Source: a virus. From it: a stretch of 35,041 nucleotides of DNA. The position numbers and the translations under genes were made by a program. Of this stretch, positions 1 to 35,041 are shown one piece after another; positions within the stretch are counted from its first letter, which is position 1; every line of letters begins with the position of its first letter. Under the pieces are notes generated by a model. That model saw only the letters and a program-made list of their open reading frames with translations. It had not been told where the DNA came from and did no database searches. Where the stretch lies: positions 1 to 35,041 of IMG/VR virus record IMGVR_UViG_3300042465_001324, one strand, 5' to 3'.

Positions 1-200
1 TCGGGTGTGGCAGTCGCACCCTCAAAGGCATGAGATATACGGTTGCCCAACATAACCCGACAGGGAAGTAAGGGCGGTGGCTATAAAGAGGTACGCACTG
101 GAAACAGTAATACGACCTGATGCCCCACAGAGATTAACTTAACTCTGTACGCTATACGACACCCACCCTAGTCTAGGGACTCTCAAGACCATGAGATGTA
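1..200 (+). ncRNA. Hairpin-rich candidate structured RNA
   Basis: No open reading frame of note lies here, but local hairpins are dense on the + strand. They are GGGTGTG/CGCACCC (3-9 with 15-21), ACTG/CAGT closed by a GAAA tetraloop (97-108) inside AGGT/ACCT (89-92 with 115-118), ACAGAG/CTCTGT (127-132 with 143-148), CCCTA/TAGGG (166-170 with 174-178), and TCTCA/TGAGA (181-185 with 192-196). GTACGC and ATACGAC each occur twice (91 and 147; 110 and 154). I see no group I intron core, hammerhead or tRNA. The segment could be a structured RNA, a packaging site, or both. No promoter is assigned. Confidence 0.3.
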
Positions 201-219
201 CTACGACTGCCTTGCTACG
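1..219. repeat. Terminal direct repeat, left copy
   Basis: These 219 bases are identical to 34813-35031. The match continues for 10 more bases with three mismatches (220, 222, 223) to the end of the window. The simplest reading is overlap at the closure point of a circular assembly, giving a circle of 34,812 bp. A genuine direct terminal repeat of the packaged DNA, as in some short-tailed phages, is the alternative. Confidence 0.95.
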
Positions 220-353
220 CCCATACTATCCTGATTACCCCTTCCTTTTAAAACCAGACTTATTGTGTTGGACAGTCTGATTTAGCTTTTCGTGTGCGGA
301 GGAGGGTTCACAAATATTTACAACACCACGCATACCCCCTCCCCCCTATCAAA
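200..353. other. Non-coding stretch upstream of the dyad repeats
   Basis: No supported gene. It contains an inverted repeat CAGACT/AGTCTG (255-260 with 274-279), a purine-rich GGAGGAGGG tract near 299 and a pyrimidine-rich run near 336-347 that could pair with it. With the flanking segments it forms a 759-base gene-free leader to the first rightward gene, a natural place for control or origin functions. Confidence 0.4.
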
Positions 354-466
354 GTGAGCACTTGCTTCGCAAGTCTCACCAGAGGTGAGCACTCACTTAC
401 AAGTAAGCACTCACACACATAGAAGTGAGCGCACACTAACCTGTTGGTCGGGAAGTTAGCACTAAC
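354..466. repeat. Five iteron-like 12-bp dyad repeats
   Basis: Five related units start at 354 (GTGAGCACTTGC), 385 (GTGAGCACTCAC), 403 (GTAAGCACTCAC), 425 (GTGAGCGCACAC) and 455 (GTTAGCACTAAC). Most are imperfect palindromes of the form GTNAG-CA-CTNAC, and nearly all are preceded by AA or AG. Start-to-start spacing is 31, 18, 22 and 30 bp. Covarying arms (GTGAG with CTCAC, GTTAG with CTAAC) suggest selection for the dyad. Multiple binding sites for a phage repressor, activator or origin protein are the likely role. The first unit also belongs to a longer hairpin with arm GCAAGTCTCAC. Confidence 0.65.
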
Positions 467-477
467 TAACATTGTGC

Positions 478-505
478 AAATGAGAATGATAATGAGAACG
501 ATTCG
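478..505. promoter_or_regulatory. Fur-box-like sequence
   Basis: The stretch reads as overlapping hexamers GAGAAT-GATAAT-GAGAAC-GATTCG, resembling the iterated GATAAT units of Fur binding sites. It directly follows the dyad repeats. The resemblance is by eye only and no iron-related gene is visible nearby. Confidence 0.3.
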
Positions 506-670
506 CATGTAGAGGCGATGTAGCATTATCCCTACACCTTAACAACTTCCAGTCATAAGAACAAAAAGCAATATCAAAAGGCATGGCTATAACTTCCGAC
601 CAGAAAGAATATAACTCTTTGTGATTCTTAGGGTTTTGGAGGTGTCTTATAAATCAATGACTTACGAGAG

Positions 671-699
671 TTGGCACGATTCTTTCACCTATATATATG
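671..699 (+). promoter_or_regulatory. Sigma70-like promoter for the first rightward genes
   Basis: TTGGCA (671-676) and TATATG (694-699) are separated by 17 bp, 61 bp before the ATG at 760. The -35 matches consensus at 5 of 6 positions and the -10 at 4 of 6. An overlapping TATATA at 692 could serve instead. Confidence 0.5.
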
Positions 700-759
700 T
701 AAGGTGCAGAAAAATGCCCTTATACAGTTCAACAAGTGTCAACAAGAAAGGCGTACAAC

Positions 760-1356
760 ATGAGCAATCTATCCTTAGAAGTAACTTTAAGAGGCGGAGA
801 CAAGAAAGTCTTCCCACTATCCTTCAGAGCCTCTGAATACCACCAAGCGGGCAGTTGGCACGAGTTTTTGATGCCCTGCATGGATCGGCTCGAAGAAGTC
901 CACCTAGAGATGTTTACAGGCGATTATGCTGCTTGGGAAACAGTTTCCTATCACTACGGTGAAGGTGTCACTACCAAGGGCGAGGTGGAGGCCGAAGACT
1001 TCGAAGAAGACAAGGGCTATCAATATGCTTGGCAAATGCTTCTTGACGGCAAACCTGCTTCTTATGCTGAAGTCGATCAATCCCTGAATTGCGATTTTTG
1101 GTTAAAGATTTCTTCTTCTAACCAAGAAGACAAAAACTTCATCCCTCTGCACAAAGAAGGTGGCGAGTTGGATATCTCGGACGCTATTTATCAGGCCGCT
1201 GATATTGACTCCCAAAACGGCACAGAAGAAGACGGCACACACTACGGCCAAGTTTTAGAGGCAATCGAGCCAATCCTTAAGCGTCAAGTTGACTTTGTCA
1301 AAACCACGATTGACGGCATCAACTACGAGTTTTCTTTGAGCCGTTGCGCTGAGTAA
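760..1356 (+). CDS. Hypothetical acidic early protein
   Basis: First gene after the long leader; about 198 residues. I do not recognise a family. The protein is soluble and acidic, with no signal peptide or membrane segment. The ATG at 760 is chosen because AAAGG lies a suitable distance upstream; an in-frame GTG at 736 has no such site. The same upstream string, AGAAAGGCGT, precedes the gene at 6224, so the two genes share a leader element. The gene is followed at once by an intrinsic terminator, so it is probably transcribed alone from the promoter at 671-699 as an early host-interaction protein (inference from position only). Confidence 0.75.
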   Translation: MSNLSLEVTLRGGDKKVFPLSFRASEYHQAGSWHEFLMPCMDRLEEVHLEMFTGDYAAWETVSYHYGEGVTTKGEVEAEDFEEDKGYQYAWQMLLDGKPASYAEVDQSLNCDFWLKISSSNQEDKNFIPLHKEGGELDISDAIYQAADIDSQNGTEEDGTHYGQVLEAIEPILKRQVDFVKTTIDGINYEFSLSRCAE

Positions 1357-1365
1357 CTTGGTAGG

Positions 1366-1390
1366 CTCGAGATTGCCATCTCGGGTTTTT
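1366..1390 (+). terminator. Intrinsic terminator after the first early gene
   Basis: Stem CTCGAGAT/ATCTCGGG (one T-G pair) with loop TGCC, followed by TTTTT, 10 bases past the stop codon of the gene ending at 1356. Confidence 0.8.
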
Positions 1391-1446
1391 CTTCTTGGTC
1401 GGGAAAGTTTTTCCTTGGTCGTTTAAATTTTTGAAAGGCTTCAATC

Positions 1447-1743
1447 ATGAAATTACAAACTATTAACAGTTCACGTTTAACCTGGACAATTAACCCTTCT
1501 CAATATTCTGATGTCTCAGAAATCTATTGTGCAGACGGAGACGGACTAGTCTCTGTCAATAAAAGGCTCTCAGGGGTTTATTGTGTTACTTGTTACTATG
1601 TCACTTGTGAGTTCTCTGAGGCTATCCAAGGCATCTACGCAACCCTAGAGGAGGCTCTAACCAAGGGAGAAGCCCTTCTCCTTGAGTATTACCCTGAAAT
1701 CTATGAAGAAGCAATGTTTTGGGATGAGGAGGCGCAATCATGA
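1447..1743 (+). CDS. Hypothetical protein
   Basis: 98 residues, preceded by AAAGG at a usable distance. No family recognised. The protein is acidic toward its C-terminus, with Cys and Tyr concentrated near residues 45-55. Its TGA overlaps the ATG of a 26-residue membrane peptide (ATGA), so the two are probably translationally coupled. Confidence 0.65.
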   Translation: MKLQTINSSRLTWTINPSQYSDVSEIYCADGDGLVSVNKRLSGVYCVTCYYVTCEFSEAIQGIYATLEEALTKGEALLLEYYPEIYEEAMFWDEEAQS

Positions 1744-1820
1744 AAAAAGACATTATTTTGGCTATTGTTTGTCTCGCAACCTTTGCTTATATTGGCGTTT
1801 TATTGGCTTGGAGAGGCTAG
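1740..1820 (+). CDS. Tiny single-pass membrane peptide
   Basis: A 26-residue frame that starts MKKDIILAIV and consists almost wholly of one hydrophobic helix, ending in Trp-Arg-Gly. The start overlaps the previous stop by 4 bp (ATGA), the coupling seen throughout this genome. It is probably a small inner-membrane peptide of unknown role. The sequence is very short, so confidence rests on the overlap and the clean helix with an N-terminal Lys-Lys. Confidence 0.5.
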   Translation: MKKDIILAIVCLATFAYIGVLLAWRG

Positions 1821-1833
1821 TCTTTAGACTGTT

Positions 1834-1876
1834 GGATATCCGAGTTGGGTATCCTTCAGCCTAGCGATTGGCTAGG
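1834..1876 (+). other. Pair of short hairpins between early genes
   Basis: Two inverted repeats lie in the 79-bp gap before the gene at 1900: GGATAT/GTATCC (1834-1839 with 1849-1854) and CCTAGC/GCTAGG (1860-1865 with 1871-1876). No strong T-run follows, so leader or processing structures are as likely as a terminator. Confidence 0.4.
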
Positions 1877-1899
1877 GCTTAACTTTAAAAGGTGTCAAC

Positions 1900-2211
1900 A
1901 TGAGCAACGAAAAATACAACGGTTGGACAAATTACGAGACTTGGCGTGTCAACCTGGAAATTTTTGACGGACAAGATTTGCATGATTTGATTGGAAGTCC
2001 AAAAGAGTGGGAAGAACCTGACGCTTACGAAATTGGCAAGATTCTTGCGGATTATGCAGAAGAAGTTGTTTTTGCAGGTTGTCGTTATGATGAAAGAGGA
2101 CAAACTAACCTCATGCAAGACTATGCAAGAGCCTTCTTGCAGGATGTTAATTGGTACGAAATTGCTGAACACCTTATTGCTGCTTCTTTAGAAAATGAGG
2201 TGACAGAATGA
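1900..2211 (+). CDS. Conserved phage/plasmid protein with NGWTNYETW motif
   Basis: 103 acidic residues. The N-terminal NGWTNYETWRVNL segment is the hallmark of a small protein family common in phages and plasmids (DUF7249-like), of no established function. AAAAGG precedes the ATG. The gene overlaps its downstream neighbour by 4 bp (ATGA), forming an early run 1900-2211, 2208-2561, 2558-2854. High negative charge and early position are compatible with a DNA-mimic or host-takeover role, but nothing in the sequence proves that. Confidence 0.75.
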   Translation: MSNEKYNGWTNYETWRVNLEIFDGQDLHDLIGSPKEWEEPDAYEIGKILADYAEEVVFAGCRYDERGQTNLMQDYARAFLQDVNWYEIAEHLIAASLENEVTE

Positions 2212-2561
2212 GAAATTACGAAATCATTCATACAGAAGACACTAGAGGCTTCCATATTGTTTTTAGCGTCACGCCTGAAGACTGCCACCCAAGGGACTGT
2301 TTCGACCTTACAGAGGAGGAACTAGAGGACTTGTGCGACAAGATTGACAAAGGTATTTATGTGTGGTTTGACGCAAGGGTAGAGGTTTATCAGCAGGGAA
2401 TTCTTTTGGGGTCTGATTTTCTTGGGGGGTGTCTTTATGATACGCCAATGACTTTTGTCAAAGAGTCGGAATACTATGATGACATGATAAATAATGCCAT
2501 TGCAGAGGCAAACCATAACCTTGAAAAACTCTATGAATCACGCAATGAGGTGACAGCATGA
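2208..2561 (+). CDS. Hypothetical acidic early protein
   Basis: 117 residues, strongly acidic, with a Glu/Asp-rich segment around residues 30-45. No family recognised. No signal peptide or membrane segment. Start and stop overlap both neighbours by 4 bp, indicating one coupled operon with the NYETW-family gene. Confidence 0.7.
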   Translation: MRNYEIIHTEDTRGFHIVFSVTPEDCHPRDCFDLTEEELEDLCDKIDKGIYVWFDARVEVYQQGILLGSDFLGGCLYDTPMTFVKESEYYDDMINNAIAEANHNLEKLYESRNEVTA

Positions 2562-2854
2562 CAAAGAATCAAGAATTGAAAAGTAAAGCAGTTATGCTTG
2601 CACTAAAAACCCAAGATGCTTATTCTGTTCTTGCCTATAGGAATTGGGCTGCTGTTTGTACTTTTTTGCTTAAAAGAGGCTACACAGAAGACGAGGCAGA
2701 AGCAATTTTGCGTTCTAAGTGGATGCGTTGGGCAGGAGACTTCTCCAAAAAGAATAAATACGGATACCTAACAAGTGCCGATGTTGCAAGGTTTTTAGAT
2801 TCTGGAACTGGAGTATCTCAAGAAGAAATTCGACAATTAATGGGGGTTCAATGA
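2558..2854 (+). CDS. Hypothetical early protein
   Basis: 98 residues with a basic N-terminal half and an acidic C-terminus. No family recognised. The segment YTEDEAEAILRSKWMRWA looks helical and could be a small helix-turn-helix-like or protein-binding domain. It is the last sizeable gene before the terminator at 2905. Confidence 0.65.
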   Translation: MTKNQELKSKAVMLALKTQDAYSVLAYRNWAAVCTFLLKRGYTEDEAEAILRSKWMRWAGDFSKKNKYGYLTSADVARFLDSGTGVSQEEIRQLMGVQ

Positions 2855-2901
2855 TTTACGCAACGATTGCACTTCTACTAAAAATCATCCTTAGAAAATA
2901 A
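2851..2901 (+). CDS. Possible 16-residue hydrophobic peptide
   Basis: An ATG overlapping the preceding TGA (ATGA) opens a 16-codon frame encoding a short Leu/Ile-rich helix with a basic end (IILRK), closing just before the terminator. The arrangement copies the coupled membrane peptides at 1740 and 11381, but this one is too short to be sure it is expressed. Confidence 0.25.
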   Translation: MIYATIALLLKIILRK

Positions 2902-2904
2902 ATT

Positions 2905-2926
2905 AGCCTCCTTCGGGAGGTTTTTT
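2905..2926 (+). terminator. Intrinsic terminator of the early rightward operon
   Basis: CCTCC-TTCG-GGAGG followed by six T. The UUCG loop makes this a strong hairpin. It sits between convergent gene sets (rightward to 2901, leftward ending at 2952), and the A-rich left side may let it work weakly in both directions. Confidence 0.85.
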
Positions 2927-2951
2927 ATTTCCCGACCAACTTAAAACCCTT

Positions 2952-3260
2952 TTAGCGGTTTCTTTGTATCTTCTTTGTCCTGACTACCTTCTTCCATAAT
3001 GTGCGCCTTATAGGGGCTTCTATAGCCTCCAATTGTGGTTCGTGTTGGGTTTCATCGTTTAGGATTCCTGCCGTAATGCCTAGAAGCTCATAGTTCATTG
3101 TTGGACGCAATCCAAGGTTGTAGCAATGCTGATACCAAGAAACGCATTCATAAAACCCGTCAATGATGTCTCCTTGCCCTGCCGCCAATAGAACGGCTTC
3201 TTCGGCTTCTTTTAGTTTCCTTTGTAAATAGCCTCTGTCTGGATTTCTGAGCCTAGCCAT
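2952..3260 (-). CDS. Hypothetical basic protein
   Basis: 102 residues, rich in Lys/Arg at both ends. No family recognised. The first residues overlap the end of the RuvC-like gene by 8 bp. It is the last gene of the leftward replication/recombination block, so it may be a small accessory factor of DNA processing (inference from position). Confidence 0.65.
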   Translation of the reverse strand: MARLRNPDRGYLQRKLKEAEEAVLLAAGQGDIIDGFYECVSWYQHCYNLGLRPTMNYELLGITAGILNDETQHEPQLEAIEAPIRRTLWKKVVRTKKIQRNR

Positions 3261-3720
3261 TGATCTTGAACCTTAAAAAGTCAGCAATTAAAAGGGCTTC
3301 TGCTATGTTGTGATCTCCCTTTTTCCTGATATGCATTCCTGCCTCTTTCCACTTTTCCCTTGCCAAAAGGATTGAATCGTATTTATCCCGACCAAGCCCA
3401 TGATGCTTTTTCCATGATTGAGGACTGATGAAGGTTACAGGGTAGCGAGTCAGGATTGCAACGGCTTCGATTGCACCAGCGGCTCGCATGAACTTAGCGG
3501 TTGATGAAGCCCCTTGGTTTGGCATGGCATGAACGGCCTCCATACCAATTTCTCCACCTTCTTTGGGGTCAATAAAGGTTGATAGGGTATCTACCAATGC
3601 AAGAGGCAAGATTCTGCCTTCCTCGTGGGCTATGTAACAGGCATCTATGAACTTTCCATTGTGGTCAATTGCGGCAATTGCGCCAGAGATAGCTCCGGGG
3701 TCGATTCCAATATAAATCAT
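3253..3720 (-). CDS. RuvC-like Holliday junction resolvase
   Basis: 155 residues, the usual size for a phage RuvC-like nuclease. The RNase H-fold opening IGIDPG carries the first catalytic Asp (residue 7). A conserved Glu follows in MEAVHA (residue 61), and the C-terminal GDHNIAEALLIAD supplies the closing acidic cluster (Asp136, Glu141, Asp147). Such enzymes cut four-way junctions or branched DNA before packaging. It begins right at the end of the PP-loop gene and overlaps the gene at 2952. Replication by recombination with the Sak/YqaJ pair would generate its substrates. Confidence 0.85.
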   Translation of the reverse strand: MIYIGIDPGAISGAIAAIDHNGKFIDACYIAHEEGRILPLALVDTLSTFIDPKEGGEIGMEAVHAMPNQGASSTAKFMRAAGAIEAVAILTRYPVTFISPQSWKKHHGLGRDKYDSILLAREKWKEAGMHIRKKGDHNIAEALLIADFLRFKING

Positions 3721-4569
3721 TTAATCTCCACAGAAGCAAGGGATTGCTTCTTCGTTAGGGTCAACATTTCCGAACATATCCGTTTGTTGCAATGCAAAAT
3801 CGTACATTTCCTTATAACTCGGTCTGTCCTTTCTGAACTTTGCTCCATCGCCATATGTCTTATTTGACGAATTAGCGTGGGCTTCCATCTTCATCCACCA
3901 CAATGCCCTTTCAGGCTTTTCAGCAATGAGTGACATGATTTGATGAGCAGGTTTGAGGAAGCACAGATCACAATTTCCATGCATTGTGACTCCGTTCATG
4001 TTTGGCAGTCCCAAATCAAAAGACTGGCTTCTCCAGAATGCTCCGACAGTTTCTTTGGTAACTCCTGCCGTAACCAATGGAGTCCTGCTCCTGTCCATTT
4101 TGGCGGCTCTACGCATCTCATCAGCACGAATGCCGACCCAATCAGAATTCTCGTCATGTTGCCAACCGATTGACTTCAAATAGTGGTTTATCACTCTGAT
4201 TTTCAGTTTTGCGGTGCAAATTCTGGCAACAGGGTTTGGCAGATATGGCGAGCCGTTTTGGTCAATCAGTTCAAAAAAGGGTTCTCCCTCACGAGAAGCA
4301 GTCTCAAAAGTTACCCTTTTCCACCTGTTTGACGGAACTTCATCGTACTTGTACTCAAGCCAATGGATTTCTACGCCCCAATTTTTTGCACAATCGTGGA
4401 CAAACTGCAAAGTGGCTTCTTCTTCCTTGCCAGTATTGGCAAAACAGACAATTGCATCAGATGGCAAAGTCATATTGTTTGCTTCTAATATGCGATAAAG
4501 CATATAAGCCGATGTCCTACCACCAGAGAAACTTATGCAAGTAGGTTCATTTATCAGAAATGGGTTCAT
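3721..4569 (-). CDS. Phosphoadenosine phosphosulfate reductase-like PP-loop protein
   Basis: 282 residues. An N-terminal PP-loop, FSGGRTS (residues 14-20), is the ATP-pyrophosphate motif of the PAPS reductase/adenine nucleotide alpha-hydrolase superfamily. CTAKLK (118-123), GIRADEMRR (147-155), a CxxC pair at 200-203 and a C-terminal CFCGD follow the pattern of phage members of this family. The biochemical role of these phage proteins is unsettled: sulfur transfer, nucleotide activation and DNA modification are all possible. It lies between a replication protein and a RuvC-like nuclease, so a DNA-related role is more likely than sulfate assimilation. No dnd-type partners are visible. Confidence 0.8.
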   Translation of the reverse strand: MNPFLINEPTCISFSGGRTSAYMLYRILEANNMTLPSDAIVCFANTGKEEEATLQFVHDCAKNWGVEIHWLEYKYDEVPSNRWKRVTFETASREGEPFFELIDQNGSPYLPNPVARICTAKLKIRVINHYLKSIGWQHDENSDWVGIRADEMRRAAKMDRSRTPLVTAGVTKETVGAFWRSQSFDLGLPNMNGVTMHGNCDLCFLKPAHQIMSLIAEKPERALWWMKMEAHANSSNKTYGDGAKFRKDRPSYKEMYDFALQQTDMFGNVDPNEEAIPCFCGD

Positions 4570-4792
4570 TTTTTGCTTTCATTATTTGAGTCAATTCCTG
4601 ACTGATTCCCTTGAATATGCCAATCGGGTCTGCTTCCAATTCCTTCGCTCGATACCATGCGTGTGCTTTCCATCCATTCGTTGATGCTAGTTTCACCAAA
4701 TGGGCGAGTGTGGATTGGTATGTTTCTAACGCAATCCCCTGTCTCGTAAAGTGCCTCGGTGATTCTGACAACGGGGTGGAGTCTGTTTCCAT
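4547..4792 (-). CDS. Downstream frame of the split small gene
   Basis: 81 residues as read from ATG 4792, which has GAGG a short distance upstream. The first ~18 residues look like out-of-frame sequence. From about GIALETYQSTL onward it is a convincing helical domain with NGWKAHAWYRAKELEADP, a pattern I associate with small conserved phage proteins beside replication genes. It overlaps the upstream frame almost entirely and the PP-loop gene by 23 bp. Either it is translated alone from 4792 or it is the C-terminal part of the gene starting at 4835. Confidence 0.5.
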   Translation of the reverse strand: METDSTPLSESPRHFTRQGIALETYQSTLAHLVKLASTNGWKAHAWYRAKELEADPIGIFKGISQELTQIMKAKNEPISDK

Positions 4793-4835
4793 CTCTTACC
4801 TCATCAAGTAGGCGGTTTGCTTCATTTTTTGTCAT
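4566..4835 (-). CDS. Small replication-block protein, upstream frame of a split pair
   Basis: The frame starts MTKNEANRLLDEVRDG and stays protein-like up to about ITEALYETGD. After a GGGG run (CCCC at 4736-4739 on the + strand) it turns into an unstructured Ser/Asn-rich tail. The protein-like continuation is in the +1 frame (see 4547-4792). Removing one G would give a single protein of about 95 residues that reads smoothly through ALYETGIALETYQSTL. The cause may be a homopolymer sequencing error, a real frameshift mutation, or programmed frameshifting. The start overlaps the end of the DUF1376 gene by 4 bp. Confidence 0.55.
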   Translation of the reverse strand: MTKNEANRLLDEVRDGNRLHPVVRITEALYETGDCVRNIPIHTRPFGETSINEWMESTRMVSSEGIGSRPDWHIQGNQSGIDSNNESKK

Positions 4836-5692
4836 GCCTGTCTTCCTAAAAGTGCTCTCATTCTTGCAAGAACCTCTGGGTTTGGTGGTGCAGTCTTTAG
4901 CCTGTCTTCATCAAGTTTGACAAGCGCAGGGTCACGGAATGAGCTTGAGGGTACTGTCTGGTGGACAATATCTGCCTTGTTGAACAGAGGTTTGACAATG
5001 TTCTGGTTTCTTACCCAATTGCGCCATGTGGCTTGCCAATCCAACTTCACACCTGCCGCACCTGCTTTTGCCACCCAATAGTCTTTGAACGAGTCAAACA
5101 CCTTTTGAGGGTTTAAGTCTGGTCGTTCTGTTTGGCAGAATTCTGTCCAAGAATCAGGCAACTCAAAATCTGTTGAAAGGCGTGAGCCTTTTGTTCTTTG
5201 TTTTGTTGGTGGTTCATCAATACTATGGTTATTGGTTATTGGTTCTTGGTTATTGGTTGCATCATGGGTGGATGATGTACCCATCATGGGTAGATGATGT
5301 GTCTTCAATGTAGAGATGTATTCATTATGAGTGCCATCGCTAAACCTTTGAATATAAACATCTTTTTCTGCAAACTCTTTTATCTTTGGATTATCTCGAC
5401 AGAATGCACCCCATGCTGAAACAGCCTGATGTTCACGAAATGTCTTGATTTGAGAGTCTGCCCTTGGGTTAACAAAGCCCTTATCAGTGGAAACAAAGAA
5501 CTCATTGAGGACTGTTAAAACCTCTTGTTCATGCTCTCTCATGCCAATCTGCCTAGCAATATCTCTTTGAAGAATTGGATATTCGTGCAAATAGTAATGG
5601 TCAAGCAACCGCCTGAAAGCCAAGTCTTCTATAAGACTCAAATGATGTGTGTGTGACTTGTAGTCACCAATATGGAATTGGTAAAAGTGCAT
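4832..5692 (-). CDS. DUF1376-type phage replication protein
   Basis: About 286 residues from the ATG at 5692. The N-terminus MHFYQFHIGDYKSHTHHLS and the following FRRLLDHYYLHE are characteristic of the DUF1376 (YdaU-like) domain found in phage replication initiators. The middle is a poor-complexity Thr/Asn/His linker (about residues 135-165). The C-terminal half, with FELPDSWTEFCQ and WQATWRNWVRNQ, is the helical module seen in phage replication proteins that recruit host helicase. The longer ATG at 5776 lacks a ribosome site and adds an atypical basic leader. With no polymerase or helicase in the window, this is the likeliest origin-recognition or helicase-loading protein. Confidence 0.75.
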   Translation of the reverse strand: MHFYQFHIGDYKSHTHHLSLIEDLAFRRLLDHYYLHEYPILQRDIARQIGMREHEQEVLTVLNEFFVSTDKGFVNPRADSQIKTFREHQAVSAWGAFCRDNPKIKEFAEKDVYIQRFSDGTHNEYISTLKTHHLPMMGTSSTHDATNNQEPITNNHSIDEPPTKQRTKGSRLSTDFELPDSWTEFCQTERPDLNPQKVFDSFKDYWVAKAGAAGVKLDWQATWRNWVRNQNIVKPLFNKADIVHQTVPSSSFRDPALVKLDEDRLKTAPPNPEVLARMRALLGRQA

Positions 5693-5802
5693 TTTCCCAC
5701 GCCCTAAAATCCACCCTGAAAAGAAACTGCGGCAGGAGGGGTGGGTTCTCTTTTCGACAAGGGGATCAATCCTCATCTAGCCGTGTTTCAAACAATCATA
5801 CA

Positions 5803-5952
5803 TCAATAACAGTTTGTGTTGCAATTATTTCCATAACAGCAAGTGGTGCAAGTGACATATTTGCCGTTTGCATAATATGTGTGTGTTGAACAAGCCGCCC
5901 ACAATGTGAAGCTGGAAAGTGCTAAATATGCGCCAATGATTACTTTTTTCAT
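5803..5952 (-). CDS. Cys-rich exported small peptide
   Basis: 49 residues. A Lys-Lys start and hydrophobic helix (residues 4-20) form a signal peptide ending LWAAC, with cleavage expected before or near Cys21. The mature part is about 28 residues with six Cys and ends TCTTCCYGNNCNTNCY, suggesting disulfides in the periplasm. The Cys after Ala-Ala could be lipidated, though Trp at -3 is atypical for a lipobox. The start overlaps the stop of the regulator-like gene at 5949 (ATGA). Export in an early leftward operon suggests envelope modification or superinfection exclusion, which is inference only. Confidence 0.7.
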   Translation of the reverse strand: MKKVIIGAYLALSSFTLWAACSTHTYYANGKYVTCTTCCYGNNCNTNCY

Positions 5953-6116
5953 GGTTTCCCCTGTTGTTGACTCTTTTGAGTCTCGATTAAATTCTTGAGG
6001 TAATTTCTCAGCCAAACAGAACCGCCTAACCTACGAAACTCTGACCATTGGTCAAAAGTAACTCTAGTAGCGATTTTGTGTGGACTGCCTGTGATTTCTG
6101 ATTTGTTTCTAGCCAT
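5949..6116 (-). CDS. Small regulator-like protein (possible ribbon-helix-helix)
   Basis: 55 residues beginning MARNKSEITGSPHKIATRVT and continuing FDQWSEFRRLGGSVWLRNYL. A beta-strand-like RVTF followed by two helices is compatible with a CopG/Arc-like fold. It is a clear paralogue of the protein at 6801-6953 (same K-S-E-[IL]-T start, -ELT...K-[LV]T-W...RLG-S-WL core). It is the first gene of the leftward block and directly faces the rightward block across a ~100-bp promoter region. That is the classical place for an autoregulator of divergent operons. Confidence 0.7.
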   Translation of the reverse strand: MARNKSEITGSPHKIATRVTFDQWSEFRRLGGSVWLRNYLKNLIETQKSQQQGKP

Positions 6117-6122
6117 GTGCCT

Positions 6123-6151
6123 AAAGTATCAGTGAGGTTAGTGTTTGACAA
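6123..6151 (-). promoter_or_regulatory. Leftward promoter, divergent pair
   Basis: On the - strand TTGTCA (6151-6146) is followed after 17 bp by TACTTT (6128-6123), 7 bp before the ATG at 6116. The -35 is good and the -10 weak. Its -35 box overlaps that of the rightward promoter. Confidence 0.4.
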
Positions 6152-6173
6152 TAAGGGTATATCCTAGTGTACA
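6145..6173 (+). promoter_or_regulatory. Rightward promoter, divergent pair
   Basis: A perfect TTGACA (6145-6150) with a 17-bp spacer leads to a weak -10, TGTACA (6168-6173), upstream of the gene at 6224. The half-sites GTGAG and GTTAGTG lie immediately upstream (6132-6143), resembling arms of the dyad repeats at 354-466. Confidence 0.45.
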
Positions 6174-6223
6174 ACAGAATATATAGTGTCGTACATTATC
6201 CATTCATCAACAGAAAGGCGTGT

Positions 6224-6472
6224 ATGAAATTCGATGTGTGTTTAGATGAACTGAGAGATTTAAAGCTACCAGAGTCTGAATGGGACTTGAGGGTTAAATG
6301 GTCATACGACCCTGACTACAGTCCTAAAGAGGGACTCTACCAAAAATACGATTTTGTCCTCCAAAAGCTAGTTGATAGCAAATGGATAGACATTACTGAC
6401 GAACTCTCTAGCTTTGACTTTGCCAAAATTGTGCGCTTGATTCAGGAGAATGACGATGATGACATTCTCTGA
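6224..6472 (+). CDS. Hypothetical acidic protein
   Basis: 82 residues. The ATG at 6224 follows AGAAAGGCGT, the same leader as the gene at 760; an upstream GTG at 6167 is less likely. The protein is acidic, ending in a run of Asp (NDDDDIL). No family recognised. It heads the rightward operon of small genes. Confidence 0.65.
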   Translation: MKFDVCLDELRDLKLPESEWDLRVKWSYDPDYSPKEGLYQKYDFVLQKLVDSKWIDITDELSSFDFAKIVRLIQENDDDDIL

Positions 6473-6665
6473 AGTTTTTGGGCGTGTGGCACTCATCATT
6501 GCGTTGCTAGTGGGCGTAAACCATGTCTTAACACGGCCTGTTACCCCACAGAGTATGCAAGTAGCCAGCAAGAAGAAAAGTCTTTTAAAGGCTTGTATCA
6601 GGCTTCACAAAAAGAAAGCAAAAAACTATGCAACAGTCTGCGAAAGGAGAGGAATCTATGTCTGA
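6456..6665 (+). CDS. Small membrane-anchored basic protein
   Basis: About 69 residues. A hydrophobic N-terminal helix (roughly residues 8-22) is followed by a Lys/Arg-rich tail with two Cys. AGGAG at 6444-6448 fits best with the ATG at 6456. An N-terminal anchor with a cationic cytoplasmic or periplasmic tail is all that can be read. It overlaps the preceding gene by 17 bp. Confidence 0.55.
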   Translation: MMTFSEVFGRVALIIALLVGVNHVLTRPVTPQSMQVASKKKSLLKACIRLHKKKAKNYATVCERRGIYV

Positions 6666-6825
6666 ATGGAAGACACAACAACAAGTTTATGACGAACTCA
6701 GGAACGACATTCTTGAACAAGTAGCACTTGATATTGAGAAGATGACAGGCTTTGGTAAAGATACCATTAGCAGTTTTGCAATTTACATCAGGAACATGAA
6801 ATGCCTAGACCAAAATCAGAATTGA
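6658..6825 (+). CDS. Hypothetical small protein
   Basis: 55 residues from the ATG at 6658, which has a strong site (AAAGGAGAGGA) upstream. The sequence starts MSEWKTQQQVYDELRNDILE, is helical, and shows no recognised family. It overlaps the next gene by 25 bp, so it sits in a tightly packed run of coupled small genes. Confidence 0.6.
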   Translation: MSEWKTQQQVYDELRNDILEQVALDIEKMTGFGKDTISSFAIYIRNMKCLDQNQN

Positions 6826-6953
6826 CCACAACACAAAAGCAAATTGGCGCAAAACTTACGACATGGCAGTATGAGGAATGGAAAAGGCTTGGCGCATCAA
6901 AGTGGTTAAAGCAGATGCTGACAGAGAGCCATAAAAGGAGGGTGCAGGAATGA
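6801..6953 (+). CDS. Small regulator-like protein, paralogue of the 5949-6116 product
   Basis: 50 residues beginning MPRPKSELTTTQKQIGAKLT and continuing with WQYEEWKRLGASKWLKQML. The start PRPKSELT and the pattern LT-W-Y--W-RLGASKWL are typical of a small family widespread in phages, thought to be DNA-binding. Compared with the divergent gene at 5949-6116, the strand-turn-helix pattern and the RLG-S-WL motif are shared. Its TGA overlaps the next ATG. Confidence 0.7.
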   Translation: MPRPKSELTTTQKQIGAKLTTWQYEEWKRLGASKWLKQMLTESHKRRVQE

Positions 6954-7117
6954 CAAACGCATTTGACTACAAAGGTCAACCATCAATCTGGACAAGAGAT
7001 GCTGAGTTGAAGATGATAAATAATGGCAAAATTCTTGGTTTGAAACGCAGAGAACAAATCAGAGAAAAAGAAATTCAAGGCCATCATCCACTACAAGCAA
7101 GAAAGAATAAAAAGTGA
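6950..7117 (+). CDS. Small protein, first of a tandem paralogous pair
   Basis: 55 basic residues beginning MTNAFDYKGQPSIWTRDAEL. The N-terminal FDY-G-PS-W-RD pattern is repeated in the next gene (7114-7281), so the two arose by duplication. It is coupled to both neighbours by overlapping stop and start codons. No family or function is known to me. Confidence 0.65.
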   Translation: MTNAFDYKGQPSIWTRDAELKMINNGKILGLKRREQIREKEIQGHHPLQARKNKK

Positions 7118-7281
7118 AGACAGCATTTGACTATCAAGGGCCGTCAGTCTGGTTGCGTGATAAACAACTCAAACGCTACATACAGGGCGAACAGAGCGCA
7201 AAGAAACGACAGGAAAAAGGCGACATTAACGACAAGAATCAAGTATTGATTTACTCAAAATCTTTGTCTGACAAGAAATGA
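7114..7281 (+). CDS. Small protein, second of the tandem paralogous pair
   Basis: 55 residues with a GTG start overlapping the previous stop (GTGA). It begins MKTAFDYQGPSVWLRDKQLK, aligning with the FDYKGQPSIWTRD of its neighbour, then diverges into a Lys/Gln/Asp-rich tail. Same length as its paralogue. The next ATG overlaps its TGA. Confidence 0.6.
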   Translation: MKTAFDYQGPSVWLRDKQLKRYIQGEQSAKKRQEKGDINDKNQVLIYSKSLSDKK

Positions 7282-7463
7282 TTCAGCAAATAAGAACATT
7301 CTTTGGTAAACAAAGAGGCGAGAGTGGTAAGCGTAGAACTGAAGTAAAGATGGGAATTGCTTGGATTTGCTTGAGTTGCGGCAAAGTGTTCACTAACAAG
7401 TCTCTTGCAGACCTTCATAAGTGCATTAGGGAAACTCCCTATAGTAATTATGATAGTGTCTGA
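7278..7463 (+). CDS. Small zinc-finger-like protein
   Basis: 61 residues. A basic N-terminal part is followed by CLSCGKVFTNKSLADLHKC, a C2HC zinc-finger-like unit (Cys-x2-Cys, about 12 residues, His-x2-Cys). It probably binds nucleic acid or protein partners. The start overlaps the preceding stop (ATGA). Confidence 0.65.
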   Translation: MIQQIRTFFGKQRGESGKRRTEVKMGIAWICLSCGKVFTNKSLADLHKCIRETPYSNYDSV

Positions 7464-7504
7464 CAGAATACACACATTGATAGGTTTTTTAACAGGAGTG
7501 AATG

Positions 7505-7843
7505 ATGATTGATTTAGAGAGAGAAAAGTGGATGGCACTGCAAGACATCAACTCAGAAGATGTTGCAGATGCAATATGTGATAGCTTGGCTATCGTAGAA
7601 GCAATACAGTCAAACGCATGGGCTGATGTTGCAGACATGGTTCGGTCAAGAGTCGAACTCAAAGCTGAACGACTTGCACAAACAGCATTAGAAATACCGC
7701 TGACCCCTTGGGTTGACAGTGATGAAGAACTCCAGTTGTGGCGTTATTACCGCATGGAATTACAGCGTGAAGCTATTGAACAAAACAAGCCTAAATTGCC
7801 TAAAATCAACCCTTACCACAGCGAGGCCAGCAATGAAAACTAA
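7505..7843 (+). CDS. Hypothetical helical protein
   Basis: About 112 residues. AGGAGTGA precedes two successive ATG codons (7502 and 7505), and spacing favours 7505. The same AGGAGTGA string recurs before the genes at 8159, 9834 and 11044, so it is this phage's preferred ribosome site. The product is acidic, alpha-helical and without a recognised family. Confidence 0.65.
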   Translation: MIDLEREKWMALQDINSEDVADAICDSLAIVEAIQSNAWADVADMVRSRVELKAERLAQTALEIPLTPWVDSDEELQLWRYYRMELQREAIEQNKPKLPKINPYHSEASNEN

Positions 7844-8021
7844 GCTGAATCTTGAAAGAATCATTGAGGAGCATTCCAATGAGTATTACTGTTCGTTCTG
7901 CATTAAACCTCGCAACCCAACAGATAAATGTTGCGATGACTCGTTTTTTATCTTATTTTCAGATTTGGACTCCCACACTCAGTTTGAGCGAGCGCACGAA
8001 ATTGCGACAAAAGGCGGCTAA
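7833..8021 (+). CDS. Small Cys-rich putative metal-binding protein
   Basis: 62 residues from the ATG at 7833, which overlaps the preceding gene. CSFC near residue 20 and CC near residue 33, plus nearby His and Asp, suggest a small zinc site. No family recognised. A longer frame to the left exists but would overlap the upstream gene extensively. Confidence 0.55.
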   Translation: MKTKLNLERIIEEHSNEYYCSFCIKPRNPTDKCCDDSFFILFSDLDSHTQFERAHEIATKGG

Positions 8022-8025
8022 ACGA

Positions 8026-8253
8026 TTGAAAGAGAAGCCTAAGACGCAAAGGGTGGTTATGCCATCCAAACTAATCACCGACCCAACATTCGGGTATGTG
8101 AACTCAGCCCTGACCGATGTGTCAGAAACATGGAAGAAGCATTCAACAGGAGTGAAAAATGCTGGATTATTCAACAATCCTAATGCGGATAGAAAGAACG
8201 ACAAAGAGTCTGGAGGAGAAGTGCCTACACAAAAGATTCGTAGGGTTCAATAA
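8026..8253 (+). CDS. Hypothetical basic protein, start uncertain
   Basis: The protein-like part is KEKPKTQRVVMPSKLITDP followed by FGYVNSALTDVSETWKKH. A TTG at 8026 follows AAAGGCGG at good spacing and sits just after the previous stop; the ATG at 8059 is the alternative. The C-terminal third overlaps the gene starting at 8159. No family recognised beyond a feeling that such proteins are common in small phages. Confidence 0.5.
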   Translation: MKEKPKTQRVVMPSKLITDPTFGYVNSALTDVSETWKKHSTGVKNAGLFNNPNADRKNDKESGGEVPTQKIRRVQ

Positions 8254-8356
8254 CGATATTGCCCTAATGCACAGTGATCTAACACTGTTGGCAATGTGGG
8301 CAGTAAACAAAGAAGCAATAGATATTTTTAACGATGCAATAGGAGTCAAGGAATGA
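8159..8356 (+). CDS. Hypothetical small protein
   Basis: 65 residues. The start is supported by AGGAGTGAAAA directly before ATG 8159, even though this gives a 95-bp overlap with the preceding gene. The C-terminal half, with MWAVNKEAIDIFNDAIG, is helical. Its stop overlaps the ATG of the Sak-like gene, so it belongs to the recombination operon. Confidence 0.55.
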   Translation: MLDYSTILMRIERTTKSLEEKCLHKRFVGFNNDIALMHSDLTLLAMWAVNKEAIDIFNDAIGVKE

Positions 8357-8913
8357 ATCAAGAACAGGTGTTAAGTCTTCTCGGTAAGAATGTCAATGAA
8401 CATACTGAGAAGAAAGGAAATTTGACATATCTTTCATGGGCGTGGGCATGGGCAGAAGCACTCAAAGCAGACCCCGATGCAAGTTACAAGATTGAGATGT
8501 TTGGTGACAAGTGTTTCATGGACATAAACGGCACTGCAATGGTGTTCGTAACAGTCACTATGTTTGGCAAACCAATGACTTGCCAGCTACCAGTGATGGA
8601 CTACAAAAACAAAGCAATCCCTAATCCTGACGCATTTGCAGTCAATACCGCCATCATGCGTTGCATGACTAAGGCTTTGTCTCTGCATGGTTTGGGTCTG
8701 TATATCTATGCTGGAGAAGACTTGCCTGAGAGCGAGGGTTCAGACATAGATGTAGGAATGATGATTGACCATTTAGCGGCTATTGAGGCGGCATCCACCA
8801 TTGAGGAGTTAAAAGATGTTTACACCACTGCTTACAGTGCTTGCGGTTCTGATAAGAATTGGCAGAAAAAAGTAATTGATGCAAAAGAAAAGCGTAAAGG
8901 AGCATTGAAATGA
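8353..8913 (+). CDS. Sak/DUF1071-type single-strand annealing protein
   Basis: 186 residues. LTYLSWAWAWAEAL (24-37), a central beta region with VFVTVTMFGKPM (64-75), and NTAIMRCMTKALSLHGLGLY with following IYAGEDLP (98-125) are diagnostic of the DUF1071/Sak branch of the Rad52-like annealing proteins. These coat and anneal complementary single strands in phage recombination. The gene is followed with a 4-bp overlap by a YqaJ-type exonuclease and then an SSB-like gene. This is the standard two-component recombination module (exonuclease plus annealer), analogous to lambda Exo/Beta. RBS AGGAGTCAAGGA. Confidence 0.88.
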   Translation: MNQEQVLSLLGKNVNEHTEKKGNLTYLSWAWAWAEALKADPDASYKIEMFGDKCFMDINGTAMVFVTVTMFGKPMTCQLPVMDYKNKAIPNPDAFAVNTAIMRCMTKALSLHGLGLYIYAGEDLPESEGSDIDVGMMIDHLAAIEAASTIEELKDVYTTAYSACGSDKNWQKKVIDAKEKRKGALK

Positions 8914-9530
8914 GTGAAGTTGAACAAGGTACACCAGAATGGTTTGCACAGCGTTGTGGCAAAGCCACTGCTTCTCGTATCTCTGACATTGTTGCCAAGA
9001 CAAAGACAGGCTACAGCACCAGTAGAGCAAACTACATGGCACAGTTGGTAGTCGAGCGCATGACTAACCAAATAGGTGAGTCATACTCAAATGCCGCAAT
9101 GGAGTGGGGTGTCGAGAACGAACCCTTTGCCAGAGCCGCATACGAGGTTAAAACAGGCAATACAGTCGATCAGGTAGGTGCTATTGACCATCCACGAATT
9201 GCCTTGTCTGCCGCCTCTCCTGATGGTCTGATTGGGGACGATGGATGCTTAGAGATTAAGTGTCCTAACACCTCAACCCATATCGACACTATTCTTGGTG
9301 GCGAGCCAGCAAAGAAGTATTACGACCAAATGCAGTGGCAAATGGCGTGTGCAAATAGAAGTTGGTGTGACTTTGTGAGTTTCGACCCACGAATGCCAGC
9401 ACACTTGCAACTGTTTGTTCAAAGAATCGAGCGCAATGACTTATATATTGCAGAACTCGAAAAAGAGGTTGTTCAGTTTCTTGTGGAAGTGGATGACAAA
9501 GTGAAAAAACTCAATGAAATTAAGGTGTAA
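8910..9530 (+). CDS. YqaJ-like viral recombinase / lambda-type exonuclease
   Basis: 206 residues, typical length. The N-terminal [15 protein letters not shown] (10-24) is the YqaJ signature; [11 protein letters not shown] (65-75) and [18 protein letters not shown] (102-119) carry the PD-(D/E)XK core: Asp105, Glu115, Lys117. Family members digest the 5' strand of double-stranded DNA, producing 3' single strands for the annealing protein encoded just upstream. The start overlaps the Sak stop (ATGA). Confidence 0.92.
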
Positions 9531-9532
9531 AT

Positions 9533-9778
9533 ATGGAACAGCGTGATAACTCAGGTGTATTGTTTAAGAACGACAAGAAAGAAAAAGACAATCATCCTGA
9601 CTACAAAGGAAACATTCGAGTTGATGGACAGGACTTTTGGCTGTCAGCATGGATTAAAGAGGGCAAGAACGGCAAGTTCATGGGACTAGCAGTCAGCCCT
9701 AAAGAAGAACAAACAAGCCAGCCTCAAAGCAAGCCTAAAGCTAAGATTGAGGATATGGATTCGGATATACCTTTTTGA
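9533..9778 (+). CDS. Small SSB-like protein with acidic DSDIPF tail
   Basis: 81 residues. A short beta core with [19 protein letters not shown] resembles small phage proteins of the DUF736 type. A Gln/Ser/Pro linker leads to a C-terminal EDMDSDIPF that copies the acidic tip of bacterial single-stranded DNA-binding protein (usually DDDIPF). That tip docks host repair and replication enzymes. It lies 2 bp after the exonuclease gene. It probably binds single strands or recruits host SSB partners to the recombination complex. Confidence 0.7.
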
Positions 9779-9802
9779 TGTGACTCAATGGGGAAAGCGT
9801 AA

Positions 9803-9814
9803 GTGAGTACCCAC
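9803..9814. promoter_or_regulatory. Isolated dyad-like site upstream of the dpdA-like gene
   Basis: GTGAGTACCCAC, preceded by AA, matches the repeat unit GTGAGCACTCAC (385-396) at 10 of 12 positions. It occupies the only sizeable gap (55 bp) within the recombination/modification operon, 20 bp before the ATG at 9834. A regulator shared with the leader repeats could act here. Confidence 0.4.
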
Positions 9815-9833
9815 TAACTTAATAGGAGTGAAT

Positions 9834-10571
9834 ATGATTCATTATCACGGACTTCCAATAACACCAACACCTGTAGCTAACTATGCAGTTCAAGCAGGTC
9901 ATGCGTTTGTTTCGTATGCACACCCAGAACAAATAGCAACCGCCATTGATGTAGCTCAATCTTTTGCTATTGACAATGGGGCATTTAGCGCATGGAAGTC
10001 AGGAGAACCAGTAACAGATTGGCAACCTTTTTACGATTGGGCATTAAATCTTAAAAAAGTACCTTCCTGCGATTTTGCCGTTTTGCCTGATGTTATTGAT
10101 GGCACAGAAGAAGATAACGATGCCTTGTTGCGGGATAACCCATTGCCACTATGGTTTGGCGCACCTGTTTGGCATATGCACGAATCCCTTGAAAGACTTG
10201 AACAATTAGCCAATACCTATGTTCGGGTTTGCATTGGAAGCTCAGGTGAATACGCAACTATTGGGACTTTTCAATGGTGGTCAAAGATGGGGCAAGCAAT
10301 GAGGGTAATTTGCGATGATTTAGGCAGACCATCCTGTAAATTGCATGGTTTACGAATGTTAGACCCTGCAATATTTACAAAACTTCCTTTTTGTTCTGCT
10401 GATTCCACAAATATTGCCCGAAATGTTGGTATGGATGGGAAATGGAGAAACGGAAACTATCCACCACCAACAAAAGAGGCAAGAGCTCAAGTTATGAGAA
10501 GCAGGATTGAGGCGCACAATGCCCCGCCAGTTTGGGGTTTTCATCAAGTTGAACAAGGAGTATTACTATGA
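9834..10571 (+). CDS. DpdA-like TGT-family DNA 7-deazaguanine transglycosylase
   Basis: 245 residues, compact for the tRNA-guanine transglycosylase superfamily but in the range of short phage DpdA proteins. FAIDNGAFSAW carries the candidate nucleophile or acid Asp47; FAVLPDVIDG supplies the second Asp (86). VCIGSSGEYAT, HGLRML (171-176) and SADSTN (188-193) follow the TIM-barrel strand pattern of this family. DpdA enzymes exchange guanine in DNA for a 7-deazaguanine base, protecting the genome against restriction. The next gene is a precursor transporter, which strongly supports the reading. AGGAGTGA precedes ATG 9834; a GTG at 9828 lies inside it. Exact base product unknown. Confidence 0.75.
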   Translation: MIHYHGLPITPTPVANYAVQAGHAFVSYAHPEQIATAIDVAQSFAIDNGAFSAWKSGEPVTDWQPFYDWALNLKKVPSCDFAVLPDVIDGTEEDNDALLRDNPLPLWFGAPVWHMHESLERLEQLANTYVRVCIGSSGEYATIGTFQWWSKMGQAMRVICDDLGRPSCKLHGLRMLDPAIFTKLPFCSADSTNIARNVGMDGKWRNGNYPPPTKEARAQVMRSRIEAHNAPPVWGFHQVEQGVLL

Positions 10572-11047
10572 TTTACGCAGGAATTTACATTGCCGCATTG
10601 GTTGCCGCCAATCTTTTGGTTGCGTGGTTAGGAGTTTGGTTTAGTCTAGTCAATGCTTTTGTCTTGATTGGATTGGACTTATCTTTGAGAGACAAATTGC
10701 ATGATTTATGGGAAGGCGACAAGTTACCTATAAAAATGGGTGGACTTATTGCAACGGCAAGCATTGTTTCTTATGCCATCAATCCAGCTACAGGCATGAT
10801 TGCATTTGCTTCCTTGGCGGCTTTCAGTTTGTCGATGGCAGTTGATTCATTGGTCTATCAATATCTTAAACATAAAGAATGGATGATTCGTGCCAATGGG
10901 TCAAATGTTGCTGGCTCTGCTGTTGATTCAGTAGTTTTTCCAACAATAGCTTTTGGCGGGTTGATGCCTGAAATTGTTGCATTGCAATTTGTAGCAAAAG
11001 TTGGTGGTGGTTTTGTTTGGAGTAAATTTTTAAATAGGAGTGAATGA
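10568..11047 (+). CDS. VUT/YhhQ-family 7-deazapurine precursor transporter
   Basis: 159 residues with about five hydrophobic segments. RANGSNVAGSAVDSVVF (108-124), followed by PTIAFGG, is the hallmark of the VUT (DUF165, YhhQ) family, whose bacterial members import preQ0/preQ1. Length is shorter than the ~220 residues of E. coli YhhQ because the N-terminal part is reduced, as in other phage versions. The start overlaps the dpdA-like stop by 4 bp (ATGA), so both are made together. The phage can thereby raise the precursor pool without carrying biosynthesis genes, none of which was recognised here. Confidence 0.85.
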   Translation: MIYAGIYIAALVAANLLVAWLGVWFSLVNAFVLIGLDLSLRDKLHDLWEGDKLPIKMGGLIATASIVSYAINPATGMIAFASLAAFSLSMAVDSLVYQYLKHKEWMIRANGSNVAGSAVDSVVFPTIAFGGLMPEIVALQFVAKVGGGFVWSKFLNRSE

Positions 11048-11388
11048 TGAGCAAACTTGACGATATACATTTTGGCGGTGAAGTAAAGAAGTTCTTTGAC
11101 TTACCTATCTTTAATCGGGTGAGAACATCTGACCCAACAACCAGTTATGAAGCCGCTGATTCTGCAAAAGACTTGGCTTCTAAACATTTTTGCATGATTG
11201 TGGACGCTTTAAAGGCTCATGGCTCGCTTGGTAAAGATGGAATTGCCCAACATAGTGGGTTAGAGTCTAATCAGGTTGCAAGGCGTTTAAACGAGTTGTC
11301 CAACATGAACTTGATTGAGTTGACAGGACGCACAGTTAAATCAAAATCAGGACGCAACGAGCGTGAATGGAGAGTTACACATGATTGA
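11044..11388 (+). CDS. Winged-helix DNA-binding protein
   Basis: 114 residues. After an N-terminal region containing SDPTTSYEAA, residues ~50-105 form a winged helix: LKAHGSLGKDGIAQHSGL then NQVARRLNELSNMNLIEL and a basic wing. The pattern is that of MarR/ArsR-like or phage replication-associated HTH domains. AGGAGTGA precedes ATG; overlap with the transporter is 4 bp. It could regulate this operon or the late genes, or act in replication. Confidence 0.65.
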   Translation: MMSKLDDIHFGGEVKKFFDLPIFNRVRTSDPTTSYEAADSAKDLASKHFCMIVDALKAHGSLGKDGIAQHSGLESNQVARRLNELSNMNLIELTGRTVKSKSGRNEREWRVTHD

Positions 11389-11479
11389 AAATGTACTTGG
11401 CATAATCACACTTTTGGCAATTGGTGGAGGTGTACTCATACTTGGCATATGGGTCTTCCTCCACTTCTTTGACGATTAG
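11381..11479 (+). CDS. Tiny single-pass membrane peptide
   Basis: 32 residues from an ATG inside the end of the winged-helix gene. One Gly/Leu/Ile-rich helix (residues ~5-29) is followed by HFFDD. It ends the rightward block, overlapping the convergent endolysin gene by 4 bp. A role near lysis (holin or antiholin-like) or as an envelope peptide is possible, but not shown. Confidence 0.5.
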   Translation: MIENVLGIITLLAIGGGVLILGIWVFLHFFDD

Positions 11480-11940
11480 GCAACTAAGCCATTGAGGTAG
11501 GTGGTCTTACCAGCTATCTTAGTGGCAGTCAGTTCTTGTTTCTTAAGGTTGTTTGGGTCATAAGACACATGAACCCAACCAGAATCAGGTACTCCTTGGG
11601 TATAGAACTCTAAGATCAATTGTGTGTAGTCCAAGTTGTCCATAATCCATTGAGCCAGATCAGCATTGGCAACACCAGTAATCTCAATGTCAGCGGCTTG
11701 GCCTTTGCAGTGGTCGGAGGTTTTAGAACCTCCTACAGCGGCATTGGACTCAGGGCTACGATAGCCAGAGTTCACAGTCACAGACTTGCCAAAGTGTTCA
11801 CGAACAGGTTGAAGCACCATTTCGCAAAGAGTTTTCAGGTTTTCCAATGCCTCATCATCAGGTGTATTGTCTAGACCCAAACGAGTGGCAGTGTCTGACT
11901 TAGTGAGTTCTTTCAGGGTGAAGTTGGCTGACAGGTTCAT
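11476..11940 (-). CDS. Peptidase M15-type endolysin
   Basis: 154 residues, no signal peptide. VNSGYRSPESNAAVGG and SDHCKGQAADI (75-85) give the M15A zinc ligands His77 and Asp84; the third, His124, is in GWVHVSYD. This family cleaves peptide bonds in peptidoglycan stems (D-Ala-D-Ala carboxypeptidase or L-Ala-D-Glu peptidase type), here for host lysis. It lies at the downstream end of the late operon, immediately after the spanin genes (4-bp overlap), and needs a holin for release; a candidate is at 12416. Confidence 0.9.
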   Translation of the reverse strand: MNLSANFTLKELTKSDTATRLGLDNTPDDEALENLKTLCEMVLQPVREHFGKSVTVNSGYRSPESNAAVGGSKTSDHCKGQAADIEITGVANADLAQWIMDNLDYTQLILEFYTQGVPDSGWVHVSYDPNNLKKQELTATKIAGKTTYLNGLVA

Positions 11941-12419
11941 GGTTTTCCTTTCAAGGTTTGGTAGATGGATTCGTAGGCTTGCTGACAGGCGGTGAGTTGT
12001 CTGATTGCTTCATCTCCTGAGTCTGTGATGGAGACAAGAGATCGAGCAGTCTCTGCGTCAAGTTCGGCTCTCTCTTGACCGCTATCTCCGCTGGCAGGGG
12101 CGGTATCTGTGGGGGTTTGTACGGGGCAGTAGGTTGCTTTGACAGGAATCCGCAACCGTAAAGCACCAGAATCAATGTCAGCATTACGCTTTTGTTGAAC
12201 AAGTTTTGCATCTTGATTTGCTTTCTGAAGTTTAGTGGCTTGGGTTTGAATTGCTGAAACTAGGATTTGTTCTTTCTGCCTAGCTTCTGCATTGAGTTTG
12301 GCAATCTCAAGTTGCTGACGAGTAATCTCATCCTCTGAGCCTTTCCAGTACCCACTGCCAAAAGCACTTAGCACCGCCAAGACGATGCCAAGAATTACAT
12401 AAGGGTTGAACAGGCTCAT
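11937..12419 (-). CDS. Rz-like inner-membrane spanin
   Basis: 160 residues. An N-terminal signal-anchor (about residues 8-26, VILGIVLAVLSAFGSGYW) is followed by a long periplasmic coiled coil rich in Gln, Lys and Glu, and by C-terminal RQLTACQQAYESIY, a pattern typical of lambda Rz. Rz pairs with an outer-membrane lipoprotein to fuse the two membranes at the last step of lysis in Gram-negative hosts. A second frame inside it encodes the partner. The start overlaps the holin-like gene stop (ATGA). Confidence 0.88.
   Translation of the reverse strand: MSLFNPYVILGIVLAVLSAFGSGYWKGSEDEITRQQLEIAKLNAEARQKEQILVSAIQTQATKLQKANQDAKLVQQKRNADIDSGALRLRIPVKATYCPVQTPTDTAPASGDSGQERAELDAETARSLVSITDSGDEAIRQLTACQQAYESIYQTLKGKP
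11951..12211 (-). CDS. Rz1-like outer-membrane lipoprotein spanin, nested in Rz
   Basis: 86 residues in another frame fully inside the Rz gene. The signal peptide ends LVLYGC, a usable lipobox (Leu-Tyr-Gly-Cys20). The mature part is Pro-rich (APYKPPQIPPLP), as in known Rz1 proteins. It should be lipidated, sorted to the outer membrane and bound to Rz. Complete nesting is the lambda arrangement; here Rz1 even reaches nearly to the Rz stop. Confidence 0.82.
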   Translation of the reverse strand: MQNLFNKSVMLTLILVLYGCGFLSKQPTAPYKPPQIPPLPAEIAVKREPNLTQRLLDLLSPSQTQEMKQSDNSPPVSKPTNPSTKP

Positions 12420-12739
12420 GGCTTTGGTGGCTCATCAGAGTCAGCATCAGCATCTGCTTTGGCAAAAGCCTTGGCACTGGCTGAAACAGCAGAACGACCA
12501 GCAACACCACCTAAAACACCAGTGATGAACACCATGATGGTATTGATTTGCTGTGTATATACCTTATCAATTGCCGCCATTCCATTCATAGGCTGAGTCA
12601 CAAATGAAACTGAGTACAGGAACATTGCCACTGAACCAAGAAGAATCATGGTCAGAGAGAAGATCACGATTGCCCAAATTCTGACTTCAATTTCTTCAGC
12701 AGTCATGCGAGTGTTTTGTTTGTATCCAATGGTAGGCAT
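12416..12739 (-). CDS. Two-helix membrane protein, candidate holin
   Basis: About 107 residues. Two membrane segments are visible (around 19-44 and 64-82), the second ending in a Gly-rich GVLGGVAG, then an Ala/Asp/Lys-rich charged tail. Size, topology and position directly before Rz/Rz1 and endolysin fit a class II holin. GTG 12742 and ATG 12739 are both possible starts; the stop of the upstream lipoprotein lies within this GTGATG. Confidence 0.65.
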   Translation of the reverse strand: MPTIGYKQNTRMTAEEIEVRIWAIVIFSLTMILLGSVAMFLYSVSFVTQPMNGMAAIDKVYTQQINTIMVFITGVLGGVAGRSAVSASAKAFAKADADADSDEPPKP

Positions 12740-12912
12740 CACTTTTTCTCCGGTTCTGGTTTAATAAGTTGTTCAGGGCAAGTACTTGTTGCAACACAAA
12801 TAGGTGGCTTGCACTCAGCATTTTCCCAATTTTGAGGGTCTTGGCAAGGGTAACGAAATCTGTCTTCACAGGCAGACAATAGAACCAATGCCATCAAGCA
12901 AACTATTCTCAT
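12739..12912 (-). CDS. Small lipoprotein of the lysis region
   Basis: 57 residues, MRIVCLMALVLLSACEDRFR then a Cys-containing tail. LLSAC is a clean lipobox, giving a mature lipoprotein of 43 residues with the conserved-looking CEDRFRYPCQDP. Similar CEDR-Y-PCQDP lipoproteins occur next to lysis genes in aquatic podoviruses, to my recollection. It overlaps both neighbours. Function unknown: an envelope factor acting with the spanins, or lysis timing. Confidence 0.78.
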   Translation of the reverse strand: MRIVCLMALVLLSACEDRFRYPCQDPQNWENAECKPPICVATSTCPEQLIKPEPEKK

Positions 12913-13073
12913 TTCTCTTTCTCCCTGTCTTTCTGTTCAACTTGTCTTCTTAACTTCTCAACCTTTTCAATCTGAGACTTAGCTTCATTTTTAGTCTCCA
13001 AGATGTCAAGATAAAGAATACCCATAATTGGCAACAAAAGAGCAATCAGTACGCAAGCCGCAATCCATCCCAT
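12909..13073 (-). CDS. Small membrane protein with charged coiled tail
   Basis: 54 residues from ATG 13073, which overlaps the previous stop (TGATG). Residues 3-22 are a membrane helix; the rest is a Lys/Glu heptad-like helix ending in DREKEK. A longer frame from 13196 lies within the upstream gene and is less likely. It may be an accessory holin or virion membrane component. Confidence 0.65.
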   Translation of the reverse strand: MGWIAACVLIALLLPIMGILYLDILETKNEAKSQIEKVEKLRRQVEQKDREKEK

Positions 13074-13771
13074 CACTTCTTCCCCCAATGACTTACGAAC
13101 AGTAACCACAGCCAAAGGTAGAGGAGGAATATAGAAGTCGCTATTACTGCTCCTAGCTTTGCTTGTAGGTTTCTTTCCTCCTCTTTGCGTAGCCATACCT
13201 CTTGCCTCTTGATAGCTTCTTGTCTCAACCTTGCCTGAGTTTGCTCCTCCTCAATCTTGTCCTTCATGCTGAAGACCTCTGAGTACAGTGCGCCCATCTC
13301 AGGAGGGCTTTGATACACCATACACTCACGAATCTGCACTACCAACGCATCCATCTCTTGCTGTGCCATCACCCTCTTTAAAGCCGCTTCCATGTGGTTT
13401 TGTTCAGGGTCATAGACTGTCAGACTCTTTTCTTCTTCTTCCCTTATGTGTGCCGCTAACTGTTCTTGAAGCCTGAAAAACTCTGTCAGATTCTTAACAA
13501 TATCAACTTTTACTTGAGTTTCATCAACAGCAACATAATTCGATTTCTTAGACTTAGCCACAGGCTTTGCAACTTGAGGCTTTGGGCTACCAACAAAGAA
13601 CTTGCGTAGTTTGCTCCAGAAGCCACCAAGTTCCTTGCCGATAGCCACAACTTCATCAGCAGTGGCTTTAATCTCAACAAAGGATTCTTTAGCTTGCTTA
13701 TATAGGTCACAGCCAGCTTGAATCTGTTTGACAAGTCCTGCCGCAAGGAGGCAAATGCTAATCGGGTCAAT
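13073..13771 (-). CDS. Coiled-coil protein with C-terminal membrane anchor, probable ATT start
   Basis: About 232 residues if started at ATT 13771, where AAGGA stands upstream at normal spacing. In that frame the protein begins with Asp-Pro-Ile-Ser-Ile-Cys-Leu-Leu-Ala-Ala-Gly, a hydrophobic start I regard as typical of this phage protein type. The first GTG (13648) would drop 41 such residues. Next come a basic linker, a long charged coiled coil (to about residue 200) and one membrane helix near the C-terminus (IATSIFLLYLWLWLLFV). A competing TTG at 13770 opens a different, less protein-like frame. Position after the ejection proteins suggests a virion or lysis-linked membrane protein. Confidence 0.65.
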   Translation of the reverse strand: MDPISICLLAAGLVKQIQAGCDLYKQAKESFVEIKATADEVVAIGKELGGFWSKLRKFFVGSPKPQVAKPVAKSKKSNYVAVDETQVKVDIVKNLTEFFRLQEQLAAHIREEEEKSLTVYDPEQNHMEAALKRVMAQQEMDALVVQIRECMVYQSPPEMGALYSEVFSMKDKIEEEQTQARLRQEAIKRQEVWLRKEEERNLQAKLGAVIATSIFLLYLWLWLLFVSHWGKK

Positions 13772-13780
13772 TTTGTATCC

Positions 13781-15592
13781 TTATTTTTTCAAAGGAACAT
13801 TTGAGACATCGAACTCATCTTTGGCAGATGGCGCACCAAAAGGATACTGTTGTTTTTCTTCAGCAGTAATGATGTTGGTTAAAGGCTCAACAACAAGTTT
13901 GGTAAATGCTGTTGGAGAGGTTAGCTTTTCTCTTGCTGTTGACAAATACTTGATTGCTTTTGCGCCTTTAGGGTCAAGCAGTGCTTTTGCCAATGTTCTT
14001 TGAGACAAAACAAGTGAACCACCAACAACAGCGGCTGAACCTAAATTTTCGGTAACTTTTTGTTGTTGCTCAGGACTTAGCAAAAAGAAATATCCAGTGC
14101 CAATTGCGGCTGTTGGAGCTAGTACATTCAATCCAGAAGTAACTGTTCTGTAATTCAGTCCGGGCATTGCTTTAGCTTCAACCAGACCCAACTTAGCACC
14201 TTCATTCATTTGCTTGATGGCGGCATCTTGTGGTGTATTGCCAAACAATCTGTTATATGTGTTTGCAAAAGCCTTGTCTTGTTCTAAGTTCTTTGCAAAT
14301 TTCAACATATTTTCAGGTGTGCTTACCATCGCTTCAAGATAACCATATCGCAAAGCATCAACAATTTCATTTGCTGGTTTTTTTGATAACTTAGATGCCG
14401 CAGTCACAGACTTAAATAGGTCAAGAGTTGGTGTTTCTTTTCCAGCCGCAAACAAATATCCACCAACTTCTTCTGCATTCTTTGTTAATGCTTCTTGTAT
14501 TGCGTCAGTTTGAAGACCTTGGATTCCTTGTCTATATGTTTTGGTTACATCTCTATATTTTTTTAGAGTATCACCTTTCAAGGTTGTGTTAGCAGAATAA
14601 TCCATAGCTTGATCGAACTTAGAGATCAATTCACTTATGGTTTGTGAAGCACGACTATCCTTCTCGCTAGAAACACGAGAATTGTATTTATCTCTATTTT
14701 CCGCAAGCCAACGACTTCTTATTTGATGAAGTGTAGGAACATCCAATTCATTTGGTAAAACCTTCATTTCATTAAGAATAGATTTTTGACCGCTTGTTAA
14801 GGCAGAAGGGTTTGCCAACAATTTATCAGCAAAAGATTTAACGCTAAAAGTTGTGACCTTGGATGTTGAATCAGAAAAAATATCTTTATAGATTAAATCT
14901 ACTGAATCACTTAATGATTTTTCACCTTGCTTTATAAAATTTTGTAAGATTTGACCAGATGAAAACTGTGAAGATGTGTTTGTCCTCAAAGCCATGTCAA
15001 GTTCAGGACTTTTTGCAAGAGACTTCAATATATCTTGTGAACCTGTCATCAAGGCATCTTGAATTTCTTTGTCTTTTCTTTTGAAAATATCATATGTTAC
15101 TGGTGTAAGAGTTAAACCCTCTAAAGCAGAAAATAAGTTTGCACCTGTTCTCTGACTTGCTGGCAAGGATGAGTTGTATCTTTGTAAAAATTCTTCTGCG
15201 GCTTTGTTTGCATCAGGCGCATTACTAGAAGTAAAGCCAAGTTTGTCAGCACCAAAACGCAGAACCTTCCCAAGTCCTTTGAGAACAAGATTTCCACCAG
15301 CATCCCATGCGGCTTCTTCAATTCCAGCCTTTGTCGCTAATGACATAGATGGAACTTCACCTTTTGAAATCTGTTCATAAGTCTCACCAGCAAAACCACC
15401 AACACCAGCACCTATTGTGCTAATTGGGAATGGCAATGCTATACCACCAATTAAACCACCCATTTCTTGAGCACCAAAAGCATCTCTTTGACGATACTCA
15501 GGACTCATAATAGATTTGCTCATATCTATATTTGAGGGGGCTGTCTTATCTTCAGCCAGAGGAATATTGCTTACATCAAATTCGTCAGCCAT
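13781..15592 (-). CDS. Putative internal virion / ejection protein (large)
   Basis: About 603 residues from ATG 15592, preceded by GGAGG; ATG 15604 is less well placed. An early Gly-rich hydrophobic stretch (GGLIGGIALPFPISTIGAGVG) suits membrane insertion, followed by mostly helical sequence. A second hydrophobic segment lies near the C-terminus. The motif DEFDVSN[IV]PL occurs at both ends: residues 3-12 and the last dozen residues. It ends a three-gene cluster of long helical proteins after the nozzle gene, the place of T7 gp14-gp16-like ejection proteins. No lytic transglycosylase motif was seen. Confidence 0.6.
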   Translation of the reverse strand: MADEFDVSNIPLAEDKTAPSNIDMSKSIMSPEYRQRDAFGAQEMGGLIGGIALPFPISTIGAGVGGFAGETYEQISKGEVPSMSLATKAGIEEAAWDAGGNLVLKGLGKVLRFGADKLGFTSSNAPDANKAAEEFLQRYNSSLPASQRTGANLFSALEGLTLTPVTYDIFKRKDKEIQDALMTGSQDILKSLAKSPELDMALRTNTSSQFSSGQILQNFIKQGEKSLSDSVDLIYKDIFSDSTSKVTTFSVKSFADKLLANPSALTSGQKSILNEMKVLPNELDVPTLHQIRSRWLAENRDKYNSRVSSEKDSRASQTISELISKFDQAMDYSANTTLKGDTLKKYRDVTKTYRQGIQGLQTDAIQEALTKNAEEVGGYLFAAGKETPTLDLFKSVTAASKLSKKPANEIVDALRYGYLEAMVSTPENMLKFAKNLEQDKAFANTYNRLFGNTPQDAAIKQMNEGAKLGLVEAKAMPGLNYRTVTSGLNVLAPTAAIGTGYFFLLSPEQQQKVTENLGSAAVVGGSLVLSQRTLAKALLDPKGAKAIKYLSTAREKLTSPTAFTKLVVEPLTNIITAEEKQQYPFGAPSAKDEFDVSNVPLKK

Positions 15593-15593
15593 T

Positions 15594-17291
15594 TCAGCCT
15601 CCAATATACAGTTCTTTTTTCAGTTGATTGATTTCAGCATCTTCTTCCGGTGTCTTGGATTTTTTACGCTTGACATTTGTAACCAACTCTTGCAATCGAC
15701 CAAGTTTATTTTGGAACTCAATCCTTTGGTCGGCTTCATTGAATCCCATCAAAGAGTCTTTGTTTGCTTTCTTATAGTCTTTTGCTCTGTTATAGGTGTA
15801 TTCATTTTCTGCAAGATCAACTTTCAGCAAACTAACCAATCTCTTGATTGTTTCTGGTTGTTGCAAAGCATTAGGTGCAGTCTTTTCCAAACTTGCCAAT
15901 TCTTTTGCCGCCAACGAGCCGGGATAATTCTTGACTAATGGGAAGATGTATCTAGTACCCATTGCTTGAATAAGCTGAGTATTTGATGTGGCATTCTTTA
16001 GGTCGCTTCCAACAGGAATTCCAAGAGAAATCAAAGCACCAACAACAGCTTCTTTTCCTTCTGCAAACTTTCCAGTAAATGCGTTTTCCAAAGAAGTTTC
16101 AAGTGTAGCAATATTCCGCTTTGATGCAGTTCCTGCCGCAACAGAAGAACCAAGATTCTTGAAGTTCTCAGCAGTATATTTACCAGTTTCTTCAAACTCT
16201 TTCTTTTGTCCAGCCGCAAGAGCTTTGCCAAGAATACCAAAACCTTCACCAATAGTTTCTTCTAAAGATTTACCTTTAGTAAGTTTTTCAATCCTAGCTT
16301 TTAGTGTGTCATACTCAAATTTATCTTTAATAGGGTCAAGAGTTTTTATCTTATCAACCAAATCAAAGATTTCCTCTTTAGCTAGAGGCTTTGTTTCTTT
16401 AGATGTCAAGCGCAAAAGTTGAGAATTAAACTCTGTATTGAATTCTGGTGTACCTTCTGCACCTTTTTGCAATGCAAGTTTAGTTGCAATTTGAATTTCA
16501 TTTGGAGTTGCTTCTTGTTTTTCTGATTTTTGTAATTGTGTTTTTTCTGACTCCAAGTCTTGATATTCAGGACTATCTTTAGACAAATTTCTCTGTGCCG
16601 CATTTATCTCACGGATGCGAGTGGCAACTTGTAAAGGTTGAGAAATAGATAGTTTGCGTTCTTTATTTGCTTGTGCAATTTTTACCAACGAACTTCTTGC
16701 ATTGTCAGCAATTTTCATAGCCAAATCAGGAGCACTTCTGGCATATTTCTGAGCAACCATTAACTGTTGTTGAGGGTCACTTGGGTCAAGTTCACTCAAG
16801 ATTTGCTGTTGCAAACCAATCATCTGCAATTGAGGGTCTTTACCACCCAAAGCACCACCAAGAACATCACCCAATTGTTGACCACCACGATAGAAGCCAA
16901 ATTGCGCCTGTTGCATAGGTGTTAATTGTGCATAAGTCAAGGCTTCATCTTGCATAGCCCTTTGCCGTCTTTGCATATATTCCATCTCTGCCGCACGAGA
17001 GATTTCAGGGCTAAACATTCCACCCACAATAGATGAAGGTGCTTGTCTTGCGGTTAGTTGTGAATATGGTTCAGCATTCGGTATGAGTTGGGTATTGTCT
17101 AATACTGTTGGCTCAAAAGTAGAAAGATCAGTACTTCTACCCATAATTTCGTCAAACCTTTGTCTTGCCAAATCAGCTTGAGTAATTCTGTTTTGTCCTG
17201 CTTGCAATGTTAAATCGTCAAGATTTTCACTTGCAGTTGAAGGGGATGCAAAAAGTGTATCCATTGGAATTGTGTAGGTAGGGGTTGCCAT
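15594..17291 (-). CDS. Putative internal virion / ejection protein (helical)
   Basis: 565 residues, Gln-, Lys- and Glu-rich, predominantly helical with no signal peptide. It contains LTPMQQAQFGFYRGGQQLGD and following Gly-rich DVLGGALGGKD, a motif style I recall from podoviral internal virion proteins. It lies between the Gly/Ala-rich protein at 17302 and the 603-residue protein at 13781, with gaps of at most 10 bp. It is likely part of the ejectosome that forms a channel for DNA entry. Confidence 0.55.
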   Translation of the reverse strand: MATPTYTIPMDTLFASPSTASENLDDLTLQAGQNRITQADLARQRFDEIMGRSTDLSTFEPTVLDNTQLIPNAEPYSQLTARQAPSSIVGGMFSPEISRAAEMEYMQRRQRAMQDEALTYAQLTPMQQAQFGFYRGGQQLGDVLGGALGGKDPQLQMIGLQQQILSELDPSDPQQQLMVAQKYARSAPDLAMKIADNARSSLVKIAQANKERKLSISQPLQVATRIREINAAQRNLSKDSPEYQDLESEKTQLQKSEKQEATPNEIQIATKLALQKGAEGTPEFNTEFNSQLLRLTSKETKPLAKEEIFDLVDKIKTLDPIKDKFEYDTLKARIEKLTKGKSLEETIGEGFGILGKALAAGQKKEFEETGKYTAENFKNLGSSVAAGTASKRNIATLETSLENAFTGKFAEGKEAVVGALISLGIPVGSDLKNATSNTQLIQAMGTRYIFPLVKNYPGSLAAKELASLEKTAPNALQQPETIKRLVSLLKVDLAENEYTYNRAKDYKKANKDSLMGFNEADQRIEFQNKLGRLQELVTNVKRKKSKTPEEDAEINQLKKELYIGG

Positions 17292-17301
17292 GATTTATTC
17301 C

Positions 17302-18369
17302 TTAAATTCCGTAATATTCACCAAATGCTGATGGACTGATGTTGTAGCCAGCCGCACCAGATGGGGCAGAACCAGAGCCAAATCCAAAGTTTATTCCACC
17401 CAAGGCATTAGCTACGCTTTGTTGTGCATAAGGATTATTTCCAAATCCTGTCAATGCCGCACCCAATCCACTTTGCCCAGAAGCCGCTTGCAGAGTCCTA
17501 GCCGCACCCAATCCACCAGTTAATAGTGCTTGACCAACATTTGCACCAGCAGTCGCTGTTTGACCGCCTAAAAGTCTTCCCATTTCTAATGGCTGTTGAC
17601 CAAGAGACTCAATGGTAGAACCAGCACCTAAATAGCTTGTGAATGGACTCAAAGCACCGACTTGACCAGCTTGATATTGACCCATTAAACCAGCACCAGA
17701 ACCTAGCAACCCTGCACCGAAAGCCACATTCTGTTGACCAGCTTGTTGAGCCTGTGAAGCCAATGCCAAGTCTTGTTGTGCCAATGCGTTGTAATAGGCT
17801 TCCATCTCAGGAGTCGTAGCACCCAAACCACCAGCACCACTTGGACGCAATCCTGTAGCACCTACAGATAAACCACCACGACCTGTTTGGAACAATTGGT
17901 TTTGCAACTGAGCATATTGACGCTCACGGCTAGGAGCAAGCAAGTCTTGTTGCTGACGCATATATTGAGATGCAACTTGTTCAGGAGTCTGCTGTAGGTA
18001 CTGCTGACCCAATCCAAACAGTCCTTGAGCACCTTGTTGAAGTGGCGCATACTGTTGCTGTGCCATCTCAGCTTCAGTTAAAGCACCTCCTGTAAGAGCC
18101 TGTAATCGGTCTTGATAGGCTTGTAATTCAGGGCTTACTGTGTAACCAGCACCAGATAGATAACCATCAGGGCCAAACTGGAAGTTAGAAGTGCCGTATC
18201 TAGTAGTTACCCCAACAGGGCGAAACTTAGCCGCTTCAGCCGCAATTCGTGCCGCTTCAAGTTGTGCTCGTGCAGATGTTTCAGCCGCACCTTTAGCGGC
18301 TTTTGCTTGCATTGAGCCGCCAAGCAGTGATGCTCCTGCTCCAATTCCTGCCGCTATCATTACTGGCAT
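17302..18369 (-). CDS. Gly/Ala/Gln-rich internal virion protein
   Basis: 355 residues. The hydrophobic N-terminus (MIAAGIGAGASLLGGSMQAK) is a candidate membrane-inserting helix, followed by an Ala-rich helix and long Gln/Gly-rich low-complexity repeats. The C-terminus is Gly/Ser-rich. This composition is common in the smallest ejection protein of short-tailed phages (gp14-like role). First gene of the presumed ejection cluster, right after the cupin gene. Confidence 0.55.
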   Translation of the reverse strand: MPVMIAAGIGAGASLLGGSMQAKAAKGAAETSARAQLEAARIAAEAAKFRPVGVTTRYGTSNFQFGPDGYLSGAGYTVSPELQAYQDRLQALTGGALTEAEMAQQQYAPLQQGAQGLFGLGQQYLQQTPEQVASQYMRQQQDLLAPSRERQYAQLQNQLFQTGRGGLSVGATGLRPSGAGGLGATTPEMEAYYNALAQQDLALASQAQQAGQQNVAFGAGLLGSGAGLMGQYQAGQVGALSPFTSYLGAGSTIESLGQQPLEMGRLLGGQTATAGANVGQALLTGGLGAARTLQAASGQSGLGAALTGFGNNPYAQQSVANALGGINFGFGSGSAPSGAAGYNISPSAFGEYYGI

Positions 18370-18370
18370 A

Positions 18371-18691
18371 TCAATCTCCCTTAATCAAAATTTCATCCAC
18401 TTTAGACGGGTCTTTCTCGTCAGTGGCGTGAATACAAAACCAAACACAATCTGTTATCGCTTTGACTCCATGAGTCAACCCTGCTTCAATCTCAATACAC
18501 GCTGGTGCAGAAACAATATCAATCTCAGTACCACGCAACACAGCAACCTTGCCATGTGCCAATATCGACAAATGACTAAAGTCATGCGTATGCTTCAAGA
18601 TGCTCATTCCCGCAGTAAAGAATGACTCTTTGGCATACAACCCATCACTGAAATGATGAGTAATCCGATATTTAGTGTCTTGAACCATCAT
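18371..18691 (-). CDS. Cupin-like small protein
   Basis: 106 residues from the ATG overlapping the tail-collar gene stop (ATGA). KESFFTAGMSILKHTHDFSHLSIL, here given only as a region (residues 21-44), supplies the H-x-H-x3-H set of a cupin barrel, and GLTHGVKAI (residues 72-80) the second motif His. A single-domain RmlC-like fold is expected, perhaps with bound metal. Such small cupins occur beside tail genes in several phages and may be virion components or act on host surface sugars; the substrate is unknown. Confidence 0.65.
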   Translation of the reverse strand: MMVQDTKYRITHHFSDGLYAKESFFTAGMSILKHTHDFSHLSILAHGKVAVLRGTEIDIVSAPACIEIEAGLTHGVKAITDCVWFCIHATDEKDPSKVDEILIKGD

Positions 18692-19377
18692 GCTGTTCGC
18701 TTCCAAGCATACACAGTAATGTATGGCTGATAGTTAGCATTCGTGCCACTTGAGCCAGTTGAAGCATTGGTTGTTGCAACTGTGATTCCTGTTGTTGCAG
18801 TAGATGTACTTGGATTTCCTATAGTTGCACCACCAGACGCAATATTTCCAGCACCACCAGCACCAACTGGTACTGTATATGTATGATTGTGACCGTTGTC
18901 TGTGACCACTGAATTCGCTGTGTGAGTGTGGCTAACAACAATTGCATCTGCACTACCACCTGTTTCTTCAGCAGTGTCAAACAGTGCATTACTCGCATCA
19001 AAACCAACCATGACACGACCAGCACCAAATGCAGTCCATGTGCCAAAGCCAAGCAAAGTTGCAGGGTTAGTGCTTACAGAAGCATTTGTGTAGATAGAAC
19101 CTACTGGGTACAACAAAGCAATTGCCGCTTGAACAAAAGCAGTTGTAGCTATAGTGGTTGTATTACTACCAGAAGACTGTGTAACAGCAATAGTACCTGT
19201 TGGCAGTGTAGGCGTACCAGTAAAGGTAGGACTAGCCAAATCTGCCTTGGTTGCAATGGCAGTAGCAATGTTGTTGAACTCAGTATCAATCTCAGTACCC
19301 TTGACAATCTTCAAAGGATTGCCAGAAGACAAATTGTCTTTTGTGGCAAAGTTCGTGCTTTTGGTGTAGTCACTCAT
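18688..19377 (-). CDS. Tail collar/fibre-like protein
   Basis: 229 residues. The N-terminal part has a short virion-binding region and fibre-like ADLASPTFTGTPTLPTGT. The central YPVGSIYTNAS and TLLGFGTWTAFGAGRVMVG form the phage tail-collar signature; the C-terminal half is His/Thr/Gly-rich with SHTHTAN and NGHNHTY, ending PYITVYAWKRTA. These domains trimerise, with metal bound by HxH sites, and often contact the host receptor. It lies between nozzle and ejection genes, apart from the main fibre block at 26-30 kb. Confidence 0.75.
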   Translation of the reverse strand: MSDYTKSTNFATKDNLSSGNPLKIVKGTEIDTEFNNIATAIATKADLASPTFTGTPTLPTGTIAVTQSSGSNTTTIATTAFVQAAIALLYPVGSIYTNASVSTNPATLLGFGTWTAFGAGRVMVGFDASNALFDTAEETGGSADAIVVSHTHTANSVVTDNGHNHTYTVPVGAGGAGNIASGGATIGNPSTSTATTGITVATTNASTGSSGTNANYQPYITVYAWKRTA

Positions 19378-19386
19378 AATATTCCT

Positions 19387-20946
19387 TTAAGTCATCTTGC
19401 CATTTTTGGCTTGAATTTCAATCTTCTGAATAGACAATGGAGTTCCATTGATGTCTGATTCATAACCTGTTTGCACAACCTTACCTGTTCCAGATGCCGA
19501 AACAACCAATGTCTGTAACGCAACGCCATCAGAATAATAAGCAATCGTTGTTGCATTTGCACCATACTCAGCAATGCCATAGTAATAAACATTTTGAGTT
19601 GGGATAGTTGCATTGTCAGACAAGTAGTTTGTCTTGAAGTCAAAACCCCATTTGAATGTAACAACTTGATTTGAACCGCCAATTACAACAGTTGACAACT
19701 TCTTCAAGATTGAAAGCACATTCTGATCGCCAAGGTCAGCATGGTTTGTGTAATACAACATACGATAAGAAGATTGGTAATCTTGATAAGTGTTGTAATA
19801 CCCTACATAACCATTCTTACCAATGTAAAGACTTCCATCTCTACGAGAAAGCAAAGACTTAGGCGTGATTGAATCCCAAGTAGTAACCCTTGCAGAACCA
19901 TCTTGCAAATAAGCCTTGGTATCAAAACACCAAGTGGTATCAATACTAGGAGTCACCAAGAGATAAAACGCTTCACGCTCTGAATAGACAGACTTGATAT
20001 TAGCCAATGTCTCACCAGCCACAGCACCCATCAAGTCATTACGAATATTTTTAGACAAGTCTCTCTCAGGTGCAGACTTCTCTTGAATCGTTCTCATCAA
20101 CGATCTAACACCAGAATTAGACAAGAACAGCACATCAGTGCTAGTTGTTTGAATACTGTCTCTGGCAATGCAACCAATGCCTTCAACAGTGTCACTTAGC
20201 GTCATGGTTGATGGTGAAGTAGCACCAGAATAAACAAGAATCTGACGCTTACCAAAAATGAACAAGAAACCGTTGTGAGCCGCTAAACCAGTAATCTGGT
20301 CAGCACCATTCACCCAAACATTGTTTACATTCAAAGAACCAGCCGTACCTGTTGACCACACATGACCAGCAATCAAGTCGCTGAAGTAAACAGTGGCATT
20401 CACAGAGTTTGTATTAGCCGCCCACAAACGACCAAACGCTGAAATAACAATGTCAGCATCAGGAACAGTAGCGGCATAACCTGTCTTCTCAGACACTCTA
20501 CGATATGTTGTAGTCGATACAGCAGGGTCATAAATCAGTGGGTTAAATCCAGACTGAAAGAAATATGTGATGCCATTCAATGACGCACATTGCCAATTGC
20601 TTGCAGTGATAGTTGGTGCAGTACCCCCACCCCCATAGGTGAGTTCGGTAACTACATTACTTGCTCCAAGTTTGAATATCTTGTTGTTTCCAGCAAACAA
20701 AACAGTCAAAGAACCATCAGCCTGAACTAACTCATGGATTACCTTGACATCATTTGCGCCCAAGTCACCAGAAGAAGCATTTACTCTTGACCAACCTTTG
20801 CGTGAACCAATACGACCATACTGGTCAATGATGCAATTAGTCGCAACTAAAGCAAAGCCAGCATTCAAATCAAGAGGCGAGTCTTGAGTATTCAGCCCAT
20901 AAAATCCGGGGGCTGAGATGCTGTAAGTTTGAATTGCTTGGCTCAT
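19387..20946 (-). CDS. Tail nozzle-like protein (gp12-type)
   Basis: 519 residues, beta-rich, with repeated W/F-G blade-like segments (e.g. LVQADGSLTVLFAGNNKIFKL, about residues 72-92, and AAHNGFLFIFGKRQILVYSG, near 227-246). N-terminal NTQDSPLDLNAGFALVATNC is a pattern I associate with tail tubular/nozzle proteins of short-tailed phages that attach via 'defining coordinates' of a beta-propeller. It overlaps the adaptor gene by 4 bp, as tubular A and B genes often do. Confidence 0.6.
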   Translation of the reverse strand: MSQAIQTYSISAPGFYGLNTQDSPLDLNAGFALVATNCIIDQYGRIGSRKGWSRVNASSGDLGANDVKVIHELVQADGSLTVLFAGNNKIFKLGASNVVTELTYGGGGTAPTITASNWQCASLNGITYFFQSGFNPLIYDPAVSTTTYRRVSEKTGYAATVPDADIVISAFGRLWAANTNSVNATVYFSDLIAGHVWSTGTAGSLNVNNVWVNGADQITGLAAHNGFLFIFGKRQILVYSGATSPSTMTLSDTVEGIGCIARDSIQTTSTDVLFLSNSGVRSLMRTIQEKSAPERDLSKNIRNDLMGAVAGETLANIKSVYSEREAFYLLVTPSIDTTWCFDTKAYLQDGSARVTTWDSITPKSLLSRRDGSLYIGKNGYVGYYNTYQDYQSSYRMLYYTNHADLGDQNVLSILKKLSTVVIGGSNQVVTFKWGFDFKTNYLSDNATIPTQNVYYYGIAEYGANATTIAYYSDGVALQTLVVSASGTGKVVQTGYESDINGTPLSIQKIEIQAKNGKMT

Positions 20947-21590
20947 ATCGCCACAAACTCCTGATTCTCAGGATAGCGTGTGCCTTCCAAAGCAATGTAG
21001 TCAGACAACATAGATTTGTATAGCAAGTAAGCCTCAGATGAAGACAGACCACCATCTTCACCACGCTCTACCAATGCACGAGCATAGGCATTCTGAGAAA
21101 CCAAAACATCAGGCACAGCAATAATAGTTGCATCTAATGCCAAGGTAGCTTGAGGCACTGTAAGGCTAAATGGGATGCTATACACGCCATCAGGATGAGG
21201 ATACAGCGTTACCTTAGTGTTGTAGCTACCATCAACACCATCAAAGGCGTAATAAGCAGGAATGCCATCAACAGGAGTAGAAAAGTTCTGAAACCTGTTC
21301 ATGGATGCAAAATCAATGTTCTTCATGCGTAGATTGCTTGTGACATTCAACACATCAAGAACTTGGAATTTCTGACCAGCACCTGTTAGGGCATAAGAGT
21401 ATGTGCCTGAAGTAGTGCTCAGAGTAATTGTTGTACCAAGAACATTCCAAGCAAAAGCATCTTCTACTTGACGCTTGGCATCATTGATAAATTTACCAAT
21501 TAGGGAAGAATAAGATGTTTCGGAAACAGTTGAAACAGTTGCTTCACGCAACCGAACTAAAACATCGTTTACAAGTTCTAAGTATGTCAT
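20943..21590 (-). CDS. Tail adaptor (tubular A-like) protein
   Basis: 215 residues. The N-terminal helices (MTYLELVNDVLVRLREATV; FINDAKRQVEDAFAWNVL) followed by a beta domain with YSYALTGAGQKFQVLDVLN and NTKVTLYPHP are typical of podoviral gp11/gp4-type adaptors, which bind the portal and carry the nozzle. Correct size and neighbour support this. The start overlaps the preceding small gene (ATGA). Confidence 0.68.
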   Translation of the reverse strand: MTYLELVNDVLVRLREATVSTVSETSYSSLIGKFINDAKRQVEDAFAWNVLGTTITLSTTSGTYSYALTGAGQKFQVLDVLNVTSNLRMKNIDFASMNRFQNFSTPVDGIPAYYAFDGVDGSYNTKVTLYPHPDGVYSIPFSLTVPQATLALDATIIAVPDVLVSQNAYARALVERGEDGGLSSSEAYLLYKSMLSDYIALEGTRYPENQEFVAI

Positions 21591-21892
21591 CTGCTTGCCT
21601 TCGCTTTGTTCCTTGCGGATATAGCTTTAGCTTTTGCCTTTGCGTCAGCCTTTGAGGATGCACCCCATGCCTTAAGCGAAAGAAGCAGTCTTGTCGGTTC
21701 ACCATCCTTGTACTCTGCACCAGCCATACCGCCCATGCGAGCCAAGAAACTTGCTCTGCGAGGGTTATCCCCCGACTTTACTGGTGCTTTTAAGTTGCCA
21801 CCAGTTTCTGCATTATAAGATGATCTCCCCTTGGCATTCAACCCCCCTTTAACATTTTTGCCCTCGGAGCGTTGCCAAGCAGGAGTTTTCAT
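21587..21892 (-). CDS. Small conserved basic phage protein
   Basis: 101 residues beginning MKTPAWQRSEGKN. The sequence GGLNAKGRSSYN, SGDNPRRASFLARMGGM and LLLSLKAWGASSKADAKAK match a widespread phage family (DUF6321-like) of unknown function, encoded near head and tail genes. Strongly basic. ATG 21892 shares a base with the upstream stop (TGATG); GTG 21895 is the longer option. Confidence 0.78.
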   Translation of the reverse strand: MKTPAWQRSEGKNVKGGLNAKGRSSYNAETGGNLKAPVKSGDNPRRASFLARMGGMAGAEYKDGEPTRLLLSLKAWGASSKADAKAKAKAISARNKAKASR

Positions 21893-22050
21893 CACTTCAC
21901 CTTTTTAGGTTTCTTTGCAGTCTTTGCCGCCTGTTTAAAGTCAGCCGCAGTAGGCGCACCCTTGCTACCTACCTTACGCATCTTCTCGCCAGACCCTGCC
22001 TTGATACGAGCCTGTTTTGCGTTAATATTTGAGTACAAGCCAGTTTTCAT
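21892..22050 (-). CDS. Small basic conserved phage protein
   Basis: 52 residues, MKTGLYSNINAKQARIKAGS then GEKMRKVGSKGAPTAADFKQ. The KTGLY-NI-AK-RI-AGSGEKMRK pattern recurs in many aquatic phage genomes near structural genes; function unknown. High Lys content suggests DNA or nucleocapsid association. It overlaps both neighbours by 1-4 bp. Confidence 0.72.
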   Translation of the reverse strand: MKTGLYSNINAKQARIKAGSGEKMRKVGSKGAPTAADFKQAAKTAKKPKKVK

Positions 22051-22214
22051 TTCATCTTCTTCTTTGGTTTAGACATACCAGCTTCAGATAAAGCAATGGC
22101 AACTGCCTGTTTAGGATTGGTCACAACCTTGCCACCCTTACCAGAGTGCAGAGTTCCCTCTTTGTACTCCCCCATGACCTTCTTGACCTTTTTCTGTGAT
22201 TTAGTCATTTTCAT
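22047..22214 (-). CDS. Small basic protein (DUF6496-like)
   Basis: 55 residues from ATG 22214 with AGGAG upstream. VMGEYKEGTLHSGKGGKVV and NPKQAVAIALSEAG are the signature of a small family (DUF6496-like) abundant in phages and some bacteria. Lysine-rich tail. Function unknown; the run of small basic proteins here may be packaged with DNA. Confidence 0.75.
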   Translation of the reverse strand: MKMTKSQKKVKKVMGEYKEGTLHSGKGGKVVTNPKQAVAIALSEAGMSKPKKKMK

Positions 22215-22225
22215 AGGGTTTCTCC

Positions 22226-22510
22226 TTAGTACATGATTTTGGCTGTGATTGTTCCAGTTACATAAACTGTGCAATTGGCTCGTAAATACTTAGGAGCATT
22301 AGCAACTGAAACGAGTCCATCAGCAGTTAAAGCAGTTCCAATGGTTGACCAATTTGTACCATCAAGACTACCTTGCAATACAACAGTGGCAGAAGTAATG
22401 CCTGAAACTTGCAAAAATGCAGGAAGTCCAGCATCTGCTTGAACAGCTTTAGATGCGCCTGTTGCCACTACAGCACTCAGGAGTGTTACAGGAGTAGTTA
22501 AGGATGCCAT
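22226..22510 (-). CDS. Small beta-rich structural-type protein
   Basis: 94 residues, rich in Ala, Thr, Val and Ser with VVLQGSLDGTNWSTIGTAL, a short jelly-like beta pattern seen in capsid decoration or tail accessory proteins. ATG overlaps the preceding stop (TAATG). Between basic small genes in the head region. Decoration protein is the likeliest reading but unproven. Confidence 0.55.
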   Translation of the reverse strand: MASLTTPVTLLSAVVATGASKAVQADAGLPAFLQVSGITSATVVLQGSLDGTNWSTIGTALTADGLVSVANAPKYLRANCTVYVTGTITAKIMY

Positions 22511-22695
22511 TATTTACCTCTTGAGGATTTCTTCATCATGTTGGTAGCAGTTCTGCCACCACGCATAGGCATACCTTTGGGTTTTCCAATAGCAACCATG
22601 ATGGTCACAGGAACACCCTTCTTCTTGCCGTATTCTTTTGCTTCTTTTTCCCCTTTTTCAGAGTAGGGAAACTTCTTTTTTCCGACCATAGGCAT
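22510..22695 (-). CDS. Small basic conserved phage protein
   Basis: 61 residues from ATG 22695 with AAGGAG upstream. MPMVGKKKFPYSEKGEKEAK and following EYGKKKG are a recurring pattern in aquatic phage genomes; Lys/Gly/Met-rich. Unknown function; third of four basic small proteins in a row (21587-22695). Confidence 0.7.
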   Translation of the reverse strand: MPMVGKKKFPYSEKGEKEAKEYGKKKGVPVTIMVAIGKPKGMPMRGGRTATNMMKKSSRGK

Positions 22696-22705
22696 AGTGT
22701 TCTCC

Positions 22706-22909
22706 TTATTTCCAGAGTCGATCAGCAATAAAGGTAATGATGCCGCCCATGAATGAAGCGATAGTCATACCCATCCAAAATCCACCTTTGCCTTTGTTGG
22801 CAAGTTCAAGTAAGGCTTTTACATCTGCACTAAGTGAGTGCATCTCTTTTTGGAGTGCCTCAACTTGCGCTTCTAGTTTGCCAAATTCTCTGGCATCAAT
22901 ATCAGACAT
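22706..22909 (-). CDS. Small coiled-coil membrane protein, holin-like topology
   Basis: 67 residues. An N-terminal heptad helix (EFGKLEAQVEALQKEMHSL) is followed by GKGGFWMGMTIASFMGG and a C-terminal membrane helix ending ADRLWK. This is the topology of small phage proteins sometimes called holins. It is far from the lysis genes, so a second holin, a pinholin partner or a virion membrane protein are all possible. Confidence 0.6.
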   Translation of the reverse strand: MSDIDAREFGKLEAQVEALQKEMHSLSADVKALLELANKGKGGFWMGMTIASFMGGIITFIADRLWK

Positions 22910-23126
22910 TTGCTAATACCTTTCTTGGTCTACCCATGCGTTTAATTGTGGGAATTACAGGCGCACGAAAGGCGGTATCTGTTCTAGTCTCTGATTCTAC
23001 AGATTCTATGGTTACTTCTGGTTCGTCAACTCTCACATAACCCTGATGACCCTTCATAGAGTCAATGTCATGTTGGAGGGTAAAAGTCACACAATTACCA
23101 GATTGAAGACAACGAAAAGTAGCCAT
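22902..23126 (-). CDS. Hypothetical small protein
   Basis: 74 residues beginning MATFRCLQSGNCVTFTLQHD. Two N-terminal Cys, a QGYVRVDEPE segment and a basic C-terminus (IKRMGRPRKVLANV) with an AT-hook-like GRPRK. Gene order beside the capsid gene and the Cys pattern are familiar from related phages, but no function is known to me. It overlaps the next gene by 8 bp. Confidence 0.62.
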   Translation of the reverse strand: MATFRCLQSGNCVTFTLQHDIDSMKGHQGYVRVDEPEVTIESVESETRTDTAFRAPVIPTIKRMGRPRKVLANV

Positions 23127-23140
23127 AAAACCCCTTAAAT

Positions 23141-23164
23141 AAGAAAGGGGGGACTAGCCCCCCT
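23141..23164 (-). terminator. Intrinsic terminator or attenuator in the late operon
   Basis: On the - strand AGGGGGG-CTAGT-CCCCCCT is followed by TTCTTATTT. The 7-bp G/C stem lies between the gene ending at 23169 and the start at 23126, so it may trim expression of genes downstream of the capsid. Confidence 0.7.
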
Positions 23165-23168
23165 ATCA

Positions 23169-23495
23169 TTAAACTACAGCACGACCAATGATGAGTTGTA
23201 ATGTAGTTGAAGCCAAATTAACATCGCCTGCTGTTGGGTTGTAGCTAACGATAGTCACAGTGTTAGCGGCTGAAACATAGGCTCGGCGAACCAAACCAGC
23301 TTCACTTACACCAACTGACATACCAAGAACCATGTCACCCAAAGCCACTCCTGCAACAGTTACTGTGTCTGTAGTTGTAGCAGTGGTAGCAATTAATGCC
23401 GTATCCAAAGTACAAGAAACATCCCAAGTGTCTGTAAACAAGCCACGAAATTGATCGTTTCCACGGCGGGAAACGACTGCTGTTGCTGCTGCCAT
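23169..23495 (-). CDS. Small virion-type protein downstream of capsid
   Basis: 108 residues. The N-terminal AVVSRRGNDQFRGLFTDTWD is followed by a Thr/Ala/Val-rich beta region with GMSVGVSEAGLVRRAYVSAA. No cysteine and no signal peptide. Placed directly after the major capsid gene between two terminators, indicating high, separately tuned expression; a capsid decoration or head-completion protein is plausible. Confidence 0.6.
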   Translation of the reverse strand: MAAATAVVSRRGNDQFRGLFTDTWDVSCTLDTALIATTATTTDTVTVAGVALGDMVLGMSVGVSEAGLVRRAYVSAANTVTIVSYNPTAGDVNLASTTLQLIIGRAVV

Positions 23496-23516
23496 TTTTG
23501 TTTCTCCTAATAGGTT

Positions 23517-23557
23517 AAAAAAGTCCCCCTACCCCTATTGCTAGAAGTAGGAGGGAC
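23517..23557 (-). terminator. Intrinsic terminator after the major capsid gene
   Basis: Minus-strand arms GTCCCTCCTAC (23557-23547) and GTAGGGGGAC (23532-23523), with one bulged T, are followed by TTTTTT (23522-23517). It starts 9 bases past the capsid stop. Partial termination here would raise capsid mRNA over downstream genes. Confidence 0.82.
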
Positions 23558-23565
23558 AACTGCAA

Positions 23566-24549
23566 TTAGCTAGGAACAACCAAAGCGAACATGGATGAGG
23601 ACTTAGCCGCACCCACAGTAGCGGCATTACGCAAAGCGGCAACGCCATACAAAGTGTCAGATGTAAACAGAGTAGCCAAATACTCTTGTTTGTACTGAAT
23701 TTGTGAACGAACACCAATTTGCTCAACCAGAACCATAGAGTCCTTGTGACCCATCAAGCAGACACGAGCAATAGCAGAACCAGAAGCAGGGAATGCTTCA
23801 GTTGCAGATGCTGAATCAGCGTTGCTGGAAGTGAACACAGGGATACCATACAGATTACCGATTTCACCATTGCGGATAGCATCGCCATTACCGACAAATG
23901 CTTGTTCGGTGTAGCGAGCCAGACCCATAAGGGTGTTGCGGCTTGATGGAGGAATTAGGAAGAAACGATTGTCCATAGGAGTATCGTTGTCATCCAAACG
24001 CTGAATGGTGCGGCGAATAGCCGAATCAGTCAGAGCAGACGCATTACCAGTGTTGGTGTTAGCTGTGTAATCAAAGGTAGTTGTACCATCACCACCGATG
24101 AAAGCAGAGCCGTAACGAGCGCCAGTAGAACCACCATTAGCTGTACGACCCAACTGAACCAAGTCAGTATCAACTTGGCGAGACAGGGCGTAACCAGCAT
24201 CAGCAGTGTAGAACTGACGCATTGAGTTCAAAGCCTGTGCTTCGACAATATCTTCAATCAAACGAGAATACTCGTAATGCTTGTTGATAGAGACTTGGAC
24301 TTCAGACTCAGTAGCGGCAATCAAAGTGACTGCTGACTCAGCGGCTTTAGCAGAAGCAGAACCACGAGTAGGTGCAGGAATGTGAACAATGTCACCTTTC
24401 TTGCCCTTGAAGTTCATCTTCATAACCAAGTTAGCTAAAACGAGGTTTTTCTTGTATGCCGCAATAATTTCATCTGACCAAATTTCTGGGATGAATGTTG
24501 CGCCTGTGGCGGTAGTCACCGAGTTTGTGGGGGAAAATGATGTTGCCAT
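23566..24549 (-). CDS. Major capsid protein
   Basis: 327 residues. The N-arm ATGATFIPEIWSDEIIAAYK and following NLVLANLV, then GDIVHIPAPTRGSA, and KHYEYSRLIEDIVEAQ with C-terminal QEYLATLFTSDTLYGVAALR, are typical of HK97-fold capsid proteins of small podoviruses. Scaffold gene directly upstream and a strong terminator directly downstream support high expression. RBS TTGGAG before ATG 24549. No fused protease or large inserted domain is evident. Confidence 0.85.
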   Translation of the reverse strand: MATSFSPTNSVTTATGATFIPEIWSDEIIAAYKKNLVLANLVMKMNFKGKKGDIVHIPAPTRGSASAKAAESAVTLIAATESEVQVSINKHYEYSRLIEDIVEAQALNSMRQFYTADAGYALSRQVDTDLVQLGRTANGGSTGARYGSAFIGGDGTTTFDYTANTNTGNASALTDSAIRRTIQRLDDNDTPMDNRFFLIPPSSRNTLMGLARYTEQAFVGNGDAIRNGEIGNLYGIPVFTSSNADSASATEAFPASGSAIARVCLMGHKDSMVLVEQIGVRSQIQYKQEYLATLFTSDTLYGVAALRNAATVGAAKSSSMFALVVPS

Positions 24550-24579
24550 TTGTGTACTCCAATAAAATCAAAAGTTAAG

Positions 24580-25341
24580 TTATTTAACCCTGCCCTCTGC
24601 GTATGCTGTCATGATTTCATCACTCAAAGCATCGTATCGGTTAGGGTCAGTCATCTTCAGCCGAATAAGGTCTGCCCTTCGGTAAACTCGTTTTCCAGAC
24701 TCTCCAGTACCACCAACATCAACTGTTGCCGCTTTAAGACTTGACTTGCGCTGGGTTTCCCCTGCTTCGCTAGTCTGTTTTGCCTTAATGCCCTTCAATT
24801 GCTTGTAGGTGCTCAACAATTCGTTAGCACTATCATAGTCAAACTCACCATCTGCCTTTGCGTACAAACTAATGCGAACAGGTGAAGATTTCACCCAATT
24901 TGCAAAGTCTTGGTCTTGAACAATCTGACCGAAATCAGGGTGTTCTTGCGCCAGCTTTTGCTGAATCTGCATCTTTCTGAAGTCTTGACCCGCTTGTCGA
25001 GCCGCCATAACATCAGGATGATTGTCAACAGTCTTACGAATAGCCGCCTGTGGATTCTCGAAAAAATCTACTTCAGGTTCTTCCTCTTGAATAGGTTGAG
25101 GTTTTCCAGCAAGATTCTGCTTGATGAGTTCGTCTGCTAATTTGCGTACTTCACCCACTTCTTGAGCTTGCTTACCAATCAGCTTTTCTGCCTCTTGGTG
25201 CATCTTGATAATGTCTGACAGTTCTTTGCCCCGATACTTGTCGGGAATGTCATTACTTATCTGCTCAACACTGGATTCCAGTTTCTGCTTTTCAACAGCT
25301 TCTAACTCACTCTGCAACTCGTCTGGGTTATCAATCAACAT
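24580..25341 (-). CDS. Capsid scaffolding protein
   Basis: About 253 residues from ATG 25341 with AAAAGGA upstream; GTG 25362 adds seven basic residues. The sequence is acidic, Gln/Glu/Lys-rich and helical (KLIGKQAQEVGEVRKLADEL) with a basic C-terminal part, RRADLIRLKMTDPNRYDAL then YAEGRVK, the usual capsid-binding end of such scaffolds. It lies immediately before the capsid gene. Confidence 0.82.
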   Translation of the reverse strand: MLIDNPDELQSELEAVEKQKLESSVEQISNDIPDKYRGKELSDIIKMHQEAEKLIGKQAQEVGEVRKLADELIKQNLAGKPQPIQEEEPEVDFFENPQAAIRKTVDNHPDVMAARQAGQDFRKMQIQQKLAQEHPDFGQIVQDQDFANWVKSSPVRISLYAKADGEFDYDSANELLSTYKQLKGIKAKQTSEAGETQRKSSLKAATVDVGGTGESGKRVYRRADLIRLKMTDPNRYDALSDEIMTAYAEGRVK

Positions 25342-25396
25342 ATTTTTCCTTTTTCCTGCCACTTTTGGGTTCTAGGATACACAACGGCATAAATGC

Positions 25397-25624
25397 TTAT
25401 GTTGTGGTTTTGCGCTCTTGCACCAATTTATCCCGATGTTTCTTGTCAAATTTCATCCATGAAGATGGAAAATGACCCGACCAACCTTCTAAATTGACGC
25501 TAGGTGCGCTGATTGTGCGATTGGCTGAACCACCACACTCACATTGAGCTACTTGCGCCTCATAATCGCAGTACCTCTCAATTCTGTGTCCACTCTCGCA
25601 GACAAATTCATACATTCTTTTCAT
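25397..25624 (-). CDS. Small zinc-ribbon (FmdB-like) protein
   Basis: 75 residues. MYEFVCESGHRIER and CECGGSANRTISAP form a zinc ribbon as in FmdB-type regulatory proteins (Cys-x2-(Gly-)His, and Cys-x-Cys). The C-terminal half (GWSGHFPSSWMKFDKKH) is seen in small phage homologues near portal and scaffold genes. Role unknown. ATG 25624 overlaps the upstream stop by 17 bp. Confidence 0.65.
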   Translation of the reverse strand: MKRMYEFVCESGHRIERYCDYEAQVAQCECGGSANRTISAPSVNLEGWSGHFPSSWMKFDKKHRDKLVQERKTTT

Positions 25625-25847
25625 TCAATTCCTCGTAGGCTCGTTCGCTGACTTCTTTCAAAGTTTTCAGCCAAGTCAAGATGGAAAGTTCACCCTTGCG
25701 AAACTGCAAAGTCTTTTCATCAGGAATCACGCTTATATTATTGAGTGACTCTATCATATTGTCAATATCAATAATTAAATCCTTCCAACCCTCATTTCCC
25801 ATCATTTCAAAACGGGATTCGTAATACTTTTGTAGTTCTGGGGTCAT
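25608..25847 (-). CDS. Hypothetical helical protein
   Basis: 79 residues beginning MTPELQKYYESRFEMMGNEG, acidic and helical throughout. Its start (MTPELQ..YYE.RF.M....GWK) resembles small phage proteins encoded near scaffold and capsid genes. Function unknown. It overlaps the gene upstream by 4 bp. Confidence 0.65.
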   Translation of the reverse strand: MTPELQKYYESRFEMMGNEGWKDLIIDIDNMIESLNNISVIPDEKTLQFRKGELSILTWLKTLKEVSERAYEELNEKNV

Positions 25848-26041
25848 GGGGTTGTGCTTTGAGTTGTCGTTTGCTGTGCCGCTTGTGCATCTGCCAATGC
25901 CTGTGCATCTGCCAATGCCTTAGCTTCTGCTTCTGCTTGTTGTGCCGCTACTGCCGCATCATGGATTGCCTGTTCTTCAGGTGTGTACTCAACAATTGAG
26001 GTCACGCCTGTCTCTACATTTACTACGATTCTGTGTGTCAT
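25844..26041 (-). CDS. Small Ala/Gln-rich protein after the fibre genes
   Basis: 65 residues. The N-terminus MTHRIVVNVETGVTSIVEYT and following PEEQAI resemble the tail-attached fibre accessory or chaperone proteins common in phages. The C-terminal half is a low-complexity Ala/Gln helix containing ALADAQ twice, encoded by a perfect 18-bp tandem repeat. It ends TTTQSTTP. Confidence 0.6.
   Translation of the reverse strand: MTHRIVVNVETGVTSIVEYTPEEQAIHDAAVAAQQAEAEAKALADAQALADAQAAQQTTTQSTTP
25884..25919. repeat. Perfect 18-bp tandem duplication
   Basis: TGTGCATCTGCCAATGCC occurs twice in a row (25884-25901, 25902-25919) inside the gene at 25844-26041. It duplicates six codons, a sign of recent slippage. 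Confidence 0.9.
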
Positions 26042-26044
26042 GGT

Positions 26045-26569
26045 TTAGCCTTCATAAAGAATGTTGATTGATCCAGCACTTAAAGTGGCAGTTCCAGCAG
26101 CCGTATTGATTGCAACTCTATCTAAAACCCCCGCAAGGGCGATATATCCTGAAGTTTGTTGCATAGCGGGTAACCCATGAGATATAAACCCAGACCCAAC
26201 CCACAAATTGGTTGCAGAATTTAATAAACTCAGAACAATTTGTCCTGATATTGGCCCTGCGTATGCAGCGTGCGTATTAAATCCCGTTGTTTCATTAGAT
26301 TGGCCTACCACCGATGCCACAATAACTGCGCCAACACTTGTATACCCACTAGTAGATAAAGAACCAGAACCTATTTGAATACTTGTTTTGATACTTGCTG
26401 AATAAGTTAACCCCGCTATTAAGATGGTGATCCGCTTTGCCCATGATGGGATACCAGTAAAAGTAACGCCAGTTCCACTTGTTGGTGTTGCAACAGTGCC
26501 AGAGGTAATCCCCAGTACCGCACCTGAGTTGATCGTGACGCTTGCTGAACCATCTATTGTTACTGCCAT
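26045..26569 (-). CDS. Fibre-type protein, paralogue of the 26573-27166 product
   Basis: 174 residues, Gly/Ser/Thr-rich beta structure. TGIPSWAKRITILIAGLTYS and C-terminal AGSINILYEG align with TSLPSWIKRVTVMFSAV and AGTINIMYEG in the next gene upstream, showing a tandem duplication. Such short beta proteins form trimeric tail-tip or fibre knobs. Gene order (after portal and large fibre) supports a receptor-contact role. Confidence 0.6.
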   Translation of the reverse strand: MAVTIDGSASVTINSGAVLGITSGTVATPTSGTGVTFTGIPSWAKRITILIAGLTYSASIKTSIQIGSGSLSTSGYTSVGAVIVASVVGQSNETTGFNTHAAYAGPISGQIVLSLLNSATNLWVGSGFISHGLPAMQQTSGYIALAGVLDRVAINTAAGTATLSAGSINILYEG

Positions 26570-26572
26570 GAT

Positions 26573-27166
26573 TTAGCCTTCGTACATTATGTTGATTGTG
26601 CCAGCGTCAAAGGTGTCAGTGCCGTTGACGGTGGTGATGCGAACCATATTTAAAGTTCCAGCAAGTGTTTTTGCACCAGCGCTAAAAGCACCCGCACTTG
26701 AATCAGTATTAGATGTTGTTCCTTGAGCAGTCCAAATATTTGACCCCATTGCAGTTATAACAATTGCCCCGCCATGAATTGATGTGGCAGCTTGCATATA
26801 TAAAGGAAAACCTGTGGTTGCGGATATGCCTCTAGTAGTATTAGCTGTATTAAATACCATACCAGAAAAACCGTTGTAACTAGTTGTTTCTGGTGTGCCA
26901 CTAACACCTAATTGAATTAATATACCACTTGTACCATTTGTAGATACCGCACTAAACATGACTGTTACACGCTTAATCCAACTTGGCAGACTTGTAAAGT
27001 CAATGCTTGTCCCACTGGTAGAAGCAACAGCAGTAGCCCTTACGATCCTCTGCAACTGCGCCCTAGACGCATTGCTGTCAGTCCCAAAGAATTGACCATT
27101 GTATTCAAGGTTGCCTGTCGCTGGCGTACCAATCAGCGTGTCAGAAGTTAAAACAAGTATTGACAT
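26573..27166 (-). CDS. Fibre-type protein, paralogue of the 26045-26569 product
   Basis: 197 residues. The N-terminal module (TPATGNLEYNGQFFGTDSNA) resembles the linker of phage fibre proteins. The remaining ~150 residues share the [IL]PSW-KR[VI]T core and AG[TS]IN[IL]YEG ending with its neighbour at 26045. The N-terminal attachment segment is specific to this copy. Likely receptor-binding or fibre tip protein. Confidence 0.6.
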   Translation of the reverse strand: MSILVLTSDTLIGTPATGNLEYNGQFFGTDSNASRAQLQRIVRATAVASTSGTSIDFTSLPSWIKRVTVMFSAVSTNGTSGILIQLGVSGTPETTSYNGFSGMVFNTANTTRGISATTGFPLYMQAATSIHGGAIVITAMGSNIWTAQGTTSNTDSSAGAFSAGAKTLAGTLNMVRITTVNGTDTFDAGTINIMYEG

Positions 27167-27168
27167 GG

Positions 27169-27480
27169 TTAAACCTTTGGATATTTATCTTTGACTGCTT
27201 GAACCAGTGCGGCCATTTCAGTAGGAAACACCCCAGCATGGAACAACGCATCAAGCTGATCGCCTATAGGTGGGTACTCTGCGGCTCTTTTGCGTTGATA
27301 TTCAACAGAGGTAAAGTTTAATAAAATCTGTTGTTCAGTGGATTTCACCTCGTCCCATGTTGGTGGAATGTCACTTTCGTACCACTCAAGAAATTGTGAA
27401 TATTCAAAACTATTTTTTGGCTCATCTGCTAAACGCCACTGTGCGTTAGGTCGTAAAATTGTTAGGGCTTGAGCAATCAT
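27169..27480 (-). CDS. Tail fibre assembly-type small protein (XkdW-like)
   Basis: 103 residues. The central WDEVKSTEQQILLNFTSVEYQ and C-terminal EYPPIGDQLDALFHAGVFP with VQAVKDKYPK are the common pattern of small proteins encoded beside fibre genes (XkdW/DUF4376-like). They probably act as fibre chaperones or attachment proteins. It overlaps its upstream neighbour by 4 bp. Confidence 0.68.
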   Translation of the reverse strand: MIAQALTILRPNAQWRLADEPKNSFEYSQFLEWYESDIPPTWDEVKSTEQQILLNFTSVEYQRKRAAEYPPIGDQLDALFHAGVFPTEMAALVQAVKDKYPKV

Positions 27481-28073
27481 TGTGCTATCTCCGTAATTGT
27501 CATGCTTGACACATAAACGCCACCGTATTTTGGATATGTTACAGAGCCGGGTACAACATTTAAAATTACAGTTGAAACACCAGTAGTTCCAATCCTTGCT
27601 CGAAATGTTGTTGAAGCAGTGGAACTAGCATCGACATATGCAGTTGCAATCATTGGCGCACCAACTTCTCTACCACCAGACCCATTAAGAGAAGTACCAA
27701 CACTAAGTGCATTTGCCGTGGAATCACGAAAAAGTGCTAAAACCAAATCGTCAGACACATTGGTTGATTCCATTGCATAAATAAAGGCTTGGACATAAAG
27801 TTTACTTGTTGCAGAAACAGGAGTAATGGTGGCAGTTAGCACTTCAAATCCTTCAGTAATTTGAGGGATTGTGTTGTCTCCGGGTATTGCTGTTGAGCCA
27901 CTTGTGTTTGCGCTTGTTTGACTTCTTACCATTTGCAACACAACGCCTGAAGTTGCGGTAGTAAGAACAGTTCCTGTCAATGCTGGAAGTGTCAGCGTGT
28001 TTGTACCCGCAACAGCAGGGGCAGAAATAGTTACCTGTCCTGATGTGTCTCCTGTTAAAACAAGTGAAGCCAT
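27477..28073 (-). CDS. Tail fibre-like protein
   Basis: 198 residues. SLVLTGDTSGQVTISAPAVA and following GTNTLTLPALTGTVLTTA form the repeated beta linker found in many phage fibres; the remainder is a Ser/Thr-rich beta domain ending VYVSSMTITEIAQ. It follows the 742-residue fibre and probably forms a separate short fibre or the tip of the same assembly. Confidence 0.65.
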   Translation of the reverse strand: MASLVLTGDTSGQVTISAPAVAGTNTLTLPALTGTVLTTATSGVVLQMVRSQTSANTSGSTAIPGDNTIPQITEGFEVLTATITPVSATSKLYVQAFIYAMESTNVSDDLVLALFRDSTANALSVGTSLNGSGGREVGAPMIATAYVDASSTASTTFRARIGTTGVSTVILNVVPGSVTYPKYGGVYVSSMTITEIAQ

Positions 28074-28082
28074 TTCAATCCT

Positions 28083-30311
28083 CTACAAAACAACCCAGCG
28101 ACTACCGCTGGAAACTGTGACTGTTTGACCAGATGCGACTGTTATTGGCCCTGCCGACATTGCAGAACTTCCTGTTGCAATGGTGTAGCTTGTTGCCACT
28201 GTTTGACTGTTTACCACAATACCATTCCCTGCATTTAATATTGATGATTGAAACTCACCAGTGCTAGGCTTGTAAAGCAACTTAGCATTGCCAGTGTAAA
28301 TTGTAGTTGGTGTACCACTTGTAGCATTTGCAAACAGTGGGTAGAGATTGGTTGATGTGCTTGTATCGTTGCTAATACTTGCACCAGCGGTAACTGTTGC
28401 CCAACTGGTTGTAGAACCATTGGTAGTTAGGTATTTACCCGAATTACTTGTTTGGCTAGGCGCAAGAGCATCAAATGCCGCTGTTGCGGTAGTCTGTCCT
28501 GTGCCACCATTTCCAATTGCAACAGTACCAGTAACATTACTTGCAGTACCAGTGGTATTCTGATTGAGCGTAGGAATATCAGCGGCAACAACTGCCCTGA
28601 ATGTTGGAACTCCAGCAGTGCCATTAGGTGCGGCTAGGAAATAGTTTGCAGTCTTAGATGCGTAAGGATTCTGAGTGTCACCATAACTTGCCGCCAAACT
28701 GATTGTTGGAGTTGTTCCACCAGTAGACGCAACAGGGGAGGTAACGCTAATAGAAGTAACACCTGTATTGGAAATAGTCACATTACCAGTAGCACCTGAA
28801 ACAGAGATGCCAGTACCAGCAATGGCTGATAACACGCCTGAGTTGGCAATAGTGATAGAACCAGCACCTTCAGTGATGGTTATACCTGTGCCATCAGTTA
28901 GCGTGTTCTTTTCCCACAAATTTGTAGTGTCGTTATAAATTAAGACTTGACCATCAGTAGCATTCTGAGCAGACACATTGTGCAACTCATCCATCTCATA
29001 ACCGTTTTGCACCTTAACAAGCAACTTACCTTGAGTTGGGTGGGCATGAGCAACAACAGCTACATAAACCAAATGGTTAGGCGCATAAGGCTTAGTTGCA
29101 GTCAAAGTTCCTGCTGTGGTTGGGCTTAGATAGAGTTGCGCTCCATCGGTATATGCTGATGTATTGAGATTTGAAATCAAACCAATGATGGTCACATATC
29201 CATTTGAGTTGTTAGATATATCAGCGGTAATCAAACCTAATGTTTGGGCTGAATTTGTGTCGTTGTTTGCTTGTGCTTTGGTTACAGTTGGAAGTTGTCC
29301 TATAGCACCAGAGATATAGACTGCTGTACCCTTGGTAAGGGTTGCGCCAGTAGAGTTTCGAACTTGCTCAACAAGAACTGAGGCTGGTGATGTTTGAGAT
29401 ACAGCAAGATCAACAGTTGAACCTGTAGTCGTAACAACAATACTTCCATCAGCAGAAGTGATTGACTGAATTAAATCACTTTGGTCAATCTTTTGCCAAA
29501 CTGTGCCATTGAACAGCAACCAATCACCAATCTGCCAATCAGTGATACCGTCTAAGTTGGTAGAACCAGCGGTAGCAACGATGTAGTAGTAGCCATTGAC
29601 ACCAGTGCTACTCGCAAGTGTTGGTGTATTTGTTGAAGCGTTCCAAGTACCCTGATAACTTAATCCACCACCAGCAATAGATGCCCATGAAAGAGCAGTC
29701 CCATTGGTAGTTAGATATTTACCTGAATTTCCTGTCTGACTAGGAATCAGGTTAGTGATCTGAGACTGTAGTGAAGCTAGAGTATCAAGTACAGACTGAG
29801 AAGTGCCGCCACCATTAGTAATGACTTTGATGCGTTCTGCAAGGTCAGGAGCAACAACCTCACCAACATTGAGTTCAACACCAGAAGAAAGTGTAATGAT
29901 AAGACTACCATCAAAATCAATACGAGCAGAGGAAACAGAAATACCATCAACACCATCCACTCCATCACGCCCATCTCGACCAGAGTCACCCTTATCACCC
30001 TTTGCGCCATCTCGACCTGCTTTTCCATCTTTGCCATCCCTTCCATCCTTGCCGTCACTACCATCACGACCATCTTGGATAGAAGCAACACGCTTTTCAA
30101 TAGCATTGCCTACATCGTCAAAACGAGAACGAATGTCAGATTCGATCTTCTTTAGGGCTTGGACAACTAAGTCAACATTCTCACCAATCTTCTTCTTTTG
30201 CACTTCTTTGGCTTGAAGAACTGATTGACGCACTGAATCCAAAACAGCCATCTGCTGTTCAGGAGTCATATTCTTGAGAATTAACTCTTTGGCAAGTTTT
30301 TCTACATCCAT
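28083..30311 (-). CDS. Long tail fibre with collagen-like segment
   Basis: 742 residues. Residues 1-78 are helical and may attach to the virion; 81-123 are a Gly-X-Y collagen-like run (GRDGSDGKDGRDGKDGKAG and on) that should form a trimeric rod. The rest is repetitive beta sequence, including a twice-used module, SQT[GS]NSGKYLTTNG, near residue 190 and again near 640. WNASTNTPTLASSTG and GYYYIVATAG resemble fibre domains with hydrolase-free binding modules. The start overlaps the portal stop. This is the main host-recognition fibre candidate. Confidence 0.75.
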   Translation of the reverse strand: MDVEKLAKELILKNMTPEQQMAVLDSVRQSVLQAKEVQKKKIGENVDLVVQALKKIESDIRSRFDDVGNAIEKRVASIQDGRDGSDGKDGRDGKDGKAGRDGAKGDKGDSGRDGRDGVDGVDGISVSSARIDFDGSLIITLSSGVELNVGEVVAPDLAERIKVITNGGGTSQSVLDTLASLQSQITNLIPSQTGNSGKYLTTNGTALSWASIAGGGLSYQGTWNASTNTPTLASSTGVNGYYYIVATAGSTNLDGITDWQIGDWLLFNGTVWQKIDQSDLIQSITSADGSIVVTTTGSTVDLAVSQTSPASVLVEQVRNSTGATLTKGTAVYISGAIGQLPTVTKAQANNDTNSAQTLGLITADISNNSNGYVTIIGLISNLNTSAYTDGAQLYLSPTTAGTLTATKPYAPNHLVYVAVVAHAHPTQGKLLVKVQNGYEMDELHNVSAQNATDGQVLIYNDTTNLWEKNTLTDGTGITITEGAGSITIANSGVLSAIAGTGISVSGATGNVTISNTGVTSISVTSPVASTGGTTPTISLAASYGDTQNPYASKTANYFLAAPNGTAGVPTFRAVVAADIPTLNQNTTGTASNVTGTVAIGNGGTGQTTATAAFDALAPSQTSNSGKYLTTNGSTTSWATVTAGASISNDTSTSTNLYPLFANATSGTPTTIYTGNAKLLYKPSTGEFQSSILNAGNGIVVNSQTVATSYTIATGSSAMSAGPITVASGQTVTVSSGSRWVVL

Positions 30312-32386
30312 TATTCAGTACCAGTTTGTGCAGAACTCAATTGCTTGGTAAGTTGGTTCAAGAAATCTTCTTCCATGCCTGAAATCTTGTTGTTTTTCTC
30401 TGCCATTTGCAGTTCAACAATCTTAGACTTGTTTTTGATGTCAGCTTCTTTCAGCATCAACTCGGCAATCTTAACTCTCTTATCGAATTCCCTAGCCGCT
30501 TGGTCATCTTCATTAGGAAGATTCTTTGTCATTGCCGCCATGTTCTTGGCTTGTACTTCTTGAGGCATTAACTGCGCTTCAACAGACAATTTTGTAGCCT
30601 CTGCCCGATTTTGTTCAGCTTGAGTGGTGTTTACAGCAATCTGAGCCTGTGCCGCTTGGATAGCCAACTGTTGTTGAGCCTGTTGCATCTGCTGTTGTTC
30701 AGGATTTGGTTGCATCATTTCATCCAACTTGGCAATCAACTCCATTCTGTTGCTCAAACTAGAGTTTGCAACGATACCTTTGAGGATAATCGGCAAAACA
30801 GGAGTCTCAGCACCCAAAGTTTGCAACAAACCAATGAATTGCTGTTGCTCATACTCACGAGCAATGATGCCAAGGGTGGCAGTAGGCACAAAATTCATGT
30901 CCACAGATGGGTAACGCTCTGGGTCAAACTGCATATAGCGGAAAGCCGCCTTCTTGATGAATGGAATCAAGAAATCTTCTTGGAAATTCACCAATGTACG
31001 CTTGTATTTCTTGATGATGGAGGCTACTGCCATCGACATACCGCCACCATCACGAGCAGATTGGCTAACCATACCCTGAGAGTCCAGAGTTCCAGTGGCT
31101 TGCAACAGCATACGCTCAAATTCTTTGGCAGTTGCTAGGTTATTGGGGTCAGTTTGACCAAACTTAAATGGGTAAAGAATCTCGCTTGGTGCGCCATTGG
31201 TAAGAATAGCTTTTCCGGGCTTGACTTCAAACTTCATACCCCTTGGAAGACGAGTTGCATCCATTGCAATCATGGGGGAAGTGCTTAATGCCAATGAATC
31301 CAAGTGACTGCGAGTCTGTGCATCAATAGCTTTTTGCATATTGAATGCTTTTTCCACTGTGCCACGACCCAACAAACGATTAGGAATCGTATCGTCTTGG
31401 TAACTCAAGACAGGACGATCTTTCATCATGTAAGGGTTTTCCTCAGCCTTGAGCAACAAGCCATCATTGGCAATCACAACAATGGCTTCAACCATGTCTG
31501 TGTAGTCTTCAGCGGCTGAATTCTCAGGGAACAAGTCAACAATGTCTTTGTTTTCTGCCAAGTTGTTCAGGTACTCACGAGGCACAAGACCATAGTAGGT
31601 CAACAACAGTACCTTTTCATCCTGATACTGAGATACCTCTTGAGTAGGCTCAAGATCAGTGTCTTCATAGGTAGGGGTGATGTCAACCTTGCGGTAGATG
31701 CCCTTTTCAATACCAGCAACCACCTTGTGTATTGAGACATACTTCTCAATAGCCACACCCATACAGTCATCAATGGATGTGCCGTTAGGGTCAAACAAGA
31801 AGTTCTTTGGGTTGATCGGCATGATTTTCACGCCAATCCTGTCTCTCTCAATCACACCAATTGCGGCTTGACCTTGCATATTGGGAATTGCTTGAGTAGC
31901 AGGGATAAACTCTTTTTCAGTTTTGACGATAATTTCGCCAATGCCTGTCCCATAGATTTCAGCCATCAACTCGATCTGGTCGATAGATTTTCTGATTTTG
32001 TCTTTTTTGAAGTCTTCCATCAGTTGAGCCTTGATTAACTCAACATCGATGGGGTTGCCGTTTACATCTTGGATATTGTCTTCAATGTCAAAGAACTCGC
32101 CTTGACCAAAGATTGCTTCCATGATTTCAGCGTGACGAGTCTCAACTGCTTGCTGAGTGGCAGGAGTGACGATACGGCTACGCTCTGACTCACGAGTCTT
32201 GTCTTCTACAGCCCATTGACCACGGAAGATGCGTTCGTATTCAAGCCAATCAGGGAGGAAGTTTGTGTCTCGGTAGTCACGCCACTTTGTGCAATGGTCA
32301 GTAACAAATGCTGTCAGTTCTTTATCAGCCTCAGTAGGCTCATAAAATTCGTTTTGTTCAAGTTTGACTTCTTTATCTGTTGCCAT
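30311..32386 (-). CDS. Portal protein
   Basis: 691 residues, suitable for a podoviral portal. The N-terminal KWRDYRDTNFLPDWLEYERI, then SRIVTPATQQAVETRHAEIM and EAIFG, are typical of portal proteins in this phage group, as are the central GKAILTNG...YPF segment and a long C-terminal Gln-rich coiled coil (QQQMQQAQQQLAIQAAQAQI). It lies directly after the large terminase gene (adjacent codons). The portal forms the ring at the head vertex through which DNA is pumped and ejected. Confidence 0.85.
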   Translation of the reverse strand: MATDKEVKLEQNEFYEPTEADKELTAFVTDHCTKWRDYRDTNFLPDWLEYERIFRGQWAVEDKTRESERSRIVTPATQQAVETRHAEIMEAIFGQGEFFDIEDNIQDVNGNPIDVELIKAQLMEDFKKDKIRKSIDQIELMAEIYGTGIGEIIVKTEKEFIPATQAIPNMQGQAAIGVIERDRIGVKIMPINPKNFLFDPNGTSIDDCMGVAIEKYVSIHKVVAGIEKGIYRKVDITPTYEDTDLEPTQEVSQYQDEKVLLLTYYGLVPREYLNNLAENKDIVDLFPENSAAEDYTDMVEAIVVIANDGLLLKAEENPYMMKDRPVLSYQDDTIPNRLLGRGTVEKAFNMQKAIDAQTRSHLDSLALSTSPMIAMDATRLPRGMKFEVKPGKAILTNGAPSEILYPFKFGQTDPNNLATAKEFERMLLQATGTLDSQGMVSQSARDGGGMSMAVASIIKKYKRTLVNFQEDFLIPFIKKAAFRYMQFDPERYPSVDMNFVPTATLGIIAREYEQQQFIGLLQTLGAETPVLPIILKGIVANSSLSNRMELIAKLDEMMQPNPEQQQMQQAQQQLAIQAAQAQIAVNTTQAEQNRAEATKLSVEAQLMPQEVQAKNMAAMTKNLPNEDDQAAREFDKRVKIAELMLKEADIKNKSKIVELQMAEKNNKISGMEEDFLNQLTKQLSSAQTGTE

Positions 32387-33646
32387 TTATATCCCCGAAA
32401 TTACATCTAGTGGTTGCCATTCATCTGAGTCATCTTCCTCAAAGTATGAAGTGACAGCAAGTTGGTCGATGTATGACAAAGAGTCGGGTAAGTCATCATG
32501 TACACCATTGGCAGGGAACATTAAGAGTTGGTCTTTGAATTCATCCCAATCTTCCTCAGAGTTCAGCACAATGCGCCCATGCTCAAACCGCCCTTGGAGA
32601 CTCCAGATAATCCTGTCTGTCTTTTTCCTGTTGCCATGCGTTAAGTCAACTATGTGTGAATATACATTATTTTTCCGCATTAAGTCACTCAAATACGGCA
32701 AAACTGCATTTTTTAACGCTCCCCTCTCAATTCCAACTGCCAAAGGGCGGTATTCCCTCATTTTCAACAGAATCGTAGCGGCTGTTTCCCTGATGTCCCA
32801 CCGACCATAAGCAATCTCTTTGACAAACCATTTCCCATCGTCTGTCACCTTGACCACAGAAATAGCTGTCTGATCTAATCTTTTCTTAGAATTAGCGGCT
32901 TGTTTGGCAACTTCTTCAAATCCAGCCAAGTCCACAGCAATGTAGTAGCTTCCATAGTCAGGCTCAACACCATACTTCAACCATTCTTCTTTGAAGACAT
33001 CGCTACCCGCATTGTCGAAAGAAGCCATATACTCTTGCTTGAAAGCGAAGCTCGAAAGGGTTTTCTTTGCGCTCTCGATTTCAGAGGGGTCTATCAGGGG
33101 GTTGTCTTTGGTGGTGAAATGCCAACTTTTCCAATCTGAATCGGATTCTGAGTTCCCAAGTTTGAAGATGTCATAAAAGAAGTTACGACCCTTGGGAGTA
33201 CCGATGAACATAGCCCGACCTTTTTTGTCAGACAGAGAAGCACGAATAACCTGTTCCCATGCTTCTGGTTTGATGTCGGCAACCTCGTCAAGCACAGCGT
33301 AGGTGAGTGACACTCCTCGCAGAGTATCTGGGCGATCTGCACCTCTAACATAGATTTTTGCTCCGTTTATCAGGGTGATGTCCATGTTATTGATGTGGCT
33401 TGACTGAATAACCTCTCTACCCAACTCCATCAAGACATCCCAAATAATCTGTCTTGCTTGACCATTGGTGGGCGCAACATACAGCACAGCCGAACCAGCG
33501 GTACATTGCAAACCTTCAATCAGGAGGGTAACGGCTGACAGGCGTGACTTACCGCAACGCCGACCAGCGGCAATGACTTTAAACCTTGTTTTATCAGCAA
33601 AGACTTCTTGTTGCCAAGGGAGGAGACTGAAGTTCAGATCAGACAT
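32387..33646 (-). CDS. Terminase large subunit
   Basis: 419 residues, complete. The ATPase has Walker A AGRRCGKS (27-34), Walker B YAVLDE (116-121) and coupling motif GTPKG (149-153). The nuclease has the RNase H-like acidic set: Asp239 in AVDLAG, Glu307 in GIERG and Asp384/Asp385 in HDDLPDS. It drives DNA into procapsids and cuts it at headful or defined ends. The small subunit gene overlaps its start by 8 bp. Confidence 0.93.
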   Translation of the reverse strand: MSDLNFSLLPWQQEVFADKTRFKVIAAGRRCGKSRLSAVTLLIEGLQCTAGSAVLYVAPTNGQARQIIWDVLMELGREVIQSSHINNMDITLINGAKIYVRGADRPDTLRGVSLTYAVLDEVADIKPEAWEQVIRASLSDKKGRAMFIGTPKGRNFFYDIFKLGNSESDSDWKSWHFTTKDNPLIDPSEIESAKKTLSSFAFKQEYMASFDNAGSDVFKEEWLKYGVEPDYGSYYIAVDLAGFEEVAKQAANSKKRLDQTAISVVKVTDDGKWFVKEIAYGRWDIRETAATILLKMREYRPLAVGIERGALKNAVLPYLSDLMRKNNVYSHIVDLTHGNRKKTDRIIWSLQGRFEHGRIVLNSEEDWDEFKDQLLMFPANGVHDDLPDSLSYIDQLAVTSYFEEDDSDEWQPLDVISGI

Positions 33647-34079
33647 CTTTGCTTTCTATATCTTCGGCATCAATCGTAGGGTTTTCCCCAATAGTGACAC
33701 CACCTATGCCTGAGATGGTGATGTTGACAGCGGAACGCTGTTTTCCTTCTTTTTCAAATAGTGAAACGGGAAGCATTCTGTCCATACAGAGTTTGAGTGC
33801 CGCCATCTGTGCAGGGTGTTCATCATTCATTGCAATCTCGACTGCTTTGTAGACGACATTAGAACCAGCACTGTTTATCAGGAGGTCTTTGAGTTCTTTG
33901 ATTTTCTGTTGTTCAGTCTTGGGTAGTATGAGAGCAGTGGGGTTGTCTGCATACTTGGATAAGGTCATCTTCCCAGAACCTTTGGGTCTGCCCTTGGTTT
34001 TCTTCAAGCTATCAGGGAGTGCATCTACTACATTCATCTTTTGTCCAGTTAGGGAAGAAGTTTTGTTGGTGGCTTCCAT
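33639..34079 (-). CDS. Terminase small subunit-like protein
   Basis: 146 residues. A basic, flexible N-terminus (KKTKGRPKGSGKMTL) with an AT-hook-like GRPKG is followed by a helical core (LLINSAGSNVVYKAVEIAMN and PAQMAALKLCMDRMLP) typical of phage small terminase or DNA-binding packaging proteins. The tail is a short beta strand, VNITISGIGGV, and an acidic end. It overlaps the large subunit, and is the first gene of the late leftward cluster. Confidence 0.78.
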   Translation of the reverse strand: MEATNKTSSLTGQKMNVVDALPDSLKKTKGRPKGSGKMTLSKYADNPTALILPKTEQQKIKELKDLLINSAGSNVVYKAVEIAMNDEHPAQMAALKLCMDRMLPVSLFEKEGKQRSAVNITISGIGGVTIGENPTIDAEDIESKDV

Positions 34080-34149
34080 AAAGCAGGATTGGGTTCAATT
34101 CAACAACAAACAAAATCCCACGGAGCTAAACCGTTTCCACCAACACGGC

Positions 34150-34195
34150 TGAAGACTGCGTTGGACTCACCAGCTTTCAAAGTGAACAGTCTTCA
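34150..34195. other. Inverted repeat upstream of the terminase genes
   Basis: Perfect 9-bp arms TGAAGACTG (34150-34158) and CAGTCTTCA (34187-34195) with a 28-bp centre, 70 bp upstream of the small terminase start. Position fits a packaging (cos/pac) recognition site or an operator of the late operon. The remaining 34080-34219 has no supported gene. Confidence 0.45.
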
Positions 34196-34219
34196 TGCGT
34201 CTTGGAAGTTAGTACACAC

Positions 34220-34248
34220 TTTACACGAGAATCAGATTCTTGTATAGT
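34220..34248 (+). promoter_or_regulatory. Strong sigma70-like promoter with palindromic spacer
   Basis: TTTACA (34220-34225) and TATAGT (34243-34248) are exactly 17 bp apart; each matches consensus at 5 of 6. A perfect 13-bp palindrome AGAATCAGATTCT (34228-34240) fills the spacer and looks like an operator. GTTAGTACACAC (34208-34219) abuts the -35 and resembles the dyad repeats at 354-466. Confidence 0.75.
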
Positions 34249-34254
34249 GGAGGT

Positions 34255-34349
34255 AAGTTTGATTGCGCCAAACTATGAGCCTTTTAGAAGTGGTACAGCC
34301 TCCGTGCATTCGGGGGGCGCAACTGTGCCACCCCTAAAGGGCTTTTTTT
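34255..34349 (+). ncRNA. Pseudoknotted small RNA / leader with intrinsic terminator
   Basis: Hairpin 1 is AGTTTG/CAAACT (34256-34261 with 34269-34274), loop ATTGCGC. Hairpin 2 has three segments: 34278-34287 with 34334-34343 (10 bp), 34290-34298 with 34323-34331 (9 bp), and 34299-34304 with 34311-34316 (6 bp), with G-T pairs counted. The only unpaired 3' strand inside it, GCGCAA (34317-34322), is exactly complementary to TTGCGC of the hairpin-1 loop. Seven T follow, so transcripts from the promoter at 34220 should end here. The terminator arm contains AAAGGG, the only evident ribosome site for the HNH gene. Small RNA or riboregulator; no class recognised. Confidence 0.7.
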
Positions 34350-34805
34350 ATGGCAATTTATAGCAAGACAGGAATGACAGCAGTCAAGAAACAGCGTAAG
34401 GCTAGAGCCGCCAAAGCTAAGAAAACCTTGGACAAACTAGCCGAATCCAGTCCAGTCATTCAGGCGTTAATCAAGAAAAAGGCTTCTCAAATAGCTTGGA
34501 CTATGCAAAAGAAGTCTCCCAAGAAGAAGGTTGAGCTCCTGCCACCACCTGTTTATTTCTTTGGGATGGGTAAAGACTTCTATAAGACTAGGGAATGGCG
34601 GGATGTCAGATACAAGGCTTTGGTTAAGTTTGGCAAGAAGTGTCAGGCTTGTGGGGAAACCAGTGGATTTATTCATGTTGACCACATTCTTCCAAGATCA
34701 AAGCATCCAAAACTAGAACTTGATATTGAGAACTTGCAAGTATTGTGTGAGGCGTGTAACATTGGTAAATCCAACACGGATACAACTGATTGGCGTTACA
34801 AGTAA
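34350..34805 (+). CDS. HNH endonuclease
   Basis: 151 residues. A long basic N-terminal region (to about residue 62) precedes the HNH fold: CQACG (98-102) and CEACN (133-137) make the zinc pair, HVDHILPRS (109-117) carries the catalytic His/Asp, and ENLQVLCEACN the third motif Asn. HNH proteins next to terminase genes are common and can be required for packaging cleavage; a free-standing homing enzyme is the alternative. Its ATG follows the terminator T-run directly. It is transcribed opposite to terminase and ends 7 bp before the terminal repeat. Confidence 0.88.
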   Translation: MAIYSKTGMTAVKKQRKARAAKAKKTLDKLAESSPVIQALIKKKASQIAWTMQKKSPKKKVELLPPPVYFFGMGKDFYKTREWRDVRYKALVKFGKKCQACGETSGFIHVDHILPRSKHPKLELDIENLQVLCEACNIGKSNTDTTDWRYK

Positions 34806-34812
34806 AGGGATG

Positions 34813-35031
34813 TCGGGTGTGGCAGTCGCACCCTCAAAGGCATGAGATATACGGTTGCCCAACATAACCCGACAGGGAAGTAAGGGCGGTGGCTATAAAG
34901 AGGTACGCACTGGAAACAGTAATACGACCTGATGCCCCACAGAGATTAACTTAACTCTGTACGCTATACGACACCCACCCTAGTCTAGGGACTCTCAAGA
35001 CCATGAGATGTACTACGACTGCCTTGCTACG
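34813..35031. repeat. Terminal direct repeat, right copy
   Basis: Exact copy of 1-219. It starts 8 bases after the stop codon of the HNH gene. In this copy the two preceding bases (34811-34812) lengthen an inverted pair, TGTCGGGT with ACCCGACA, to 8 bp. That shows the natural context of the repeat's left edge. Confidence 0.95.
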
Positions 35032-35041
35032 TCTGTACTAT

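What the first reader, a model, noticed from the sequence alone, without database searches (positions are those of the whole stretch)
9834..11047. DpdA-like transglycosylase coupled to a VUT/YhhQ precursor transporter: salvage-type DNA base modification
The TGT-fold gene and the transporter overlap by 4 bp, so they are made together. No QueD/QueE/QueC/FolE-like gene is recognised in the window. Family knowledge: VUT proteins import preQ0/preQ1, and DpdA proteins place 7-deazaguanines in DNA, blocking restriction. Inference: this small phage modifies its DNA wholly from salvaged precursor, with import as the limiting step. Which base is inserted and whether a host enzyme finishes it cannot be read from sequence.
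Basis: partly seen in the sequence, partly recalled or inferred. Interest (0 to 1): 0.75.

Follow-up and report, generated by a model that had tools for sequence, protein, structure and literature searches.

The report
Phage DNA-base swapper with precursor importer
A freshwater phage carries, as two overlapping genes, an enzyme of the kind that swaps guanines in DNA for protective look-alike bases and a small membrane transporter of the kind that imports the precursor; in related phages the transporter is exchanged for a precursor-making enzyme, which makes precursor supply its likely job.

Summary
Window 9834-10571 (+) encodes a 245-aa DpdA-family transglycosylase: same PHROG as the tested phage 9g DpdA, TGT/DpdA fold, invariant D47, D86 and D190. 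Window 10568-11047 (+) encodes a 159-aa VUT/QPTR-type transporter; the genes overlap by 4 bp and both are under purifying selection. No FolE, QueD, QueE, QueC or QueF was found.

The useful result lies in the relatives. Across 143 non-redundant TGTs of this family, neighbours within about 1.5 kb include VUT (56), a lone QueD (10) and an 80-aa family, phrog_37496 (40); 46 have none. Each comes and goes many times on the TGT tree. VUT and QueD never occur together, while the 80-aa protein occurs with either. It folds like archaeosine synthase QueF-Like and keeps the catalytic Cys. So VUT and QueD look like interchangeable precursor supplies, and the 80-aa protein like a tailoring enzyme.

'Wholly from salvage' and 'import is limiting' are not shown: 9 of 12 bacteria carrying TGT+VUT loci have QueC. 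The precursor-uptake idea is published (Hutinet 2019; Vid5 2018; QueT in Dp-1). The swapping cassette and the mini QueF-like partner appear new. No modified base has been measured.

The parts
9824..9828 (+). Shine-Dalgarno-like AGGAG before the TGT/DpdA gene, 5 nt before ATG 9834
   Evidence: read directly
9834..10571 (+). DpdA-family (TGT superfamily) DNA-guanine transglycosylase-like protein, 245 aa; invariant D47, D86, D190, H3/H5, H114, H171, R174
   Evidence: phrog_887 E 9e-70, same PHROG as phage 9g DpdA, Dp-1 and Vid5; hhalign against 9g DpdA prob 96.2, E 2.8e-9; AlphaFold model pLDDT 79, pTM 0.79; VIA-align Z 15.0 to archaeosine TGT 1j2b, 12.9 to DNA preQ0 insertase DpdA 7ui4, 15.1 to Cap10 9ntn; conservation
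10555..10560 (+). Shine-Dalgarno-like AAGGAG for VUT, inside the end of the TGT gene
   Evidence: read directly
10568..11047 (+). short VUT/QPTR-type (queuosine-precursor transporter family) membrane protein, 159 aa; overlaps the TGT gene by 4 bp (ATGA)
   Evidence: Pfam Vut_1 E 5.5e-15, above cut-off; phrog_4899 E 9e-38 over the full length; several hydrophobic segments; dN/dS about 0.1
11044..11388 (+). winged-helix-like small protein, third overlapping gene of the chain; no evidence that it belongs to the modification function
   Evidence: phrog_1123 E 4e-13; 4-bp overlap
8353..9778 (+). genomic setting: Sak annealing protein (8353-8913), YqaJ-type exonuclease (8910-9530), SSB-like protein (9533-9778): an early DNA-metabolism operon
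   Evidence: Pfam and PHROG hits

Best explanation
It is a two-gene 7-deazaguanine DNA-modification cassette. The DpdA-family enzyme exchanges guanines in phage DNA for a 7-deazaguanine base, most likely preQ0, by the TGT base-exchange mechanism, with D190 as nucleophile and D47/D86 at base recognition and acid-base. The co-translated VUT transporter raises the intracellular supply of that base or its precursor by import. The modified DNA would resist host restriction. Shown here: family membership and fold of the TGT, VUT family membership, overlap, conservation of the pair, absence of synthesis genes in the record, and mutually exclusive VUT and QueD beside the same TGT family. Inferred: substrate, DNA target, import direction, protection. 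If VUT is the only partner, as in this record, the expected product is dPreQ0, or dADG if the host or an unknown phage protein oxidises it. Relatives that also carry the 80-aa QueF-like protein are expected to carry dG+ or dPreQ1.
For: TGT is in phrog_887 with the tested phage 9g DpdA; remote homology to 9g DpdA; fold matches archaeosine TGT, TGT and the solved DpdA 7ui4; D47, D86 and D190 invariant. VUT over the Pfam cut-off. Overlapping genes. Pairing in 52 of 52 readable VUT loci and in isolates from several phage groups in both gene orders. All the alternative or added partners are 7-deazaguanine-pathway folds: QueD and a QueF-like T-fold. VUT and QueD never co-occur: 56 against 10 of 143 non-redundant TGTs, hypergeometric 0.006, and 0.002 in the nearest 27-row clade; these figures are not corrected for kinship. 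Minimum changes on the tree: VUT 20, QueD 7, the 80-aa family 18. Purifying selection on both genes.
Against: No chemistry has been measured. The TGT is short (245 aa) and its model is weak at residues 4-14 and 193-209. Foldseek's E-value order favours generic TIM barrels; the TGT family leads only in the second-look alignment. Cap10, a TGT-fold enzyme that modifies protein, is as close as arcTGT. VUT is shorter than cellular YhhQ, matches Vut_1 only over its C-terminal half, and is below the TIGR00697 cut-off. Nine of 12 bacteria with TGT+VUT loci have QueC, so import is not obviously needed. In the mEp021 phage group the same VUT family sits beside a methyltransferase-like gene and there is no phrog_887 gene in the record.
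Confidence: 0.66

Rival explanations
1. The TGT modifies DNA but relies mainly on host-made preQ0. VUT moves a different compound (another purine or vitamin, or queuine) or contributes little, and its neighbourhood reflects co-inheritance.
For: Most hosts of TGT+VUT loci have QueC. Enteric prophage TGTs have no partner. VUT/QPTR members differ in substrate: E. coli preQ0/preQ1, Chlamydia queuine (PMC11130926).
Against: VUT has been gained or lost beside TGT many times (20 minimum changes) and recurs in unrelated phages in both gene orders. It is exchanged with QueD, never joined by it. It is under purifying selection.
Confidence: 0.17
2. The TGT acts on tRNA (host or phage), changing translation rather than DNA; VUT supplies the base for that.
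For: The fold is shared with tRNA TGTs, and the PHROG is named queuine tRNA-ribosyltransferase.
Against: Closest tested homologue is phage 9g DpdA, which did not complement a tgt mutant and modifies DNA (PMC6884629). No Pfam TGT match. The gene lies in a recombination/SSB operon.
Confidence: 0.08
3. The TGT attaches a deazaguanine to a protein, as Cap10 does in type IV CBASS.
For: The Cap10 complex 9ntn is the top VIA-align row, Z 15.1, tied with archaeosine TGT at 15.0 (PMC11996544 abstract).
Against: No QueC-like Cap9 partner in the record. Sequence profile and PHROG tie it to 9g DpdA. Conservation in replication/recombination operons of diverse phages.
Confidence: 0.05
4. The cassette is a decaying or cargo moron with no effect on the phage.
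For: Partners are lost in places, for example L072 with a truncated QueD and L093, L096 and L106 with none.
Against: dN/dS about 0.03-0.05 for TGT and 0.1 for VUT; intact frames and ribosome sites.
Confidence: 0.04

Closest known systems
Phage DpdA systems of 'group 3' (DpdA without preQ0 genes; Hutinet et al. 2019, PMC6884629)
   Same: DpdA-family gene in the same PHROG as 9g DpdA and no synthesis genes in the record; that paper already suggests host preQ0 or uptake, and notes YhhQ homologues in some phages
   Different: The paper found no correlation of YhhQ with any group of phages. Here the short phage VUT is locked to a TGT gene, overlapping it, and alternates with QueD
Pantoea phage Vid5 and Streptococcus phage Dp-1
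   Same: A predicted preQ0/preQ1 transporter (Vid5, PMC6266253) or QueT (Dp-1, overlapping the TGT gene) together with a DpdA
   Different: Both also encode the full FolE/QueD/QueE/QueC set; the window record has none. Dp-1 QueT is annotated as another transporter family and does not match the VUT profile
Bacterial dpd islands with YhhQ (GATOR-GC, PMC11888242)
   Same: DpdA with YhhQ in about 9% of islands, and QueD in 78%
   Different: Those are dpdA-K islands with a restriction operon; here it is a phage two-gene cassette without dpdB or dpdC
Archaeosine synthase QueF-Like (5jyx/5k0p) and bacterial QueF, for the 80-aa partner in relatives
   Same: Same T-fold (Z 12.1, rmsd 1.5 over 80 residues); CP-Cys and HE motif align with QueF
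   Different: About 80 aa, 18% identity, no Pfam QueF hit; lacks the QueF Asp after the Cys. Not in the window

Membership tests
Phage DpdA (DNA 7-deazaguanine transglycosylase) | Homology to a tested phage DpdA (9g) | tested here: met
   Same phrog_887; hhalign prob 96.2, E 2.8e-9; TGT profile hits 9g DpdA with 47 bits
Phage DpdA (DNA 7-deazaguanine transglycosylase) | TGT-superfamily TIM-barrel fold | tested here: met
   Model pLDDT 79; Z 15.0 to arcTGT, 12.9 to DpdA 7ui4, with the TGT family filling most of the top rows. Plain Foldseek ranking was less specific
Phage DpdA (DNA 7-deazaguanine transglycosylase) | Catalytic Asp pair conserved | tested here: met
   D47, D86 and D190 invariant in 34 sequences; D47 and D190 align with Asp in 9g DpdA. 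Roles assigned from knowledge of TGT, not tested
Phage DpdA (DNA 7-deazaguanine transglycosylase) | Inserts a 7-deazaguanine into DNA | not testable with these tools
   Needs LC-MS of virion DNA or an in vitro exchange assay
VUT/QPTR (COG1738, YhhQ) transporter | Pfam Vut_1 above the curated cut-off | tested here: met
   56.5 bits against cut-off 27.2
VUT/QPTR (COG1738, YhhQ) transporter | NCBIfam equivalog 'queuosine precursor transporter' above its cut-off | tested here: not met
   34.6 bits against 50.95. So it is filed as a short phage subfamily of Vut_1, not as YhhQ itself
VUT/QPTR (COG1738, YhhQ) transporter | Transports preQ0 or preQ1 | not testable with these tools
   Needs an uptake or Q-tRNA complementation assay
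Salvage-type (no own synthesis) 7-deazaguanine phage | No FolE, QueD, QueE or QueC in the genome | tested here: inconclusive
   None in the 35,041-bp record, but the record may be incomplete
Salvage-type (no own synthesis) 7-deazaguanine phage | Host cannot supply preQ0 | tested here: inconclusive
   Host of this phage unknown. Of 12 bacterial genomes with TGT+VUT loci, 3 lack a convincing QueC and 9 have it
Bacterial tRNA-guanine transglycosylase (PF01702) | Pfam TGT match | tested here: not met
   No Pfam family at E up to 1
QueF/QueF-L (for the 80-aa partner in relatives) | T-fold with nucleophilic Cys and His-Glu | tested here: met
QueF/QueF-L (for the 80-aa partner in relatives) | Acid/base Asp seven residues after the Cys | tested here: not met
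   That position is not a conserved Asp. So 'works like' is possible, but membership is not claimed

The most novel reading that the evidence does not exclude
DpdA-family phages use a plug-in partner gene beside dpdA to set where the base comes from (VUT import or QueD-boosted synthesis, never both) and how it is finished (an 80-aa QueF-like T-fold enzyme, phrog_37496, present function unknown, which could be the smallest amidino-transferase or nitrile-reductase of this pathway and might act on DNA). The window phage is the import-only form; its 98%-identical relative (L022) has import plus finishing.
Probability: 0.5. Interest if true: 0.68.

Novelty: new variant of a known kind. Interest (0 to 1): 0.56.

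Why it matters
Phages with DpdA but no preQ0 genes were the largest and least predictable group in the published survey. The overlapping VUT and its exchange with QueD give a concrete prediction of where their base comes from. The QueF-like partner predicts which of them carry dPreQ0 and which carry dG+ or dPreQ1. Because sequenced isolates carry VUT+TGT (Lg3, LHE71, Opt-719, RCIP0319, Phc, AB3P2, PEAT2) or QueF-like+TGT (Epa33), the question of phage-driven precursor salvage becomes directly testable in laboratory strains. It also gives a likely function to phrog_37496.

Tried and rejected
Sequence searches of the PDB with the TGT, the VUT, the TGT alignment and the 80-aa alignment gave only chance hits. 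Pfam and NCBIfam have no model for the TGT. PADLOC gave nothing. Terminase and capsid searches did not place the phage or its host; best identities were about 25-35% to unrelated phages. I first took the 79-80 aa ORF between TGT and VUT for a random insert, then found it is a conserved family. The mEp021 neighbour of VUT was checked as a mis-annotated TGT and rejected: it has PPC and ENP motifs, matches phrog_757 (DNA methyltransferase), and does not match the TGT profile. The idea that VUT phages exist because their hosts lack preQ0 synthesis is only weakly supported (3 of 12 against 0 of 21 lack QueC, p 0.04, not corrected for kinship). Host YhhQ and QueD tallies did not sharpen this. The literature search found no description of the VUT/QueD exchange or of phrog_37496 as QueF-like, but the library holds only open-licence papers, and two central ones (Cui 2023, de Crecy-Lagard 2024) could not be read.

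Full report
WHAT IS THERE. The first, 9834-10571 (+), starts at an ATG five bases after AGGAG and encodes 245 aa. The second, 10568-11047 (+), has its own AAGGAG inside the end of the first gene, overlaps it as ATGA and encodes 159 aa. A third gene, a winged-helix-like protein, overlaps the second in the same way at 11044. Upstream are a Sak annealing protein, a YqaJ-type exonuclease and an SSB-like protein, so the pair sits in an early DNA-metabolism operon. The window is a 35,041-bp IMG/VR virus record without end repeats and may not be complete. The PHROG scans show terminase, portal, major head protein, a Holliday junction resolvase and a PAPS-reductase-like protein.

FIRST GENE. It matches phrog_887 (queuine tRNA-ribosyltransferase, E 9e-70) and no Pfam or NCBIfam family. 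Phage 9g DpdA, whose DNA modification has been measured, and the Dp-1 and Vid5 enzymes fall in the same PHROG. A 34-member alignment compared with 9g DpdA gives probability 96.2, E 2.8e-9, pairing IDNGAFSAW with LDSGAFSAY and SADSTN with SCDSSS. Invariant residues include H3, H5, D47, D86, H114, H171, R174 and D190. The AlphaFold model (pLDDT 79, pTM 0.79; weak at 4-14 and 193-209) is a TIM barrel. Plain Foldseek by E-value lists generic barrels first, although archaeosine TGT 1j2b has the best query TM-score shown, 0.58. The VIA-align second look puts Cap10 (Z 15.1), archaeosine TGT (15.0), human TGT (13.5), bacterial TGTs and the DNA preQ0 insertase DpdA 7ui4 (12.9, 14% identity) among the best.

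SECOND GENE. Pfam Vut_1 matches at 56.5 bits (cut-off 27.2), over the C-terminal half; the stricter NCBIfam equivalog for queuosine precursor transporters is below its cut-off. phrog_4899 matches end to end, so this is a complete protein of a short phage subfamily, with several hydrophobic segments. dN/dS against relatives is about 0.03-0.05 for the TGT and about 0.1 for VUT, with dS near saturation in several pairs.

THE PAIR IS REAL AND WIDESPREAD. Searching IMG/VR with VUT alone found 53 loci; 52 have a TGT homologue beside it and the other is cut at the contig end. In some, VUT is 79-91% identical while the TGT is only 34-40% identical, so the partner association has survived replacement of the TGT by a distant relative. 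Isolates show the pair too: Acinetobacter phage AB3P2 in the same order, and Pectobacterium PEAT2, Flyfo Tbat1_6, ECO111 5-P and Drexlerviridae phages Opt-719, Lg3, LHE71 and Phc, and RCIP0319, with VUT first. In AB3P2, PEAT2 and Tbat1_6 no QueD, QueC, radical SAM or FolE gene was found.

EXCHANGEABLE PARTNERS. About thirty close TGT relatives (79-85% identity) lack VUT. Most of those fetched carry, at the same overlapping position, a QueD-like gene (Pfam PTPS E 4e-23 in L067; records; 23 loci). None of the 19 records first tested has QueC or a radical SAM gene, so QueD stands alone, as a booster of the host pathway would. A third partner is an 80-aa family, phrog_37496 of unknown function. 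Across 187 readable loci the first tally was VUT 121, QueD 23, 80-aa 23, 80-aa plus VUT 15, none 5. A wider search added 80-aa plus QueD in one operon (L214) and enteric prophage TGTs with no partner. Adding 80 loci from bacterial genomes and removing redundancy left 143 TGTs: VUT 48, none 46, 80-aa 31, QueD 9, 80-aa+VUT 8, 80-aa+QueD 1. Partners were counted if on the same strand within about 1.5 kb. On the TGT tree (quick search) VUT presence needs at least 20 changes, QueD 7 and the 80-aa protein 18. VUT and QueD never coincide: hypergeometric 0.006 overall and 0.002 in the nearest 27-row clade, not corrected for kinship. The 80-aa protein goes with either. The simplest reading is that VUT and QueD are alternative supplies and the 80-aa protein is a later step.

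THE 80-AA PROTEIN. Its model is excellent (pLDDT 97.4) with the order of strands and helices of a T-fold. The best thirteen Foldseek hits are all chains of archaeosine synthase QueF-Like, E 2e-4 to 2e-3. VIA-align gives Z 12.1, rmsd 1.5 over all 80 residues, ahead of GTP cyclohydrolase I at 10.9 and QueF at 9.3. A profile comparison with QueF proteins aligns its invariant CP-Cys and its HE motif with those of QueF (single comparison, E 1.4e-4, probability 52). In QueF-L the equivalent Cys21 forms the thioimide with preQ0 (PMC5485725). It lacks a conserved Asp where QueF has one, so I claim resemblance, not membership. The window has no copy, but the nearest relative of its TGT, L022 at 98% identity, has the 80-aa gene between TGT and VUT.

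HOW IT MOST LIKELY WORKS. Shown: family, fold, conserved residues, co-translation, pairing and exchange with other 7-deazaguanine genes. Inferred: the TGT exchanges guanine for preQ0 in phage DNA; VUT imports preQ0 (or preQ1) during infection; the base blocks restriction. For this record I predict dPreQ0 or dADG. For relatives with the QueF-like protein I predict dG+ or dPreQ1.

WHAT IS NOT SUPPORTED. That salvage is the only source and that import is limiting. The host is unknown. Of 33 bacterial genomes with TGT loci, QueC is convincing in 9 of 12 with VUT and in all 21 others; the difference has p 0.04 without correction for kinship. Published data also show that a DpdA phage without synthesis genes can have no modified base (Orion) or only traces of dADG (7-11) (PMC6884629).

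PRIOR ART AND NOVELTY. Uptake of precursor by DpdA phages lacking synthesis genes, and YhhQ homologues in phages, were proposed in 2019, with the statement that YhhQ did not correlate with any phage group (PMC6884629). Vid5 has a predicted preQ0/preQ1 transporter with a full pathway (PMC6266253), Dp-1 has QueT overlapping its TGT gene, and bacterial dpd islands sometimes carry YhhQ (PMC11888242). New here, as far as the open literature could be searched, are the tight VUT-TGT lock in synthesis-free phages, the VUT/QueD exchange, and phrog_37496 as a QueF-like partner.

Noticed in passing
L109:4307-4546, L022:4435-4671, L214:1263-1505, L244:2678-3001 (Pseudomonas phage Epa33) and many more: phrog_37496 (unknown function), an 80-aa protein beside phage TGT genes, is predicted to be a mini QueF-Like T-fold protein with an invariant CP-Cys and HE motif.
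   Followed up: yes
L067:10735-11097, L112, L104 and others: QueD-like gene replaces VUT at the overlapping position after TGTs 79-85% identical to the window's; no QueE or QueC in the records.
   Followed up: yes
L116:3902-5169 (Enterobacteria phage mEp021) and L333 (mEp013): A VUT of the same family directly precedes a gene with PPC and ENP motifs (C5-methyltransferase-like, phrog_757, no Pfam hit), with no phrog_887 gene in the mEp021 record. Why a cytosine-methyltransferase-like gene has a VUT partner is unexplained.
   Followed up: partly
L072:3546 onward: QueD cut down to about its first 25 codons after an intact TGT: partner loss caught in the act.
   Followed up: no
L015 (12,737 bp): Two TGT and two VUT copies, one VUT in opposite orientation about 5 kb away; probably an assembly artefact of the contig.
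   Followed up: no
phages record OR850331.1 (1,719 bp, 'Staphylococcus phage SA 1298 Kay'): Contains a TGT with the same identity and coverage as the Salmonella phage ones; the label is doubtful.
   Followed up: no
window 3721-4569 (-): PAPS-reductase-like gene (phrog_424, E 4e-46) beside a Holliday junction resolvase and a primosomal-like protein; its role is unknown, another possible nucleic-acid modification lead.
   Followed up: no
window 13781-17291 (-): Two large adjacent ORFs (607 and 565 aa) with no PHROG hit.
   Followed up: no
L329:2358-3780 (Streptococcus phage Dp-1): QueT (another transporter) overlaps the DpdA gene, parallel to VUT-TGT, although Dp-1 has the whole synthesis pathway.
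   Followed up: partly

Follow-up and report, generated by a model that had tools for sequence, protein, structure and literature searches.

Few phage small RNAs have been defined by covariation. The c4 antisense RNA of phages P1 and P7 (Rfam RF01695) is a small RNA which lies directly upstream of a gene and contains short complementary segments, and the pRNA of phi29 is a phage RNA of ~100-170 nt which uses loop-loop kissing. A structured RNA adjoining an HNH protein gene is found in the HEARO/OMEGA RNA of IscB. Pseudoknots which overlap terminators occur in the crcB and pfl riboswitches (PMC2864571), and ToxIN loci consist, in order, of a promoter, a pseudoknotted RNA, a Rho-independent terminator and a protein gene which is expressed by read-through (PMC5086642).

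The DNA analysed here (the window) is the whole of IMG/VR virus record IMGVR_UViG_3300042465_001324, 35,041 nucleotides in length, and contains a predicted RNA, designated R1, between the terminase genes and an HNH endonuclease gene. R1 resembles the type III toxin-antitoxin loci (ToxIN, CptIN and TenpIN) in having one promoter, a pseudoknotted RNA and a Rho-independent terminator between RNA and gene, but it is a single RNA without repeats (no tandem array of short RNA repeats was found in 34000-34500), its terminator is built into the pseudoknot fold, and the RNA is not matched to the protein behind it, which is an HNH protein (PF01844) or a 74-aa protein without a confident family rather than a ToxN/AbiQ-like RNase. 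Like c4 RNA, R1 is a small RNA encoded by a phage, adjoins a gene on its upstream side and contains short complementary segments; its complementarity, however, lies within R1 itself and it ends at its own terminator. Unlike phi29 pRNA, it is a single RNA with an intrinsic terminator and seems to be dispensable to a closely similar terminase. The adjoining HNH protein is small (151 aa, HNH only, with no RuvC match), R1 is short, and it is also located beside non-HNH genes, all of which differ from HEARO/OMEGA. The pseudoknot is close to a transcription terminator, as in crcB and pfl, but the terminator of R1 lies within the sole stable fold, no alternative fold was found and the downstream genes are unrelated to one another.

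The window, its homologues and the Vibrio loci described below were searched against Rfam 15 at gathering and relaxed thresholds, and no match to R1 was obtained, whether to c4, pRNA, HEARO or any other class; the output contained only unrelated miRNA, snoRNA, lncRNA and leader models at chance level. This bears out the first-pass annotation (made from the window sequence alone), which could not place the RNA in a known class. No description of such an RNA was found in the literature, within an incomplete coverage of subscription papers and supplements.

Promoter, fold and covariation of R1

A sigma-70-type promoter is located at 34220-34248 on the plus strand, with the -35 hexamer TTTACA (34220-34225) and the -10 hexamer TATAGT (34243-34248) separated by a 17-nt spacer. 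Ten of the 12 hexamer bases match the consensus, in keeping with the strong, near-consensus promoter proposed in the first-pass annotation. The distance from the end of the -10 hexamer to the first base of the 5' hairpin (P1) was 6, 7 or 8 nt in all 56 distinct upstream regions (the spacer was 17 nt in 48 of these), and this fixed distance predicts an R1 5' end flush with P1. The predicted transcript of ~95 nt, identified by covariation and with its start placed from the promoter, runs from 34255 to 34349 on the plus strand. G-T pairs fill 144 cells of the R1 alignments compared to 2 cells for A-C, an asymmetry which indicates that the functional RNA is read from the plus strand. An ATG frame of 20 codons within R1 was discarded, as it is not conserved.

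P1 (AGTTTG/CAAACT; 34256-34261 and 34269-34274) closes the loop ATTGCGC, and 4 of its 5 modelled pairs show two-sided changes among homologues. It is followed by a terminator hairpin (34277-34344, two-sided changes in 13 of 25 pairs), the arm of which is made up of P2 (34277-34287/34334-34344), P3 (34290-34298/34323-34331) and P4 (34299-34303/34312-34316), and by a U-tract of seven T (34343-34349) which ends 0 nt ahead of an ATG. A T-tract was present in all 37 aligned R1 RNAs. The sequence GCGCAA (34317-34322), bulged from the 3' arm, is the sole long unpaired strand of the terminator arm and is the full complement of TTGCGC in the P1 loop (34263-34268). Hairpin loop, three-segment stem, unpaired strand, T-run and start codon are all as first described, and the proposed intrinsic terminator is supported by both the fold and the U-tract. 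The minimum free energy of the R1 fold was -43.0 kcal/mol (z -4.55), and none of 200 shuffles was equally stable.

The complementarity between loop and bulge had been considered hard to explain by chance. A complementary run of at least 6 nt to the bulge arose in 0.35% of shuffles of the 5' region, so that in a single sequence the match is only moderately improbable; relatives were therefore sought, and it is the comparison that settles the matter. Homologues were obtained with an HNH protein search (46 viral loci), with TerL (80) and with a validated DNA pattern (81 RNA-bearing contigs). In an alignment of 37 distinct R1 RNAs which was built without structure, 99.4% of cells were paired, pseudoknot included, and two-sided changes were observed in 22 of 36 pairs; the structure applied came from the window sequence and was somewhat favoured in one control, the two-sided changes being independent of that. 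No pairing measure of this alignment was reached by any of 500 shuffles, and pairing fell to 40-51% when the partner was slid by 1-3 columns. A second alignment, fitted to a covariance model, leans to the model structure, and the first yields the same result.

In the enlarged set of 76 RNAs, all 456 cells of the pseudoknot were Watson-Crick pairs; five of its six pairs covary and the sixth is invariant. Eight alleles were identified (TTGCGC, TCGCAC, TCGCGT, TCTAGC, TCGCGC, TCGTGC, TCGTGT and TCTCGC), each with its exact complement, and loss of complementarity without compensation was seen in none of the 76 RNAs. The claim of pairing beyond chance thus holds by comparison, although the single case gave it moderate weight. 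Invariant bases cluster at the junction of P3, P4 and the pseudoknot, which would be the likeliest contact site of R1. Compared across homologues, R1 is a real phage gene for a predicted knotted RNA of ~95 nt, with conserved structure between its own promoter and its intrinsic terminator; the small RNA proposed at the outset is supported, as a prediction, by covariation, plus-strand asymmetry and promoter geometry.

Genes and noncoding elements behind the promoter

The HNH endonuclease gene (34350-34805, plus strand, 151 aa; Pfam PF01844, E 9e-11) starts at the end of the U-tract. In relatives it is replaced by an ORF encoding an unrelated basic protein of 74 aa, and the ATG of one or the other stands at the U-tract end in every R1 locus examined. 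The earlier proposal that the downstream gene is reachable only by read-through is supported. Comparison of these loci indicates that the gene is exchangeable. All six common pseudoknot alleles occur with both the HNH and the 74-aa ORF, and near-identical R1 RNAs with the same allele were found in L023 (HNH) and L109 (74 aa). HNH was rejected as a cognate partner of R1 because alleles are shared between the gene types. Likewise, a riboregulator specific for HNH, as first envisaged, does not agree with the presence of the same alleles ahead of an unrelated 74-aa gene, nor with the similarly built RNAs of Vibrio phages and of a second locus, which are followed by other noncoding RNA and not by an ORF. 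The AAAGGG ribosome site thought to be hidden in the terminator is not universal, as L040 has TTGAAGAC.

Directly after the HNH stop codon is a conserved, structured noncoding element, designated Y (34806-35041, continuing at window 1 to ~230; plus strand assumed). About 100 of its bases do not vary among 17 phages, 11 of its predicted pairs show two-sided changes, and it has no match in Rfam. The ends of the window repeat each other (1-230 and 34812-35041, 98.8% over the matched stretch; terminal redundancy), which makes a circular or permuted genome of ~34.8 kb probable. Behind the 74-aa ORF there is a conserved and structured element Z (L079, L098, L109 and L182), which has a promoter-like sequence of its own, TTGAYN-17-TAnnnT, spanning the stop codon of this ORF in all 27 loci. 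At window ~330-560, within the long noncoding region, repeats like AGTTAGCACTAACTAAC and Fur-box-like AATGAGAATGATAATGAG stretches were noted, and similar words occur upstream of the R1 promoter.

In R1-less relatives with a near-identical terminase, the same promoter is directly followed by a long, conserved noncoding element X (complement of 3139-3408 in L070, with relatives in L055, L060 and L066), for which there was no Rfam match. Among TerL contigs showing the promoter region, X was present in 33 and R1 in 14, while none had both. As the promoter is shared by R1 and X loci, it is considered part of a locus whose noncoding RNAs are exchangeable. A search of eight R1-less relatives, six of which are 33-36 kb in length, gave no HNH match; this search had no positive control. 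From these comparisons HNH would be one passenger, and this terminase seems to require neither HNH nor R1. The single close match to TerL in the genome collection (84% identical) was on a betaproteobacterial MAG contig, which is a weak hint at the host.

Vibrio phages and a second locus with the same architecture

In Vibrio phages which carry HNH relatives, a noncoding stretch of ~450-500 nt precedes the gene, and a shared promoter element was found in 312 Vibrio phage records. The Vibrio cases were first spotted by eye and then with a loop-bulge descriptor. In 11 fetched loci, two hairpins lie behind this promoter: the loop of the first, at the 5' end, forms 7-8 base pairs with a bulge of the second, which is T-tailed and has no other long bulge in its 3' arm. 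From the shared promoter to the T-tract the predicted RNA would measure roughly 110-125 nt; cultured phages of this type include Vibrio phages 1.276.O and 2.095.A. The sequence of these RNAs is unrelated to that of R1, and they have six pseudoknot alleles of their own, GTCGTGT/ACACGAC and GTCGAGT/ACTCGAC, for example, occurring in otherwise similar RNAs. The locus sits among other structural or accessory genes. No substantial ORF starts at the U-tract; the RNA is followed by alternative larger noncoding stretches and then by variable genes, which encode HNH, methylases, a T5orf172 protein or a calcineurin-like protein.

At least four alternative larger noncoding elements were noted (L216 1920-2250, L222 1880-2180, L228 1690-2005 and L231 1670-1990), and one Vibrio element of this type is also found directly after a tRNA-Arg gene in L233. 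The promoter element is present without the RNA in L238 and L239. In L230, L235 and L236 the shared promoter is followed, in the R1 position, by a different fold without a T-tract, in which a long hairpin contains TCCCGTCAAG, the complement of a 5' CTTGACGGGA (the corresponding pair in L236 is CTTGGCGGGA/TCCCGCCAAG).

A third family, R1b, occupies a second locus in the phage group of the window and has its own promoter and the pairing GTGGAAA/TTTCCAC, with one mismatch in this helix in L240. R1b is intergenic, again with no substantial ORF starting at the U-tract; directly behind it comes W, a noncoding element which covaries, and then an ORF. R1b and W loci were identified in L189 (complement of ~5091-5330), L203 (1440-1760), L240, L241 and L242. 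In the window itself, the complement of ~5824-5690 contains a promoter region like that of the R1b locus of relatives, followed by a different noncoding sequence.

When all fetched DNA was scanned with the descriptor, 67 of 1259 T-runs matched compared to 1 of 1259 when shuffled, and every real match belonged to the R1, Vibrio or R1b family. The R1 covariance model found nothing in named phages that carry HNH relatives. Structured-looking noncoding DNA (~500-640 nt) was observed directly upstream of HNH relatives in Xanthomonas phage Kintu (L219 1740-1930), where it may hold a related pseudoknot, and in Sulfitobacter phage phiGT1 (L220 1694-2336).

Function of R1

The available comparisons indicate that R1 is probably an autonomous phage small-RNA gene, the terminator of which would also throttle read-through into an exchangeable downstream cassette. 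A strong host-type promoter would start transcription flush with P1, the loop of P1 would kiss the 6-nt bulge on the 3' side of the long terminator hairpin, and most transcripts would end as a compact, pseudoknotted RNA, ~95 nt in length and structured at both ends, leaving a read-through minority to express the exchangeable gene which starts at the U-tract end (HNH here). The constant part of the locus would be the RNA and not the gene. R1 would act in trans as a structured RNA, by protein binding or RNA-RNA kissing; we infer this from the conservation of a knot which termination does not need, the indifference of the RNA to the gene behind it and the loci without an ORF at the U-tract. The abundance of R1 and the efficiency of termination are likewise inferred. 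Because read-through must feed the gene behind, the terminator would, as a second effect, set a low level for that gene and with it the RNA:gene ratio. A cis effect on the downstream gene is therefore likely, although not necessarily the purpose of the terminator.

It is possible, if somewhat doubtful, that R1 is mainly a cis-acting attenuator or insulator, with the short RNA as a by-product and a pseudoknot which tunes termination. In the window's lineage R1 is always accompanied by an ORF starting at the U-tract, which hints at a cis role; R1 is absent where X directly follows the promoter, and something conserved follows in all three families. The linker between P1 and P2 is short (0-5 nt), and on a geometric estimate fraying at the base of P2 may be needed for the P1/pseudoknot helix to reach the bulge, so that the pseudoknot may form at the expense of the last pairs of the terminator. 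However, freeing the 3' strand of P2 was calculated to cost 9-19 kcal/mol (59 RNAs; pseudoknot energy left out), and neither an antiterminator nor any alternative fold was seen, which tells against the earlier suggestion that the terminator is opened. With no cheap alternative to the terminator fold, and hence no pair of mutually exclusive folds of which one opens it, the reading of R1 as a riboswitch is not supported. A leader role also has to accommodate unrelated genes served by the same RNA, a pseudoknot kept throughout though termination does not require it, and the Vibrio and R1b loci in which no substantial ORF starts at the U-tract.

A fast-changing specificity element is unlikely: here kissing of loop and bulge in trans would decide whether R1 copies of different phages recognise each other or not, and the equally unlikely use of this would be immunity or competition between phages, in the manner of allele-specific antisense RNAs. 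Its attraction lies in R1 RNAs which are one position apart outside the pseudoknot and yet differ by 2-3 whole pairs within it, and in the minimum spanning tree, on which the rate of change in the pseudoknot matches that of the unpaired apical loop even though every change needs a partner. The tree gave no excess over the free loop, however, and the rate among close pairs is inflated by non-independence; the strong diversifying selection which close pairs had suggested was not upheld by the tree estimate. A search for an external target site covarying with the pseudoknot returned no consistent partner, with weak and inconsistent enrichment. A knot which drifts as fast as a free loop and is always paired may reflect either drift or selection for difference. 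The antisense RNA suggested at first is not favoured, given that the loop which varies is already paired within R1 and the apical loop shows no conservation.

A type III toxin-antitoxin-like module, in which the pseudoknotted RNA would restrain the downstream nuclease, is very unlikely: its elements stand in the ToxIN order, but the tandem repeats and the ToxN-like RNase are absent, the same RNA also precedes the unrelated 74-aa protein, and the fold of R1 differs from the H-type monomer described for ToxI. A packaging RNA or packaging-related site, suggested by the position of R1 between the terminase genes and HNH and by the part which HNH proteins near the terminase take in packaging in some phages, is the least probable reading because relatives with 87-96% identical TerL lack R1, to which may be added the R1-less relatives without an HNH match, the placement of the Vibrio locus among other structural or accessory genes and the lack of a match to pRNA in Rfam.

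The autonomous small-RNA gene represented by R1 is tentatively assigned to a widespread and undescribed kind of phage RNA gene, for which we propose the name kissing-terminator RNA, defined as a promoter-proximal 5' hairpin with its loop paired to a bulge in the 3' arm of its own terminator. We know of no phage RNA with a pseudoknot between the loop of a 5' hairpin and a bulge of the terminator arm. In this proposal, which we put forward with some reserve, such genes, unrelated in sequence, would have originated or spread on several occasions. Each would normally work together with a second RNA behind it, which is larger, structured and exchangeable (Y, Z, W or one of the Vibrio sets), the two RNAs forming an accessory cassette of the phage. 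The presence of the layout in two phage lineages and in three families unrelated in sequence points to selection on the layout itself, and its occurrence in cultured Vibrio phages means that a general role for a phage-encoded structured RNA may be tested in the laboratory.
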